In this document: positions 1-64,000 of the stretch, piece after piece
How the letters are laid out: every line of letters starts with the position of its first letter
How positions within the stretch are numbered: position 1 is the first letter of the stretch
Source: Nematocida parisii ERTm1
Lineage: Eukaryota; Microsporidia
Direction of reading: 5' to 3'
Length of the DNA: 64,000 bases
NCBI RefSeq assembly: GCF_000250985.1
Contig: NW_013524647.1
Location: 638,482 to 702,481 of the forward strand
Position numbers and translations under genes: made by a program
The notes under the pieces: model-generated
What the model saw: only the letters and a program-made list of their open reading frames with translations
Database searches by the model: none
What the model was told of the DNA's origin: nothing

Positions 1-307
1 ATTTCATACTGTTGGCTCTTACAACAGAAACATTCTTGGCTTTATTCTCTGTTTCTTGCTCGTACTTTATTTTCAAGTCCACATAATCCACTAATTTCTC
101 ACGTATTTCCATCCCCAGAATTGAAGCAGTTGGGAATAGTTCTGAGAGTTTGAACAGAAGTCCACCGTATCCACATCCAATATCAACCATGTCCACTTTT
201 TTATTGAAAAATGAAGGATTCATTGGATAGGATATATTATGGTCTGAGAATGGATTGGAATGTGCCCTCTGCCGATGATTTCGTTTCTGTGGTTTTATTA
301 AGTTCAT
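1..307 (-). CDS. TRM8: tRNA (guanine-N7)-methyltransferase, partial
   Basis: Catalytic subunit that forms m7G46 in tRNA with S-adenosylmethionine. The reverse strand from the ATG at 307 reads without a stop to the window edge, about 102 codons, so the 3' part is missing. The N-terminus contains RQRAHSNPFSDH, a Trm8 hallmark. It is followed by the SAM-binding glycine loop DIGCGYGGLL and then ILGMEIREKLVDYV, which fits the acidic residue that binds the ribose and the helix after it. The N-terminal extension seen in yeast is almost absent, as expected for a reduced genome. The family call is strong. Confidence 0.92.
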   Translation of the reverse strand, partial: MNLIKPQKRNHRQRAHSNPFSDHNISYPMNPSFFNKKVDMVDIGCGYGGLLFKLSELFPTASILGMEIREKLVDYVDLKIKYEQETENKAKNVSVVRANSMK

Positions 308-680
308 GCAGGAAATAAAATATTTGTAAAATTATAGAATATGAAAGGAATAACAAAATCAGAATTTACTTAAATAAGAAATAGTAGAAAGAATCGTTTA
401 TGCATAATTCGAATTTCTGTGTATAACCTGAATTTCTGTATATAACTGACTATTTGATTTTTCTTGGTATTTTATGGTATAAGTATAAAGCTTCTATTCG
501 TTAGTGGTATTTATACTGTACAGAACAGAATTATAATCCGAATGTGTATAGTATACCCAGAAAGCACTCTAAACCAGAAACTGTTCATTCTGTGGGTATG
601 CAATGCTTTGTATACAGTAGATCTAATAATACTCTTAAATATACTGTTAAATGCAATAATAACGGTTATTTTAACTCTGG
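308..680. other. intergenic, no gene seen
   Basis: AT-rich spacer between the Trm8 start and the 3' end of the metal transporter. No convincing reading frame, RNA gene or repeat array was seen. Confidence 0.6.
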
Positions 681-1523
681 TTATTCTGTGCGTATTTCAA
701 CAGTTGACATGTTAATAGAATACTCTTGTTTAAGAACATTTTTACACTCTCTTAGTACATCTTCATGGACTGCACCGTGTTTCATGGTTATATTAATCAT
801 AGACACACGGGTACTTCGGTTTACACACCATAAATGCATATCATTTATAGCAATTACATTTTTTACCTGCATAATACTCTGCCGGACTCTTTCTACTTCA
901 ACCGGGGATTTGTCCAGGAGCATATACACCACCTCTTTAAGCAAACCAAATGATCCACAGAAACATACAATAGTGGAAAAGAAAGCCGCCAGTATATCAA
1001 CAATAGTAAGCTTTGGGTTAATGTGCAGTACTACACCACTGATTATAAGGCCTATACACTGGGCTAGATCACTTAATGCGTGTATGTATATTGACGTAAT
1101 GCTTAAATCAGCATTAGCGCTTTTGTTCATTTTAACGGATACTAAAAAATTTATAACGTTAATTATAAACGACAGAATTCCCGTTATTAGAACGACCTCT
1201 TCATTAATTTTCTGGGGATTGAAATATCTAAAAATAGACATGTGTACAAGATACAGTGATGGTGCCCATATAAGAATTAGTGACAGAGCAGCAGCCAATA
1301 CTTCTATTCGTATAAGCCCGAATGTATAATTTGAACCTCCTGTATACCGAGAAGAGACAAAAGTTGCAAGTAGACCAACTCCCACAGTAATCAAATCACT
1401 CGACATATGGACTGCTTCTCCAAGTATGGAAACTGACTCACTTTTAATGTGTGCTACTATTTCAATCAAAAGCAAAAATACTGTATTAAACAGGATAATA
1501 TACACTCCTCTCGATTTCTTCAT
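681..1523 (-). CDS. CDF/ZnT family metal cation transporter
   Basis: Probable zinc/proton antiporter of an internal membrane. Six hydrophobic segments are followed by a short cytoplasmic tail. The second helix has GEAVHMSSDL and the fifth has YIHALSDLAQ; these H-x3-D pairs form the metal site in the cation diffusion facilitator family. YTFGLIRIEVLAA between helices is also typical. The first possible ATG (1598) would overlap the eL22 stop, so I prefer the ATG at 1523 (MKKSRGVY), just before the first helix, which gives 280 residues. The His-rich loop of animal ZnTs is missing, and the metal specificity is inference. Confidence 0.88.
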   Translation of the reverse strand: MKKSRGVYIILFNTVFLLLIEIVAHIKSESVSILGEAVHMSSDLITVGVGLLATFVSSRYTGGSNYTFGLIRIEVLAAALSLILIWAPSLYLVHMSIFRYFNPQKINEEVVLITGILSFIINVINFLVSVKMNKSANADLSITSIYIHALSDLAQCIGLIISGVVLHINPKLTIVDILAAFFSTIVCFCGSFGLLKEVVYMLLDKSPVEVERVRQSIMQVKNVIAINDMHLWCVNRSTRVSMINITMKHGAVHEDVLRECKNVLKQEYSINMSTVEIRTE

Positions 1524-1587
1524 ACTGTAAATATACGTAAGAAATTTACCAGGGCAAGAAAACAAATAAATAGTGGCTTGGCTGCTT

Positions 1588-1947
1588 TTATTCGTCATTT
1601 AAGTTATAGTAATGAAGGCCATATTCACCAGATACGGAATCTATTTTAATGTGGATCCAGTCATTTAATCCCTTTTTATGGAGGTATTTCTTTAAGATCT
1701 GTTTAACATAGAACTTTCTTACATCTACACCCATGTCTAAGACTATCTTGTTCTCGGACTTTTTAAGAAGAACATTCATTGGACCACCTGGAAGGGTTTC
1801 TGGATTGTGCTTGGTGAGCTTGTTGTTTACTTCAATGAAATTTGCGCATTCTTCCATGTCAAACAGTTCATCCTTTACCATCTCCTTGCAGTTAATCGTA
1901 AGTTCTCTTCTTTTTTCTGAAACTGGATTTATTATTCTTCTTGCCAT
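1588..1947 (-). CDS. RPL22: large subunit ribosomal protein eL22
   Basis: The 119-residue protein matches eL22 in length. It has a central FIEVNNKL region, then KKSENKIVLDMGV and the terminal segment KKYLHKKGLNDWIHIKID, which matches the conserved KKYLKKNxLRDWLRV block. The C-terminus ends GLHYYNLNDE, like the family's ELRYFxIN. A CCCC run lies 8 nt upstream of the ATG (1955-1958), the same class of start-proximal C-run seen at EF2 and eL15. Its 5' end overlaps the 3' end of the upstream hypothetical ORF on the same strand by 56 nt. Confidence 0.9.
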   Translation of the reverse strand: MARRIINPVSEKRRELTINCKEMVKDELFDMEECANFIEVNNKLTKHNPETLPGGPMNVLLKKSENKIVLDMGVDVRKFYVKQILKKYLHKKGLNDWIHIKIDSVSGEYGLHYYNLNDE

Positions 1948-2278
1948 TACAACAGGGGTTCAAATTTAAATTTGCATTAAATGAACCCGGTGCTGTAAAA
2001 CTGAATTTTTCTGGAAATGACACTTTAAGTCTTTTCTGTGGTAATTTAAGTATAGTTTTATCTACTGTATGCTGTGGTGTAGTATATACTGTACTTATAC
2101 GGTCTGTGATGTGCCCTGTGGTACAGTATGAAACAAGAACAGAAGTGAATGGGTGTCTGTACACAGAGAATGGAGTGATGGCCGGACTTAGAAATGAAGG
2201 AATGAATGTTTTAAAGGATTCGTACAGTTTTAGTCGGTTTCTGTGCTTTTTTTCTTCTTTTGTGCTTACCAGAGCCAT
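1892..2278 (-). CDS. hypothetical basic protein overlapping eL22
   Basis: I do not recognise this protein. It has 128 residues from the second ATG (2278; another ATG is at 2284). It is basic at both ends (TKEEKKHRNRLK near the start, KKNNKSSFRKKKR at the end) and Pro/Ser/Thr-rich between. A GAAATTTTTT signal lies about 11 nt upstream of the ATG, like the start signals of certain genes here, which argues for a real gene. Against it, its last 56 nt overlap eL22 in another frame and no domain is visible. It could be a fast-evolving nuclear protein or a chance frame. Confidence 0.45.
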   Translation of the reverse strand: MALVSTKEEKKHRNRLKLYESFKTFIPSFLSPAITPFSVYRHPFTSVLVSYCTTGHITDRISTVYTTPQHTVDKTILKLPQKRLKVSFPEKFSFTAPGSFNANLNLNPCCNGKKNNKSSFRKKKRTYD

Positions 2279-2284
2279 GCGCAC

Positions 2285-2708
2285 AGAAAAAATTTCGAAC
2301 TTTCAGAGTATTTAGAAAATATTTCGTACAGCGGCAATACTCAACACGAACCATCTGGCATAATTTACATCCGGTATTTAAGCTATAATATGCTTATGGA
2401 GTTATTGAATGGCTTATAACCGTATTAAATATCCCAAATTAGCCAGAATTTCAAAAATAAATATGAAATTATAACGGATTTTACAGTAAAAATAAGATTA
2501 TCCCGTATTTATCCATGTGATATCTATGATAATATTGATTATTAATGTATTTATACATTATATTCATGTTTCAGCATATTTCTATGACTAATTATCCTAA
2601 ATTTCATAATATTCTGTACTGTGTACGAATGTGCAGTATACAAATAAATATTCTGTGGTAGAAGTGTGCTTAATTAAATATTCCAATTATGAATGATTAA
2701 CATGCGAT
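2285..2708. other. intergenic, no gene seen
   Basis: Spacer between the MCM2 stop and the start of the hypothetical gene. It is AT-rich with no ORF of note on either strand. Confidence 0.6.
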
Positions 2709-5123
2709 TTATTTTCGGGTGATGTACTCACCGCACTCAGAAAGTGCAAATTCATTTTGGAATAAACTGGTATTAAATATATTTTTATGAGAAAGTCCAA
2801 GTGAAGAGGTTTTACTCTTAAATTCCTTCACTTTCACTCTTCCGTCACTGCTTGGCTTGTTCTCCTCTCGTGCGAATAACGACTTGATCAGGGAAATACT
2901 TGAAATAAGAGAATCTTCTTTCTTTGGGAGGTACTTCTTAAACTTCATCTGTAACTGCCTCCTTACGGCTGCCTTCTGTGTCCTGCAGAAACTGTCTAAA
3001 ACCACCTCAACTGCCATGTCTATATCACCCTGCATGACAACTTCTCTTAAGTGCATCCTTGCTGATGCCTCTGCTATACGCACCATTGACTCAACGTGTC
3101 TTACTGTTATGGGGATACCTCTGGCGATGGAACTTTCTTTTCTGAGAGTTGCGTAGAGTGAAGATATTCGCTCTGTGTCAAATTTCTCTATTCTTGGGGT
3201 TATTCTTTCTCTTGCGTATGCTATGTACTTCCTCAGTATATCCTGTGGGATTATTTCACTCCCTCCCTGCATGCCTGGTTCTGGTGCTGTGGGTGCACTT
3301 GCTGATGCACGGTGACTGTTTACTATGAACTGTGCAAGCATTTTATCCTTCTCTGGGTTACCCTCGTCCTGTATTACACAAATAACATCAAACCGTGAGA
3401 TAATTGGGTCACTCAGGTTTACATTCTGCTGGAAGGTGTACGACGGGTTATACTTCCCCCTGATCGGATTGGCAGCTGCAATAATTGCACACCTTGCCTG
3501 GAGACTTGTTACAATTCCTGCCTTAGAGATACTTATACTCTGCTGCTCCATGGCCTCGTGTATACTTACTCTGTCGGTGTCCTTCATCTTGTCAAACTCA
3601 TCAATCAGGCAGATACCTTTATCTGCCAGGACCAGTGCACCGCCTTCGAGTGTCCACTCCTTTGTGACTGAGTCCTTTTTCACCATGGCAGTCAGACCCA
3701 CTGCGGATGCACCCTGCCCTGTTGAAAACACTGCTCGATGTGCTATGCTCTGGACGTACTTCAGAAGCTGTGACTTGGCCATGCCCGGATCTCCAAGAAG
3801 AAGCACGTTAATGTCTCCCCGTACCTTGTGGTTATTCTCCGAGTGTTTTGGAACTCCCCCAAACACGGCCGCAGCAATTGCGCGTTTCGCCTGGTAGTGG
3901 CCGTGTATGCTCGGTGCGATACTTCTGATTATTACTTCGTGTATGCCCGGGAGCCGTGAAAGTCGCTGAATCTCCTTCTCGTCCTCTGGGGTTATGTTTA
4001 TAATAGAAGACTCGTCTTCTTTCTTTACTATGCTCAGTGCTTCAATGCACGTATAGAATGTGGGCATACCTGACTTATTAACAGCACTACTGAATGTGTT
4101 CTTATACGTCCCTATTATTTCAATTTCATCCCCTGGGCGCACGCAGTCTATTAAATCATACTGCAGGATGACCTCCTTTGACCGAGGCAGTCGACCCGGT
4201 GGAATCGACCCAGGCACCTCCTGCATCGTCAGTTTCTGGTAGTCTCTGTATACGGTCTCTGACTGGTTCACTTGGAGTGACCCTGCACCCTGGCACTCTG
4301 TGCACCGCTTAGGCTTCTGTGCATCTGACTCCACAAGGAATGGTCCAATAATAGCCCTGCACTTCTGGCACGTATACTTCACCAGCGATACAATCGGATA
4401 CACCCGACTCCTCTTCGTGATAATCCCGCTCACCTGCACGAGCGTGTTCAAATGCGAGTTTCGAAGTGTCCGTATATGATCATGCGTGGGGATGTTAACC
4501 AGCCGGAATATAACCACCGGCTTAATAAATGAATACTTCGGGAATATCCCCCTAACCACACTCTGCAATGCCTCATTAAAAAGCGGCAGTACCCGTGCTG
4601 GGAATGTAACCGCAGCCAGTGCTATCGCAGATGAGTACCCCTCCAGCTCAAAATAGTCCACGTATATCGACTGTCTGTTAAGGGATGCCATTTGGTTAAT
4701 ACTCTCCAAATACTTCTTCTTACTCCCCTTCAAAAATTGGACAACCTCTTTTTTAACCCTCTCCTGTACATCCACCGTATGAATATGCTTCTGTAGAAGA
4801 CTGAAATTATTCAAAGGTTCCTCAACCCGGCTTAAGTCACTCTCCTCCTCAGCTGCTAAGTACTCATCCTCAGACTCATCTTCTATCCCTAGTGCCTGGG
4901 ATATCTCCCTCTCAGCTGACTCAAATTCCTTCTTAGTCAGTGGTGGGGCATACTCCTCATCCTCAGTCTCATACCTGTCCAGTAATGGATTGTCCACATA
5001 GTCCCTGCTATAATCATTCCCGAATAAGTCGTCCTCATTCGGATCTACCCCTGAGTCTTCTAATTCTATCCTGTCAATGTCTGATGAACTATTGAATGTA
5101 TCACTCTCTGTGTCTCCGTTCAT
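2709..5123 (-). CDS. MCM2: DNA replication licensing factor MCM2
   Basis: Subunit of the MCM2-7 helicase. An acidic N-terminal tail (1-100) is typical of Mcm2 and carries its histone-binding and kinase sites in other fungi. A zinc finger has Cys252, Cys255, Cys274 and Cys277. The AAA+ core shows Walker A GDPGMAKS (444-451), Walker B ICLIDEF (504-510) and arginine finger SRFD (576-579). The stretch STGQGASAVGLTAMV and RLPRSKEVILQYDLID identify Mcm2 rather than another paralogue. Its 804 residues are close to the yeast length. It diverges from the NC2-alpha gene across a 24-nt spacer. A C-terminal winged-helix tail ends CGEYITRK. Confidence 0.97.
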   Translation of the reverse strand: MNGDTESDTFNSSSDIDRIELEDSGVDPNEDDLFGNDYSRDYVDNPLLDRYETEDEEYAPPLTKKEFESAEREISQALGIEDESEDEYLAAEEESDLSRVEEPLNNFSLLQKHIHTVDVQERVKKEVVQFLKGSKKKYLESINQMASLNRQSIYVDYFELEGYSSAIALAAVTFPARVLPLFNEALQSVVRGIFPKYSFIKPVVIFRLVNIPTHDHIRTLRNSHLNTLVQVSGIITKRSRVYPIVSLVKYTCQKCRAIIGPFLVESDAQKPKRCTECQGAGSLQVNQSETVYRDYQKLTMQEVPGSIPPGRLPRSKEVILQYDLIDCVRPGDEIEIIGTYKNTFSSAVNKSGMPTFYTCIEALSIVKKEDESSIINITPEDEKEIQRLSRLPGIHEVIIRSIAPSIHGHYQAKRAIAAAVFGGVPKHSENNHKVRGDINVLLLGDPGMAKSQLLKYVQSIAHRAVFSTGQGASAVGLTAMVKKDSVTKEWTLEGGALVLADKGICLIDEFDKMKDTDRVSIHEAMEQQSISISKAGIVTSLQARCAIIAAANPIRGKYNPSYTFQQNVNLSDPIISRFDVICVIQDEGNPEKDKMLAQFIVNSHRASASAPTAPEPGMQGGSEIIPQDILRKYIAYARERITPRIEKFDTERISSLYATLRKESSIARGIPITVRHVESMVRIAEASARMHLREVVMQGDIDMAVEVVLDSFCRTQKAAVRRQLQMKFKKYLPKKEDSLISSISLIKSLFAREENKPSSDGRVKVKEFKSKTSSLGLSHKNIFNTSLFQNEFALSECGEYITRK

Positions 5124-5147
5124 TACAGCAATTTTTTACGAAAATCC

Positions 5148-5435
5148 ATGGACTCACAGAAGTATATAGAGTTAAAGAAAAAAGCCAAGTGCAGATTTCC
5201 AATTGCACGGATTAAAAAGATAATGCAAATTGATGAGGAAATAGGGAAAGTAAGCACATTTGCACCGATCGTAATTAGTCATGCGATAGAATTATTCTTA
5301 ATAAGCCTACTGAAGCAAATGGAGGAGGAGGCCAAGCAGAAGGCAGTCAAAAAAATAGTTTTATCGCATTTAGAGGTGTGTGTAGAGAATGATCCCAAGC
5401 TAGAGTTCATGAAGGTATTACTTACTAAGAAATAA
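5148..5435 (+). CDS. BUR6: negative cofactor 2 alpha (DRAP1/Bur6) histone-fold protein
   Basis: Histone-fold subunit of NC2, the TBP-binding transcription regulator. FPIARIKKIMQIDEEIGKV followed by VISHAIELFLISLL is the classic DRAP1/NC2-alpha histone fold, close to the human order RIKKIMQTDEEIGKV. A final helix KKIVLSHLEVCVEND completes the fold. The 95 residues amount to little more than the fold; longer orthologues have acidic or Pro-rich tails. CHRAC/DPB-type histone folds are the alternative, but the IMQxDEEIG string favours NC2-alpha. The gene is divergent from MCM2, and a paired TAACCCGA element follows its stop. Confidence 0.88.
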   Translation: MDSQKYIELKKKAKCRFPIARIKKIMQIDEEIGKVSTFAPIVISHAIELFLISLLKQMEEEAKQKAVKKIVLSHLEVCVENDPKLEFMKVLLTKK

Positions 5436-5448
5436 AGAGAGGATGATC

Positions 5449-5468
5449 ATAACCCGACATAACCCGAA
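5449..5468. promoter_or_regulatory. paired TAACCCGA element (10-bp period)
   Basis: Two direct copies of TAACCCGA occur 10 nt apart, 14 nt after the NC2-alpha stop. Comparable pairs occur at 10431, 11034, 12356, 12406, 18076, 34404 and 51685. The 10-bp spacing puts both copies on one face of the helix. The function is unknown. Confidence 0.5.
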
Positions 5469-5471
5469 TTT

Positions 5472-5815
5472 TATTTTTATAATATAATACACAATTAATA
5501 ATAAGTTATATACAATTAATAATAAGTTATGCACAATTAGTATAATATAATACATAATTAGTAATAAGTTATGCACTATTAGTATAATATAATACATAAT
5601 TAGTAATAAGTTATGCACTATTAGTATAATATAATACACAATTAATAATAAGTTATGCACTATTAGTATAATATAATACACAATTAATAATAAGTTATGT
5701 ACAGTAGTATAATATAATACACAATTAGTATAATATAATACACAAATAGTAATAAGTTATGCACTATTAGTATAATATAATACACAATTAGCAATAAGTT
5801 ATGTACAGTAGTATA
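5472..5815. repeat. 42-bp AT-rich tandem repeat
   Basis: About seven imperfect copies of a 42-bp unit containing AATAAGTTATGCAC and AGTATAATATAATACA. Some units are shortened (for example near 5700-5740). The array can be read as an 87-codon frame on the reverse strand, but this is only the repeat translated. The rest of the gap up to EF2 (5816-6070) is AT-rich with no gene seen. Confidence 0.9.
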
Positions 5816-6070
5816 ATAATTGTATTATTATACAGTGATTAATTAATAGTATATTAAACCATGTGAGTATTATACTGTATATTTATACTTAACTGTATTT
5901 ATGAAGTATCCCTGTGTATAATCCATAATTCAGTCTATTTTACAGTATATTTCAATATCTATGCATTATTTAATACACTATGTCTCTTATATTATGCAGT
6001 GTACAGTTACTTTTTACACATAGCTTCTTTTATTCTGTTAATTTTAACTATTTATTTTTTTAATTTTTGA

Positions 6071-6078
6071 CCCCCTGA
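6071..6078 (+). promoter_or_regulatory. start-proximal C-run of EF2
   Basis: CCCCCTGA lies directly before the ATG at 6079, after a T-rich stretch. eL15 has CCCCCTGC in the identical place, and eL22 has CCCC 8 nt before its ATG. CCC-like signals just upstream of highly expressed genes are described in Encephalitozoon and other microsporidia. Confidence 0.7.
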
Positions 6079-8654
6079 ATGTCAAAGAATACAGCTTCAA
6101 TGGAAGCAGTTGTTAGGCTTATGAAGAAGCCAAGTAACATAAGAAATATGTCAGTGATTGCACACGTAGATCACGGTAAGAGTACTTTGACCGATACTTT
6201 AGTTGTAAAGGCAGGATCCCTATCTGCAGAGAAGTCTGGATCCAGATTCACAGATACAAGACAGGATGAACAGGAAAGGGGCATCACAATTAAGTCCACT
6301 GCCATATCAATGCAGTTTAAGCTTAAGAAACTGTCATTCGACACCTTCATGAAGGAGAAGACAGATGAGAACCACTTCTTAATCAACTTAATTGACTCAC
6401 CAGGGCACGTAGACTTCAGTTCTGAAGTGACTGCTGCTCTTAGGGTGACTGACGGTGCCTTGGTCGTTGTGGACTGCATTGAAGGAATTTGTGTACAGAC
6501 AGAGACTGTGCTAAGACAGGCCATAATTGAGAAGATCAAGCCAGTGCTGTGCCTTAACAAGATCGACCGTGCCCTGCTTGAGCTTAGAGAGGCCCCTTCT
6601 GAGTTTGCTAAGTCGCTCAGGAATACCGTTGAGAGCTTCAATGCCACCATGTCAAAGTTCCTTATGGATGAGGACAAGTCCTCTAATATTAGGCAGTTGA
6701 ACCCAGCGGACTTAGAAGTCTCTTTCTGCTCTGGCTTACAGGGATGGGGGTTCACCCTCAGACAGTTTGCTGAGTTCTACGCTGAGAAGTTCAACATGCA
6801 GGACAAGCCGGATATGATCGATGCTTTCCAGAAGTGTCTATGGAAGATTGACCGGTACTGTACGTCTGCTGACCCATTCGATGCAGACTGCAAGATCCTT
6901 AAGAAGAAGAAGAACGGACCAGAAGTGAACCCTGAGCTGCACCCATTCGTGGTGTTTGTGCTTACGCCGATATACGCCGTAAGGGACTTGTGCTTCGCTG
7001 GGAAGAAGGCGGAGATCAAGGAGTACTTGAAGAGGTTCAACATCAGCTTCGGCAGCAAAGAGTTGGAGGAGATCACTTCTGAGAAGGCCCTGTTTAAGCA
7101 CGTCATGAGGAAGTGGCTGCCTGCAGCGGACTGCCTCCTGGAGCAGATTGTCGTGAACCTGCCCTCGCCAAATGAGAGTCAGGTGTACAGGGCAGAGTCT
7201 CTCTACGAGGGACCAAAGGACGACGAGTTCTGCCAGGCCATTAAAAAGACTGCCCGGGAGGAGGACTCCCCCGTGATGATGTACGTCTCTAAAATGATCC
7301 CACAGGGGTCCGGGCGGTTCATTGCATTCGGACGAGTGTTCTCCGGGGTGATCCGGGCAGGTATGCCGCTGTACGTACAGGGCCCAGATTACGAGCCTGG
7401 AAAGGGCAAGGAGCTTAAGGCTAAGGTCGTAACAAAGGTGCTCCTTATGATGGGAAGGACCGTTGAGGAGGTGAACTCCTGCCCGGCCGGTAATATCGTG
7501 GGTATCCTTGGAGTAGACTCGGAAATCCAGAAGACCGCCACACTCTCCAGCATGAAGGGCTCCTTCAACATCAAGACCATGAAGTTTACCGTGTCCCCCG
7601 TGGTGAGGTACTCCATCTCCCCGAAGAACACGAGTGACTTGCCTAAGCTCAAGGAAGGACTCCTGAAACTCGCCCAGGTTGACTCGCTCTGCCAGGTGCA
7701 GTACATGAAGTCGGGTGAGATCGTCATTGCAGGGGCCGGTGAGATGCACGTGGAAATATGCATTAACGACCTGGAGAAGGACCATGCGAAGGTGCCCATT
7801 ATTAGAGGGGAGCCACAGGTCTCGTACTTTGAGAGTATATCTACACCGGTCACGACGATCGCCATGTCTAAGAGTGCGAACAAGCACAATAAGGTGTACA
7901 TGGTGATAGAGCCACTTGCTGAGGAGATTGTCGCTGCGATTAAGGACGGCGAGCTTATTGCGAATGATCCAAAGGCACGTGTGGAGCTGTTCAGGACTAA
8001 GTTTGGGAGTGCGGATGAGTGGGTGAAGCGGGTCCTCTGCTACTCGCCCGATGATGTCGGTCCGAACATGATTGTTGACTCCTCTAAGGGTGTCCAGAAC
8101 CTGCACGAGGTGAAGGAGTTCCTGAAGATGGGCCTGGATGCGGCTGTTAAGGAGGGACCGGTCATTGGAGAGCCCCTCCAGGGACTGCGTCTGGACCTCA
8201 TGGACTTAACACTCCACGCAGATGCGATCCACAGGGGTGCGGGACAGCTCATCCCCACAATGAGCAGGCTGGCTGTTGGCCTTGTGCTCGCTGCCACCCC
8301 GATCCTGTACGAGCCCATCTTCCTGGCGGAGATATCCCTGCAGGACAGCATGATCGATGCAGCGATGCAGGTGGTCAAGGGAAGACGGGGGGAGATCGTG
8401 GATGCAATCTACAACAACCATAAGTCGGTGCTTAAGGCGTAATCCCCGTCCAGCGGTCGTTCAACCTGAACAAGGAGCTCATGGAGTGCACGGGCGGTGG
8501 TGCGAGCATTAACTTGGTCCTGTCCCACTACTCGATCGTACCGGGCTCTCTTGAGAAGGAGGGCACCCCCATGTTTGACATTGTCAAGCAGATCAGGACC
8601 AAGCGGGGCCTTGGCGAGCTGAAGGACCCTTCTGAATACTTCTGCAAGGAGTGA
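6079..8654 (+). CDS. EFT1: translation elongation factor 2, with apparent -1 frameshift
   Basis: Ribosomal translocase GTPase. G1 AHVDHGKST (28-36), RGIT (67-70), DSPGH (106-110) and NKID (160-163) define the G domain. Domain IV contains LHADAIHRGAGQ (712-723), where the second His (719) is the diphthamide site. The first frame stops at 8442 after 787 codons ending SVLKA. From 8442 the next frame continues with IPVQRSFNL and ends at 8654 with RTKRGLGELKD, which matches the normal domain V end of EF2. One base appears to be missing around 8440-8442, at the Tyr codon of the conserved KAYxPV. This could be an assembly error, a mutation or frameshifting. The codons are GC-rich relative to the flanks, as expected for high expression. 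Confidence 0.95.
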
Positions 8655-9350
8655 TTGCGCACTCTGCAAGGAATAAAGACATCTTAAACTTATTTACACT
8701 TTATGCTATACACGCCCGATCGGAGATACTATCACAGGACTTTATACACAATACATCATAAATACAACTTATCACACAATACATCATAAATACAACTTAT
8801 CACATAATACATCATATATACAACTTATCACATAATACATCATATATACAACTTATGACACAATGCATAATAAATAAGTCAAGACAACTTATTATTACTT
8901 ATGACACAATACACCATATATAAAATAAGCGCATAATACAGCACATGATAAAGTAACAAAATAAACTTATGACACAATACACCATAAATAAAATAACGAA
9001 ATAAACTTATGACATAATGTATAATAAATAAGCCAAGACAACTTATTATTACTTATAACACAATACATCGTATATAAAATAAACTTATAACATAATGCGT
9101 AATAAATATAACTTATGACACAATGCGTAATAAATAAGTCAAGACGACTTATTATTACTTATAGCACAACTCACTATTACTTATGACTCATTGCATAATA
9201 AATATTACTTATTATTACTTATTATACAATACATCATATATAAAATAAAATAAATTATACATTATTTATTACACATATTCCTATAAATATTATTTTATGT
9301 ACATTGTACATTATTAAATATAAAATATTTTACATAATGTACATTATATA
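8655..9350. repeat. AT-rich spacer with 28-bp tandem repeat
   Basis: Positions 8740-8870 hold about five copies of a 28-bp unit (CACAATACATCATAAATACA plus ACTTAT). Further diverged copies of the same words (ACTTATGACACAAT, AATAAGTCAAGACAACTTATT) continue to about 9240. No gene was seen. Confidence 0.85.
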
Positions 9351-10430
9351 ATGAAACTTACAGAACAGTGCCCATTCTTAATACTATTACTTATTACACA
9401 TATATTACATATTAATATTACATACACAACAGCAGATAATCAAACTACTAGAACAGATTTAAACAGTCATTGTGTTATAAATAATGAACACACTCCAAAT
9501 CTTTCAACACAATCTCCATTAAGTAATACTACTTATAACACAAGCAGTAAAAATACTTCAGAATATAGTAATGTAGGCATATTATATATTACATACATAA
9601 CTAAAGAGCACCCAGCACATGAAAACTTAATCACAATAACCACTTCAGATACAAATGCCCTATCTAATATTAATATCATACCAAGGATATACAATGAGCC
9701 AGAATGTCCTACATCACAGTTATCCATTACAGCAGAGAATAATTTAGTCATACTGGATTTCAACGGCACTGTTTTTATAACCTCAGTGATGCACAACTTA
9801 TTACCCATAACACAATATATTCCATCACATACTGCACAGTATGTCATAAGTAATAATAGCCCACCATTAGATACTACACAATATATCATAAATAATAATC
9901 ATCCATCAAATTTCAACCCAAACCAAATCGTCATGGGATGGAATGCACCAGAACCCGACTTAACCCGAAATCCATTATTTTATGATCATAGCGTAATAAA
10001 TAATGATCCTAACTGCACGGCAATAAATCCATTAAATATGACACAATCACCACAAAGTAATGCACCAATCATGCGCATGCCACTACTGCCCACTCCGTAT
10101 ACGCAGTACAGCAAGTGCACGCCTAACATTATCACTAACCCAAATGGAATGCCCCCCTGCATCCCAGGCCATAATTTTATCCCCCTCCCAGGGAACAATA
10201 CGCCAAGATTTACGAGGCATAGGAGCATAAATAAAAAACAGAAAAGTAAAAATAGCAGTGAACTAAATACACAATGTGTAAAAAGTTCTGCTTATAGCCC
10301 GACTAACCCGAAACCTGTGCCAGATGAAAACCACACCACAAACACCCCACCAGACACGAGAACTACTGGAGTACCGCCAACATGGAAGAACAACAGTAAT
10401 AATACTGTCAAATGGGATTCTTTAGATTGA
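9351..10430 (+). CDS. secreted Asn/Thr/Pro-rich protein
   Basis: I do not recognise a domain. The 359-residue protein begins with a clear signal peptide (charged start, then FLILLLITHILHI, cleavage plausible near residue 28). The rest is rich in Asn, Thr, Ser and Pro with a basic patch (NKKQKSKNSS) near the end. Words such as TTQYIINNN, AQYVISNN and SHCVINN are translations of the dispersed ACTTATTACACA/TGTGTAATAAGT DNA repeat. Composition and secretion fit a spore wall, polar tube or host-exposed protein, but nothing specific supports one of these. A paired TAACCCGA element starts 1 nt after the stop. Confidence 0.7.
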   Translation: MKLTEQCPFLILLLITHILHINITYTTADNQTTRTDLNSHCVINNEHTPNLSTQSPLSNTTYNTSSKNTSEYSNVGILYITYITKEHPAHENLITITTSDTNALSNINIIPRIYNEPECPTSQLSITAENNLVILDFNGTVFITSVMHNLLPITQYIPSHTAQYVISNNSPPLDTTQYIINNNHPSNFNPNQIVMGWNAPEPDLTRNPLFYDHSVINNDPNCTAINPLNMTQSPQSNAPIMRMPLLPTPYTQYSKCTPNIITNPNGMPPCIPGHNFIPLPGNNTPRFTRHRSINKKQKSKNSSELNTQCVKSSAYSPTNPKPVPDENHTTNTPPDTRTTGVPPTWKNNSNNTVKWDSLD

Positions 10431-11099
10431 AATAACCCGATATAACCCGAAATAAATAATTTATTTATAATATTATATTACACATTGTATAATAAGTTAT
10501 AATATATGACATACTGTATAATAAGTTATAATATATGACATAATGTATAATAAGTATTTATTATGAGCAACTGTGTAATAAGTTATAATGTGTACATGAT
10601 TTATTAAAATTAAAATATCACTTATGTATTACATTATATACTACACACTGTATAATAAGTTATAATGTGTACTAAGTTATAATATATTACGCACTATGTA
10701 ATAAGTATTTATTATTACGCACTGTGTAATAAGTTATGTATCTACTAATAAGTTATAATATATTACATATTGTGTACTAAGTATTTATTATTATACACTG
10801 TATAATAAGTTATAATGTGTACTAAGTTATGTATCTACTAATATTAATTATATACTACGCATTGTATAATAAGTTATAATGTGTAATAAGTTATGTGTTT
10901 ACTAATATTAATTATATACTACGCACTATGTACTAAGTTATAATATATTACGCATTGTATAATAAGTTATAATGTGTAATAAGTTATGTATGTACTAAGT
11001 TATAATATATTACATATTGTATATAAAGTATTTATTCGGGTTATATCGGGTTATTTATTATATAAAAGGATAAATCTTCTGTTTTTTTATTCTTTATTT
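10431..11099. repeat. AT-rich spacer of dispersed repeat words and TAACCCGA pairs
   Basis: A paired TAACCCGA element at 10431-10453 and an inverted one at 11034-11056 bracket about 580 bp made almost only of GTGTAATAAGTTATAATATA variants. The second pair lies about 45 nt before the SEC13 start, in a promoter-like position. No gene was seen. Confidence 0.8.
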
Positions 11100-11894
11100 A
11101 TGAGCATAGAGACACGCACGGAGGGACTGGTTTACAGCGTACAGAGCAATAAGAAAGGAGACTTGGTCTCAGCTGGTGCAGAGGATGGAACAATCACATT
11201 ATACAAAATAGATGAAAATGGGAGTACCCCAATACAGAAACTGTCTTATAATACATCGCCAATATTCAGCACCGTATTCATTGAGGAGAGGTTAGTCGGT
11301 GCTACACACGATGGACACCTTTTAGTATGGAAACAGTCACAGTCAGAGTACGTATTTGAATCGGTCATAACCGTATTCCAAGGGTGTATTAATACGATCG
11401 TAGAGTGTAAAGGGACTGTTTTATGCGGGTGCTCAGACGGCCGTGTAAGGAAGGTTTCTTTAACAGGGGAAGTAACCTTAGAGTCACTTATACATAAGCA
11501 CGGTGTAACTAGTCTTGCCGTATACAATGACTATATAATTAGTGGTGGGATGGACTCCTCAATAAAAATACTTAATAATGAAGACCTGGCCATACTCCAT
11601 GACATAAAGGAGCATACGAAACCTGTCCGTGACTGTAAGGTGTGTGATAATGAATTTGACTCGTTCGTGTTTGCTAGTTGCTCAGATGACGGTACGCTTT
11701 GCATATTCACTGAGGAGAAGGACGAGAAGTTAAAGTTCTCTGTTGACAGGCATAAAATAGGCACCCCGTGCAGGAAACTCTCATGGACACCTTTAGGGTA
11801 CGCACTAGCAGTGGGGTACGGCAAGAGTGATGTAAAAGTGTACATCCCAGAGTCACCTAATAAATGGAAGGAGACTCCGATCGTACTGCCGTAA
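11100..11894 (+). CDS. SEC13: Sec13-like WD40 protein
   Basis: WD-repeat protein of the COPII outer coat and, in other eukaryotes, the nuclear pore Y complex. Six WD40 blades can be followed, with HDGHLLVWKQ, MDSSIKIL and SDDGTLCIF near blade ends. The last blade (SWTPLGYALAVGYGKSDVKV then NKWKETP) aligns with the Sec13 end, which reads WSxSGNxLAxSxGDNxVxLWKE then GKWE. The frame is open to 10986, but the ATG at 11100 (MSIETRTEG) gives the expected 265-residue length and follows a T-rich stretch. Six blades rather than seven also fits Sec13. The final codons PIVLP-stop are the first unit of the minisatellite that follows. Confidence 0.8.
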   Translation: MSIETRTEGLVYSVQSNKKGDLVSAGAEDGTITLYKIDENGSTPIQKLSYNTSPIFSTVFIEERLVGATHDGHLLVWKQSQSEYVFESVITVFQGCINTIVECKGTVLCGCSDGRVRKVSLTGEVTLESLIHKHGVTSLAVYNDYIISGGMDSSIKILNNEDLAILHDIKEHTKPVRDCKVCDNEFDSFVFASCSDDGTLCIFTEEKDEKLKFSVDRHKIGTPCRKLSWTPLGYALAVGYGKSDVKVYIPESPNKWKETPIVLP

Positions 11895-12325
11895 TAAGCC
11901 TTGTTATAATGCATTATAATAGGAGGGTCTGATCGTACTTGTACTACCGTAATAATGCATTAATGCCTTGTTACTCCGATCGTACTGCTGTAATAAGCCT
12001 TGTAATAATGCCTTGTTATAATGCCTTGTTGGTCCGATCGTACTTGTACTGCTGTAATAATGCCTTGTTGGTCCGATCGTACTCGTACTACCGTAATAAT
12101 GCATTAATGCCTTGTTGGTCCGATCGTACTGCTGTAATAATGCATTGTTATAATAAGGTCCGGTCGTACTCGTACTGCTGTAATAAGCCTTGTTATAATA
12201 ATAGGATCCGATCGTACTGCTGTTATAATGCATTATAATAGGATCTGATTGTACTGCCGTAATAATGCCTTGTTACTCCGATCGTACTGCCTTGTTGGTC
12301 CGGTCGTACTTGTACTGCTGTAATA
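11875..12325. repeat. minisatellite starting inside SEC13
   Basis: Imperfect tandem units share CCGATCGTACTGCYGTAATAA and a GCCTTGTTATAATGCATT portion, with an optional ACTTGT or ACTCGT insert. Unit length varies at roughly 40-50 bp. The first unit contains the last six sense codons and the stop of SEC13, so the array appears to have grown from the gene end. Confidence 0.88.
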
Positions 12326-12355
12326 AAGCTATATTGTATCTGGTGCTCTGTTTAA

Positions 12356-12424
12356 TTTCGGGTTATATCGGGTTATTTTTATATTGAACATTCAAATTTA
12401 TTCTATCCGGGTTATATCGGGTTG
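12356..12424. promoter_or_regulatory. two paired TCGGGTTA elements
   Basis: TCGGGTTATATCGGGTTAT occurs at 12358-12376 and again at about 12407-12424 (the second ending GGGTTG). Both lie upstream of the large secreted protein gene that starts at 12637. The rest of the 12326-12636 spacer is unremarkable. Confidence 0.55.
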
Positions 12425-12636
12425 TCCCAGTGGATCACACAGTCCGGCCACAGCGTACTTGAAACACTTTCTGTGTAAAACACTGTTTTATCATTAGACT
12501 AATCCACAGGATAATAAACATTTCGATGCACCAGATATAAAACCAAACACTAAACAAATTTTCAGATGCAGCCGGTGCTTGGTTCCCTGCGAAACAGTCT
12601 CAGAACAAATGTTTTAGCATAAGGTTTTATACCCGA

Positions 12637-15600
12637 ATGGAAAGGATTCTTATGATCCGAGCGAAAAGAAAAGGAATATTTATAATATTGGCATTCTACG
12701 CAACCATAGCATATACAAGTACACCAGAAAGTGCACCTCCCAGTGACATACAGGACAGTACACTCCTGCAGTATGAAGGTACAGAACAGCCACCTGCACC
12801 GTATGGAGAGAACTCAGTCGCACAGTACGACGCACATGAAAAGGAAATAATCCCGGCTTGGGCCACTGGCTCAGAGGAAGTGCACGACTCTACGCACAAT
12901 GTGTGCTTCAACGGAGTGTGTGAAGAACGCCGCCGTATGGAACAGGATGATAATACGCCAGCAGGGAATCCACACCCGCCGATCCTCAGAGAAGATGAGG
13001 ATGAGCACCAGCCACAGTCACCACCGTACCCCGTGCCTACACCCTTCGATCCTGAACGGCCCAGTAGGAATGCAGTGCCCGTGGGGTACAATCCCTACTT
13101 AAACCCGAAACTCGGGAAAATGCCCATCTCAAAGAGCGTCCTCGGGCTGATGGGGGGGACAGACGGACCTGCCACTGGATATGGAAATGGTCCTACTAAG
13201 GATGATGCCTTGGGCGTACTGTTCTCTATAGGTGATGATGACACGTACTTGCTCCTGTCGTACCTCTCAATGGACCTGCCCATGAAGAACCTTGTCTCTA
13301 ACATAACTGTCACTACGGACGAAGTGTCTGCCCAGGACAGGAGGGACTACCTCATGAGTGAGCTGGAAGGGAAGGGAAGTATTTACGGACTGGATAATGG
13401 CCTGAATATTTTATACTCTGCGCAAATGTTCTTCTACATCCCTAAGACGGCCATTTCCCTGATTATCCACGTGGGGAGGATAATTTACTCCAAGGAGACC
13501 GTGGACTTCCTGCGGCGGTTAAAGCTGAACACGGGCGTATTCACAGAAATCATTGACAGGGACGGGAAGAAAGTCTTCTACATCCCGGTGTACGGTGGGA
13601 CTATTGCACTTGCAAACCCTTCCATACCGATTGTGAGCCAGTACTTGATTACGTCAGAGGGGTACGGTATATCCCTGCTTAAAGCCAAGCGGGTGGATAT
13701 AGAAAAGGGTATCCTAGTGCTGAGCATATCTGCGTATGATGAGGGTGACATAACCCGGGTGGCTGGTACCATACAGAAGTTCACGTCCGGTGAGGTGAGT
13801 AACCCGTTCTCAGCCACTTTCGAGCAGTACGGGTTTGAAGAGGAGTCACAGGATGAGGGGGACAGTTCATACACCAGCTACTCATCCGTATCTTCATCCT
13901 CATCCAGCGTGAAGCGTAAGGGTAAGGGCAAGGGGTCTTCATCCTCACAGGAGGGAGATGGCTCATCTGACAGTTCATCTGACTCTGATACGGGCAGTCA
14001 CCCACACAGTAAGCATAAGGGCCACCATGATGAAGATGGTTCATCAAGCAGTGATTCTTCCTCTGAGTCCAAGGAGGCCGTCCGTGACACGATCGACAGC
14101 CTGCTTGAGAAAGCCAGGAAGTGGAGGGAGAAGGCCGCACTCGCCAGTGAAGATAAAAAAGGGTTCAAGAAGCACGCACTGAAACAGGCAAAGAAGGCCG
14201 AAAGGAAAGCCAAGGCAATCCAGAAGGATGCGTATAATGAAAAATTACTCAAAGCAAGGAGGGAGAGGTCGGCTGAGGCAGCAGGGTTCGCAGCAGCCAG
14301 TGAGACAGAATCTGCTTCTAGACAGGCAGCTGGTGGAGCCGTAATTGAAGGAGAGCACTCCGCATCAACTGGGTCGTCCTGGTACTCTGGCAGCATGAAG
14401 AAGAACACCGCTATAAAAGCCATCATCACCAGTAAAGAGTCAGCAAGTGCAAGTGCATCCGCATCGGCATTTGAGGAAAGTTCTCGGAAGACTGCCTCCA
14501 GCTCATTCACAAGCAGTGGTGCATCTGCCATTATATCAGCCCACCAGAGCAATGAAATGTACTACAAGGGGGTGTCCTCCTCTGAGTATGCGACTAGGGA
14601 GATAAAGCACTCTCTCATGGGGATGACCATGCAGCACGCCTTATTCAGCACACAGGGCCGGATGTACCAGAGCCAGAAGTACTCCACGTACGGTGTTAGG
14701 TCGAGCAGGTCGTCCTCGCGGTGGCTCAGAAGAAGGATCACCCGGATCAGGCGGACTCGCCGTGCAGAGAGCCGGGCAGCCAGGCAGTTCATGAAGAACG
14801 GTGCCACATCCAAGGGGGTGGCAGCTGCAGCTGCTAAGGAACAAGCAGCCCGTGCAGCTGCAATCCGTGCGAGCAGGCGGGCAGCCCAGGCCAGCCAGGC
14901 AGCTGCCTCGTACGCAGCCATGGCAAAGAGGGCCGAGGCACAGAGTAATAAGAAGATGGCCAAGTCCTACAAGAAAACTGCGAGTAAGCATAAGCAGGCG
15001 TACACCCGGCACAGAGCCAGTGCGACTAAGTACGCTGCAGCAGTCGGGCAGTTCAAGGCAGCCAAACTCGCTGAGTGTGCTAAGCAGTCGGCTATTTTCA
15101 TGCAGCAGATAAGCAATCCACAGAAGGCAGTCACCGAGCAGGAGATGCTCGACCTAAATAAGGCCGTGGCACAGATACTTACAAGTTCTCAAATACAACT
15201 GCTCAGTCATGCACTGTCAGCAGCACAAGTGCGTGTCCTGACGAGTCTCCTGACCCCACAGCAAGTACAGCAGACACTCGTGCACATCGGTGCCATGACA
15301 CCACTGCAGATGCAGGGACTACTCATCCGGCTGCAGCTTAAGGGTATCGAGATACAGAAAGGTGCCATGGCACCCCTGCCGAATATTGGCATACAGTCGG
15401 CCTTCCCACTTGGGTCACCGATGGTAGCCAACATAAGCACGCGTATCACAGGGGCCCCTGCACAAATGACATCTGCTGATCTGATTAAGTTCCTGACGAG
15501 TGGTCAGTCACTCTTCCAGGCACAGGAATCCCTCGTGTCACAGGAGCAGATTGAGTCCATGAAGATGGAGGCGATCAAGCAGTCGCAGATGATCAAGCAG

Positions 15601-16170
15601 TTAATCACGCAAGTACAGCTCAGTAAGAATGAGATTGAGACAAGAGTCCGTGAGAAGATGTTCAGCGACCGAATGAAGTCAAGCATCAGCGTGTGCAACC
15701 CCATGATGGGCATGCGAACAGGCATGGCCACAGGTGCATTTGATGGGATCTCCTCATCACCTGGGCTACAGCTGGCCGGGAATGTCTGCCTGGGGAACAA
15801 CTCATTCAGTGCGATGCGGCAGTTACTGGTCTCACCGAGCGTATCTTCGTACATCGGGATAGACCAGAACATGCTGTCCGACCTATTATACAACAGGACC
15901 CAGAACAATGATCTAATGTGCCTGCTGGCCAAGTCGTCGATGGCGAGTCCGATGTACAGCCAGATGCCGAATGACGAGCAGTCGTTAATTAATGCGCGTT
16001 TCCAGAGTACACAGAACAAGCTATACGGGATATACGGGAATTCACTGGGCCGGCTTGAGCAGGCCCTGGCATCTGCGTTTAGTCTAATCAGGAACTCATC
16101 TGTGAAGTGCAAGCAGACCCTGCAGCAGACTCCGCCTGCCTGTCAGATACAACCGCAACTAAGCGGTTAA
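12637..16170 (+). CDS. large secreted protein, candidate polar tube protein 3
   Basis: A 1177-residue secreted protein. The N-terminus has a basic start, then IFIILAFYATIAYT as signal peptide. Residues about 40-150 are Pro/acidic. A folded-looking region runs about 150-400. A Ser-rich charged segment (about 410-490, SSVSSSSSSVKRKGKGK) follows. Next come a long Ala/Lys/Arg-rich coiled-coil-like core (about 490-830) and a Gln/Met/Ser-rich C-terminus. Size, secretion and alternation of acidic and basic segments fit microsporidian PTP3, which is thought to scaffold other polar tube proteins. One mismatch: Encephalitozoon PTP3 is reported to lack Cys, whereas Cys are visible here at both ends. Its GC content is far above the spacers, suggesting strong expression. 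Confidence 0.55.
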   Translation: MERILMIRAKRKGIFIILAFYATIAYTSTPESAPPSDIQDSTLLQYEGTEQPPAPYGENSVAQYDAHEKEIIPAWATGSEEVHDSTHNVCFNGVCEERRRMEQDDNTPAGNPHPPILREDEDEHQPQSPPYPVPTPFDPERPSRNAVPVGYNPYLNPKLGKMPISKSVLGLMGGTDGPATGYGNGPTKDDALGVLFSIGDDDTYLLLSYLSMDLPMKNLVSNITVTTDEVSAQDRRDYLMSELEGKGSIYGLDNGLNILYSAQMFFYIPKTAISLIIHVGRIIYSKETVDFLRRLKLNTGVFTEIIDRDGKKVFYIPVYGGTIALANPSIPIVSQYLITSEGYGISLLKAKRVDIEKGILVLSISAYDEGDITRVAGTIQKFTSGEVSNPFSATFEQYGFEEESQDEGDSSYTSYSSVSSSSSSVKRKGKGKGSSSSQEGDGSSDSSSDSDTGSHPHSKHKGHHDEDGSSSSDSSSESKEAVRDTIDSLLEKARKWREKAALASEDKKGFKKHALKQAKKAERKAKAIQKDAYNEKLLKARRERSAEAAGFAAASETESASRQAAGGAVIEGEHSASTGSSWYSGSMKKNTAIKAIITSKESASASASASAFEESSRKTASSSFTSSGASAIISAHQSNEMYYKGVSSSEYATREIKHSLMGMTMQHALFSTQGRMYQSQKYSTYGVRSSRSSSRWLRRRITRIRRTRRAESRAARQFMKNGATSKGVAAAAAKEQAARAAAIRASRRAAQASQAAASYAAMAKRAEAQSNKKMAKSYKKTASKHKQAYTRHRASATKYAAAVGQFKAAKLAECAKQSAIFMQQISNPQKAVTEQEMLDLNKAVAQILTSSQIQLLSHALSAAQVRVLTSLLTPQQVQQTLVHIGAMTPLQMQGLLIRLQLKGIEIQKGAMAPLPNIGIQSAFPLGSPMVANISTRITGAPAQMTSADLIKFLTSGQSLFQAQESLVSQEQIESMKMEAIKQSQMIKQLITQVQLSKNEIETRVREKMFSDRMKSSISVCNPMMGMRTGMATGAFDGISSSPGLQLAGNVCLGNNSFSAMRQLLVSPSVSSYIGIDQNMLSDLLYNRTQNNDLMCLLAKSSMASPMYSQMPNDEQSLINARFQSTQNKLYGIYGNSLGRLEQALASAFSLIRNSSVKCKQTLQQTPPACQIQPQLSG

Positions 16171-16228
16171 TTTTAGTAATAAATTATCTAAATAATATGC
16201 TTTATATTTACAGAAGAAAGAAAAAGGA

Positions 16229-16302
16229 TGCTTTCACCAGGGCTCGAACCTGGGGCCTTCGGGTTATTAGTCCGATGCTCTAACCAACTGAGCTATGAAA
16301 GC
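16229..16302 (-). tRNA. tRNA-Ile (AAU)
   Basis: A 74-nt cloverleaf: acceptor GCTTTCA/TGAAAGC, D arm GCTC/GAGC with AGTTGGTTA loop, anticodon loop CTAATAA (AAU, read as inosine), T arm CCAGG/CCTGG with TTCGAGC loop, discriminator A. The last anticodon-stem pair is A31-C39, a mismatch. A T run for polymerase III termination follows on the reverse strand. No intron. Confidence 0.96.
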
Positions 16303-16438
16303 ACATTCTTTAATTACACTGTGTACAGATGGTGGTAGATGGTGGTATAAGTTAATAATAAAATATAATTAGTATTATTATGTACACAGTGTGTTGTAAA
16401 TTCTGGTGTATTTATATTCTGTTAAATTTTATTTTTTA

Positions 16439-18070
16439 ATGGCCAGGAGGATAATAACAGCAGCACTGCCGTACGTAAACAACCTGCCGCATTTAGGGAA
16501 TATAGTAGGATCACTGCTGGGTGCGGATGTGTACAACAGATATTGCAAGATGCGGGGAATATCCACTGTATTTATAACGGGGACGGATGAGTACGGGACA
16601 GCATCTGAAGTATCAGCGGATAAAGCAGGCTTATCACCGCAGGAGCTCTGTGATATAAACAGTGCCAGGCACAAGGAGGTATACGACTGGTTTCAAATAA
16701 ATTACGACATATTTGGCAGGACATCTGTGGACAGGCACAAGGAGATAACGCAGTCTGTGTTCTTAGAAATGTATAATAACGGTTATTTTATAGAGAGAGA
16801 GGAGGAGAGGTACTTCTGCAGTGGGTGCAGTATGTTCTTAGCGGACAGGTACATAAATGGCACGTGCGGTATATGTGGATCGGACAGTGCCAGGGGTGAC
16901 CAGTGCGATGGGTGCAGTGCCATACTGGCGATAGATGAGATAATCAGTCCGTACTGCAGTACGTGTAAGAGTGTCCCTGTTAAGAAGATGACCAAGCACT
17001 TGTTCTTTGAGCTTAATAAAGTGCAGGATAAGCTGAACCAGTTAATAGAAGAGCACGCTGGGAAATGGTCATCTGTAGCCAGGCAGATCTCTAATGACTG
17101 GAAGAATAAAGAACTTATCCCACGGTGCATAACACGTGACTTAAAGTACAACTGGGGCGTGCCTGTGCCACTGCCTGAGTATAAGGATAAAGTGCTTTAC
17201 GTGTGGTTTGATGCCCCGATCGGGTACATCACATTCACAGACATGCTCGGGAAGAGGGGTTGGTGGACAGAGCCAGATGTAGAATTATGCGAGTTCATGG
17301 GGAAGGATAACGTATTCTTCCACTCGGTATTCTTCCCGGGGATGCTCGTGGGGTGCAACCAGGTAAAGTACCCTAATCTTATATCTGCCACGCATTACTT
17401 GACGTACGAAGGGGACAAGTTCAGTAAGTCAATGGGCCGTGGTATATTTGGAAGTGATTTATTAGGCGACCGGATAGGGTGTGCAGGTGCATGGAGGTTC
17501 CACTTAATGAGGCGCCGGCCAGAGACGGGTGATGCAGATTTCTTATGGAGGGAGTTTAAAGAGTCGTACAATACGATACTGATCAATACGATCGGGAATC
17601 TGTGCAACCGCATCCTGTCCTACGTGAAGAAACGGCTGAATGGGACACTTACCACACCAAAATTAGACAGTAATACGGTACAGGGCGTTAACACTGCACT
17701 GAATAAGTACATTAACCACATGGATAAAGCAGAAATCCGATCGGCGATCGAGTGCATCGTAGATGTAGCAGGGATGGGTAACGTATACGTCCAGAAAGCA
17801 TTTGCAGAGAAAGTGGATAAGGCCGAGATGGGCGTACGGATTTCATCGGCTGTGAATATTCTGGTGGTAATTGGGCGGATGCTCTACCCCGTCGTACCCA
17901 AGGAGGGGGCCGAACTACTTTCGATCCTAAGGGTAGCCGATCGGAGTATCCCGGACGAGTTCACAGAAGAATTATCGGATGGGCACGAAATCGGGGATGT
18001 TCATATTTTATTCCATCCACTGACAGACGCACAGGCACAAGCAATGGAATCATTCTGTTGCAACTTATAA
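16439..18070 (+). CDS. MES1: methionyl-tRNA synthetase, cytosolic
   Basis: Class I synthetase that charges tRNA-Met. ALPYVNNLPHLGN (9-21) contains the HIGH-type signature and KFSKS (about 325-330) the KMSKS motif. The connective domain keeps its Cys-knuckle series (CSGC, CGIC, CDGC, CSTC). The C-terminal helical anticodon-binding region follows. The frame extends upstream to 16406, but the ATG at 16439 (MARRIITAALPYV) is the natural start and is preceded by ATTTTATTTTTTA. The 543 residues lack the N-terminal GST-like and C-terminal tRNA-binding extensions of other eukaryotes. A TCGGGTTA pair begins 6 nt after the stop. Confidence 0.96.
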   Translation: MARRIITAALPYVNNLPHLGNIVGSLLGADVYNRYCKMRGISTVFITGTDEYGTASEVSADKAGLSPQELCDINSARHKEVYDWFQINYDIFGRTSVDRHKEITQSVFLEMYNNGYFIEREEERYFCSGCSMFLADRYINGTCGICGSDSARGDQCDGCSAILAIDEIISPYCSTCKSVPVKKMTKHLFFELNKVQDKLNQLIEEHAGKWSSVARQISNDWKNKELIPRCITRDLKYNWGVPVPLPEYKDKVLYVWFDAPIGYITFTDMLGKRGWWTEPDVELCEFMGKDNVFFHSVFFPGMLVGCNQVKYPNLISATHYLTYEGDKFSKSMGRGIFGSDLLGDRIGCAGAWRFHLMRRRPETGDADFLWREFKESYNTILINTIGNLCNRILSYVKKRLNGTLTTPKLDSNTVQGVNTALNKYINHMDKAEIRSAIECIVDVAGMGNVYVQKAFAEKVDKAEMGVRISSAVNILVVIGRMLYPVVPKEGAELLSILRVADRSIPDEFTEELSDGHEIGDVHILFHPLTDAQAQAMESFCCNL

Positions 18071-18624
18071 TTACAATTCGGGTTATATCGGGTTATACAA
18101 ATTATATACTAATTCAACCGATTATTATCGTATGTATAACAGGTGTATAGCACAGTAAGTGTAATACTTATTACACATATACTAATAAATTATCATTACT
18201 TATTACACAATGCATATTATATATTACACATTATTACTTGTTACACTATACATAATAAATAATATACATATATTATTATATATTACACAATGTATACTAA
18301 ATAATACACAACGCATACTAAATAATATACATATACATATACTATTACGCATATAACCATATATTCTATAACTGGCTATTACTTATTACACATTATTACT
18401 TATTACACATATACTATTATATTATCATTACTTATTGTACATATACTATAACTTATTATTCTATTACACATTATTACTTATTACACAATGCATACTAAAT
18501 AATACACAATATTACTCATTACTCTATTACTTATTACACATATACTATTACTTACTATACATATGCTATTATATATTACTTATTACACATATACTATTAA
18601 GTATACACTTCTTTTTTTATTTTT
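18071..18624. repeat. AT-rich spacer dense in TTACTTATTACACA
   Basis: After a TCGGGTTA pair (18076-18097) the spacer is made of TTACTTATTACACA and ATATACTATTA words in one orientation. A 76-codon frame here is just the repeat translated. Confidence 0.8.
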
Positions 18625-20399
18625 ATGTACAGTGCAGTCCTTTCCATTACGCCAGCAGAGGATGACAGTACAAGCAGTAATACAACAGAGAATGAAGAAT
18701 CTTCTGTTTATGTACAGTCATACAGTGGTAATATATTAATAACAGATAAAATCACATTTATATCAGCAGATAATAAATTCAGCACAGAATTAAATACACA
18801 TAGCATAGAATATATTGCACACAGTGAGAGTATACTTATAACACATTGTAGCATAAATTATAGTATCACATCACCACATAAGAATATTATTATAACAGAA
18901 ATAAACCAATTAATAAGCCAGCACTTAAACACCACAGAAATAGAAGAAATAGAATGCGTATACGATAAGGGGATAGATATAGAACTAATTACACAATGGT
19001 TAATAAATAAAAACTTTATAGAAAAAATAAAAATAAAATAAAATATAAAGAAATAATAGAATATAATACACATAGTGTAATAAGTAATAATAATAGTACT
19101 AATAGTAATAAGTTATATAATAATAATAGTACAGAATATAATAGTAATAGTGTAATAAGTAATAATAATGATACAGTGTGTAATAATAGTACAGAATATA
19201 ATACACATAGTGCAATAAGTAATATACACAGTGAGTGTACTATAACAGAAATAGAATCAGTTAAATCTATTCTATCTATTATATTTAAGATAGATGATAT
19301 TTCTATTATATCACATATTATTAATAATATATGTATATTATCATATATATATAATATACCGTATTATAACACTAATAAGATCAAATGGTTAAAGAAGTAC
19401 TTCTATAATACGTCTATTACTATTAATAATATATTATACAATAATTATAATAATAATATAAATATATATAATATAAATATAATAGAAGAAATAGAGGATA
19501 AAGAGATAATACTAAATATAATTAATAATATAGATATAAATATAATAAATAGTATAATAAAAGGAAGTAGCATAAGTAACAGAAGTAACAGTAATAGTAA
19601 TACAGATCATATAGGGAATAGTACTAATAACAATAATAATGACAGTATATGTAAATATGGCACTAATAACAATAATAATGACAGTATATGTACATATGGC
19701 ACTAATAACAATAATAACACTGATACAGCTGTATATACTAATAGTACTAATAACACTGATACAGCTGTATATACATATAGTACATATACTAATAGTACTC
19801 CTAGTACTGATACATATAGTACTCCTACATATGATACATTGCCATATATATGGTTATACTACTTGCTTAAATATAATTTATTTAATGATTATTCTATACG
19901 GGTTAATATAAATAATATAGATAATATATATATATATTATATACTAAATATTATAGTAAAGGATATTAAATTAATAGAGATAGTATCAGGGTATGATAAG
20001 ATATTTGAGAAAGAAGGTATTAAAAATATTAGTATAATTAATGGGCATGGACAGATAAGTACTGAATATATATTAGATAGTATGCGTATAAAATTATTGA
20101 GTGATTTAGTTAATAATATGAATATAGCAAGTAGGTTATACATTATTACATCAGGAATAATTATAGGGGTGATTAATGGGTTAGGGAGTACATCTGGGGT
20201 TTATAAACTTAATGCATGGAATATATTATTAGGGTTATTAAAGAGTAAGAACAAAAGTATAATTAAGTATATGATAACTGTTGGGATAATTAATAGGATA
20301 GAAACTGAATTAATCAAAGAAAACAGAAGGATTAGTGCGTATACACCAATTATAAAGAAAGTAGATGGAATTATCAAGAACAAATCGTATGTTATATAA
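18625..20399 (+). CDS. unknown Asn/Ile-rich protein split by a frame change
   Basis: I do not recognise the product. The first part (18625-19041, 138 codons, ATG after a T-rich tract) ends in an A-rich run, IEKIKIK-stop. A second frame, one base back, is open from about 19010 and runs to 20399. It has no ATG near its start and passes through the repeat words EYNTHSVISN, VCNN and NKLYN. Its end (about 19830-20399) looks like a helical ARM/HEAT-type repeat: WNILLGLLKSKNKSIIKYM. The simplest reading is one gene of about 590 codons broken by a one-base indel in the A-rich overlap, real or from sequencing. Two genes are possible but less likely. Confidence 0.5.
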
Positions 20400-20948
20400 C
20401 TGAAGTGTTAAACAAATCGTATTTATACCGTATTATTAAAACAAATGAATAAGTCACATATGAAATAATCATAGTTGATTTATATCACATGATAGAGCAC
20501 GTCCAATGTAAAGCCATATACTCGCATATGCTAAGTCGTAGATAGTGGTATACATGGAAATTAAAGGGTATATAAGATAAGAATAATAAAAATATGAATG
20601 TGTATTAATTATGTATAAGAGGATAACCCGAAATTCATAAATAACTAGAAGGATCTTCAAGATATAATACAGGATTATAAGAATATTATGAGAATATAAA
20701 TATAATATTTATTTGAGTTAGTGGTTGGTTATTAAATGTATTTACTTGTATACTATACATATTTTATAGTTAATATAGGAAAATACTTGTGGCAATTCGG
20801 GTTATTACAAAAAGTATTATAATATGTACAGAATAAATTATTCTGATTGAAGGGATGCATGGATGATGATTAATCTGTATATAATGAGAGTATTAATATA
20901 CTGGATAAATTAACATATAAGAGGATGGTATATGTATAGTTAATAGAT
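20400..20948. other. intergenic, nothing clear
   Basis: AT-rich spacer with single TAACCCGA or TTCGGGTTA words near 20625 and 20798. No supported gene. Confidence 0.55.
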
Positions 20949-22769
20949 CTAATAGATACAGGTCTGTTTAAGAATAATCTTTGAATTCTTAATTATTAAA
21001 TCTAAGGCAGAGAGATCATCAATCTCGGATGCAACGTCTTTCATAAACAAAATTACTTCTGTGTGGTATAATACAAATAGACTAATAGATAATAATAAGA
21101 TAATCATTGCAATTGCTATGGAGATTGGGTTTAGAAATGGCAGTTTTCTTTGGATGTTCATGGGAATAATTTCTTCATTTATAGTATATGGGGCACTGTA
21201 GAATGTATCATCTGAACTTTCATTATTTTTCTCTATGTGGTCTTCTATATATAAATTGGCATCGTAGAATATGTCATTAGAATCAGTATCACTGATTTCT
21301 TCTAATTCTAATTCTTCTATATTTATACTAACTGTGTGCATATACATATTTGGATTAATATCTTTGGTGATTGTGTCAATTCTATTAACAATATCAGCTG
21401 TTTCATCAATAGATGCAATAAATGCCATATCATTATGAAGTGCTTCCATTTCATTTAATGATTTATCTAATACGGCATCTAGTGATATATTAACGGGTGT
21501 GCTAAAAATAGCACTTAGCTGGTTTTTAATGTTATCCCGATGCTTTTCAATTACATTGCTCTTAAATGTATCTGGGTTTAAATCGTATAAATGGCATATT
21601 CTATTAATTGTATAGTCTACCTCTTGGTTATATAAAGTGAATATTTCGCAATTTTGGTATGTATATAGTCCTATTCCAATTATAGTATTAAGAATGGCAT
21701 TATATGACCGCACAGTCTGATCGCTAGTGATTGCCATTGGCACTATATTAAATATACAGCTGAATCGTGTAGGACTAGATGCTTTATCATATGCACTTGC
21801 GATAGCTCTGTTTTTAGCTAATTTTATATATAAATAAGAAGAGCCAAGCGCTGAATTAACTAAGAAAGAAAATGCATTTAGTGTAGCAGACTTGATAAAA
21901 GAAGCTGTTTTAGAAGCCTTTTGGGCTAAACTTAAAGAAACACAAACTGCATCTTTAAAGAGTGGCAATCCTATCAACCTTTCAAAGCGGTGTGATCCAA
22001 ATCCATTCACTACTTCTTTTTTAGTAACTTTTTTGCTTTTAACCGATATAGAATTGTCCATGGCAGTTATCAAATGGTATAAATCATCAGTTGTTTGTGT
22101 TGTAAGTAGATATAACAAATAGATATCCTCGTCTGATAAGTTAAGATTGGCTAAGTTTGACCGTTTCATGCCATTTTTATCATATTTTACAAAATTACCT
22201 GCATTCTCTGTGAATATTTCTAATAGTCTTTCAAAATTTGAATACTCTCCAGATCTAGTTAGCTCACATAATTTGCCCATTGCCTCATTTCTAGAGATTT
22301 TTTCAAAGGATATACTCGGAGTGTATAAATAGAATGCATAACAAGCATCTAAGTGCATAGACATGAAAAGCTGTGCGGGTAGTTTTGTAAGTATATGAAG
22401 TTTATCCATCATATTATAGTATGCCATTTTCTGCTCATCATTTTCTATAAGCTCTGCTCCGTTCTCAATACTGTCCATAAGAGCTTCAGTAGTGCACAGT
22501 GATTTCTCAAGCATAGAAATAATACTATCCGTGGTTACTTCCTTAATAAGAATGGTCTGATACTTTAACACCATTATAAATGTGTTATACGCTATGTTAT
22601 TTAGTGATGGATACTTTCTTTTAAATGTAGAATTTCTTCTGTATATATTCAGTATTATTGGCACTAGTTTAAACTGATTTTCTTCTATGGTTAAATGCAT
22701 ACCATTAAGCTTAGAGAATTCATTTTGTAGCTGCTTTTTTAATTCTAGCCTTTGCTTGTCATCATTCAT
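20949..22769 (-). CDS. tail-anchored family member A (lineage-specific)
   Basis: A 606-residue protein of unknown function and the largest of three paralogues in this window (others at 26785 and 29780). Shared blocks are IAYN near the start, a helix ending QKMAYYNMMDKLHIL, then GKLCELTRSGEYSNFERLLEIF, and SNLANLNLSDEDIYLLYLLT. There is no signal peptide. A Ser/Asp/Glu-rich stretch precedes one hydrophobic helix (IAIAMIILLLSISLFVLYHT) near the C-terminus, so it should be tail-anchored. An AAATTT-like signal precedes the ATG. All three copies are on the same strand, suggesting tandem duplication. Confidence 0.75.
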   Translation of the reverse strand: MNDDKQRLELKKQLQNEFSKLNGMHLTIEENQFKLVPIILNIYRRNSTFKRKYPSLNNIAYNTFIMVLKYQTILIKEVTTDSIISMLEKSLCTTEALMDSIENGAELIENDEQKMAYYNMMDKLHILTKLPAQLFMSMHLDACYAFYLYTPSISFEKISRNEAMGKLCELTRSGEYSNFERLLEIFTENAGNFVKYDKNGMKRSNLANLNLSDEDIYLLYLLTTQTTDDLYHLITAMDNSISVKSKKVTKKEVVNGFGSHRFERLIGLPLFKDAVCVSLSLAQKASKTASFIKSATLNAFSFLVNSALGSSYLYIKLAKNRAIASAYDKASSPTRFSCIFNIVPMAITSDQTVRSYNAILNTIIGIGLYTYQNCEIFTLYNQEVDYTINRICHLYDLNPDTFKSNVIEKHRDNIKNQLSAIFSTPVNISLDAVLDKSLNEMEALHNDMAFIASIDETADIVNRIDTITKDINPNMYMHTVSINIEELELEEISDTDSNDIFYDANLYIEDHIEKNNESSDDTFYSAPYTINEEIIPMNIQRKLPFLNPISIAIAMIILLLSISLFVLYHTEVILFMKDVASEIDDLSALDLIIKNSKIILKQTCIY

Positions 22770-23510
22770 AAATTTTTGGCAGAAACTTGAATTATATTAA
22801 AAAATTTGGCAGAAATCCCGGTTTGGTAGAGAAATAACAGAAAGCGATAACCATAAAATCAAATAAAAGATGAAAAAAATAACATAGCAATTGGTTAATT
22901 AACTAATTCCTTTTTATGAATAAATTATAACAGAAGAGTATTTAAAATATTATTTTTATTAGAAATATAAATAGAATAAGAAAAAAAGACTAAATACAGC
23001 ATAAAATCAAGAGAAGTAGCAGTAAATTAGTACTTAATACCAATTGTTATGTACAGTTTAGAATATGTTCAAATCCATAAATAATATGTATACTTGTATA
23101 GTAGAACAGCTTTATTTTTAAGAGTATACTTATAACAGATTTATGTACTATAAGTAATTATTTATATGTAGTATTCTTAGTATATGTATATAATGTATTA
23201 TGTATACAAATCTGCAATTGATGAATTTTTCTATAAACTTCTAATTGGTGTATGCAGTTTATTTACACCATAGAAATGTACTGTGTAATGAATCAATCAT
23301 TTTTGTATTGAAAACAACTGACAAATCATATAATTATTTTTGAAATGACCAAAAATAAATTATGAATATACTTGTCTGTTTGGTCTATACTGGACATATA
23401 GAAGCCAATCGGATTATTATTCTAAATGATGAAGTATAAATAGTATATATTGTTATATAGTGAAATCAGAAAAAATACAGAAATCAAAAAAATATTTTAT
23501 TTCTCCTGTT
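22770..23510. other. intergenic between divergent lineage-specific genes
   Basis: AT-rich, with no repeat array or gene that I can support. Confidence 0.55.
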
Positions 23511-25036
23511 ATGAATTTATATTGGATTATAATGATATTACTGGTGATTTCTGGTATATTGGCACAAATCGAACTAAGTGATATTAAGGAAATACAAGAC
23601 ACTATGATTGACACAGAAAAAAATTTAATGATCAATCCGGACGGCCCACTAAATGTACTAAGAGGGTATATTATGCACAAGACGGGATATATGCACAACA
23701 AACCTGGATGCATCCCAGAGATCACATTAGAAATTGCTAAGATAGCGAATTTATGTAACAGAAAAATCAAATCAATGCTAAATAACGAACAGGATATAGA
23801 TGTTTTAAAGGAAAGTCTAACAGCCATATTTAAGTACTTATCATATAACTCGAACATTACAATAGAATGCGAAGACATGGAAGTAAATATGCGCACAGAC
23901 AATAACATAGATATTTTCGGAAAAATTAGTTTAATGTATGATTTTAATGGCGTGTGTAATGGGGCTGTATTAAATATGATGCAAGGGCATGCACAGTTAA
24001 AACTAATTAAAAAAGCGTTCAATGGTGTAGAAAAAATTAAAGGCATGTTATCAACCATTCAAAATAACTACAGCAAACATAACACATACATAGGACATGC
24101 AATCAAACATTATACAGTGATTGAGCTTAACGATCTTAGTTCTGGGATGGATGAAACCATTTACATTCCTAAAGAGGAGTATTTAACACACTTAAAGGAA
24201 TATTCTAACAGCATAGCTACGCCTAACTCTACTAAGGGCAAAGACAGTGTGAACTCACCAGAAAGTATATATAAAATTTTCCTCTGGAAGAGAATTGACA
24301 ATGACAGTTATAAATTGTTCCTTGTTACAAACTTTGCTTTCTCTATGGTAAATAAGGAGCTAAGTAAAAAGGACGCAATGGTTCGATTCACTGATAATAT
24401 TATAGGAAGCGCCAAGCTCAATAACAGGGTACCTAGAGCATATGTGCTAACCGGGATTAAGTTCAATCACAATTTACGTGACTTCTATCCAAAAATTGAG
24501 ATGGATCTTATAGAATTAGCAGATTCTGAATTTAATCCGGGTAATTTCAACTCAATTGTAATTAGCATGTTGTTTGATGGAAATTATCCAGAAGATATTG
24601 TTATAAAATCCTTAGAATTTTGGCTAAGTATGGCTTCAAACTGGTTCGTGCATTTAACCTACTGAAGTGTGAAAGCATTCCTAAATCTATTGTACAGTAC
24701 ATCGAATCTAACAATAGAAGAGACATTCTTCTTGATATTAAGAATATTATAGAACAGAAACTTAATTCTGTTCCATGTAAGCAATCTATCATATATTTTA
24801 GTTGGTTCCTCTCTATTTTTATGTATTCTATAACTTCAGATGAAAGTACTATTAAAGCATTTTATGACTTAATAGACTACACTGAATTTAGTCCTAGATT
24901 TACTATCTTACTCCCCAGGGCTGGATATACACAAACTTATTTATTTATGGAAAAAAACAAAGCTATATTATGTTCAGAAGATGACCATGAAAGCATCATC
25001 AAGTATGAAGAAGTTTTAAATTTTATTCGTGAATAG
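23511..25036 (+). pseudogene. secreted RGYI-family protein with frameshift
   Basis: The ATG at 23511 starts a good signal peptide (MNLYWIIMILLVISGILA); the same frame is open upstream to 23460 without an ATG. Soon after comes NPDGPLNVLRGYIM, matched by NESGSLNLLRGYIY in the 632-residue protein at 54632. The frame stops at 24665 after HLTY. A second frame, shifted by one base and open from 24578, continues to 25036 with LVRAFNLLKCESIPKSI, which resembles the paralogue's LNILNLLKTLSSPF region. So this is most likely one gene of about 508 codons broken between 24578 and 24665, either a young pseudogene or a sequencing indel. The family resembles the large secreted gene families of Nematocida (inference). 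Confidence 0.6.
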
Positions 25037-25616
25037 TAAAGAATTATTTATTTTAAGACATAAATAAGTTTATGTAAAAAATAAAATTAAGAAATTCATT
25101 GCCAGATAGAGAGTCAAACAAACCTACTTCAGTGAATTCTTATAGAACATGCAGTAAACATGATTTACTACAGTTAAATTGTTTGTTACTCCTAAAAATC
25201 AATAAAAAGGTTTAAAATAACTGAATTTTTATGTATAACATAATATTTATAATTAATGAAGTAATTAAACTAGTGAATAGTAGTTTATTGGTATAATTTC
25301 AGGATGTATAAACGGTAATTCCTTATAATAGCATGTTTTATAATTTATTATAATTATGTATTAGATGTACTTTATAAAATTATATGATATTTGAATTAAT
25401 TTCTTCCGGTTTTATTCTATCCTGTGGTTTATTTAACCATTTCTTAAATAGAAATTGTAGCTTTTTTATTTTTTTAATTATAGAATATTTTTATTAGCTA
25501 AGAATCAATTGGATATATCCTGTACACATTTATTAATAATAGAAGACTTTTTTTATAAATTATGTCTGACGTACTCACAAAGAGCAATACCATTATCTTA
25601 CCACGCAGCCCAGATA
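25037..25616. other. intergenic, no gene seen
   Basis: AT-rich spacer before the structured repeat element. Nothing else is recognisable. Confidence 0.55.
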
Positions 25617-25910
25617 GAGAAGTGGGTGAATGGGAAGAACTCTTTATTGTTTCTAGGAAGCGGCTTAAGCCTGCATGGGCTCGGAGTATTATGGGCACGA
25701 GGGTGTTAGACCTAGTGCTGAACTTAGCTGTCAATACTTCTCAGAGTTTCCATCTAAATTTGAGGAAGGTGGTCTGGTTAAAAACAGTCAGAAGTTGATA
25801 TACGGACTCATAGATTCTGACCATTTGCTTTGGCGGGATCGCCGCACGAGTCGATGTGCTGGCGGATCGCCCTTGAATCTTATATCTGAGTGACGGCGTC
25901 ACCACAATAT
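25617..25910 (+). repeat. structured ~290-bp element, copy 1
   Basis: A relatively GC-rich island in AT-rich DNA that aligns along most of its length with the reverse complement of 40541-40789. Shared blocks are GTGAATGGG, TCTTTATTG, TAGGAAGCGGC then AAGCC, AGCTGTCAAT, GAGTTTCC, CTGGTTAAA, TGATATAC and a TCACC-type end. Visible foldbacks: GCGGC-TTAA-GCCTGC; a long hairpin at about 25832-25871 (GGCGGGATCGCCGCAC against GTGCTGGCGGATCGCC) absent from copy 2; and GTGAC-GGC-GTCAC near the end. It looks like a structured RNA gene or a small mobile element. Short ORFs across it do not match between copies. Confidence 0.65.
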
Positions 25911-25976
25911 CTATTTATTATTCTATATTATATGGTGGTTTTAATATCCGTATACTATGCAATACACGTAATAATC

Positions 25977-26465
25977 TCATAAATGTAATACAAAACTTGG
26001 TTTAGCCGTACAAGAAATTACAATTATAATTATTATTATAATTAACAGGGAGCCAAGCAGGCATATATATATATATGAAGACAATCTGTGTTTTACTCTA
26101 AAATTAGTTGAAGTAGGAACATCTACTATATTACTTTCTTGGTCCTCTTGTGCATGAGAATCACTAATTGTGGAGTTTGTTGTACTGCCACAGTAGTTTG
26201 TTAAAGCACTAGCATATATATGGTTTATTTCAGCCCATTCGCATCTCTCACAGTCTTCTTCAGTGCAAGGAATTTTTTTGCATTTATAGTTGTTTAGTTG
26301 TATTTCAGAAGTAGCTATTCCTATAGTAAGAGAACGCCTATTACTTATTTTATTCGGGTTATGTTTATCTTTGGAATTCAAATTTTCTGTGGATTTACTA
26401 CCTAGCATAGTCTTTAACTCTTCCGTATTAGCAGAGAATGTATCTGGTTTTTGTGTTATATCCAT
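25977..26465 (-). CDS. small tail-anchored protein with Cys cluster
   Basis: 162 residues, not recognised. A hydrophilic N-terminal region is followed by a Cys cluster (CKKIPCTEEDCERCEW, about 84-99), a Ser/Thr-rich stretch, and a C-terminal hydrophobic helix (YICLLGSLLIIIIIIIVISC) with a short lumenal tail. The ATG follows a T-rich (A-rich on the other strand) signal. It sits between members of the RGYI and tail-anchored families, so it may be a lineage-specific surface or vesicle protein. Confidence 0.6.
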   Translation of the reverse strand: MDITQKPDTFSANTEELKTMLGSKSTENLNSKDKHNPNKISNRRSLTIGIATSEIQLNNYKCKKIPCTEEDCERCEWAEINHIYASALTNYCGSTTNSTISDSHAQEDQESNIVDVPTSTNFRVKHRLSSYIYICLLGSLLIIIIIIIVISCTAKPSFVLHL

Positions 26466-26784
26466 ATTTTTTTATGTTTATGTTTAAAGTTCTATATATG
26501 TATTAATTTAACCGGGAATAACTCCATATATGGCTATATTTAATTTAATTTTTTCAATTTTTGCTGTTTAATGAAATGAAATTAGTGCTTTATGCGTATA
26601 TCACAAACAAAAACCATTATTATACTAAAATACTTATGTTTATGTATTTACACACAAAATTGTTGTTATAAAATGATATGTTTATTGAATTTTTATTCAT
26701 TCATATAAATATGTTTTAATACTTTGCTTATTCTGTCTATGTCAATATCACAGCAGACACTGTTTCAAATATATTTTATACTTC
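26466..26784. other. intergenic, nothing clear
   Basis: AT-rich spacer with no gene or repeat seen. Confidence 0.5.
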
Positions 26785-28047
26785 TTATGAAAATAAAATA
26801 CTTGGAATGCGTTTGTCAAAATTGATCATATTAAGTATAGCTGTATTAATAGCCATTAAAGCAAAGAAAAAAATAGCAACAAAAAACGAAATAATGAGTT
26901 TACGCATTTTTCTACTAATAGTTACTATGTTACTAAGTGAATTCCTATGAAAATTCCTATGGAAATTCATAAGAAAATTCAAAGCTGCAGATTGATATCT
27001 TCTAATAATGAATCGTATATAACTATCTGAGCTATTAATAGTTATTAGGCCATTGTATATAAACTTTAGATGTCTTAGAACCATGAAATATTCAAAGTAG
27101 CAACTCTTACGATTAAAGTTATCTTCAAAAAATTTTCTGTCAGCCTCAGACCATATTATGGATATACTTTCTATTTTTTGTATAGCAATAAAGTGGCTTT
27201 TAATTTCTTCTTTGTCTTTGGGTATAAGTAATATATCATCAATTGGTGTTTTGAACAAAGACTGTATTGAATGATATATATTAAATAGAGGTATAGGATC
27301 GCAATTTTCTCTTCCTTTTATTTTAACATGCATTACTTTACACATTAAATTCATAAATTCAGTTAAATCAGTAATTGCTATACTTCTAAATATTTTTAAC
27401 TCCAATATATCCTCTCTGCATAATCCAATATTCAATATATTTGATTGCGTAATGCCATTTTGATCTTTTATAATTAGACGATCTCCATATTTCATTAGTA
27501 TTTCTATTGTTCTTTTCAGTTCTGTGCTCGTTCTATATTTATCTGAGGCCATAAGAAAATATAATAGTTCGCTAGAAGAAAAATCGCTAACCGATAGCTG
27601 AATGTCGTGCATTTCACATAGCTGATCAATAGATTTAAAAATGAAACTATTTTTAGCTATAAAAGCAGTATTTAGAAAGAAACATTGATTATCCAATAAT
27701 CTATAAAATGCTTCTTTCTTATAATTTGCTGATAGCGTATTTGATACTTCTATAATATTATCTATAATTGAGTTCACATAATTTACTGATGCCATAATTC
27801 CAGTGATTGCATCGTCTTTGGTATCTTTTGAATAAATTATAAGAGATATCTGCGTAAAAAACCCACTATTTGCTATACTCTGCAGTGGTTCTGGCATTCC
27901 CACAAATATTGGTTCTTCATTATTAATTTCTATTAGTAGTTCTATAACTTGCTCTTTAAGATATATTTCATCATTTGTGATTTGGCCATATTTCTTTAAC
28001 CATATATTATTCATTCCTCCTCTTAGTTTCTGCTCATTCAGTCCCAT
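26785..28047 (-). CDS. tail-anchored family member B (lineage-specific)
   Basis: 420 residues, paralogous to 20949 and 29780. Shared features: a helix with KKEAFYRLLDNQCFFL (the AYYxLM position), SIDQLCEMHDIQ, then TIEILMKYGDRLIIKDQNGITQSNILNIGLCREDILELKIF, which aligns with the same block in member C (ALDILMKHGNNL and SNAHELGISNDDI). A basic segment (NFHRNFHRNS, a small duplication) precedes the C-terminal hydrophobic helix (LIISFFVAIFFFALMAINTAIL). Function unknown; a tail-anchored topology is inferred. Confidence 0.72.
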   Translation of the reverse strand: MGLNEQKLRGGMNNIWLKKYGQITNDEIYLKEQVIELLIEINNEEPIFVGMPEPLQSIANSGFFTQISLIIYSKDTKDDAITGIMASVNYVNSIIDNIIEVSNTLSANYKKEAFYRLLDNQCFFLNTAFIAKNSFIFKSIDQLCEMHDIQLSVSDFSSSELLYFLMASDKYRTSTELKRTIEILMKYGDRLIIKDQNGITQSNILNIGLCREDILELKIFRSIAITDLTEFMNLMCKVMHVKIKGRENCDPIPLFNIYHSIQSLFKTPIDDILLIPKDKEEIKSHFIAIQKIESISIIWSEADRKFFEDNFNRKSCYFEYFMVLRHLKFIYNGLITINSSDSYIRFIIRRYQSAALNFLMNFHRNFHRNSLSNIVTISRKMRKLIISFFVAIFFFALMAINTAILNMINFDKRIPSILFS

Positions 28048-28228
28048 TATAATAATCTTTATTTTAAAAATTTTTATTTATAAAACTGTTTGTTTTTAAT
28101 TATCATGTTATTTAAGTGGTAATTGTGAAGTTTTAGTATAGTAAATTTATAAATTAGCAAACATACATGAATATTCTGATCATATCATACAATAAACCAT
28201 ACAGAATGTGAGAGTATCATACCAACTG
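28048..28228. other. intergenic, no gene seen
   Basis: AT-rich spacer upstream of dispersed element A copy 1. Confidence 0.5.
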
Positions 28229-28432
28229 TTGTATGCTAAGAATAGCATTGGTTTAGTACGACATTCGGGTTATTGCAATGGTTACATAAACATGGCAGCA
28301 CAGATTAAATCAGAAATTATTGTTAACACAATATGCCAACATAAATCAAATCGATTATACGGTCTATAAACACGTATACAAATTCAATAAAAGTCAAAGT
28401 TTAAGAATGCCTTCTCCTAAGAAAACAACTCA
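28229..28432 (+). repeat. dispersed ~200-bp element A, copy 1
   Basis: Matches 58115-58313 in the same orientation. Across the last ~120 bp I count about 14 differences, mostly transitions (about 88% identity). The longest shared runs include ATGGCAGCACA, TTAAATCAGAAATT and CAATAAAAGTCAAAGTTTAA. Both copies end just after an AAGAATGCC start-like context. No ORF is conserved over the whole unit. The remainder of the spacer to 28766 shows no gene. Confidence 0.8.
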
Positions 28433-28766
28433 TGTGGTAATCATAACTAATGATAGTATAAACTATATAATGGCTCTATAGTTTAATACATACCATGGTT
28501 GCTTATGACTAATAGTAAGTCATATTTATAAGGAAGAGAGAACCAGCTGTTTCAATTATTTATGTAGAGATAAATAATTCTTATAATTTCTAGTTAATAT
28601 GTAAAATATACAGAATATTCTTTATACATTTATTGGTGTAATATTCATTCTAAACTGAATTTCTTGTATAATCTAAATTTCTATCTCCACCATAATCGAT
28701 TCTAACACTACTATGCTAATATAACTCTGTACTATACTATTTATATTAGCATATTCATATTTCGGG

Positions 28767-29276
28767 TTAACTCTTTGCTAAAAGATGTTTTTTTGGATTT
28801 GAGCTACTTTTCATTTTTTGATTTTTACTCACTTTGCTTTCATCAGAGCTGCTTTCTTCAGAACTGCTTTCTTCTCTCTCTTCTTTTTTTTCTTTCGACT
28901 TATTTTTTATTTTATTCGAACTTTTACTTTTTAGACTATCACTGGAATTCTCTTCTGATTCTTCAGTAGAACTTCTTTTTTTACTTGCTCCTATCTTTTT
29001 CTCTTTTTTATCTAATTTCTTCTTTTTATCATCTAATTCTTCTTCTCTCTTGTCTAGTTCCTTCTTTTTATCATCTAATTCTTCTTCTCTCTCATCTAAT
29101 TCTTCTTCTTTCGTGTCTAATTCTTTCTTTATAGTGCTTAATTCTTTCATTTCTTTACTATCCCTACTATTCTTTTTATTTGTACCTTTTATATTATATG
29201 TTCCACGTATTTTACTAATTATACTAATAAACACTAACAAATAAATTATATTTCTTCTTATACACTTAATTTCCAT
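28767..29276 (-). CDS. secreted highly charged coiled-coil protein
   Basis: 169 residues. An N-terminal signal peptide (NIIYLLVFISIISKIRG) is followed by tandem near-identical 14-residue units of the type KKELDKREEELDD (about 45-95), which should form a charged coiled coil. A Ser/Glu/Lys tail (SSEESSSDES) ends the protein. There is no Cys beyond the signal region and no retention signal. Such proteins are often exported by microsporidia into the host cell. The function is unknown; a host-exposed role is inference. Confidence 0.7.
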   Translation of the reverse strand: MEIKCIRRNIIYLLVFISIISKIRGTYNIKGTNKKNSRDSKEMKELSTIKKELDTKEEELDEREEELDDKKKELDKREEELDDKKKKLDKKEKKIGASKKRSSTEESEENSSDSLKSKSSNKIKNKSKEKKEEREESSSEESSSDESKVSKNQKMKSSSNPKKHLLAKS

Positions 29277-29779
29277 ATTATAGACACACCCATTTCGTAT
29301 TTATACATAATAATATGATAGGAGAAATAATTCAAGTGACAGCTGTGTCATATAAAACAGAAGAGATGTAAAACATATTTACATATTTATGTTTTATATA
29401 ATAAGTTATACGATTACTAGAGAATAAGTAGTAATAATCCTGGTTATATCCGGCTATACTCTAATCCTGGTTATACCCTGGCTTAATTTCTTACTCTATA
29501 AAAATAATTCTTTATTAGAATGAATAAATATTTAAATCGCCATTAATGGGTTATTAATAGTTAGTGCTAATTTCTACCATGTTATAAACCATATCTAATG
29601 GGATAGTCTTGCACCCACACCTGTAATGCCGTATATGGCTGGTATACACATATATTTATATATAATAAGAATAATAAAAAAGTGAATTTCAAGTTTATTT
29701 AATGTATAAATGAAGTATTAATAATTAGCTTAATAAAATTCTATCTTAGTTTAATTTGTGGTCAACATAAATTATTATT
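29277..29779. other. intergenic, nothing clear
   Basis: AT-rich; weak direct repeat CCTGGTTATATCCGG / CCTGGTTATACCCTGG near 29440-29480, a diverged relative of the TCGGGTTA words. No gene seen. Confidence 0.5.
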
Positions 29780-31228
29780 TCAAACTTGTTTCGATTCATT
29801 CGGGTATAATAAATATATACTAAGAATAATTATAGAAATAAGTATACATATTGCTATAATTGCTATATTTTTACTATTCCAGAAAGTATTAGTTGATTCT
29901 GTACTAAGAGATAAACAAGAATTAGCATTTCCTGTATTTTCATTAACTATTATTTCTTCTGGTTCATTATCTCTTTGCGCATTATAATATAAAGGATTAT
30001 TAACAGTTAGTGTATTAGATGAAATTAATAATGGAGAAAGTGCACTAGCTACTTCTGTATTAGAATAATCTGTACTTTGTACTTCTGTGGTTTCTGGTTC
30101 ATTGATATAAACTATTTCATTATTACCGCCTGATAATTCTATATTTTCTGTATGCATGGGCATACTTATAATACATGAAATAATAGATTCTGCATATTTT
30201 AAATAATTATTAATTACGTTATTTTTAAAACTGTCAATATTAAAGTGTCTAATTTTTATATACGTACTGTATTCCATTATATCATTGAATACTTTTGATT
30301 CTGTAATTTCATGACAAATTCTCATTCTTTTCTTATGCTTTAGTTCATTTATTAATTCTTTAATGTCATTCACATTCTCATTTATATACGATTCAGTATC
30401 TGTTATATTTTTAAGTACAGACATATTAAACACCATGACATATAAATTATAAAGGGATTTAATATATAAAGTATCATCATATTCTGGATTATCAATTTCA
30501 TTATAAATTGATTTATATACGGACTGGCCTATAAACATGTTAAAATCACTATTAGTCCACTTATGTAGTTTTGTAAGTAGGTGTAATGAATTAATATCAT
30601 CATTACTTATGCCTAATTCATGTGCATTTGATTGGTCTATTATTTTATCTGCTATGGTTAGGTTATTACCGTGTTTCATTAGTATATCTAATGCTCTCTG
30701 TAACCTAGAACACTCTCCTGATTCAGTTAATTCACACAGTTTAATCATCACATCATCTGAAGTCATTCTAGCATCTATTTCTGGTATATCTATACTTTCA
30801 CAGAGTATATCAATAGAATACACATAGAAAGTACTTCTGACTTTATATACTTCTGCCATAATTATATGATTATTTCCCATTAATTCATAATATGCTTGTT
30901 TATTAGCATCCTGTAGTTCTTCTGCTGATTTTATGATTATATCCATGACTATGTCTATATGTTTAATAGACCCTTTTATTTCTGATATAACATAATCTTC
31001 ATTATACTCCTTAAATATAATTCTATACGCTATTTGTATATACAGTATATTATATGCTAAATTGCTTATTGGGTCGGGTAGGTCTGTGAATATTTTTCTT
31101 TCTTTATTAATTTCTGTTATTATATTAAATAACTCATCTATTTCCTTTAATTCTATACATCCCTGTTTATTTAGTAACTTTTTATGTACTTTCTCTTTTA
31201 CGTTCTGTTCATCAATATAGCTTACCAT
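29780..31228 (-). CDS. tail-anchored family member C (lineage-specific)
   Basis: 482 residues from the ATG at 31228 (upstream codons in frame to 31240 lack an ATG; AAAAATTGAAATATTTT precedes the start). Paralogous to 20949 and 26785: NLAYNILYIQIAY, NKQAYYELMGNNHIIM, IDILCESIDI, IKLCELTESGECSRLQRALDIL and NAHELGISNDDINSLHLLT. An acidic region rich in Glu/Thr/Ser is followed by a C-terminal hydrophobic helix (IAIIAICILISIIILSIYLL). Tail-anchored topology inferred; function unknown. Confidence 0.75.
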   Translation of the reverse strand: MVSYIDEQNVKEKVHKKLLNKQGCIELKEIDELFNIITEINKERKIFTDLPDPISNLAYNILYIQIAYRIIFKEYNEDYVISEIKGSIKHIDIVMDIIIKSAEELQDANKQAYYELMGNNHIIMAEVYKVRSTFYVYSIDILCESIDIPEIDARMTSDDVMIKLCELTESGECSRLQRALDILMKHGNNLTIADKIIDQSNAHELGISNDDINSLHLLTKLHKWTNSDFNMFIGQSVYKSIYNEIDNPEYDDTLYIKSLYNLYVMVFNMSVLKNITDTESYINENVNDIKELINELKHKKRMRICHEITESKVFNDIMEYSTYIKIRHFNIDSFKNNVINNYLKYAESIISCIISMPMHTENIELSGGNNEIVYINEPETTEVQSTDYSNTEVASALSPLLISSNTLTVNNPLYYNAQRDNEPEEIIVNENTGNANSCLSLSTESTNTFWNSKNIAIIAICILISIIILSIYLLYPNESKQV

Positions 31229-31240
31229 AAAATATTTCAA

Positions 31241-31556
31241 TTTTTACTTATTACTTATTACACATTATATCATATTTATTATTACTTATTATACATTATA
31301 CATGATTTATTACACATTATATCATACTTATTATTACTTATTACACATCATTTATTACTTATTACACATTATACATCATTTATTATACATTACACATTAT
31401 ATCATATTTATTATTACTTATTACACATCATTTATTACTTAATACACATCATTTATTACTTATTACTTAATACACATCATTTATTATACATTATATATTA
31501 TTTAATATTTATTACACTATGTGTATTTATTAATATTGTAATATATTTTTATTTGT
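31241..31556. repeat. dispersed-repeat spacer
   Basis: Almost entirely TTATTACTTATTACACATCATT variants in one orientation between two divergent genes. A 138-codon frame across it is the repeat translated. Confidence 0.8.
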
Positions 31557-34205
31557 ATGAAGAAAGTAGAATACTTCAAGACACTTTCCTCTCTCAGTAG
31601 AACAAGTATTAGTAAGATAATAAAGAACAGAAGGAAAAGGTTAAAGAATAAACTAAATAATACAGAATATAATACACATAGTGTAATAAGTAATACTAAT
31701 AACACAATATGTAATAACTCATGCAATACCACAGAATATACTACTAATAATGTAATAAGTAGTAACCCAGATATAAATAGACTAAATAATTTATTTAGTA
31801 ATATTATAACAGACAGTACATTAAATAATAATATAATAAAACATTTAAGTACACCAGATATAAATATACTAAATAATATAAATATAACCAATAATATATG
31901 CACATTGTGTAATAAGTGCAGTAATAATACAGAATATACTACACATAGTACTAATAATATTAATAATAACACATACCATAATAAGTTATATAAAAATTGC
32001 ACTGCTTGTGATATGTGTGATATACTAATATACTTACACACACCAAAACAGCCCTGTAATAATATTAAGTGCAGTAATAATACACAATGTGTAATAAGTA
32101 ATACTTTCTGTACATTGTGTACATATTACTCTTTTATTTACTCATTGTATAATATATTATACTATAATATTAATATTTATAACATAAACTATCATAAGTT
32201 ATACTTATACTATAATAATATTATTTATTACTATATGTATAATATATTATTATATAATATAATTTATTATTATAATATTAATTATAATATAATATATTTA
32301 TTATACAAGTACAGCATAATTAACAAGTGTAACATATTTAATATATATAGTAGCATAAGTAAAGACTTTTACAACAATGTGTATATAAATTTATTATATA
32401 ATAATAGTATAATAAGTATTTGTAATATATTAGAAATTGATATACTATGTGTATTATATAATATAAGCAATATATACATTAATACCACGGAGAGTGTACT
32501 ATATTATATATTACACACTGAGTATAAATATATGATCAAGTATATAATATATAATAATAATAGTGTAATAAGTCTTAGTGACAGGATAGTGGGTGAGATA
32601 GCGGATATATTAGATAAAAAGGGTGATAGTGTGCAGGACTTATTACACAATGATCATTTAAATATGGCGTATTCTGATAATATAATGTACAATGTGTTAA
32701 ATATAATAATATCTTTATACATAAATATTTTAAGGATTGACAGTACAAATATTTTATTATCGCAGTTAATGAACAAAATAAAAAACAAAATAAAAAATAA
32801 AATAAAAAACAAAGAAATAAAAATAACGGCAGAATTACTATTTATAGTAATAACAGAAAGAAAAGAAGAGATTTTAAAAATCATAAACAAAAACAAACAA
32901 CCTGAAAATAATAAAAAACCTGAAAATAAAAAAATAAACACAGATATAAACACAGTATTTAATAGGGATATATACAGTGATATCCCATTTAAACTGAATA
33001 ATACCGTATGGTATGACCCTAATGATAAGAATATCTCAGGACTATTCAATATAACAGAACCAATTAATCTGTCAAGCCTGCATGATATTAGGTCACATAA
33101 GCATACTACAGATATAAATAGACTAAATAATAAAATTATACAGAATATATTACACAATGACGTAATAAGTAATAGTAACCAGAATATATTACACAATGAC
33201 GTAATAAGTAATAGTAATGATATAACTTATGATACAATGTGTAATATATCTAGTCCTGTATATAATCAGACTAATTCATATTATAATATATCTAATAATA
33301 TCCCGTATACAAATAGACTAATTAATCATAATATATCTAATAGTAATAATGACATACTGGACTACTTATTAGCATTATTACCACAGGATGAGATAATTAA
33401 TGAACTATCACTTATTATATCACAAGACTTTATACACAATAGGTCAAAAATAACAGAACTTATTACCATAATAGAAAATAAATTAGGGATGTACAGAAGT
33501 ACAGTAATAAACATAATAAAGAAAGACTTTATTATATTTAATAAGCATAGCATAAAAAGTAACAATAATAATGATACAGTGTGTAATAATAATACAGAAT
33601 ATAATACACAAAGTGTAAAAAGTAATAATAGTGATACAATAGATAATAAGTTATATAATAGTACAGGATATAATATGCACAGTATGATAAGTAATGATAT
33701 AATAGATAAAGTATTATGTAATAGTGATATGCCCAGGAGTATATTTAAGGATGTGTGTATACGTACATTTATATATTCAGAGTATTACTGGCCGTGTAAT
33801 AATATTAGTACATGGAATGATCTTATACAGAAAGTGAGTAAAACAGAGAGTACAGAATATAATACACACAGTACAATAAGTAATAGTAATGATACAGTGT
33901 GTAATAAGTTATCATATGATATATCTAGTATACTTAATAGTATATGTGTAGAATATACTGATAAGCATACGTATGTAGATATAACAATAGAAGTAGATAA
34001 TACACAAAGTGTAAAAAGTAATAATAATGATACAATAGATAATAAGTTATATAACACAGATAGTTCAGGACTAAATACACAATGTTTAAATATTTCTATT
34101 CCTATAATATATTTAGAATATTATTATAATAAAAACATCAAAATAAAAAAAGAAGATAAAAACAAGATAAAAGAGTTCTGGGACTATGTGTATAAAATAA
34201 TATAA
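31557..34205 (+). CDS. APC2-like cullin with Asn-rich inserts
   Basis: 882 residues, very rich in Asn, Tyr, Ile and Ser. Between low-complexity stretches are segments that fit anaphase-promoting complex subunit 2: VGEIADILDKKGDSVQDLL, WYDPNDKNISG (APC2 has WxPDPxD), LPQDEIINELSLIISQDFIHN with LGMYRSTVINIIKKDFI, then FIYSEYYWP (APC2 SSEFWP), and a C-terminal KIKEFWDYVYKI. The repeat words EYNTHSVISN, DTVCNN, NKLYN and NTQSVKSN interrupt it in frame many times. If correct, this is the cullin scaffold of a minimal APC/C; the winged-helix end appears lost. A generic cullin or an unrelated protein remains possible. Confidence 0.4.
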   Translation: MKKVEYFKTLSSLSRTSISKIIKNRRKRLKNKLNNTEYNTHSVISNTNNTICNNSCNTTEYTTNNVISSNPDINRLNNLFSNIITDSTLNNNIIKHLSTPDINILNNINITNNICTLCNKCSNNTEYTTHSTNNINNNTYHNKLYKNCTACDMCDILIYLHTPKQPCNNIKCSNNTQCVISNTFCTLCTYYSFIYSLYNILYYNINIYNINYHKLYLYYNNIIYYYMYNILLYNIIYYYNINYNIIYLLYKYSIINKCNIFNIYSSISKDFYNNVYINLLYNNSIISICNILEIDILCVLYNISNIYINTTESVLYYILHTEYKYMIKYIIYNNNSVISLSDRIVGEIADILDKKGDSVQDLLHNDHLNMAYSDNIMYNVLNIIISLYINILRIDSTNILLSQLMNKIKNKIKNKIKNKEIKITAELLFIVITERKEEILKIINKNKQPENNKKPENKKINTDINTVFNRDIYSDIPFKLNNTVWYDPNDKNISGLFNITEPINLSSLHDIRSHKHTTDINRLNNKIIQNILHNDVISNSNQNILHNDVISNSNDITYDTMCNISSPVYNQTNSYYNISNNIPYTNRLINHNISNSNNDILDYLLALLPQDEIINELSLIISQDFIHNRSKITELITIIENKLGMYRSTVINIIKKDFIIFNKHSIKSNNNNDTVCNNNTEYNTQSVKSNNSDTIDNKLYNSTGYNMHSMISNDIIDKVLCNSDMPRSIFKDVCIRTFIYSEYYWPCNNISTWNDLIQKVSKTESTEYNTHSTISNSNDTVCNKLSYDISSILNSICVEYTDKHTYVDITIEVDNTQSVKSNNNDTIDNKLYNTDSSGLNTQCLNISIPIIYLEYYYNKNIKIKKEDKNKIKEFWDYVYKII

Positions 34206-34976
34206 TAAATAATAATTATAGTATATAGGGTTATAAGTAGTATTATTTATTGTATATTGTATAGTAAGTAGTATATGTCTAGTAAGTAATAGTACTATTT
34301 ATTGTATATTGTGTAATAAGTAGTATATTGTGTAGTAAGTATAATTTATTGTATATTGTGTAGTAAGTAGTATATATTGTATATTGTGCAGTAAGTAGTA
34401 TATATTCGGGTTATATCGGGTTATTCTAATAAGATACTTATCCCTTCTACATGAACAAATAAATAAGTTAACACATTCAACCTGACTGTGTTATACTCCC
34501 ACATAAACCGACTGAATAAGTCATCCACCACCCCAATATAATAAACACATTCTCATATTAAACCGTATTAATCAGTCACTGTACAAACTCTATTAAGTAC
34601 CTGTTCATATACACACTCACACCACTCATGCACTGAACAGTTAGTGAATACCATCCATCTAAGTATAATAACTTATCTATTATCATTATATACATATACA
34701 GTGTATAAGTAATAGACTAATAGACTAATAGACTAATAGTATAAGTAATAGACTAATTATTAATAGTATAAGTATATATGTATAAGTAATAGACTAATAT
34801 TACTACTATATATTACTATTACTGTATATTACTGTATATTAGTACTATTACTGTATGTATATTCGGGTTATATTGGTCTTCTTGTATATAATAGACTAAT
34901 TATTAAGTAATAAATCATTTATTAATTACACAGTACTTATTACACTGTATGTATGTACTGTATACATATACAGTAC
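34206..34976. repeat. AT-rich spacer with TCGGGTTA pair
   Basis: Repeats of GTAGTATATATTGTATATTGTG lead to a TCGGGTTA pair at 34404-34425. Then comes a less repetitive part (34440-34680) and more ATAGACTAATAGT tandem words (34700-34800). No gene supported. Confidence 0.7.
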
Positions 34977-35753
34977 TTATACTGTGTTATTAACAGTGCT
35001 TATGGTTCTGTTTATATAAATACTCTCTAATACTGTCATTGGTATAAATTCAGTTGAGTGCATTATAAGTACCATGCATAATAAAAGTATTATTATATGG
35101 TTTATATAATATATACTTATGAAAGTGATTTTCATTCTCTCTGATGATGGGGTGTACACAGTATACTGGAATGTATTAATATAATTAAATATAATTTCAG
35201 ATATAATATATACTAACTGTAATATAAAGAATCCATTAATAATAAGTATAAGCCACTCATGTATTATAATATATTTATATATAATAGTAGATATACTTGG
35301 TACTAATATAAATATACTTAGTGGTATATAAATATACTTAATGTATACACTAATATTATTATATATATTATATACGGGTGTATTATAACCTGGTCTTATA
35401 AGGGAGATAGTTCTGGGTATATAATATATTATATTAAGTAGTAAGTATATACTGAATATTATTATGGATATCATGGTTTTAGCTGGTCTAGTTAGGTTTA
35501 TACTAATATCTTTATATGCAATGTATGGTGAATTATTTACCATTATATTTAAATTCTGTGCTAATTCTATGATTAGTGTAGTAAAGAATATTGGTGTAAT
35601 TATGGTAAATATAAGGCGTATATAGTACATTACAGTGGTAATTAGTTGCTGTGGTGTATTCGGGTTAGTCGGGTTATTAAATTCAGTAATATCTTGTGTA
35701 CTTACTTCTGTGTATGTTTTATTTTGACTTGTATTAGTGAGTGTTTCTTCCAT
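34977..35753 (-). CDS. polytopic membrane protein (about six helices)
   Basis: 258 residues, not recognised. A Thr/Asn-rich cytosolic N-terminus (METLTN-type, about 1-35) is followed by about six hydrophobic segments, with the motif YYIPRTISLIRPGYNTP after the third. The TCGGGTTAGTCGGGTTA sequence (35657-35680 on the plus strand) is inside the coding N-terminus and is translated as NPTNPN. The decayed gene at 53485-54467 looks like a distant relative (YFFIP, then a similar last helix and tail). Lineage-specific membrane protein; function unknown. Confidence 0.65.
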   Translation of the reverse strand: MEETLTNTSQNKTYTEVSTQDITEFNNPTNPNTPQQLITTVMYYIRLIFTIITPIFFTTLIIELAQNLNIMVNNSPYIAYKDISINLTRPAKTMISIIIFSIYLLLNIIYYIPRTISLIRPGYNTPVYNIYNNISVYIKYIYIPLSIFILVPSISTIIYKYIIIHEWLILIINGFFILQLVYIISEIIFNYINTFQYTVYTPSSERMKITFISIYYINHIIILLLCMVLIMHSTEFIPMTVLESIYINRTISTVNNTV

Positions 35754-36129
35754 TGTGGTTGTATGAATATTCTATTATTATATATGTGTGTGTTTAACTG
35801 TAATAGGATAAATTGGATTATTTAATTATATATTACTAAATAAGGAAATATTCAATGTTTTGAAAATGATTTAATTATAATATGAGTGTAATATATTGTA
35901 TACATAGTATTAAAAATAAAATAAGTTATTATGTATAGTGTAATAAGTAATAAGTAATAATATATGTGTACTAAGTTATGTTATTTATTATGTATAGTGT
36001 GCTAAGTTATGTTATTTATTATGTATAGTGTAATAAGTAATAATATATGTGTAATATAAAGTGTACATAAATACTTTATTTTTATGAACGGGTCTGAAAT
36101 AAAAAATTTTAATTTACTAAAATTTTATT
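35754..36129. other. intergenic with dispersed repeat words
   Basis: GTATAGTGTAATAAGTAATAA and TGCTAAGTTATG words repeat from 35920 to 36060. An AAATTTT-type signal (AAAATTTTATT) stands directly before the ATG at 36130. No gene seen. Confidence 0.6.
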
Positions 36130-36882
36130 ATGAAAGGAATATTTAACTGGTTAAACCCGAATTTCACGTACAGACAGTTTCTACACTACATTATCACAGG
36201 GAATACTACGCATTATAAGTCTATATACGAAGAAATAGAAGTAAAAAGAAGAATAATACAATATTTTAAAAAAGCAAAATATATTACACAATGTAGAATA
36301 AGTAATAGACTAAATAATAGTACAAATACAGCAGAGTCCATACCAGAACATATAATACAACACACTAAAAGACATAAGCATATTAAACCAATTAATACAC
36401 GAGAAAAGTATACAGAACTTTCTATACAATGTATTATAGAAGATAAGTCATACTGTATACCCTGCAGAAGGACTATCACAGACAAAATGCGAATAAGGCA
36501 TAATAACTCAAAAATCCATGAAAATCAAAAATCTGTTTATTTAAAAATGTCGTTACAACAAATAAAAATTTTAGATGAAATATTTTATAAAATATTTTAC
36601 AATAACAAGCAATACCTTAAATACTTACTAAAAAAGGAAATAAAAACCGTTAAAATCGAAAAAATAAGTATAACCCCATATAAAACAACAAAAAAGAAGA
36701 CTTCTTTAAATTACACCTGTAATATATGCAATAACACATTTTATCAAGAAAACGCGTTTATCAGGCACTTCACACAAAAAGAGCATAAATTTTCACTTGA
36801 AAAATTTAAATTAAAAAATAAAAAAGAATTTACTGGAATAACGGAAAAAGAAAACAATAAAAAAAAGAATATCACTATATAA
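36130..36882 (+). CDS. PRP9: SF3a60/Prp9-like splicing factor
   Basis: U2 snRNP SF3a subunit, small (250 residues). Two Cys2His2 fingers: Cys109, Cys112, His124, His130; and Cys197, Cys200, His213, His219. The second, CNICNNTFYQENAFIRHFTQ then EHKFSLEKFKLKNKKEFTGIT, follows the SF3a60 order (finger, HF-x4-H, conserved LGIxNxxxFxxIT-like segment). The N-terminus has NPNFTYRQFLHY. The repeat word TQCRISNRLNN lies at 54-63. The alternative is another U1-type or C2H2 nucleic acid-binding protein. The start is supported by AAAATTTTATT immediately before the ATG. Confidence 0.6.
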   Translation: MKGIFNWLNPNFTYRQFLHYIITGNTTHYKSIYEEIEVKRRIIQYFKKAKYITQCRISNRLNNSTNTAESIPEHIIQHTKRHKHIKPINTREKYTELSIQCIIEDKSYCIPCRRTITDKMRIRHNNSKIHENQKSVYLKMSLQQIKILDEIFYKIFYNNKQYLKYLLKKEIKTVKIEKISITPYKTTKKKTSLNYTCNICNNTFYQENAFIRHFTQKEHKFSLEKFKLKNKKEFTGITEKENNKKKNITI

Positions 36883-37096
36883 CTTATAATACAATATATA
36901 ATAAATAATATTAATAATACAATATGTAATAAATAATAATAATAATTTTTATATATAATAAGTACTATTAAGTATACAATATGTAATAAGTACTATATAC
37001 TATACTATGCGTAATAAGTACTATATACTATACTATGCGTAATAAGTACTATATACTATGATGAGTTGGTGTGTTATTTCCCATCGGAATTAATGA

Positions 37097-37168
37097 GGTT
37101 GTGTAGTGTAGCGGTTAGCACCTCAGACTCTGAATCTGATAACCCGAGTTCGATTCTCGGCACGACCA
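37097..37168 (+). tRNA. tRNA-Gln (CUG)
   Basis: A 72-nt cloverleaf: acceptor GGTTGTG/CACGACC (one T-G pair), D arm GTGT/GCAC, anticodon stem TCAGA/TCTGA with loop CTCTGAA (anticodon CTG), T arm CCGAG/CTCGG with TTCGATT loop, discriminator A. T runs follow at 37169-37260 for polymerase III termination. No intron. Confidence 0.96.
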
Positions 37169-37398
37169 CTTTTCTTTTTCTTTTATTTTTTACACATACT
37201 ATACTAATTATTATATATTACATATTATATCATATATTTTATTTTTATTTTTATTTTTTATTTATTTATATTCCAACTTATCCTTGCTTTCTTCATTATT
37301 TCTTCTTCTTCTCTCTCATATTCTCCTTCTCTCTCTTCTCCTATCTCCTTTATGTTGTTTATTGTCCTAATTAAATGTACTTTTTTTATTTTTTATTT

Positions 37399-37839
37399 TT
37401 ATTTTTTTTTATAAATTATTTTATTTTTTATTTTTATATATTCTGGTATGCTTTCCATTTCTTCTTCTGCTTCTTTATTAAAGTACCCTAATATCCTTAC
37501 ATACTTAGTATTATATAATAAACTTATGATATAATATGGAATAAATAATGTATTATTAATACTATACTTATATATAATATTATTATATAACTTATTACAC
37601 ATAGTACTATTATTATTACTTATTATACTATGTGTATTATATCCTGTACTATTATTATTACTTATTACACTATGTGTATTATATCCTGTACTATTATTAT
37701 TACTTATTACACTATGTGTATTATTATATAACTTATTACTGTTTGTACTATTATTATTACTTATTGTACTATTGCTTATAATTTCTGATCTTATAAGTAC
37801 CCCTTCTGTAATTGCATCTTTTATAGAAAAATATTCCAT
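37399..37839 (-). CDS. PSF3: GINS subunit Psf3-like
   Basis: 146 residues from the ATG at 37839. The frame is open further upstream, but those codons are the antisense of UTP14. The start MEYFSIKDAITEGVLIRSEI aligns with the Psf3 opening (yeast MGYYDIDDVLADG). After about 60 residues of NTHSVISN-type low complexity comes LFIPYYIISLLYNTKYVRI then IPEYIKIKNK. This resembles the Psf3 A-domain LPLWLAxxL and the later DP/VxL turn. The C-terminal half of normal Psf3 is missing, so the call rests on limited similarity. The start is 10 nt from the divergent UTP14 start. Confidence 0.45.
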   Translation of the reverse strand: MEYFSIKDAITEGVLIRSEIISNSTISNNNSTNSNKLYNNTHSVISNNNSTGYNTHSVISNNNSTGYNTHSIISNNNSTMCNKLYNNIIYKYSINNTLFIPYYIISLLYNTKYVRILGYFNKEAEEEMESIPEYIKIKNKIIYKKK

Positions 37840-37849
37840 TAAAATTTTT
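37840..37849. promoter_or_regulatory. shared palindromic start signal TAAAATTTTT
   Basis: The whole spacer between the divergent Psf3-like and UTP14 start codons is these 10 bp, containing the palindrome AAAATTTT. On each strand an AAATTT-like signal sits directly before the ATG, as at many other genes here. Confidence 0.6.
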
Positions 37850-38953
37850 ATGGCAATTTCATTAAATGACTTAGCAATAAGAGACACAGAAAGAATAAAA
37901 AATGATACAGAATATAATACACATAGTACAATAAGTAATAGACATACTACACATAGTACAATAAATAATAGAATTAGTACACATAGTACAATAAGTAATA
38001 AACTTAATAATAATAGTGTAATAAGTAATATACTAGAGATACCCTTAGAGAATGAACTAGAAAGGGAATTAGCCAGTGTAAGATATAATACCACAGATAT
38101 AAACAGACTAAAAGAAGAAAGAAGGAGACGGGTAGAATTATCACAGGAAATTAAGGCAAATACCTGGTCAAAGCGAATAAAGAGCAAGTCCTACAGGAAG
38201 AAGAAACGGGAAGAGAAGCAGAAAAGGCACGCAGAGACAATAAAAATAGAAGAAATAGTGGACAGTACTTATGACACAATGTGTAATAATAAAGAAACAG
38301 AAGAAAAAACAGAAGAAAATATAAAAATAAAAAAAATAGAAGAAACCGCGTATAACCACATAAAAGAATTAAATAACACAGGATATAATACACATAGTAC
38401 AATAAGTAATAATAATAACACAATAAGTAATAAGTCTACTAGTAATAATAGTACAGGATATAATACACATAGTACAATAAGTAATAATAATAACACAATA
38501 AGTAATAAGTCTACTAGTAATAATAGTACAGTGTGTAATAAGTTATATGATACTACTCCTATTGAGTCAATATTAGATATCTCATTTCATGAAGAAAGAG
38601 AGGCCGAGCATAAGAATACCCTCCCTAAATCAGAACAGACCACTTTATTAGGATGGAATACGTGGTCCAGTGATAATATTAGTAATAAGTCTAATACCGT
38701 ATATAAATATACAACAGGAATAGAAATCAGGCAGAGAAAGGACTTCTCCTCTTCTCATGTTATATATAAGTATAATAATAATAGTAATAAGGCATATTCA
38801 GTAAGAAAGGTGCCTTATGGCTATAAGCCAGAAGAGTACACAGAAATACTTAACAGACCAGAACTTATTACACATAACCCAATAAATATACTAAATAAAA
38901 TAATAAAAAATAGAAAAAGAAAAAAGGAACAGAATATAATACGCATAGAGTAA
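37850..38953 (+). CDS. UTP14: U3 snoRNP-associated Utp14
   Basis: SSU processome component that activates helicase Dhr1 in yeast. 367 residues from ATG 37850 (MAISLNDLAIRD), which directly follows AAAATTTTT; an upstream ATG at 37772 would overlap the divergent gene. Conserved blocks are WSKRIKSKSYRKKKREEK (about 106-123, the Utp14 KIKSKxYRK core), GWNTWSS (268-274, like GWGSWxG), SSHVIYKY (301-308, like KHVIINE) and VRKVPYGYKPEEYTEIL (the KVPYPFxSxEQYE block). N-terminal and central regions carry NTHSTISN-type inserts, including a 75-bp in-frame tandem duplication. About 40% of the yeast length. Confidence 0.88.
   Translation: MAISLNDLAIRDTERIKNDTEYNTHSTISNRHTTHSTINNRISTHSTISNKLNNNSVISNILEIPLENELERELASVRYNTTDINRLKEERRRRVELSQEIKANTWSKRIKSKSYRKKKREEKQKRHAETIKIEEIVDSTYDTMCNNKETEEKTEENIKIKKIEETAYNHIKELNNTGYNTHSTISNNNNTISNKSTSNNSTGYNTHSTISNNNNTISNKSTSNNSTVCNKLYDTTPIESILDISFHEEREAEHKNTLPKSEQTTLLGWNTWSSDNISNKSNTVYKYTTGIEIRQRKDFSSSHVIYKYNNNSNKAYSVRKVPYGYKPEEYTEILNRPELITHNPINILNKIIKNRKRKKEQNIIRIE
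38378..38527 (+). repeat. 75-bp in-frame tandem duplication in UTP14
   Basis: Two adjacent, apparently identical 75-bp units encode 25 residues each (GYNTHSTISNNNNTISNKST core). The unit contains the dispersed words ACACATAGTACAATAAGTAA and ACACAATAAGTAATAAGT. Confidence 0.9.
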
Positions 38954-39749
38954 TAAATAATAATAATAGTATAGAATATAATACGCATAGGGTAATAAAT
39001 AATATAAAATATAATACGCATAGGGTAATAAATAAGTATAATAGTATAATATTACTTATATCTGCATCTACTCAGTATAATATTAATATTAACACAATGT
39101 GTAATATATTATCATCTAAATTATTAATATATTATAATATATACAACAATATTAATGAAATATTGAATATATTATATATTAAGCATAGAGTAATAAATAA
39201 TACTTATTACATAATACATAATAAATATATAATACATATAATACAATGTGTAATAAAAAGAATATACAGTGGATATAATATAAATATTAATATAACAATA
39301 AGTAATAATAGATTAATAATTAATAAATAGCATACTATATATAATAAATAATAAATTATTACATAATACATAATAAGTTGTGGTAATTCTGGTTATATGT
39401 GTAATAAGTAATGTATAGTGTGTAATAAGTGATAGAATAATAAATATTTATTATATAATAGTGTATGTGTAATAAGTGATAGAATAATAAATATTCGTTA
39501 TATAATAGTGTATATGTAATAAGTAATAGTATGTATATTATATAGTACTGTATGTGTAATAAGTGATAGAATACATTAGGTAATAAGTTATTCGGGTTAT
39601 AGTATATTTATTATACATTAGGTAATAAGTAATAATCAATGTGTAATAAGTTATAGTATGTATATTATATATTATACATTAGGTAATAATTTATAGTATA
39701 ATAAATATTTATTATATAGTAGTGTATGTGTAATAAGTATTATTTATTG
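38954..39749. repeat. dispersed-repeat spacer
   Basis: Just after UTP14 come copies of AATATAATACGCATAGGGTAATAAATAA, then GTGTAATAAGTGATAGAATAATAAATATT units. A 77-codon ATG frame at 39097-39330 is made of these words and is not supported as a gene. The last 39 bp belong to the segment duplicated at 44965. Confidence 0.75.
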
Positions 39750-39855
39750 CTAATTGTGTACTATATTATTAGGATTTAATAATATTATAGTACCAATAAT
39801 TATAAAAATAATTAATAATATTATGGATATTGTCTTAAAAGTCTTGGATACTTCT
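39711..39855. repeat. 145-bp duplicated gene end, copy 1
   Basis: Identical to 44965-45109 except for one base I can see (39724). It covers the 3' flank and the last 32 sense codons of the gene on the reverse strand, including the whole membrane anchor. Confidence 0.92.
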
Positions 39856-40418
39856 TCTTCTTGTGTAAAAAGTTCTGGTGCATTAATTAAATTTTCTAAC
39901 CCATGTCTAAAAAATTCAGGTACTTCTGCATTATCATATTCTTCATCAGTGGCAGAGCCTTCTGTTCTAGTAATAATTTGGTCTGCTACAGAAGTAGGTA
40001 TAACTGTATTATGCTCTAATACATTAATAATAGTAGACTGATCTGCATGTTCTGATGAAAAATAGAGCTCATCCTTATCAGTGGCTGCTTGGTCTACTTC
40101 ACCATATAACCAGTCTATTATCTCATCTGGAATTGCTTCATCTACAGTTATATCTTTAGTGGCACTCATGTCAGATTCCTCCTTTAATGGTTGTTGCTTA
40201 TATGAAGGATCTAATTGCTCTGCTTGCTGCTGTTCAGTTAGACTGCTATTTATATATTCTTCATGTGCTGTTACTGCAGTTGTCTTATTAATGGTATTAT
40301 ATCCATCTAATAAGATATCTTTAGTAGTAATTTGTTTTTCTGTGCTGGTTTCTGTTGGTTTTACTTCTTCTGTGCTGGTTTTAATTGCTTCTCCTTTTGA
40401 GTTCTGATCACTGTTCAT
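39750..40418 (-). CDS. acidic tail-anchored protein 1
   Basis: 222 residues, not recognised. An acidic Thr/Glu/Gln-rich region (repeated TSTEEVKPTETSTEKQ near the start) is followed by a C-terminal anchor, ISIILLIIFIIIGTIILLNP. The last 32 residues are identical to those of the 404-residue protein at 45004, and the DNA is almost identical there, while the N-terminal parts are unrelated by eye. AAAATTTT precedes the ATG. No signal peptide, so it should face the cytosol or be tail-anchored. Confidence 0.7.
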   Translation of the reverse strand: MNSDQNSKGEAIKTSTEEVKPTETSTEKQITTKDILLDGYNTINKTTAVTAHEEYINSSLTEQQQAEQLDPSYKQQPLKEESDMSATKDITVDEAIPDEIIDWLYGEVDQAATDKDELYFSSEHADQSTIINVLEHNTVIPTSVADQIITRTEGSATDEEYDNAEVPEFFRHGLENLINAPELFTQEEEVSKTFKTISIILLIIFIIIGTIILLNPNNIVHN

Positions 40419-40540
40419 TATATAAAATTTTTATTAAATTAGTTATTAATATGCCTAAAATAGTAATAATATAACGGAATAATAATAATATACCTAAAAT
40501 AGTAATAATATAAATATAAGAAATATCAATCTAGTATATT

Positions 40541-40789
40541 TATTTTGAGGTGACACCACCAAAACAAAAGACCGAATCTCTGAATCAGTATATCACCATC
40601 CGATTATTTAACCAGAGATCTTCCCCTAAAAATTGGGGAAACTCGGAGAAGCATTGACAGCTTAACTTTAGCGGCAGGCCTAACTCAGCTGTCCCGGGGA
40701 CTCAGTGTCCGTGCTGGCTTGGGCCGCTTCCTAAATGCAATAAAGACCCCCTCCCCATTCACTCTTTTGGCTACGTAGCAGGGCAGTGG
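40541..40789 (-). repeat. structured ~250-bp element, copy 2
   Basis: The reverse strand aligns with 25617-25910. Shared blocks include GAATGGGGAGG-TCTTTATTG, TTAGGAAGCGGCCCAAGCC, AAGCTGTCAATGCTTCTC, GAGTTTCCCC, CTGGTTAAA, TGATATACTGATTCAGAGAT and a GGTGGTGTCACC foldback at the end. The GCGGC/GCC(N)GC foldback is kept with a CCAA loop instead of TTAA, and the GGGAC/GTCCC-type stem around 40690-40705 differs from copy 1. Base changes in loops with retained pairing suggest a functional RNA. Confidence 0.65.
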
Positions 40790-40793
40790 TGGC

Positions 40794-41226
40794 ATGACTC
40801 CTCATGAGTATGCCAAGTATAATACACTCTGGAGTGTCACAGATGATAAAGCTTCAAATAAATACACTTCAATTAAAAAGGCGTATAAAGAAGTACAGGA
40901 TAAGTATATAAATATGAATAATTATACTGACTGTATTGTACATCAATATTTAATTATTGAAAGTAACCAGATATTGAATATAATTAATAAAAAGAGAACT
41001 ATTCATAAAAGGGATAACTAACCCAGACAGAATAAAATATGGAATAGTCCGAATAATTTAATACTCTGAGGAATCTAGGCAATATAAAGCATAAGTCTGA
41101 AATTATTGAAGAATTCTTAATAGACACGAATAATACACTAGGCAGTAATAATCATATGGTATGATTTACATCTAATCTTATACGTAATAGATATAAGAAA
41201 TCATATCCTAAAGATATTTTAGTATA
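40794..41226 (+). pseudogene. possible decayed gene
   Basis: A 75-codon frame (MTPHEYAKYNTLWSVTDD start) runs to 41021. A second frame then reads KHKSEIIEEFLIDTNN, an in-frame stop, and NLIRNRYKKSYPKDILV before another stop at 41226. The amino acid composition is protein-like, unlike the repeat spacers, but no family is recognised. Confidence 0.35.
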
Positions 41227-41837
41227 ACCCGAATTATCCTTAACTTGAGTATAATAATTAATAGTACTAGTCTATTAATTATAATTAAGTCTATTTATAA
41301 TAGAATAGTTTTAATTGTATATTCCTATTAATAAATAATTTATTATAAGGTATAAATACAGGATAAGAATCAAAATAATATTAAAGTATTAATACCATTA
41401 TAAGGAATTTACTAAACCCATTCTACTATGATAATCAAACTAATAATTGAATAATCAAACTAACAACTGAATAATCAAACTAATAATTGAATAATCAGTA
41501 TAATAATGTATATAATATACACATTATATACATATAATATATCTGTACTGTGTTATACTTCTGTATATTATATTCTATTATTATATTATAATAAATAAAG
41601 TAGAGAATAAAAAAGGGCAAAGAAAGCGAATCGAAAAAGGGATGAATATGATAAATAGGATGAATATGATAAATACTTAATGTATTAGTTGTTTTATTTA
41701 ATTTAGTATTTCTATATTTAAGGAATATTTTAATTCCTGTCTAATGCGTATAATAAAGAATATACCTAATTCAGACTTACCATCAGATAGAATATGTACA
41801 GTATGTATATAATACACTAAACTATATAACACAAAAT
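41227..41837. other. spacer with short tandem repeats
   Basis: Three or more copies of ATAATCAAACTAATAATTGA (41430-41500) and two of GGATGAATATGATAAATA (41640-41680). No gene seen. Confidence 0.6.
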
Positions 41838-42475
41838 ATGAATGAGATTAAAGAGTACTTAAATAGGCTTAAAAATAAGGAAAGTATGAGTATTCATGAT
41901 AATCATAAAGAATCAAATATATTTAAGGATACTAACCCGAATAGTATTACTATTAATTAGCTTACAGATAAAGCACTTCAAACGTATTTATAATCAAAAG
42001 AATGTATTATTCATGTATTACTGTATATCTAGTTATAATGACTATATGACTATAAAGAACATCTTATTTAGAATACTCACTAGATATATACAAATAGTAA
42101 TAATAATATACAAGTAAATTATTCATTATCAGTGCTAATTGATACTCAATCACATACACTCTGTAATATTCATAGAATAGTAGTCACAGTATTCATATGG
42201 CTGTTTAATGCCTAGTATAATAAAGTCACTATAGTAATTTATACTGCCTGTACTCCATAAATAGTTATATGAGCTATTTCTGATTTAAAGTATTCGCATT
42301 CAGAATTATAGTCTACTCAATTGGACAATTCAACTGGAATTAAGTTGATAGTCACTTAGATGCTTAAATATACATTCCTGACTTCAGAATGTATGGCATA
42401 GGAATACCTGATGTTATTAATCTGGGCAGTAATAAAGGTATCCTTAGTGAGTTAATATTCACTCATACTCATTAA
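41838..42475 (+). pseudogene. decayed gene, plus strand
   Basis: An ATG frame MNEIKEYLNRLKNKESMSIH runs 40 codons, crosses a stop, continues LTDKALQTYL, then shifts frame to NQKNVLFMYYCISSYNDYM up to 42117. Further on, DFRMYGIGIPDVINLGSNKG followed by ILSELIFTHTH ends at 42475. Several stops and shifts separate the pieces. It looks like a former coding region; the family is unknown. Confidence 0.4.
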
Positions 42476-43178
42476 ATAACTTGTTTACTTCTACTGCACA
42501 CTCTTTATAATGCTTCTTTAAGTGCATTATACCTATTGGATTAAACTGTACAAGTATAAATTCAGTAACTCGTATACTCTCTGTATGTATACAGTTATAC
42601 TTAATACCGTCATTACCACTGTAAATAAAGATGGAATATATATGATATCGTATACGATGGGTACAGCATAAACAGTAACTGTCTTTTAGTTTAATAGTAT
42701 CTATCCCTTAGTCATACTAATAAGACCAGGACTGTCTATAATTAGATTAGAATACGATATTAATACACTCTGTATACTATAGAAGGTTATACTGGTTTAA
42801 TGTATACGTCAGTAAGTATAGTATTATACAGAGTGACTTCTTTCATATTTATATAATCCTGTGTTATATACGTATAAGAATAAATCTAATTTATATCCGA
42901 ATGCACAGAGATATTTATGAATATAATCATAATAAAGTGGCACTGTTTAAATATATTATAAACCGTGCTTTATATAATATATGTCTGTTATTAGGCCCAC
43001 TTCTTATTATACTGTCTTGTTTAATAGCGTGTAATCCCATCCATACACCAGGATAAGTTATAACTACTGCTTTATACGCTTTATTAAAGTAGGAATCTCT
43101 ATCCATACTATAATCTACTCTGGTTATAATATAATGAAATATGCCATAGAAAGTGTATATTAATACGACTAGTTTCAT
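42459..43178 (-). pseudogene. decayed secreted-protein gene, minus strand
   Basis: The reverse strand starts with an intact ATG and signal peptide (MKLVVLIYTFYGIFHYI, 83 codons to 42927). Then come, in changing frames, KYLCAFGYKLDLFLYVYN, then SVLISYSNLIIDSPGLISM, and a 75-codon open stretch containing YCLCCTHRIRYHIYS and ending EVNKLFNEYE before a stop at 42459. At least three frame changes or stops. Its end overlaps the plus-strand relic. Probably a dead member of a secreted family. Confidence 0.5.
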
Positions 43179-43974
43179 ATACTACTTATATCTTCATTGG
43201 CTTGTCTTTCTATTATATAAGTGTTCATCTGTATTTGTTATACAGACTGATTTAATCATACTTATTCCTGTAGTATTATGTGTTATACGTACTTATACGT
43301 CCTGGATTAAATAAGTTTATAATTGGTATTAGTTCTTTATATATGTATGATTATAATATGATTCTTATTACTATACGTATACACTTGTAATAAACAAGAA
43401 TATCCTATTTCTATTAATTATTATTAGTCTAGTTATTATACGTAAAGTAAGCAGGGTATTAAAAAATACTTATTACACAATATACTATTACTTATTATAC
43501 AATATAACATTACTTATTATACAATATACATTACTTATTACACAATATACATTACTTATTACACATACACTACTAAATATACTATTACTTATTACACAAT
43601 ATACATTACTTATTACACAATATACATTACTTATTACACAATATACATTACTTATTACACAATATACATTACTTATTACACAATATAACATTACTTATTA
43701 CACATACATTATTACTTATTACACTATATTATGCTATTACTTATTATACTATACATAATAATTATTATATATTATACATTATGTACTATATATTTATATA
43801 TTGCTATTACTTATTATACTATACATATTATATTCTACACACTACCTAAATACTTTTCTTTATTTACAATTACTCATACTTTTTACTGTATAAGTACTAA
43901 ATGTATATTTATACATATAATATATACTACACTGTATAATAAATATTACTTATTAATCATTATGTAATAAATAA
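43179..43974. repeat. spacer with ACTTATTACACAATATACATT array
   Basis: 43470-43730 is a tandem array of TTACTTATTACACAATATACA (period 21, over ten copies, some shortened). AT-rich words continue to the forkhead gene stop. The reverse strand reads as YCVISNV repeats, not a gene. 43179-43470 shows nothing clear. Confidence 0.85.
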
Positions 43975-44964
<990 letters not shown>

Positions 44965-45109
44965 ATTATATAGTAGTATATGTGTAATAAGTATTATTTA
45001 TTGCTAATTGTGTACTATATTATTAGGATTTAATAATATTATAGTACCAATAATTATAAAAATAATTAATAATATTATGGATATTGTCTTAAAAGTCTTG
45101 GATACTTCT
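44965..45109. repeat. 145-bp duplicated gene end, copy 2
   Basis: Pairs with 39711-39855; one mismatch seen (44978). Contains the last 32 sense codons, stop and 3' flank of the gene on the reverse strand. Confidence 0.92.
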
Positions 45110-46218
45110 GGTTCTGGTTCTGTTTCTTCTTCTTGTTTTATAATAATAAATTCTTCTACTATATCAGATATAACAACACTCTTATTACTTTTTACTTTTT
45201 GTGTAATAAGTTCAGGCATATTAGCCAATTCTTCTTCTGTGACTAATTCTACAACAGGAAATGAACCATCAACGACCGGATCACCACTTACTACATCAAC
45301 GACCGGATCAACTGTACCACCACTTACACCACCACTTACACCATCAACGACCGGATCAACTGTATGACTACTTATACCTGTATTGGCCATATCATATACA
45401 ATATTAGTTACTGTACTACTATTACTGGCCGTATGACTACTTACACCTGTACTACTCATATTATCAGACACTGACTGGTCTACTGCATGTATACCTGACT
45501 GATCTACTGCATGACTGACTGTATTAACTGTATTACTATGTATACCTGACTGATCTACTGCATGACTGACTGCCTCTTCTGGTGTAATAATTACACTATC
45601 AGTAGCTGTCCCTTTTGATATACATGCCTCATCTAGTCTCCTCTCTTCTGCTGCCTCATCTAGTCTTACTCCCTCCATGTCTTCTGCTACTCTTACTCCT
45701 TCCATGTCTTCTTCTGGTGTAATGACTGCTTCTACCCCATCTACTCTTACTTCCTCTTGCTCCTTGTCTTCTGCCTCTTCTTCTGGTGCTCTCTCTTCTT
45801 CTTCAGTAATAGGTGATAATCTGTCATACATTACTTCATTAATTACATCATGTGCACTGTTAAGGAACTCCTTTACACTCCCATTTGAACAGTCTAAGTT
45901 ACTAAAGAAATCTTCAAGATCTTTAAGCGAGGGATCTTCTGGGATTTCTTGATTGAATAAAAAATTTTCATTATTTTTTGTATTTATAGTTTTATCTGAA
46001 GATATTTCCATTTTAGGTAATTCTGATTTTTCATTTAATTCTTGTTTTTGTATGGTTTCTTTGGGTAGACTTGGTTTATGCCGTATTTCTAAGGGTAATT
46101 CACTTGAAGAAGTGGGATTATTTGATGTTTCTGGTTCATTGGTTGGTATTTCTGGTTGATTTACTTCTTTATGCATATTTTTAGATACTTTCTCATTTTG
46201 CTTCTTATCAATATTCAT
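45004..46218 (-). CDS. acidic tail-anchored protein 2 with repeats
   Basis: 404 residues, not recognised. The N-terminal Lys/Glu/Pro part is followed by a very acidic stretch (about 140-205, units like EDMEGVRVAEDMEGVRLDE) and Val/Ser/Gly/Asp tandem repeats (SHAVDQSGIH, VVDGVSGG). The C-terminal anchor and last 32 residues are identical to the protein at 39750. AAAATTTTTAT precedes the ATG. Repeat-unit changes would make it a fast-evolving protein; a cytosol-facing membrane role is inferred from the tail anchor. Confidence 0.7.
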   Translation of the reverse strand: MNIDKKQNEKVSKNMHKEVNQPEIPTNEPETSNNPTSSSELPLEIRHKPSLPKETIQKQELNEKSELPKMEISSDKTINTKNNENFLFNQEIPEDPSLKDLEDFFSNLDCSNGSVKEFLNSAHDVINEVMYDRLSPITEEEERAPEEEAEDKEQEEVRVDGVEAVITPEEDMEGVRVAEDMEGVRLDEAAEERRLDEACISKGTATDSVIITPEEAVSHAVDQSGIHSNTVNTVSHAVDQSGIHAVDQSVSDNMSSTGVSSHTASNSSTVTNIVYDMANTGISSHTVDPVVDGVSGGVSGGTVDPVVDVVSGDPVVDGSFPVVELVTEEELANMPELITQKVKSNKSVVISDIVEEFIIIKQEEETEPEPEVSKTFKTISIILLIIFIIIGTIILLNPNNIVHN

Positions 46219-46581
46219 TTTATAAAAATTTTATAAAATTGCTTGCTATTTATACTTAGAAATTAACTAAAATATATTATACTATATGTATTAAATAATA
46301 ATCCCAATTTGGAATAATTATTATACATTGTACTATAAATTATATTATATTGTATTACACAACTGTACATTACTTATTATACAGTATGCTATAAATTATA
46401 TTATATTTTATTACTTATTACACAACTGTACATTACTTATTACACATATACTATTACTTATTACACATATACTATTACTTATTATACAGTGTACTATATA
46501 TTTTATTACTTATTATACATAGTATACTATATTTTATTATACATTTTTAGTCTGTTAAGTATTAAAATATTTTATTTTTTA
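46219..46581. repeat. dispersed-repeat spacer upstream of eL15
   Basis: TTACTTATTACACATATACTA words repeat from 46360 to 46520, followed by a T-rich tract leading into the C-run before eL15. No gene. Confidence 0.7.
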
Positions 46582-46589
46582 CCCCCTGC
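46582..46589 (+). promoter_or_regulatory. start-proximal C-run of eL15
   Basis: CCCCCTGC stands directly before the ATG, after TTTATTTTTTA. It differs from the EF2 context (CCCCCTGA) by one base. Confidence 0.7.
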
Positions 46590-47204
46590 ATGTCCGCATA
46601 TGATTATATGGCAGAAATACAGAAGCATAAACAGTCTGATGTAATGAGATACTTACTCAGAATAAGATGCTGGGAGTACAGACAAAGGAATACAATCCAT
46701 AGAGCAACCACATCCACTAGACCAGATAAAGCAAGAAAACTGGGTTACATTAAGAAGAGGGGTATCGTTATATACAGAGTAAGAATAAGAAGAGGAGGAA
46801 GAAGAAGAAACGTAAAGAAAGGGAATGTCTCAGGTAAGCCAGTAAACCAAGGAATCTACCAACAGAAACAGAAGAAGAGTCTCCATGCACTCGCTGAAAT
46901 AAAGGTCGGTAACAAACTGGCCAGTCTAAGGATACTTAACTCATACTGGGTCGGACAGGATGCGACCTACAAGCACTACGAGGTGATCCTGGTTGACCCT
47001 ATGGTACAGAATATACGTACAGACAGTAGAATCAACTGGATATGCAGTAATAAGCATAAGAGAAGGGAGTGCAGAGGGTTAACAACTGCCACTAAGAAGA
47101 GCAGAGGACTCGGTCGGGGTACACGGTATAATAAGACCAAGGGAGGATCGAGACAGGCTGCTTGGAGGAAGAGTAACACAGTTTCCCTGCTTAGGTACAG
47201 GTAA
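46590..47204 (+). CDS. RPL15: large subunit ribosomal protein eL15
   Basis: 204 residues, full length for the family. Starts [32 protein letters not shown], the conserved opening; [14 protein letters not shown] and [23 protein letters not shown] follow, and the end has [17 protein letters not shown]. Very basic. No intron, although ribosomal protein genes are where microsporidian introns usually occur. The codons are more GC-rich than the flanks. The start is fixed by the family alignment and the C-run. Confidence 0.97.
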
Positions 47205-47659
47205 TAAATTAGGATTACTCAGGGTGTGTCAGTGTATTACTACAGTACTAATAGGGACATAATAACAGGGACTGCCGATCGGCGACTGTGGCGTACGATA
47301 CGGTCGGTGTGGGGACTTGTTCTGTTTAATTATTGGTTGCTTATTGTGTGTGATAATATTACTTATTTTTTATTTTATTATTTATAACGGTTTCCTTATT
47401 TGGAAATATCAATATACTTCCTTTTTTTTTGGTTAAAACAGTTACTTCCATATATGGATATAATTTACTATTTAAATACTTTATAACTTATCACACACTG
47501 TACACTATTTATTGTATAACTTATTACACACTGTACACTATTTATTGTATAACTTATTACACACTGTGCAGTATATATATAATACTTATCACACACTGTA
47601 CAGTATATAATATATAACTTATTACACTATATGTTATAAGTCTTTTCTTTTTTTTTCTT
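47205..47659. other. intergenic with ACTTATTACACACTGTACA repeats
   Basis: A short GC-richer tail follows eL15 (47210-47320). Then AACTTATTACACACTGTACACTATTTATTGTAT repeats two to three times (47480-47570). A T-rich run precedes the next ATG. No gene. Confidence 0.6.
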
Positions 47660-47893
47660 ATGGAGTCAGACAGAGAGTCAAGTGATGGGTTTGAAATAGT
47701 CTTACAGGACACAGAAGATACACAAATAAATTCAGACTTATTCGTTAATTACACAGAAGATGATAAGCCATGGAATAGACCAGGAGAAGATATAACAGAC
47801 TACTTTAATTATGGATTCAATGAGCACACATGGAAAGAGTACATAGCAAAACAAAAAAGACTCAGAGAAAAAGCAAAAAAAAAGAAAAAATAA
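47660..47893 (+). CDS. FIP1: Fip1-like polyadenylation factor, minimal
   Basis: Only 77 residues. An acidic N-terminus is followed by [20 protein letters not shown] then [14 protein letters not shown], the diagnostic Fip1 motif ([29 protein letters not shown]). In yeast Fip1 tethers poly(A) polymerase to the cleavage/polyadenylation factor. The usual long acidic and Pro-rich regions are missing, leaving the motif and a Lys-rich tail. A T-rich tract directly precedes the ATG. The motif match makes the call firm despite the size. Confidence 0.9.
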
Positions 47894-48334
47894 CGGAATA
47901 TTACCAAATAAGGCATAAAATAAGTTAAATTACCATATACGTACTATAAAAATATTAATTAATAAATATAACACAATATATAATATATAATAAATATGCC
48001 ACAATATATAATAAATAATATACAATATAAAGTACAGAATATATAATAAATAATATACAATATATAATACAATGGCTTATTAATAATACACAATATATTA
48101 CATAATGACTAATAAATATAATATATTACACAATGACTAATTAATTATATTTATTACACAGTATGTAAAAAGTACTATATAGCCCAAATTATAACTATAC
48201 CATAATATATTACACAATGACTAATTAATTATATTTATTACACATTGTGTTATATATTATATTTATTGTACACTACAACCCACTCAGCATATTCTCAGTG
48301 TGCGGATAAGTTTGAATATGACATAAAAAATTTA
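47894..48334. repeat. AT-rich spacer
   Basis: Repeats of ATATAATAAATAATATACAA and ATTACACAATGACTAATTAA (three copies at about 48090-48240). No gene; the Rpb9 frame is open upstream to 48245, but that part is repeat. Confidence 0.7.
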
Positions 48335-48706
48335 ATGGTCGTGGAGACAAAGCAATTCTGCAGAGAGTGCAATAATATGTTATACCCAAAAGAAGATAAA
48401 TTAGAGAAAATGCTGTACTTGGCATGCAGAAATTGTGAACACTTTGAAGAGGCAATCACTCCCACTGTATACACAGTAGAATACAGAAAAAGTAAAGGGA
48501 AGGACGTAATAACCAGTAGTATCGGTAAAGAAATAGCAGAAGATCCTACATTAAGAAGAGTAGAGAAAGAATGTACTAGATGCAGCTGTAAAGTACACGC
48601 AGTCTTTCAAAAAAAAGATGAAAGAGGAGATGAACCACTCTCAGTTAATTACGCCTGCTGCCGGTGCTTTAAAATAACCAATAGCTTAGATGGGGTTAAT
48701 GAATAA
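48335..48706 (+). CDS. RPB9: RNA polymerase II subunit Rpb9
   Basis: Small zinc-ribbon subunit affecting transcription fidelity. From the ATG at 48335, FCRECNNMLYPKEDKLEKMLYLACRNC is the N-terminal zinc ribbon (CxxC, CxxC). DPTLRRVEKECTRCSCKVHAVFQ begins the second ribbon, closed by CCRCF. The frame is open upstream with another ATG at 48245, but the inner ATG gives 123 residues, the family's normal size, and is preceded by AAAAAATTTA. It is convergent with the next gene, 15 nt between stops. Confidence 0.95.
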   Translation: MVVETKQFCRECNNMLYPKEDKLEKMLYLACRNCEHFEEAITPTVYTVEYRKSKGKDVITSSIGKEIAEDPTLRRVEKECTRCSCKVHAVFQKKDERGDEPLSVNYACCRCFKITNSLDGVNE

Positions 48707-48721
48707 TATTAATTGTTGTAT

Positions 48722-50173
48722 TTATTGATTATTTTGTCTTTTTTTATACTCAGATATGGAAATAATAGTAGGAAATCTAGAAATAGTTTCATTTATCATT
48801 TCATCTACTTGTGTCTCTGAAAGTTCCTCAACAGAAGACCATTCTTGATCCTTTTCTGCGGTGCACTTGCCAATTATTTCATCCTGCTCTGTATTTTCAC
48901 TGTGTGCCTCGGATTCACTTGTTGTTGAAATAATACTCTTTATTACACTCGGTGGTATTTCTACACTATTTAATGTATCATTGCTGGTATAACTGTCATT
49001 GTATGATGGTCTTTTTTTAGGGGGCATTCTTAAACGCAATCCTTTTTTATTACATAATATTTCATTTAATTCTTCTCTCTTTCTGATTTTTTGGGTGTTA
49101 GTTATGCTGGGTGTTAAATTTCTGGAGTCTGGCTTGGATGGTGAATTATTTGTATTTACTCGGATAATCTCTGGGATTAATTTATTATGTGTAATACTGC
49201 TGGTAATTGGTTTAATTTCTGGTTTTACCATAGAAGAGAAATGCTTTTTAATGGGAATCGTACTGGCCACATACTTTATTGGAGAATGTCCTTTTTCTTT
49301 CACTATATGTGGCTGTTTATGAAAAAAATCAGATGATTCTGTGCTGTTTTCTTTGATTTCTGATTCTGCCATGGCTTCATCAGAAGAATTGCTACTGTCT
49401 ATTTGGTCTTCTGTATCTGAATTGTACTCTTCAATCCCATGCTTTATTGTTTTTACAGAAATTGTCGGATTGTCTCCAAGGTACACCTGAGAGTGGGCAG
49501 AATTTTGTATAGAATCACCCATTAAACATAAATTAATGAAATTTCTGTTATTTAAAAAATCAAAATTTTCTAACTGATTTTCTATATTAGGTAAATTACA
49601 AGATTCTTTATAAATATTTATCTCATTCTCTATTCTTTTGCTGATTAATTCAACTTCTTTTTCTACATTTACATCCCTGCACACAATGCTGTTTACTTTC
49701 TTGTTTTTGTGTGACATATCACCTGCATAACTCATTCTTTCAATGTACAGGCTCACTTTCCTGTCTGAGCTCGTGTTTACTATAAAATACCCCTTAAGTA
49801 ATTTACAGTGCATATTTAATAGTGAGGATATGTCAACAGCTATGTTCTCTTCTTTTTTAAGGAATCTTAGTGCATCATTGGATACATACGCAGTGATTGT
49901 ATTAAGATTGTCTGATATTCTTATTATGTGACACTTGTCTTTCTTCGGACCTATCACACACTCTATCTTAAACACATAAGGATTGTATTTGGCTCTGGCT
50001 ACCCCTACTTTAACTCTGTTTATACCGTACGGATCATCAGAAAGCCTCTCCTGCTGTGATAGAACAGCTTGTGTTGTTGTGTCAGTCTGCATTATATCCC
50101 TGCCTATTTTTACCCAATTACATCCTATGTGCTCCTGCACTTCTGTCACCATTGACTTAATCCAACTATTCAT
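48722..50173 (-). CDS. candidate TPP1/Tpz1-like telomere OB-fold protein
   Basis: 483 residues. The N-terminal ~180 residues follow the layout of the TPP1 (ACD) OB-fold. WIKSMVTEV matches the WIRELIL opening. IIRISDNLNTITAYVSNDAL matches LLVSDGTHSVRCLVTREAL. LLKGYFIV and VSLYIERMSYAG match the later strands ending in FYLQVDRFSL. CRDVNVEKEVELISKRIENEI matches CNQDLDVQKKLYDCLEEHL after the fold. The remaining 300 residues are Ser/Glu/Pro-rich and probably disordered with short Lys-rich motifs. If correct this is a shelterin-type telomere protein. Another OB-fold protein is possible; eye alignment only. Confidence 0.4.
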   Translation of the reverse strand: MNSWIKSMVTEVQEHIGCNWVKIGRDIMQTDTTTQAVLSQQERLSDDPYGINRVKVGVARAKYNPYVFKIECVIGPKKDKCHIIRISDNLNTITAYVSNDALRFLKKEENIAVDISSLLNMHCKLLKGYFIVNTSSDRKVSLYIERMSYAGDMSHKNKKVNSIVCRDVNVEKEVELISKRIENEINIYKESCNLPNIENQLENFDFLNNRNFINLCLMGDSIQNSAHSQVYLGDNPTISVKTIKHGIEEYNSDTEDQIDSSNSSDEAMAESEIKENSTESSDFFHKQPHIVKEKGHSPIKYVASTIPIKKHFSSMVKPEIKPITSSITHNKLIPEIIRVNTNNSPSKPDSRNLTPSITNTQKIRKREELNEILCNKKGLRLRMPPKKRPSYNDSYTSNDTLNSVEIPPSVIKSIISTTSESEAHSENTEQDEIIGKCTAEKDQEWSSVEELSETQVDEMINETISRFPTIISISEYKKRQNNQ

Positions 50174-50644
50174 TCAGAATTCTCAATTCGTGCAAAAATT
50201 GCATTGTAATAAAAGAGTAAAATACAATTAGAAGAAGAAATAATTAAATATTAGAAGATAAATAAATAACTTGCCCTAGTGAAGGAAACCAAATAACCCA
50301 TGAATATACCATATTATAAGACATAACCAGAAAATGAGGAAACCTTCTTGTTCTATTTTAAAGTTGTAATATTTCCTTGTATAATACTGCTGCATATTAT
50401 TAGAACAATAACCAGAAAATTCTTACCATTGCATATGGTTCTTCCGTATTTCTTGATTATGCTCTACTTGAATATTCTAAGATTAATAGGAAATATTTAG
50501 AGTGCCTGTTAAATAGAATACTTATAATTAGAGTACTTATACGCACTTTAGTAAATAACTACTTGAGTTTCATATGCTATTGATTATATTGCTATAATAT
50601 CAGTTTCGGGTTATATATAATTATTATTTTTTTGTTTTTATATT
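50174..50644. other. intergenic, no gene seen
   Basis: AT-rich spacer between divergent genes; a single TTCGGGTTATA word at about 50604 lies 30-40 nt before the next ATG. Confidence 0.55.
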
Positions 50645-51088
50645 ATGTCATTAATAGAGAATATCCAAGATTTAACAGAAAATACTAATACGGCTTCTCC
50701 TCTCCTAAATGAAACAAAAAATGACAAATGTTTTTATTTAATGCCTGTATTATTTATATTATTAATTGCTCTTTTTGCATGGTGTATTATACTAAATCCT
50801 AAGTTGGTTAAAACAGTAGTTAAAATCTTATTCGAGGAGTTATATGGTATGTTGTGTGGTCTGTCTTATTATATATATAATTTATTTAAAGCTAAGGATA
50901 CAATACCACCCGAATCACATAATGCAATAAAATATATAAAAATAAGGAAAAAAGCATCTGAAATTACAAACTTACAGACTATTCCAGAGAATGAATCATC
51001 ACATGATTGTTTATCAAGTTTACACCATCGACAAAATACATTAAATCCATTGAATTCACAAGAATCCACTAAAACTCCTGGTTACTGA
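50645..51088 (+). CDS. small membrane protein, unknown
   Basis: 147 residues. A polar N-terminus (1-27) is followed by a hydrophobic helix (FYLMPVLFILLIALFAWCIIL, about 30-50), a second weaker amphipathic stretch (about 60-80) and a basic/Ser-rich cytosolic tail (KYIKIRKKASEI). No signal peptide cleavage expected. A T-rich tract and TTCGGGTTA word are upstream. Not recognised; similar in size and build to the other small membrane proteins of this contig. Confidence 0.6.
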   Translation: MSLIENIQDLTENTNTASPLLNETKNDKCFYLMPVLFILLIALFAWCIILNPKLVKTVVKILFEELYGMLCGLSYYIYNLFKAKDTIPPESHNAIKYIKIRKKASEITNLQTIPENESSHDCLSSLHHRQNTLNPLNSQESTKTPGY

Positions 51089-52511
51089 TTCAAATATACC
51101 CCCGTCCCAAAATTACAATAAATTAGTATGGGTTGTTTCTATTAATGCAATGTGAAGTAGTCATGGTTTATTAAAATAAAATATTAGTTATGCCTTACAC
51201 ATAAAATAAACATTGAAATTATTAAGAAATCATCTTTTTATACCAAGTGTGCTTACCTTGAGGTGTTTATGTTAAAGAATTGAGTTTCTATTCTTTCTTT
51301 CTTTTTTCCTATTTCCTTTATACTTTTATTTCTACTCTTATTATTGTATTAAATACAACAATCCTATAATCCTACAACAACTGTATACCTAGTCAATTCA
51401 CACTAATATAGCACGCCTGCCACTCTCTTCCATCACATACTAGAATTATAGCTACCCACACCACCCGAACTCATAGTTAATAATGACATATTTGCACCCA
51501 CTCTCACAAGTTTGTATATTATACGCACACGTCCTCACTAACTCATTCCTCCATTTATTTCTGCCCTCCTCACATACTATGCATTCTTGGCCTTCTTTGA
51601 AGAGCCCCTTCGCAAAAATAACCTGACGAAAAACTCTGCTGCAGGGGTATGAAAAGTGAGGAAAATGCCCAAAATTGGCCCAAATATTCGGGTTAAGTCG
51701 GGTTGCAGGGGTATACTTACCCTAAAGGGAAAAGTTGCGTCCCAAAGAGGAAGTGAGAAATATGTGGGGTATAAATAGAGAAGGAATTTTAAATTTTATC
51801 CACAGGACGAGAGACTTCTCAGCCACAGACAAATACATTGTTCGGTCTGGAAACACTCAGCCCTGTGGGTCAGTCCGAAACAAAATCACCTGTGGCCAGA
51901 TTGGTTGGCTACGTGTTCGGTGTGGGGGCCAGCCGGCCTGTGGCCCCCTTGTTCCTTAAGTTCTTCCTTCATCCATCACTTCGTCAATCCTATATTTCAG
52001 GACTAAAATTAAAAAAATATCCCGTCAGAAAAAAATGAAAAAAGTATAATTAGTCAATGTATGGCTGTGTATAGTAGTAATAGAACATGAAGAGAATATG
52101 CATGGCTTTAGATTAAGCATATGCTATATGCACTGCCATATACCTATAATTTTATGCAACGTATATAATTAAACTTATATAAATATGCCCGTTTACTTCA
52201 TATAATCCATAGTATGTATCCATATGAAAAAAAGCTCGTGCGAAATTTCTGGTTGGTTTATAAATATTCTTAAATAGACATCATTCTAGTAATTAACGCT
52301 TATTTATTGCTAGTCATTATATAACTCATAATTTTATGCCAAATTTAATTAAATAATTGCTGTATTATAATTACTAAAAGTATGATACATTATTAATGAA
52401 AGTCAATTATAAGCCTTTTAAACGGAATTTTTATAGTGGGATAGATGTATTCGGTTGCATATGCGTCTAGAATGGATATACATTTGTCTCTAATCAACTA
52501 TTTAGATATGT
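51089..52511. other. long spacer with GC-rich hairpin patch
   Basis: 51089-51600 and 52040-52511 are AT-rich with nothing clear. 51600-52030 is GC-richer: a TCGGGTTA pair at 51685-51704, three CCTGTGG words between 51860 and 51946, and a perfect 8-bp hairpin GGGGGCCA / TGGCCCCC (about 51925-51949, loop GCCGGCCTG). Two overlapping short ORFs cross it (51735-51959, 51838-52038), but neither looks like a protein. Confidence 0.5.
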
Positions 52512-53303
52512 TTAAGAATGTAAGACAGTATTGAAATTTTGGGGTTGCATTTTAGCATAGCATAAAAGAGACACAGTGCTCGCCATGAGCATAACTGTAA
52601 GATCAACTCCAATCACCACCTCTATTATTGATCTATTATTTGTAGAATTGGTTATAATATTTATAATTTCTAGAACTGCAAAATAGTATAGAATAATAAA
52701 AATCATCAATGTCAGAAGCTTATTGTACATTACCCCACATTCATGTATATTCATGCATATAAACTTCCAAGCAGTCATCATTAGAATATAAATAACCAGA
52801 AAAATCAGTATAAGTAGCGCATACATTATTGGCAGGATGTGAATTGGCGATTTACATAGCCACCACAGTGGAATTATTAAATTTTTCTGAATTTCAATGA
52901 TAAAATATACTGCTATAGCAATGGTGCTTATTAGTAATGGCGTGTTTATAAAAAGTTTCAAGTAGTAAATCACAGTTCTATTTATATCAAAATACGAAAT
53001 AATTTTAATAAATGCAATGTATCCGAGCAGCAAAGCCATCATTATTGAAAGAAATAGATATAAAATAAGTATCATATCTAAAATACCATTCAATAATTCA
53101 AAGAATTTATCACATGTCCACAATTCTTTAACTTCTATTTCATAGGAATAAAATTCCCAATCCATTCTATTATTTGTTCTAGCCGATATATGCTTTCCAT
53201 TGAATATTTTAATCAATGCGGCTGCCATTTGTTTGGCGGAGTGGTTTATTATGTTCAATGTGAACATATTTGTTTTTTTAGCTGTTAGAACATCGATATC
53301 CAT
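52512..53303 (-). CDS. polytopic membrane protein (about six helices)
   Basis: 263 residues, not recognised. A soluble N-terminal part (1-80, containing KKTNMFTLNIINHSAKQ and MDWEFYSYEIEVKELW) is followed by about six hydrophobic segments, with WWLCKSPIHILP between helices three and four. A relative of the polytopic proteins at 34977 and 53485 in build, though direct similarity is weak. ATG preceded by AATTTTAATTTTTT, and a TTCGGGTTA word lies just upstream. Probably a lineage-specific membrane protein. Confidence 0.65.
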   Translation of the reverse strand: MDIDVLTAKKTNMFTLNIINHSAKQMAAALIKIFNGKHISARTNNRMDWEFYSYEIEVKELWTCDKFFELLNGILDMILILYLFLSIMMALLLGYIAFIKIISYFDINRTVIYYLKLFINTPLLISTIAIAVYFIIEIQKNLIIPLWWLCKSPIHILPIMYALLILIFLVIYILMMTAWKFICMNIHECGVMYNKLLTLMIFIILYYFAVLEIINIITNSTNNRSIIEVVIGVDLTVMLMASTVSLLCYAKMQPQNFNTVLHS

Positions 53304-53484
53304 TTGAATATAAAAAATTAAAATTCGGGTTATAACATTGAATAAAAATACAAATTTGAGATACGCTATAAAAATTATAGTAGAAATACTGTAGCATACC
53401 GTATATAATACATTATTAAAGAAAAAACTGTTTTAAAATAGAAAACAGTTTATTGACACAGGGAGTGATATTTGGGGTATCTTA

Positions 53485-53945
53485 ATGGCGCCACAAACTC
53501 ATATTCTATATATCCCAAGGCGTTACTCGTGCTCCTGGTGTTGCTGTAAAACAAACAGCAGAAAGGACTTAAACATACTGTATAATTTTAATGAAAACTA
53601 ACTATGTAATACTACTCTAAAATTAATTATAATTCTAGCAATAATTATAGTTTTTGCCTTTCACAGCAATGTAATGACGATCACAGTAATTAAAATGGTG
53701 ACCAGGGATATAGCGATTCCAGCGGATGCCCTGCCCTATCCTAAAGACTTAATATTGAATCTAGTGTTTGAGGAGTATACCTTGTATTTAATATACTTTT
53801 TCATACCGTCATCCTAGTCCAGTATATTTTAATTGTTGAACTTAAAAGACAATTGCAAATACTAAATATAAAAGAACTGAAAAAATTGCTAGTATATAGC
53901 ATTTTATTTATAGTAATAGTTGGTTACTCCCTTGAACATTATTAA
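53485..53945 (+). pseudogene. decayed membrane protein gene, 5' part
   Basis: The ATG frame (MAPQTHILYIPRRYS, a Cys cluster SCSWCCCK, then KDLNILYNFNEN) meets a TAA at 53599 and continues in the same frame as TTLKLIIILAIIIVFAFHSN, then DIAIPADALPYPKDLILNLV and a helix ending YFFIPSS before TAG at 53815. The neighbouring frame then carries VILVQYILIVELKRQLQIL and VYSILFIVIVGYSLEHY to 53945. One stop plus one frameshift in an otherwise protein-like membrane sequence. The order of helices resembles the protein at 34977. Confidence 0.5.
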
Positions 53946-54101
53946 AACTCATGCAAATTTTTATTATTTTTCGCCTTATATAGTTTCAATTTCCAATTAT
54001 GCAACTCTATAAGACTTCACGGATGTGGGCGTGAGGCTCCCACATGGAATATGGTTCCTCTCATACGATAGAAACCAACAGTAATATTGGTTATAGGTGG
54101 A

Positions 54102-54467
54102 ATGCTAGAGCTTATAGAGAATTTAATAATTATAAAGAGTATATCTATTATTTTTATAATAATGCACCTTGCGCATATTATTTTAAAAATTGTTGACATA
54201 TTTTTTCTTATGAATAAGAAAGGCTTCCGTGTTATATTCTTTAAGTATAGTGGACCATCTCTAGAGCAAACGGGGGTTGTATTACATACTATAAATGTAT
54301 TGGTATATATACTGGTAGTTTTTACGCTCATTATTTCTATACATGGATGGTTGCCCACACACTTATATTTAGATTCAAATCATTTTCTGAATACATACCA
54401 CATAATTAAGCTGTACATTGCGTATAAACTTGATTTTTATGGAATGCACACTAATTTAGTTTTTTAA
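54102..54467 (+). pseudogene. membrane ORF, possible 3' part of the decayed gene
   Basis: 121 codons from ATG 54102 (frame open from 54072). Three hydrophobic stretches, then GFRVIFFKYSGPSLEQTG and INVLVYILVVFTLIISIHGW. This resembles the last helix and tail of the protein at 34977 (TPSSERMKI then YYINHIIILLLCMVLIMHS). It may be the C-terminal remnant of the relic at 53485 or a small gene of its own. An ATGTGGG/CCCACAT hairpin at 54022-54044 lies between the pieces. Confidence 0.4.
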
Positions 54468-54631
54468 AATTATTTCTTTAAATATATTTTTATATTCATT
54501 ATAGGCATAATGCTATATACATCCATAATTTCAGGTTTCGGGTTATATATATGTATTTATTTATGTCATATCTTGATATCTTAGGTGTGGATATACTGAA
54601 TAAAGCCAAAAATACTTTGTGGTATTTCGGG

Positions 54632-56530
54632 TTATATTGCTTCTCCTATTTCTCTTTTGATACTATTACTCAGCAAATTTAAATAGTGCTTAATTAAAGA
54701 GTGAATAAACATAGAGTTGCGTGGTATGGCTTTTATAAAAGAATTTATAAGATCGTTTGTATTATTGTTGCATATTCTTTTTTCGGGTAACAAAAAGGTA
54801 TATGTGTAACAAGGGTGCATATCTATAACAATACTACTCTGTATATCATTATATATGTAGGATATTGCAAGAGTTCCAAACAAATCATACTCGCCACTTG
54901 GTGTTGGTAGCTTTTTAACCTCAGATAATGATGTAAATACTTGTCTTTCTTGGATGTCCATAGTTAGATCACTGAACACACCGTGGATAAACGTGTTTAT
55001 CTGCGAAGTCACTTCAATGGGAATAACATCAAAAGGGCTTGATAGGGTTTTCAAAAGATTAAGTATATTTAGATTAATATTAGAGATATTTACTATTTTA
55101 CTAAGTAAATCGAATAGATTGAATATACCACCCTTTAAGGTTGCTTTCAGATATCTGTTTATGGAGGAGTCATGCATACTTCTTTTGTTAAATACTGTGC
55201 TTGCTAAAAACCTATTCCACTCATATAGTGCATTCTTAGTATTTTCAGAGGGTGGTGTGAAACAGTTTAAGAGCTCTGTTTTATTTTGGTAATAGTCTTT
55301 TGGCATATCATAAATTAAGAATGTGCCTTTTTTAGGGGAGTAAAGAAAGCACGACAATAAAACAAATAGACATGTGCTCATGCTGCATGTATTGTACATA
55401 AGAGGTTCCTTTGAGCCAATGGGGGAAAAAATTCCAGGAAGCATGTAATTAAATGGTTTTTTATATTTGATAGAAAATGGAATTGGAGATGGTGGTTGAC
55501 AGATGGTCTTAAATGTGCTATAGAACTCTTCTGTAAAAAAAGAATAGCATATTTTTTCTTTACTTATGAATATATCACAATATAAACTTTTTATATCAAC
55601 ATTTGAAGCTGTGCGCTGATTTTTGGTATGCTCAATTGAATAGCTTTTAATTTTTCTATACACTTCATTATAAAATGCAAAAACATCTGTTTCATTCTCA
55701 AAATACTCCCATAGATACATCTGTATTAAGTATTTTGGACTAAGCATAAAATTGTTTGCATTTATGTCTTTTATACCTATGAAGTCATTTTTTTCAGCAA
55801 TCATACTTGAAAAGCAGGCATGTTTATTGCTGTTTTTAAAAAAATTAATTATATCTTTGATATACCCAGACTCTACACCTATAATTTGTAGATCCCTTTG
55901 GTATATTAATACTGCGACCCGAGAAAAGTCATCGCTTTCACTGGTCATATTATTTCCGCCTATGACATGATTTATGCCTATATTTATCTCAACGCCTTCA
56001 GATAGAAGGAATAGCATTGCTAGAATATAAGCCCCATTGTTTTTTTGCAGTAAAAATTGCTTAAATTCGGAAAATTGATTCTCTGGATAACCAGGAATGG
56101 CGTATGATGGAAATAGAATATTAAATACGTGAATATACTCAAGCAAATACCTTTTGTCTATACTGTTCGATGTTCCTAAGTAATCTCTATTACAAACACT
56201 CATTTTTTCTATTCTTTCTTTCTCTAGCTTTATTCTGTCATGCAGAATTTTAACCATTTCTGGCGTGCAGTAAATATATCCTCTTAAAAGATTCAAACTT
56301 CCACTTTCATTAATAAATAAACCTCCAGCATTGTGCAATTCTATATTTGGTATGGGCGTGTATTGCAAGGCATACAAGCTATCTATGCTTAGTCTACAAG
56401 CTACTCTATAAAGAGGTATACTATAAAGTAGGCAAAGAATAAACAATTTAGAAATATTTTGAGTTGTTATACAGTAATTAGTACAGAAGTACTTAGACAG
56501 CCAGAGTATATTTCTTAATATATTTCTCAT
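54632..56530 (-). CDS. secreted or signal-anchored RGYI-family protein
   Basis: 632 residues. An N-terminal hydrophobic segment (LFILCLLYSIPLYRVACRLS, about 29-48) follows a 28-residue start, so signal peptide or anchor. NESGSLNLLRGYIYCTPEM shortly after matches NPDGPLNVLRGYIM of the frameshifted gene at 23511. The rest is a helical/mixed domain with scattered Cys and no known motif. The C-terminal half (ILNLLKTLSSPFDVIP, then HPCYTYTFLLPEK) also has counterparts in the second frame of 23511 (FTILLPRAGYTQTYLF region). AATTTTTTAATTT lies about 15 nt before the ATG. Looks like a lineage-specific exported family as in Nematocida (inference). Confidence 0.75.
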   Translation of the reverse strand: MRNILRNILWLSKYFCTNYCITTQNISKLFILCLLYSIPLYRVACRLSIDSLYALQYTPIPNIELHNAGGLFINESGSLNLLRGYIYCTPEMVKILHDRIKLEKERIEKMSVCNRDYLGTSNSIDKRYLLEYIHVFNILFPSYAIPGYPENQFSEFKQFLLQKNNGAYILAMLFLLSEGVEINIGINHVIGGNNMTSESDDFSRVAVLIYQRDLQIIGVESGYIKDIINFFKNSNKHACFSSMIAEKNDFIGIKDINANNFMLSPKYLIQMYLWEYFENETDVFAFYNEVYRKIKSYSIEHTKNQRTASNVDIKSLYCDIFISKEKICYSFFTEEFYSTFKTICQPPSPIPFSIKYKKPFNYMLPGIFSPIGSKEPLMYNTCSMSTCLFVLLSCFLYSPKKGTFLIYDMPKDYYQNKTELLNCFTPPSENTKNALYEWNRFLASTVFNKRSMHDSSINRYLKATLKGGIFNLFDLLSKIVNISNINLNILNLLKTLSSPFDVIPIEVTSQINTFIHGVFSDLTMDIQERQVFTSLSEVKKLPTPSGEYDLFGTLAISYIYNDIQSSIVIDMHPCYTYTFLLPEKRICNNNTNDLINSFIKAIPRNSMFIHSLIKHYLNLLSNSIKREIGEAI

Positions 56531-57109
56531 AGGCGTGTATAAATTAAAAAATTACTGAATAGATGCATATATAAAGATTCTAATATTAAAACCATGTCAA
56601 GCTGATTATTTGTGAATTATTATATCAATAAACTGATTTCCAGTTTAAAAAGCTGGCCAGCCATTATTTAATGGTTATGTGTGCATTCTATGCCTTAATG
56701 CATGATAGTATTATAAGAAATCACATAAATCTATTTTATGTATATTATACACTATATTATTCTACTATAATTAGAATATATCCTAAGTATAAAAGTTCGA
56801 AATTTATGAGAGTGTACAGATTCTATTTTTACTTTTATATAAATAAGTAAAATCGATTTAATTCACAAAGCTTAACACAGACACTTGGTATACAGAATTA
56901 TGAAAAAGGAATTATTAAGTTATAATAAGACAATTTTAATTAATTAGAAAGCGGTTAGCCAAATATCTGCAGCTCTTTAAAACTAGAACAGATGAATGTG
57001 GGCTAATTAATTCGACTATAAACCTGTGTAGCATAGAGATAACATAGAGAGAATGTAACATGTATATGGGATAATAATTAATTGTTATCCACTAAGCACA
57101 GCAGCATAG
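56531..57109. other. intergenic, nothing clear
   Basis: AT-rich with no repeat array and no supported gene. Confidence 0.5.
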
Positions 57110-57271
57110 ATTTTTAAGATTAGTATAGAATACATCTCTGTTATTGGCCAATTGATGCTCTATATATTATATTTCGGATATAAACAAGAAACAGCCCAAG
57201 CTTTCAATGCAAGAGATTTTTTTGATGTTTTAACAGACTACTATTTTAGTGTTTGCTTAGTATTATTATAA
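57110..57271 (+). pseudogene. gene relic (membrane-like)
   Basis: A 53-codon open stretch without a proper start: YISVIGQLMLYILYFGYKQE then TAQAFNARDFFDVLTDYYFS. Protein-like composition in an otherwise gene-free region; family unknown. Confidence 0.35.
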
Positions 57272-57550
57272 CACATTTGGAGTGTGTTTTATTTAGCATA
57301 TATTCAAGACATATCCTATAACACTGAAAAAACAATGCCGGTCTAGGCATGGCTAGTTTCCAGTGCTAATTAAATTTATTGTACTACGTATACTCTCATT
57401 CATAGTACTCCACTAATACCTTCAAATATTGCTATTGAAGGCATGTACTGCAATTATTAGTCTGATATATATTTCTATATACTAGACATATATAATTGAA
57501 GCGTATAATTAATAAGTCCCCATGAACCGATCTATTCAAAAACTAGTCTA

Positions 57551-57876
57551 ATGTTTATCTTGGTTTATGCGCTGACGAGTGAGCAAATGGATTTCTATGG
57601 GGGGCATCCGCTGAAAAAGAGATATTTGAGGGAAGTCTAAGTATTTGATATGCAAAAGGAAAGCACAACTACTTAGCATGAGCATTCAAGTAAAGAACTA
57701 CGATTACGCAAATGAAACTTTATAAGAAGAGAGACTTATAAGAAGAAGCACATAAACGCTAAGAATATATTAGGAAATGTCATGAATGTTCAGATAACCC
57801 CAAATCCACCTCTAGTCCTTTTCCCGGTTATGGGTGCAGATGTAATAATCTGTTGAGTTATTGTATAACTAAATAA
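57551..57876 (+). pseudogene. decayed secreted-protein gene
   Basis: An ATG at 57551 begins MFILVYALTSEQMDFYGGHP (signal-like) and stops after KKRYLREV. A shifted frame reads KSKYLICKRKAQLLSMSIQV to a stop. A third carries EYIRKCHECSDNPKSTSSPF then GYGCRCNNLLSYCITK, ending at 57876. Three frames with consecutive protein-like segments indicate a dead gene with a Cys-rich end. Confidence 0.4.
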
Positions 57877-57922
57877 ATTGCCCTTCTGTACAGTAGCAAT
57901 AAGTATTTGTTATAGATAAGTC

Positions 57923-57948
57923 ACAGGCCCCAGACTATGCGCCTGGGG
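57923..57948. other. perfect GC-rich hairpin
   Basis: GCCCCAG and CTGGGGC are separated by 9 nt, followed by an A-rich stretch. A strong 7-bp stem in AT-rich DNA; function unknown. 57949-58114 shows nothing else. Confidence 0.6.
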
Positions 57949-58114
57949 CATGCAAAAAATAAAAGCAAAATAAAATATCTTCAAATGATATACAAAGATA
58001 GATTATTTATCTTCCATCATATATCAATATACCCAAAATAGCCCAAATAGCGATTGAAAATGCAATAGAGGAACAGCACCATAAGATAATTAATTAATTA
58101 ACTATACACGGTGC

Positions 58115-58313
58115 TGTATGCTAAGACTAGCATTTGTGTAGCACGACATGAGTTATTGGAATGTTTACATAGACATGGCAGCACAAATTAAATCAGAAAT
58201 TGTTGTTGGCACAATACGTCAACATAAATTAAATTGCTTATGCGGACTGTAAATACGTATACAAGATTCAATAAAAGTCAAAGTTTAAGAATGCCTTTCC
58301 TAAAAAACAACTC
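58115..58313 (+). repeat. dispersed ~200-bp element A, copy 2
   Basis: Partner of 28229-28432. In this copy a short frame reads MSYWNVYIDMAAQIKSEIVV and stops after 34 codons; the start of that frame is not kept in copy 1. Downstream to 58520 there is no gene. Confidence 0.8.
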
Positions 58314-58520
58314 ACCGCATGAGATCCGACTTAAAAATCTGTAAATAATTAAAATCTATTTGTATTACAACCAGTTAATATGTATTTAGTTGAAACACAT
58401 TTAGCATATAATCTATGGTGTATCTTAATCTGTTTATAGATCTTACATGTCAAACTAGGGTTATTAAGTGCATAGAAGCCATTATACTCATCTAATACTT
58501 TGATTTATTACTTGTTCTAT

Positions 58521-59249
58521 TTATGTGTGCAGTGCATCAATCCATGCTCTCTTCTCATCATCTCCCAGCACTGCAGTTGGTGTGGTCTTAAATAGTCCAT
58601 CGATCACAACTATTTCAGTGCTTGTGGTCTTAGATCCAACAAAGCATGCAAAGTCGTTTATCAGCACTCCAGATCCAATCACATCAGATCCCTTATTAAC
58701 AGTTCCTGGGAGCACTTTTACATTCAATAAGTCAGACAGTTCAGAAACCTCCTCTGGAGTAGTCTTACTACTCACAAGCATAGAAGTATTATTCATTACA
58801 GCATAAGAGCCAACTAACCCATTCTCTGCCAAGGCGTACTTAAACAGATCTACTCCCAATACATCACTAACCAGCTCAACAGTTTCTGGCGAAACGTCTG
58901 GATGTATCAAAGCAGAGTTGTCATTTGCAAGTATTATATTTCCTAAAGCGTTCAGTCTTTCCTCTATTCTTCGCACTCTTATCTTGTCTGGAAGAGAGTT
59001 TCTAATGTGCTGTAATTCTTGGTCTGTTGTACTAGAAGAGACCAAAAGACCTCTTGAGTTACCAATAGACTGTGTACCAGTCATTCTTATGCCGTTAATT
59101 GTTGTTTGTATCACAGGAATATTAAGTGCCTCTTCAAAAGCGGACACAAAAGATGTGTTGTCGGTTGCGGCTACCAGCGCATACATATTAGTTAATCTTA
59201 CGAATGTTCCTATCTCCTGGGAGCTTTCAAAGCTTATTCTTTGGCTCAT
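58521..59249 (-). CDS. TIF6: eukaryotic initiation factor 6 / Tif6
   Basis: 60S anti-association factor needed for large-subunit maturation and export. 242 residues, the family length. SFESSQEIGTFVRLTNMYALV opens the first of five pseudo-repeats; TTDQELQHIRNSLPDKIRVRRIEERLNALGN is the near-invariant middle, and NKGSDVIGSGVLINDFACFVG with TTSTEIVVIDGLF closes it. No deletions visible. AAATTTTTT directly precedes the ATG. It releases in a pathway involving EFL1, a relative of the EF2 also found in this window. Confidence 0.97.
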   Translation of the reverse strand: MSQRISFESSQEIGTFVRLTNMYALVAATDNTSFVSAFEEALNIPVIQTTINGIRMTGTQSIGNSRGLLVSSSTTDQELQHIRNSLPDKIRVRRIEERLNALGNIILANDNSALIHPDVSPETVELVSDVLGVDLFKYALAENGLVGSYAVMNNTSMLVSSKTTPEEVSELSDLLNVKVLPGTVNKGSDVIGSGVLINDFACFVGSKTTSTEIVVIDGLFKTTPTAVLGDDEKRAWIDALHT

Positions 59250-59838
59250 AAAAAATTTACAAAAATAAAATATTTATAAAGAAAATACTACCAGCTAAAA
59301 TAACAGACTAATGGCCAAGCATCTGAACAAAAACAGAAAAGTGTAATAACCCGAATAGCACATCTGGTGATAGTAAACTTGTTTACAATACTCAATTAAT
59401 TTTATATTAAGCACGTTAAATCTGCCTTGTAATACTCTAATAGTCAGAAGCTGGTAAATATTCTACTGCCAGCCAAATAACCCGAATAACCCGAAATAAC
59501 ACAATATCCAACTTTAATTGGCATATGCTGTTAGTAATACTATTATAATATGAATATTTATTTAGTCACTCTAAACCCTACCCAGCCTTATGCCTAACCC
59601 GAAATTTTTCTACTTCTGTTTATTCTACCATCAAAGCACTCTAAAGCACTAACTGTATACTACAATACCAACAGTGCACCATAATATATTCAGACTAATT
59701 ATTATATAGTACTGTGTTTATGATGCCATTCCGTGCCATTTGTGTGTAATTAAAAGCACTAATGATGCAGTCTGATAATAACAAGCTAGTCCGTGCGGCG
59801 GGGAGTCCTTTTTCTATTTTATGTTCTGAATTCTATTT
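59250..59838. other. intergenic with TAACCCGA words
   Basis: TAACCCGAA words at about 59347 and 59595 and a 9-bp-period pair at 59476-59500. A GC-rich patch (GTCCGTGCGGCGGGGAGTCC, 59788-59807) lies just before the convergent gene stop. No gene seen. Confidence 0.55.
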
Positions 59839-61059
59839 TTACTTTCTGTAGTATTCGTAGAATTTATAGAGTTCTGTCTTGATTGTCTCTGCCTCCTTTG
59901 CGTGCACTGAGTCGTGCTGTGTGAATATAACAGTCTGTAAGAATAGCATAGATCTAAAGATATAATCTGCAATATTTGGTCTACACTCTTCTTCCAGCCC
60001 ATACTCTAATGTATCCACATCGAAACACTTGGCACAAGAAACCTTCTTATTTTCAGATACTCCCGATACATTTTCTTCCTGGTCACTGGTAGATAATGAG
60101 ACAGATACATTTGCGTTCTGTGGATCTTCTTTTGGTTTGTTTCTGGATCTGTTCTCTGTACTCTGCCGGATTTTGTGCTCCTCGCATGTAATCTGTCCGC
60201 CGTGAAGTGTTCTAAGCCGATCTGCAACAAATTTGAACTCTTTGATCCACTTACTTTTGTCTCTAGATGACTTCTTCTTTGGATATTCATGAAAGTCTAG
60301 CTGATAGTACTCCTTAAGCTTTTCTGATAAATCAAGTTTTTCCTTCTTTTGAATTTCGTTCTCTAATGCATTCTGCGCCTGTAGTATCTCTTCAACTTCC
60401 TCAGCCCTCCTCTCCAAAAGAAGACTCTTTTCCTGGACTGACTTGAAAAATCGCTCAAATGCCGCTTGGTCTACAGATGAAACAGACGTACCATACCCAG
60501 ATCTTTCCAAAAACTCCAGCAGTTCATCCAATTCTTCCTCTTTACTCTGTACAGGGGCAGCTTCCACTGCGTATGGGTGTACATCAATCGGAGGAAGTGT
60601 TTCTGGCTTTGGCCCTGGTAGCTCTAAGTGTGGAGGCAGATTGTTTAATGTAGATAGATGTATTAGTGTGTTGGATAGTGTTGAATTGGGATTATACCTT
60701 GTGATATTTGTACTAACTATTTCCGTTAGATCTATTTCTGATTTATTGTCACTTTCTTCATCTGTCTCTATATTATCATACCCATAAATCATTCTTTCTA
60801 TTATTTTTAATTTTTCCTCCTTCTTTTTCTCAATTAACAGCTCTATTTCCTGCGCTCGCTTTTTCTTGAAGTATTCTTTTACTGTTTCCCCTGTTTTATT
60901 CTTAAAATATTCCTTTACCATCTTATTATATTCATTCTTCCAATTATTTGAAGTGGTTTTGGCATACACTTTAAGATACGCTGCTATGAAAGAGGTCTTC
61001 TTTAATCCGTATCTGGTTATAGCATTAAGTAAGTGAAGACGTGTAGTTGTCGTCCACAT
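59839..61059 (-). CDS. unknown protein with SANT-like N-terminus
   Basis: 406 residues. The start (MWTTTTRLHLLNAITRYGLKK then SFIAAYLKVY and NNWKNEYNKMVKEY) has the spacing of a SANT/Myb-like helix bundle, as at the start of BRD8/NuA4-type proteins. A Lys/Glu coiled-coil (65-90), a Pro-rich link (PPHLELPGPKPETLPPID), another coiled-coil with EELDELLEFLE and a basic region (KKKSSRDKSKWIKEFK) follow. Near the end are CAKC and a helix ADYIFRSMLFLQTVIFTQHD. Possibly a chromatin subunit, but no firm family. AAATTTTTTT lies just upstream of the ATG. Confidence 0.7.
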   Translation of the reverse strand: MWTTTTRLHLLNAITRYGLKKTSFIAAYLKVYAKTTSNNWKNEYNKMVKEYFKNKTGETVKEYFKKKRAQEIELLIEKKKEEKLKIIERMIYGYDNIETDEESDNKSEIDLTEIVSTNITRYNPNSTLSNTLIHLSTLNNLPPHLELPGPKPETLPPIDVHPYAVEAAPVQSKEEELDELLEFLERSGYGTSVSSVDQAAFERFFKSVQEKSLLLERRAEEVEEILQAQNALENEIQKKEKLDLSEKLKEYYQLDFHEYPKKKSSRDKSKWIKEFKFVADRLRTLHGGQITCEEHKIRQSTENRSRNKPKEDPQNANVSVSLSTSDQEENVSGVSENKKVSCAKCFDVDTLEYGLEEECRPNIADYIFRSMLFLQTVIFTQHDSVHAKEAETIKTELYKFYEYYRK

Positions 61060-61467
61060 TTTGTAAAAAAATTTGCACTTTCTTATTTATCCATTGAAAG
61101 CTCCATATATTAAAATGATTAATGCATAATTCACATATACAATAAATATATTTAATAAACTAATTATAACGGAATATTAAATAAAAATCTAGCGATATTA
61201 TGCCAAATATGGACTAATTATAACGGAAATTAAATTAACAACCGTGTAATATGTCTAAATATGGACATGTTGATGTTGTTAATTTGGGAAGAAATAGCTA
61301 TATTAGTGAAAGCTACGTATTATTTAGTGCAAATTGTACACACGCAAATGGCAGTACTCTGCGCGCAGCGATAGATAGTTCTTTTTATTTGCAAGCTGCA
61401 GAGTGCTATTCTTCCTCTAGCAAAATAAACCTCCCTAGTCTATTTATTCTCAAGTAAAAAGTTTTTC
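61060..61467. other. spacer with small ORF and inverted repeat
   Basis: A 68-codon ORF (61251-61457, MSKYGHVDVVNLGRNSYISE start) ends 10 nt before NOP58 and is not recognised. It overlaps an inverted repeat, AGTACTCTGC against GCAGAGTGCT with outer GCAAAT/ATTTGC (about 61338-61411). Either a small gene or a structured RNA/leader; I cannot decide. Confidence 0.3.
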
Positions 61468-62682
61468 ATGCATATTTTACAAGAGACACCGGTGGGATAC
61501 GCTCTATTCAAGGATATGCCATTAGAGTTAGTAGAATTATTTAGGTATACAGACATCAAGAATGCGACTGAATCGGTCATAGGCATACCAGAAGGAGTTC
61601 TTCCTTCTTCCCTCCTTCCTCTTTTCTCGCAGAACATCTCAACGCTTACTCTTTCTAACGCAAAGCTAGCAGAAGTACTGCAGAAAGAAGCAGAGAATAA
61701 AAATATGAAAATAAAAATCTGCACTAGTGAGGATAAGGATAGAGAGATACAGAGTAGATTACCCGAGCTATTAAGCATAGAGGAGAAAGAGTTAGATAGA
61801 TATTCTCTGATTCTTGCACACTCTTTATGCCGTGAAAAATTAAAGATGACTCCGCAGAAGAATGATGCCGTTATAGTGCAAAGCATTCGGGTTATTTCCC
61901 GCTTAGATAAGGACATAAACAACAAATGCATGCGCATCAGGGAGTGGTATGGAATGCACTGCCCAGAGCTAGGAGAGCTAATAGAGGACAACCAGAAGTA
62001 TATAGAGACAGTAGCAGTGCACTTAGCAAGAATATTACCAACTAAAGAGAGTGATACTACAGATGCAGAGATGGAGCTGCCAAAAGAATTATCCGCAATC
62101 CAGGGAATAACTCTTTCTGCAGAAGTAGAATCTGCTCTGAGCACAACTCTTTCATCAGAGTCCACACCCGAAGATGCTCACCTCATTCTATCTTCTGCCC
62201 TTCAACTGCTGTCAATGTTCTCTTCAAGAGAATCTCTGCATGCACACTTACTCAATCGATTATCCACCGTAGCTCCAAATCTTCTGGAACTTTTGGGGCC
62301 ACAGATAGCTGCTTTATTAATCTCAGCCGCAGGATCACTTTCTGACTTAGCAAGGCTTCCTGCTTCCTCAGTGCAATTGCTTGGTGCAGAAAAGGCTCTG
62401 TTTAAGTCTCTGAAAGAAGGCAAGTCTACTCCAAAATACGGACTAATTTATAATTCATCATATGTTGGCCAAGTACCACAGGAGATAAAAGGGCAAATAG
62501 CCAGAACTTTGGCTAATAAGATAGCTCTCTGTAGCCGATGCGACATAGCAGGAGAGGAAGAAGAGGGCGAGTATGGAATGCGGCTTAAGGAGTACATGAA
62601 CAATAGAATAAGTGAACTAAGCAGCAGAAACAAGAATAAGACTAGATCAGCACCGGCAGGGAATAAGAGAAGAAAGCACTAG
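61468..62682 (+). CDS. NOP58: box C/D snoRNP core protein Nop58
   Basis: 404 residues. ETPVGYALFK opens the N-terminal domain; SNAKLAEVLQKEA matches the Nop58 DAKLGGxI block better than Nop56. The Nop domain follows: LAHSLCREKLK, REWYGMHCPELGELI, NLLELLGPQIAALLISAAGSLSDLARLPASSVQLLGAEKALFKSL, PKYGLIYNSSYVGQ. The Lys-rich tail ends NKRRKH and is short. It scaffolds 2'-O-methylation RNPs with fibrillarin and Snu13. Nop56 is the alternative. A TTCGGGTTA word occurs inside the gene (about 61887). Confidence 0.9.
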   Translation: MHILQETPVGYALFKDMPLELVELFRYTDIKNATESVIGIPEGVLPSSLLPLFSQNISTLTLSNAKLAEVLQKEAENKNMKIKICTSEDKDREIQSRLPELLSIEEKELDRYSLILAHSLCREKLKMTPQKNDAVIVQSIRVISRLDKDINNKCMRIREWYGMHCPELGELIEDNQKYIETVAVHLARILPTKESDTTDAEMELPKELSAIQGITLSAEVESALSTTLSSESTPEDAHLILSSALQLLSMFSSRESLHAHLLNRLSTVAPNLLELLGPQIAALLISAAGSLSDLARLPASSVQLLGAEKALFKSLKEGKSTPKYGLIYNSSYVGQVPQEIKGQIARTLANKIALCSRCDIAGEEEEGEYGMRLKEYMNNRISELSSRNKNKTRSAPAGNKRRKH

Positions 62683-63174
62683 GCAGTGCTACGCAGATAT
62701 AAAGCAGACTAAAAAGGTGTATTCTCGCAGATATATCCGGAAATAAAGACTGTGCCAATATCTGTACATAATAATCTTAGACATAACAGATTGATTTGTT
62801 TATTATGCTATATTTAGTCTAATCTACTCTATCACTATACAGACAGACTAATTATTATTGCATATACAATAGAATAACGTATTAATGCACTGTGCTATAC
62901 GCCATGCTTAGTCTAGTACAAATAATAGGAATAAAGTAGAGTATTAAGATATTTTAAATAGTTATTTTTCATTCAAGTATATTTACAATAGAATGTACTT
63001 AAATTATTCTTAGTGCCTACTCGCCCAAAAATACAACTTAAGTCATTAGCTTTTGTTTTTATATGGCTCATAGTCAGAAATTGAATTTCTTTTTTGAGTA
63101 TTTCATACTCTCGGCTTGTTAATAGAATGTGGTTGCATTTTCTTTATGCTATTATACCTACGAAAAACTTCAGG
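62683..63174. other. intergenic, no gene seen
   Basis: AT-rich spacer between convergent genes; nothing recognisable. Confidence 0.6.
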
Positions 63175-63516
63175 TTAGTTGCTTTGAGGCATAATGAAAT
63201 CTGTTTTCTTTACTAGTACAAATATTACTACTGCAACTATAATAAAGACCATCATTATCATGTAAAAATGTGCTGGGTAAAAACCTAGTATTTTAGATGG
63301 CTTATTCTGCTGCATGTTTAATTCTTTAGTTCTGGTATTCAATGGAATATTGCCATTTGGTCTTCTGTTTTGAAGTTTAATACACTGCTGGTTTTCATAT
63401 AAATGCCGAGGATTCGAAACCCCCATATAGTTAGGATCATCACTGCTTATATTAATAACAGTTGTTTCTACTGTACCACTATCTATAGCTTTTCCTCTTT
63501 CTAGTCTTTTGTTCAT
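63175..63516 (-). CDS. small tail-anchored protein, unknown
   Basis: 113 residues. A polar N-terminal region (Asn/Arg-rich, one Cys) is followed by a hydrophobic helix (FYMIMMVFIIVAVVIFVLV, about 84-102) and a short tail (KKTDFIMPQSN). It has the same build as the 162-residue protein at 25977. No recognised domain. A single-helix membrane protein of unknown function. Confidence 0.55.
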   Translation of the reverse strand: MNKRLERGKAIDSGTVETTVINISSDDPNYMGVSNPRHLYENQQCIKLQNRRPNGNIPLNTRTKELNMQQNKPSKILGFYPAHFYMIMMVFIIVAVVIFVLVKKTDFIMPQSN

Positions 63517-64000
63517 CTAATAATTAACCAGAGTACTCAGATATTTTAATTTAACAATAAAAATGCCAAATCAAATACAAATGCCGAAATGCCATACTGT
63601 AAGATAAATCAGCAAGAATATGCATTACAATAAAAATATTAAAACAGAAATAGTGCATATCCCGAAACCACAAATAATATTCTTTAATATAACTAGCCTT
63701 TAAGCCAATAATTTCAGGTTATATAGTTACTCTTCTATGACATTTTAATTTTCAAGTATTTTAGTCATGTGCAATTTAATATATTTTTAGCACAATTCTG
63801 GGTATTTATTCTATAGGCAGCTTATATTACAGACTTTAAAATAATTTTGTGTTTATAAATAGTACATATTTTATTTGAAAATGAATAGTTTAAATAAATT
63901 CAGGATATATTCAATAATAATTAGCTAGTATATAATAATATTCAAGCACAATTATGGTTATTATACATTAACACAATTTATTCTATCATATTCTAATAAC
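63517..64000. other. intergenic to window end, nothing clear
   Basis: AT-rich, no ORF, tRNA or repeat array seen. Confidence 0.55.

Follow-up and report, generated by a model that had tools for sequence, protein, structure and literature searches.

Two copies of a repeat at the end of a contig

The window—the whole 64,000-nucleotide stretch analysed here, positions 638,482 to 702,481 of NW_013524647.1—is the end of a contig (C2) of Nematocida parisii, a microsporidian that parasitises nematodes and is used as a natural pathogen model in C. elegans. A 1177-aa protein encoded at 12637-16170 matches a hypothetical protein of N. parisii at 100% from end to end, and among its 12 hits all 8 that carry a name are from Nematocida. 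Genes of the window include those for MCM, EF2, methionyl-tRNA synthetase, eL15, eIF6, and a Nop-domain protein. Two further predicted proteins, at 39750-40418 and 45004-46218 (both minus strand), are otherwise different and end in the same hydrophobic C-terminus, EVSKTFKTISIILLIIFIIIGTIILLNPNNIVHN, as members of a membrane-anchored family would. The window also holds two copies of a repeat, the second lying about 130 bp upstream of the 39750-40418 frame. Their features, as we read them, are as follows:

25562-25566, no strand: left target-site duplication of copy 1, ATGTC (flank comparison)
25567-25906, minus strand: copy 1, read as a decayed full-length solo LTR of 340 bp, with the U3 start at 25906 and the U5 end at 25567 (39-copy alignment)
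25643-25648, minus strand: putative poly(A) signal AATAAA of copy 1, in the family's most conserved hexamer window (39/39)
25832-25871, minus strand: GC-rich, hairpin-forming U3 segment of copy 1, an ordinary LTR part
25907-25911, no strand: right target-site duplication of copy 1, ATATC, one mismatch (flank comparison)
40549-40815, plus strand: copy 2, read as a solo LTR without about 70 bp at its U3 end, the low-coordinate end (search and alignment)
40739-40744, plus strand: putative poly(A) signal AATAAA of copy 2 (hexamer windows of the family)

A first-pass annotation of this DNA had aligned 25617-25910 with the reverse complement of 40541-40789 and proposed a new structured RNA or a SINE-like mobile element. 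The homology itself was borne out by direct comparison (71% over 215 bp, E ~1e-18, against 37 loci). The edges of both copies needed revision: copy 1 spans 25567-25906, so that about 50 bp had been missed on the left and the last 4 bases fell within the right target duplication, and copy 2 spans 40549-40815. Copy 1 had further been credited with an extra GC hairpin at 25832-25871, which turned out to be an ordinary LTR segment and no insertion, present at varying identity in 36 of 39 alignment rows; it is absent from copy 2 and from locus L038, where homology stops earlier, and is interrupted by a 12-bp gap in L025. The hairpin of copy 1 thus only looked extra because copy 2 is without its U3 end.

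A family of at least 45 loci with fixed-length target duplications

Further copies, for which the first-pass annotation had suggested a search, are indeed present. Searches of the window's own genome (3.98 Mb, 11 contigs) recovered at least 45 loci of the ~339-bp repeat as the union of three DNA searches, on contigs C1 to C6 and C8; all locus counts from these searches are lower bounds. As a query, copy 1 found itself and at least 26 other places (27 in total, E down to 5e-47), copy 2 found itself and at least 35 (36 in total, E down to 2e-59), and a third, diverged copy found at least 41 places, with two of these belonging to a single interrupted copy. At that sensitivity, neither of the two window copies, as query, listed the other. 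No match to copy 1 was found in phage DNA.

Alignment of 39 copies with their flanks revealed abrupt family edges—homology spans TGACGTACTCAC to GTCACCACA, and outside it the sequence is unrelated and mostly AT-rich. The LTR copies start with TG in 33 cases and end with CA in 34, and many are bordered by short direct duplications: perfect 5-bp target-site duplications flank 13 of 39 copies, compared with 11 of 1482 cross-pairings of left and right flanks from different copies, and 16 copies have one with at most one mismatch (92/1482 for cross-pairings). Duplications of 4, 6, or 7 bp were perfect in none of the 39. Conversely, 26 copies have no perfect 5-bp duplication, 23 have none even when one mismatch is allowed, and no perfect one was seen at two of six later-found copies, which reach both ends and whose flanks were inspected. 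LTR retrotransposons typically have a fixed duplication of 4-6 bp, and when fixed 5-bp duplications accompany TG...CA ends, they mark the action of an integrase on an LTR.

Some copies have flanks in common, on both sides for those at C3:423774 and C1:58886 and on the right for those at C2:458325 and C2:594771, which indicates that segmental duplication, not separate insertion, accounts for a few of the loci. One copy (L064, C2:614990-615790) is split by ~318 bp of unrelated AT-rich sequence; L038 (C1:204.6 kb) has the same LTR part and the same insert, at 90% over 580 bp, and its LTR homology stops exactly where the LTR resumes in L064. We also considered tRNA-gene targeting and rejected it, as the 2 kb around the 45 LTR loci contain none of 53 tRNA genes (2.25 expected) and the median distance from locus to tRNA gene, 35.5 kb, is not below random (29.1 +- 7.0 kb). 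Within 20 kb of contig ends there are 7 of the 45 loci, compared with ~3.7 expected (contigs C9-C11 left out).

A complete element identifies the repeat as an LTR

Four pairs of neighbouring copies among the 39 lie on the same strand within 15 kb of each other, and at only one of these pairs, at 268 kb of contig C3, do the outer flanks match. There, a complete element of 1,775 bp (C3:268028-269802) consists of an LTR, a 1,097-bp interior, and a second LTR. Its two 339-bp LTRs (L013 1529-1867 and 2965-3303) have the same orientation and are identical at 338 of 339 positions. The outer flanks match, reading GATCT on one strand and AGATC on the other, whereas the flanks of each LTR taken alone are unmatched, with 5 and 3 mismatches of 5. 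The other three pairs show 2 to 4 mismatches in the outer five bases. The shared outer duplication and the unmatched inner flanks show that the pair is one LTR-interior-LTR insertion, and two copies flanking one interior with a shared outer duplication identify the repeat as an LTR. The first-pass annotation's alternative of a mobile element is therefore upheld by the 5-bp duplications, the TG...CA ends, and this complete structure.

The interior of the C3 element is single-copy in the genome and has 55% GC; no copy of it was found beside the 43 other LTR loci. A polypurine tract, AGGAGGGGCAGGA, lies directly before the 3' LTR of this one element, and interior features rest on n = 1. When 10 of the 14 stop-to-stop frames of the interior were scanned against Pfam for gag and pol domains, which an element requires for autonomy only, just two sub-threshold matches appeared (E 0.08 and 0.24). 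The interior had no Rfam match up to E 1, and permissive Rfam comparison of the whole locus gave two matches (E 0.98), both within the LTRs; comparison of the interior with plasmid DNA gave none. Nor did we find in the genome an autonomous element with the ~339-bp LTR. The C3 element thus resembles a small retrotransposon without recognised genes, apparently moved in trans.

The sense of the LTR is opposite to the strand on which the first-pass annotation read it: in the correct orientation it runs TGTGGTGACACC...GTGAGTACGTCA. On this strand a TATA-like box, TATTTAA, stands at LTR position 121 in 34 of 39 copies—copy 1 is not among them, its box being degenerate—and AATAAA stands at position 255 in all 39, the most conserved of 334 hexamer windows. 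These are the presumptive promoter and poly(A) signals expected of a U3-R-U5 LTR. Taking the other strand as sense was rejected, as no polypurine tract fits the C3 element that way round. Since the polypurine tract, TATA-like box, and poly(A) signal all fall on the opposite strand, copy 1 has its sense on the minus strand and copy 2 on the plus strand.

One alternative is that the repeat is a MITE, a non-autonomous DNA transposon, and that the C3 pair caught a DNA segment between them as a composite transposon. Short interspersed copies with fixed-length duplications would suit such an origin, as would the single copy, high GC, and missing tRNA primer site of the C3 interior. We nevertheless regard it as very improbable: beyond TG...CA the ends are not inverted repeats (TGACGTACTC vs TGTGGTGACA), the polypurine tract, TATA-like box, and poly(A) signal occupy the positions that an LTR element needs, and a second element, which has an integrase remnant and is described below, shows an exact copy of the junction that follows the 5' LTR. 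We conclude, from the features of the DNA, that the repeat at 25567-25906 is almost certainly a solo LTR, left by a family of small and apparently non-autonomous LTR retrotransposons in N. parisii.

RNA structure does not demand an RNA gene

The first-pass annotation had taken the persistence of hairpins as a sign of constraint on an RNA. A single sequence does not bear this out, with copy 1 folding no better than its dinucleotide shuffles (z -0.89 and -0.97). We also folded an alignment of 37 copies (copy 2 and L038 dropped) and compared it with column-shuffled alignments, which do not preserve the relatedness of the copies. Covariation, which the annotation had wished to see examined over more copies, is at best marginal: the covariation term lies 0.68 and 1.35 SD above the shuffles, and the paired-cell fraction is 0.95 and 0.94, compared with 0.94 in shuffles. 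On the first-pass strand, pairs changed at both positions number 22, compared with 22.1 +- 3.9 in shuffles (mfe z -1.6), whereas on the sense strand they number 32, compared with 18.7 +- 3.8 (mfe z -2.5). The transitions of decay also convert G-C pairs to G-U and A-U pairs. The sense-strand signal is not explained by neutral decay alone, and the LTR RNA may form a real hairpin; the structure data do not demand an RNA gene.

Searches for known RNAs agree with this. At gathering score, cmscan of the window against Rfam returned two tRNAs only; under permissive settings copy 1 had no match up to E 10 and copy 2 had three, at E 2.5 to 6.9, far below the cut-off. ARAGORN found no tRNA, and hence no tRNA-like sequence in the LTR, over 37 copy-bearing loci.

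A dispersed family of structured non-coding RNA genes under structural selection would account for the near-constant length, the GC richness, and the conserved blocks, and it could draw on the sense-strand folding result (mfe z -2.5, with its excess of double-change pairs, 32 vs 18.7 +- 3.8). It is contradicted by the exact 5-bp target duplications and the LTR-interior-LTR element, by the lack of an Rfam match near the cut-off in either copy, by a single-sequence fold at z of about -0.9 with covariation within 1.4 SD of shuffles, and by the drift of old copies towards AT, so we hold it to be exceedingly unlikely. The LTR anatomy and the Rfam results likewise leave the proposed new RNA unsupported. 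As for a SINE, that is, a Pol III transcript moved by a LINE, a short, dispersed repeat without noted coding capacity at 45 or more loci is all that speaks for it, and its probability is negligible given duplications of one fixed length (5 bp), no sign of a tRNA-, 5S-, or 7SL-derived Pol III head by ARAGORN (no tRNA in 37 loci scanned) or by Rfam (no match near the cut-off in either copy), no tail but a CA end in 34 of 39 copies, and two copies that double as direct terminal repeats of one element; fixed duplications, TG...CA ends, and direct terminal repeats together identify an LTR inserted by integrase. The repeat is a real mobile-element family, but not a new RNA, an RNA gene, or a SINE. 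A candidate new RNA is thereby removed, and in its place this compact parasite genome gains a well-defined retrotransposon family.

Recent activity and decay of old copies

The retrotransposon family comprises both young and old copies. Measured against one young copy, those copies that are homologous throughout show 100% to 71% identity (75.7% for copy 1); for L038 (66%) and copy 2 (72%) the stretch compared includes non-homologous tails. A recent burst is apparent: identity to the young copy is 97-100% for 11 of the 39 aligned copies, which are 95-100% identical among themselves, and many of the others are old. One LTR of the C3 element has an exact match in a solo LTR at C2:208 kb, which indicates that the family was recently active.

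As identity to the young copy falls, so does GC, from 0.59 to 0.41. In 34 copies compared with young copy L014 (leaving out L045, L038, both L013 LTRs, and the reference), C>T and G>A predominate among the changes, their direction being approximate since L014 is one real copy and no ancestor. This drift is, to judge by the substitutions, the behaviour of unconstrained DNA in an AT-rich genome, as in neutral decay. The conserved blocks remarked on in the first-pass annotation fit decay combined with shared LTR signals. At CpG sites, C>T affects 132 of 981 positions and G>A 179 of 967, compared with 175 of 2067 and 226 of 2733 at non-CpG sites; changes at CpG are thus ~1.6 and 2.2 times as frequent as elsewhere, which hints at CpG-linked decay in a microsporidian. 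The family could be of use for dating insertions and as strain markers.

A palindromic junction in place of a tRNA primer site

The position after the 5' LTR of the C3 element, where a tRNA primer site, a feature of many but not all LTR retrotransposons, would be sought, showed at most 7 nt of complementarity to 53 tRNAs, and shuffles average 7.1. The tRNA set comprises these 53 scored matches (63 of 160 candidates were scored), and a tRNA may be missing from it. That the test can work is shown by a control element at C1:37.4-41.0 kb, in which the sequence after the left repeat is complementary to 15 nt of one tRNA 3' end, CCA included (the CCA was added in the script).

The first 16 bases after the 5' LTR of the C3 element are TAATGAATTCATTAAT. 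Together with the preceding GTCA they occur exactly twice in the genome, in the C3 element and at C4:143152; at up to 3 mismatches the combination is found at 4 places, compared with 2 for a reversed control. Within the junction the 14-mer TAATGAATTCATTA is a perfect palindrome that forms a weak hairpin (-1.6 kcal/mol). Palindromes of 14 bp are not rare, with 24 in the window, 7 of them containing a G; the notable point is the exact recurrence of this one at the same place in two elements, not the palindrome itself. Known from these two elements, the junction is the only unusual feature of the family.

The second occurrence lies in a decayed element (L059 3653-4500, C4:143152-143999), in which an AATAAA-bearing LTR end terminating in CGTCA is followed by the 16-mer junction and then by a stop-containing integrase remnant. 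Over its last 110 bases this LTR shows no alignment to the present LTR (score 8.0; shuffles 8.6 +- 4.1), and the integrase piece is 23% identical to the C1 integrase over 106 residues. The remnant, a Pfam rve domain beside the second junction copy, is the one source for the putative Ty3/gypsy affiliation of the C3 element.

Two other known modes of priming were tried and rejected. For Tf1-like self-priming, the first 60 nt of the interior have no complementarity of 7 nt or more to the LTR, and the 16-mer at most 5 nt; for the second block of GalEa-like priming, a complementary block in the next 60 nt is at chance level. The GalEa Copia elements of fungi, with their Conserved Hairpin Site, resemble the C3 element in having no tRNA primer site and a palindrome directly after the 5' LTR, as presented in the sections of PMC5445492 that treat this site; by the same sections they differ in that their palindrome is of a 9-bp CTGATCAGT type, whereas the present one is the 14-bp TAATGAATTCATTA, and in possessing the second complementary block that is missing here.

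We tentatively raise the possibility, which we regard as rather doubtful, that the C3 family and the C4:143 kb integrase element start reverse transcription without a tRNA 3' end. The palindrome could then prime via an RNA dimer or a nicked hairpin, as a possible counterpart, by analogy, of the fungal GalEa palindromic site. The palindromic, non-tRNA primer position, in a genome that also contains an element with a normal tRNA primer site, bears in a small but testable way on the priming of some fungal retroelements.

Proposed life cycle and relation to known elements

We infer transcription, a helper, and a primer from an anatomy that can be read directly. Pol II would transcribe the element from its left LTR, and another element, most likely of Ty3/gypsy type, would provide in trans the enzymes for reverse transcription and insertion. 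The interior would then be lost by recombination between the two LTRs, which would leave a solo LTR, and solo LTRs would drift neutrally to the AT-rich composition of the genome. A frame that combines reverse transcriptase, RNase H, and integrase domains does exist in the genome, in the element at C1:37.4-41.0 kb; considered as helper, that element is no obvious partner, as its repeats differ, are ~50 bp long, and are accompanied by a tRNA primer site.

For N. parisii, a table of Parisot et al. 2014 (PMC4202319; as read from its flattened columns) gives 4 LTR families, one Mariner, and one piggyBac, and the microsporidian LTR families detected are described in that source as Ty3/gypsy. The present family is like these in belonging to the LTR retrotransposons of N. 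parisii; according to the methods described there, they were found via coding sequence and reconstructed elements, whereas neither gag nor pol was recognised in the scanned frames of the C3 interior. Neither "solo" nor "nonautonomous" appears in the main text of PMC4202319. Among the papers listed by open-access searches on transposable elements of microsporidia and Nematocida, none has a title or abstract opening that describes this LTR family, which is apparently new as far as these searches reach.

In the portions of PMC6934838 and PMC10886601 that deal with TRIMs, these elements have, like the C3 element, two LTRs around a short interior without recognised genes and a polypurine tract, and, as in the fungal Helenus, 5-bp duplications and solo LTRs; mobilisation in trans is a putative further likeness. 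TRIMs without an identifiable tRNA primer site are reported in the corresponding part of PMC6934838. The size stated there for TRIMs is <1000 bp with 100-250-bp repeats, whereas the C3 element, at 1,775 bp with a 339-bp LTR, is longer. Helenus, as characterised in this literature, has a tRNA-like sequence in its LTR, whereas none was found in the present LTR (37 loci).

Other retroelement frames in the genome

The control element at C1:37.4-41.0 kb (L056 2812-6373, C1:37411-40972) contains a 1146-aa frame with its three domains in Ty3/gypsy order. It is bounded by LTR-like exact repeats of ~49-50 bp with TG...CA ends, which would be unusually short LTRs and which the frame overlaps at both sides, and in addition to its 15-nt tRNA primer site it has a G-tract that precedes the 3' repeat. 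Four further loci (L057 2020-5124, L058 3507-4970, L061 2547-4607 on the minus strand, and L062 2579-3994 on the minus strand) each have a reading frame in which reverse transcriptase and RNase H domains were seen, and no integrase domain. The frame in L058 lies between 216-bp direct repeats (97.7% identical), which seem to include the first codons of an upstream 398-aa frame.
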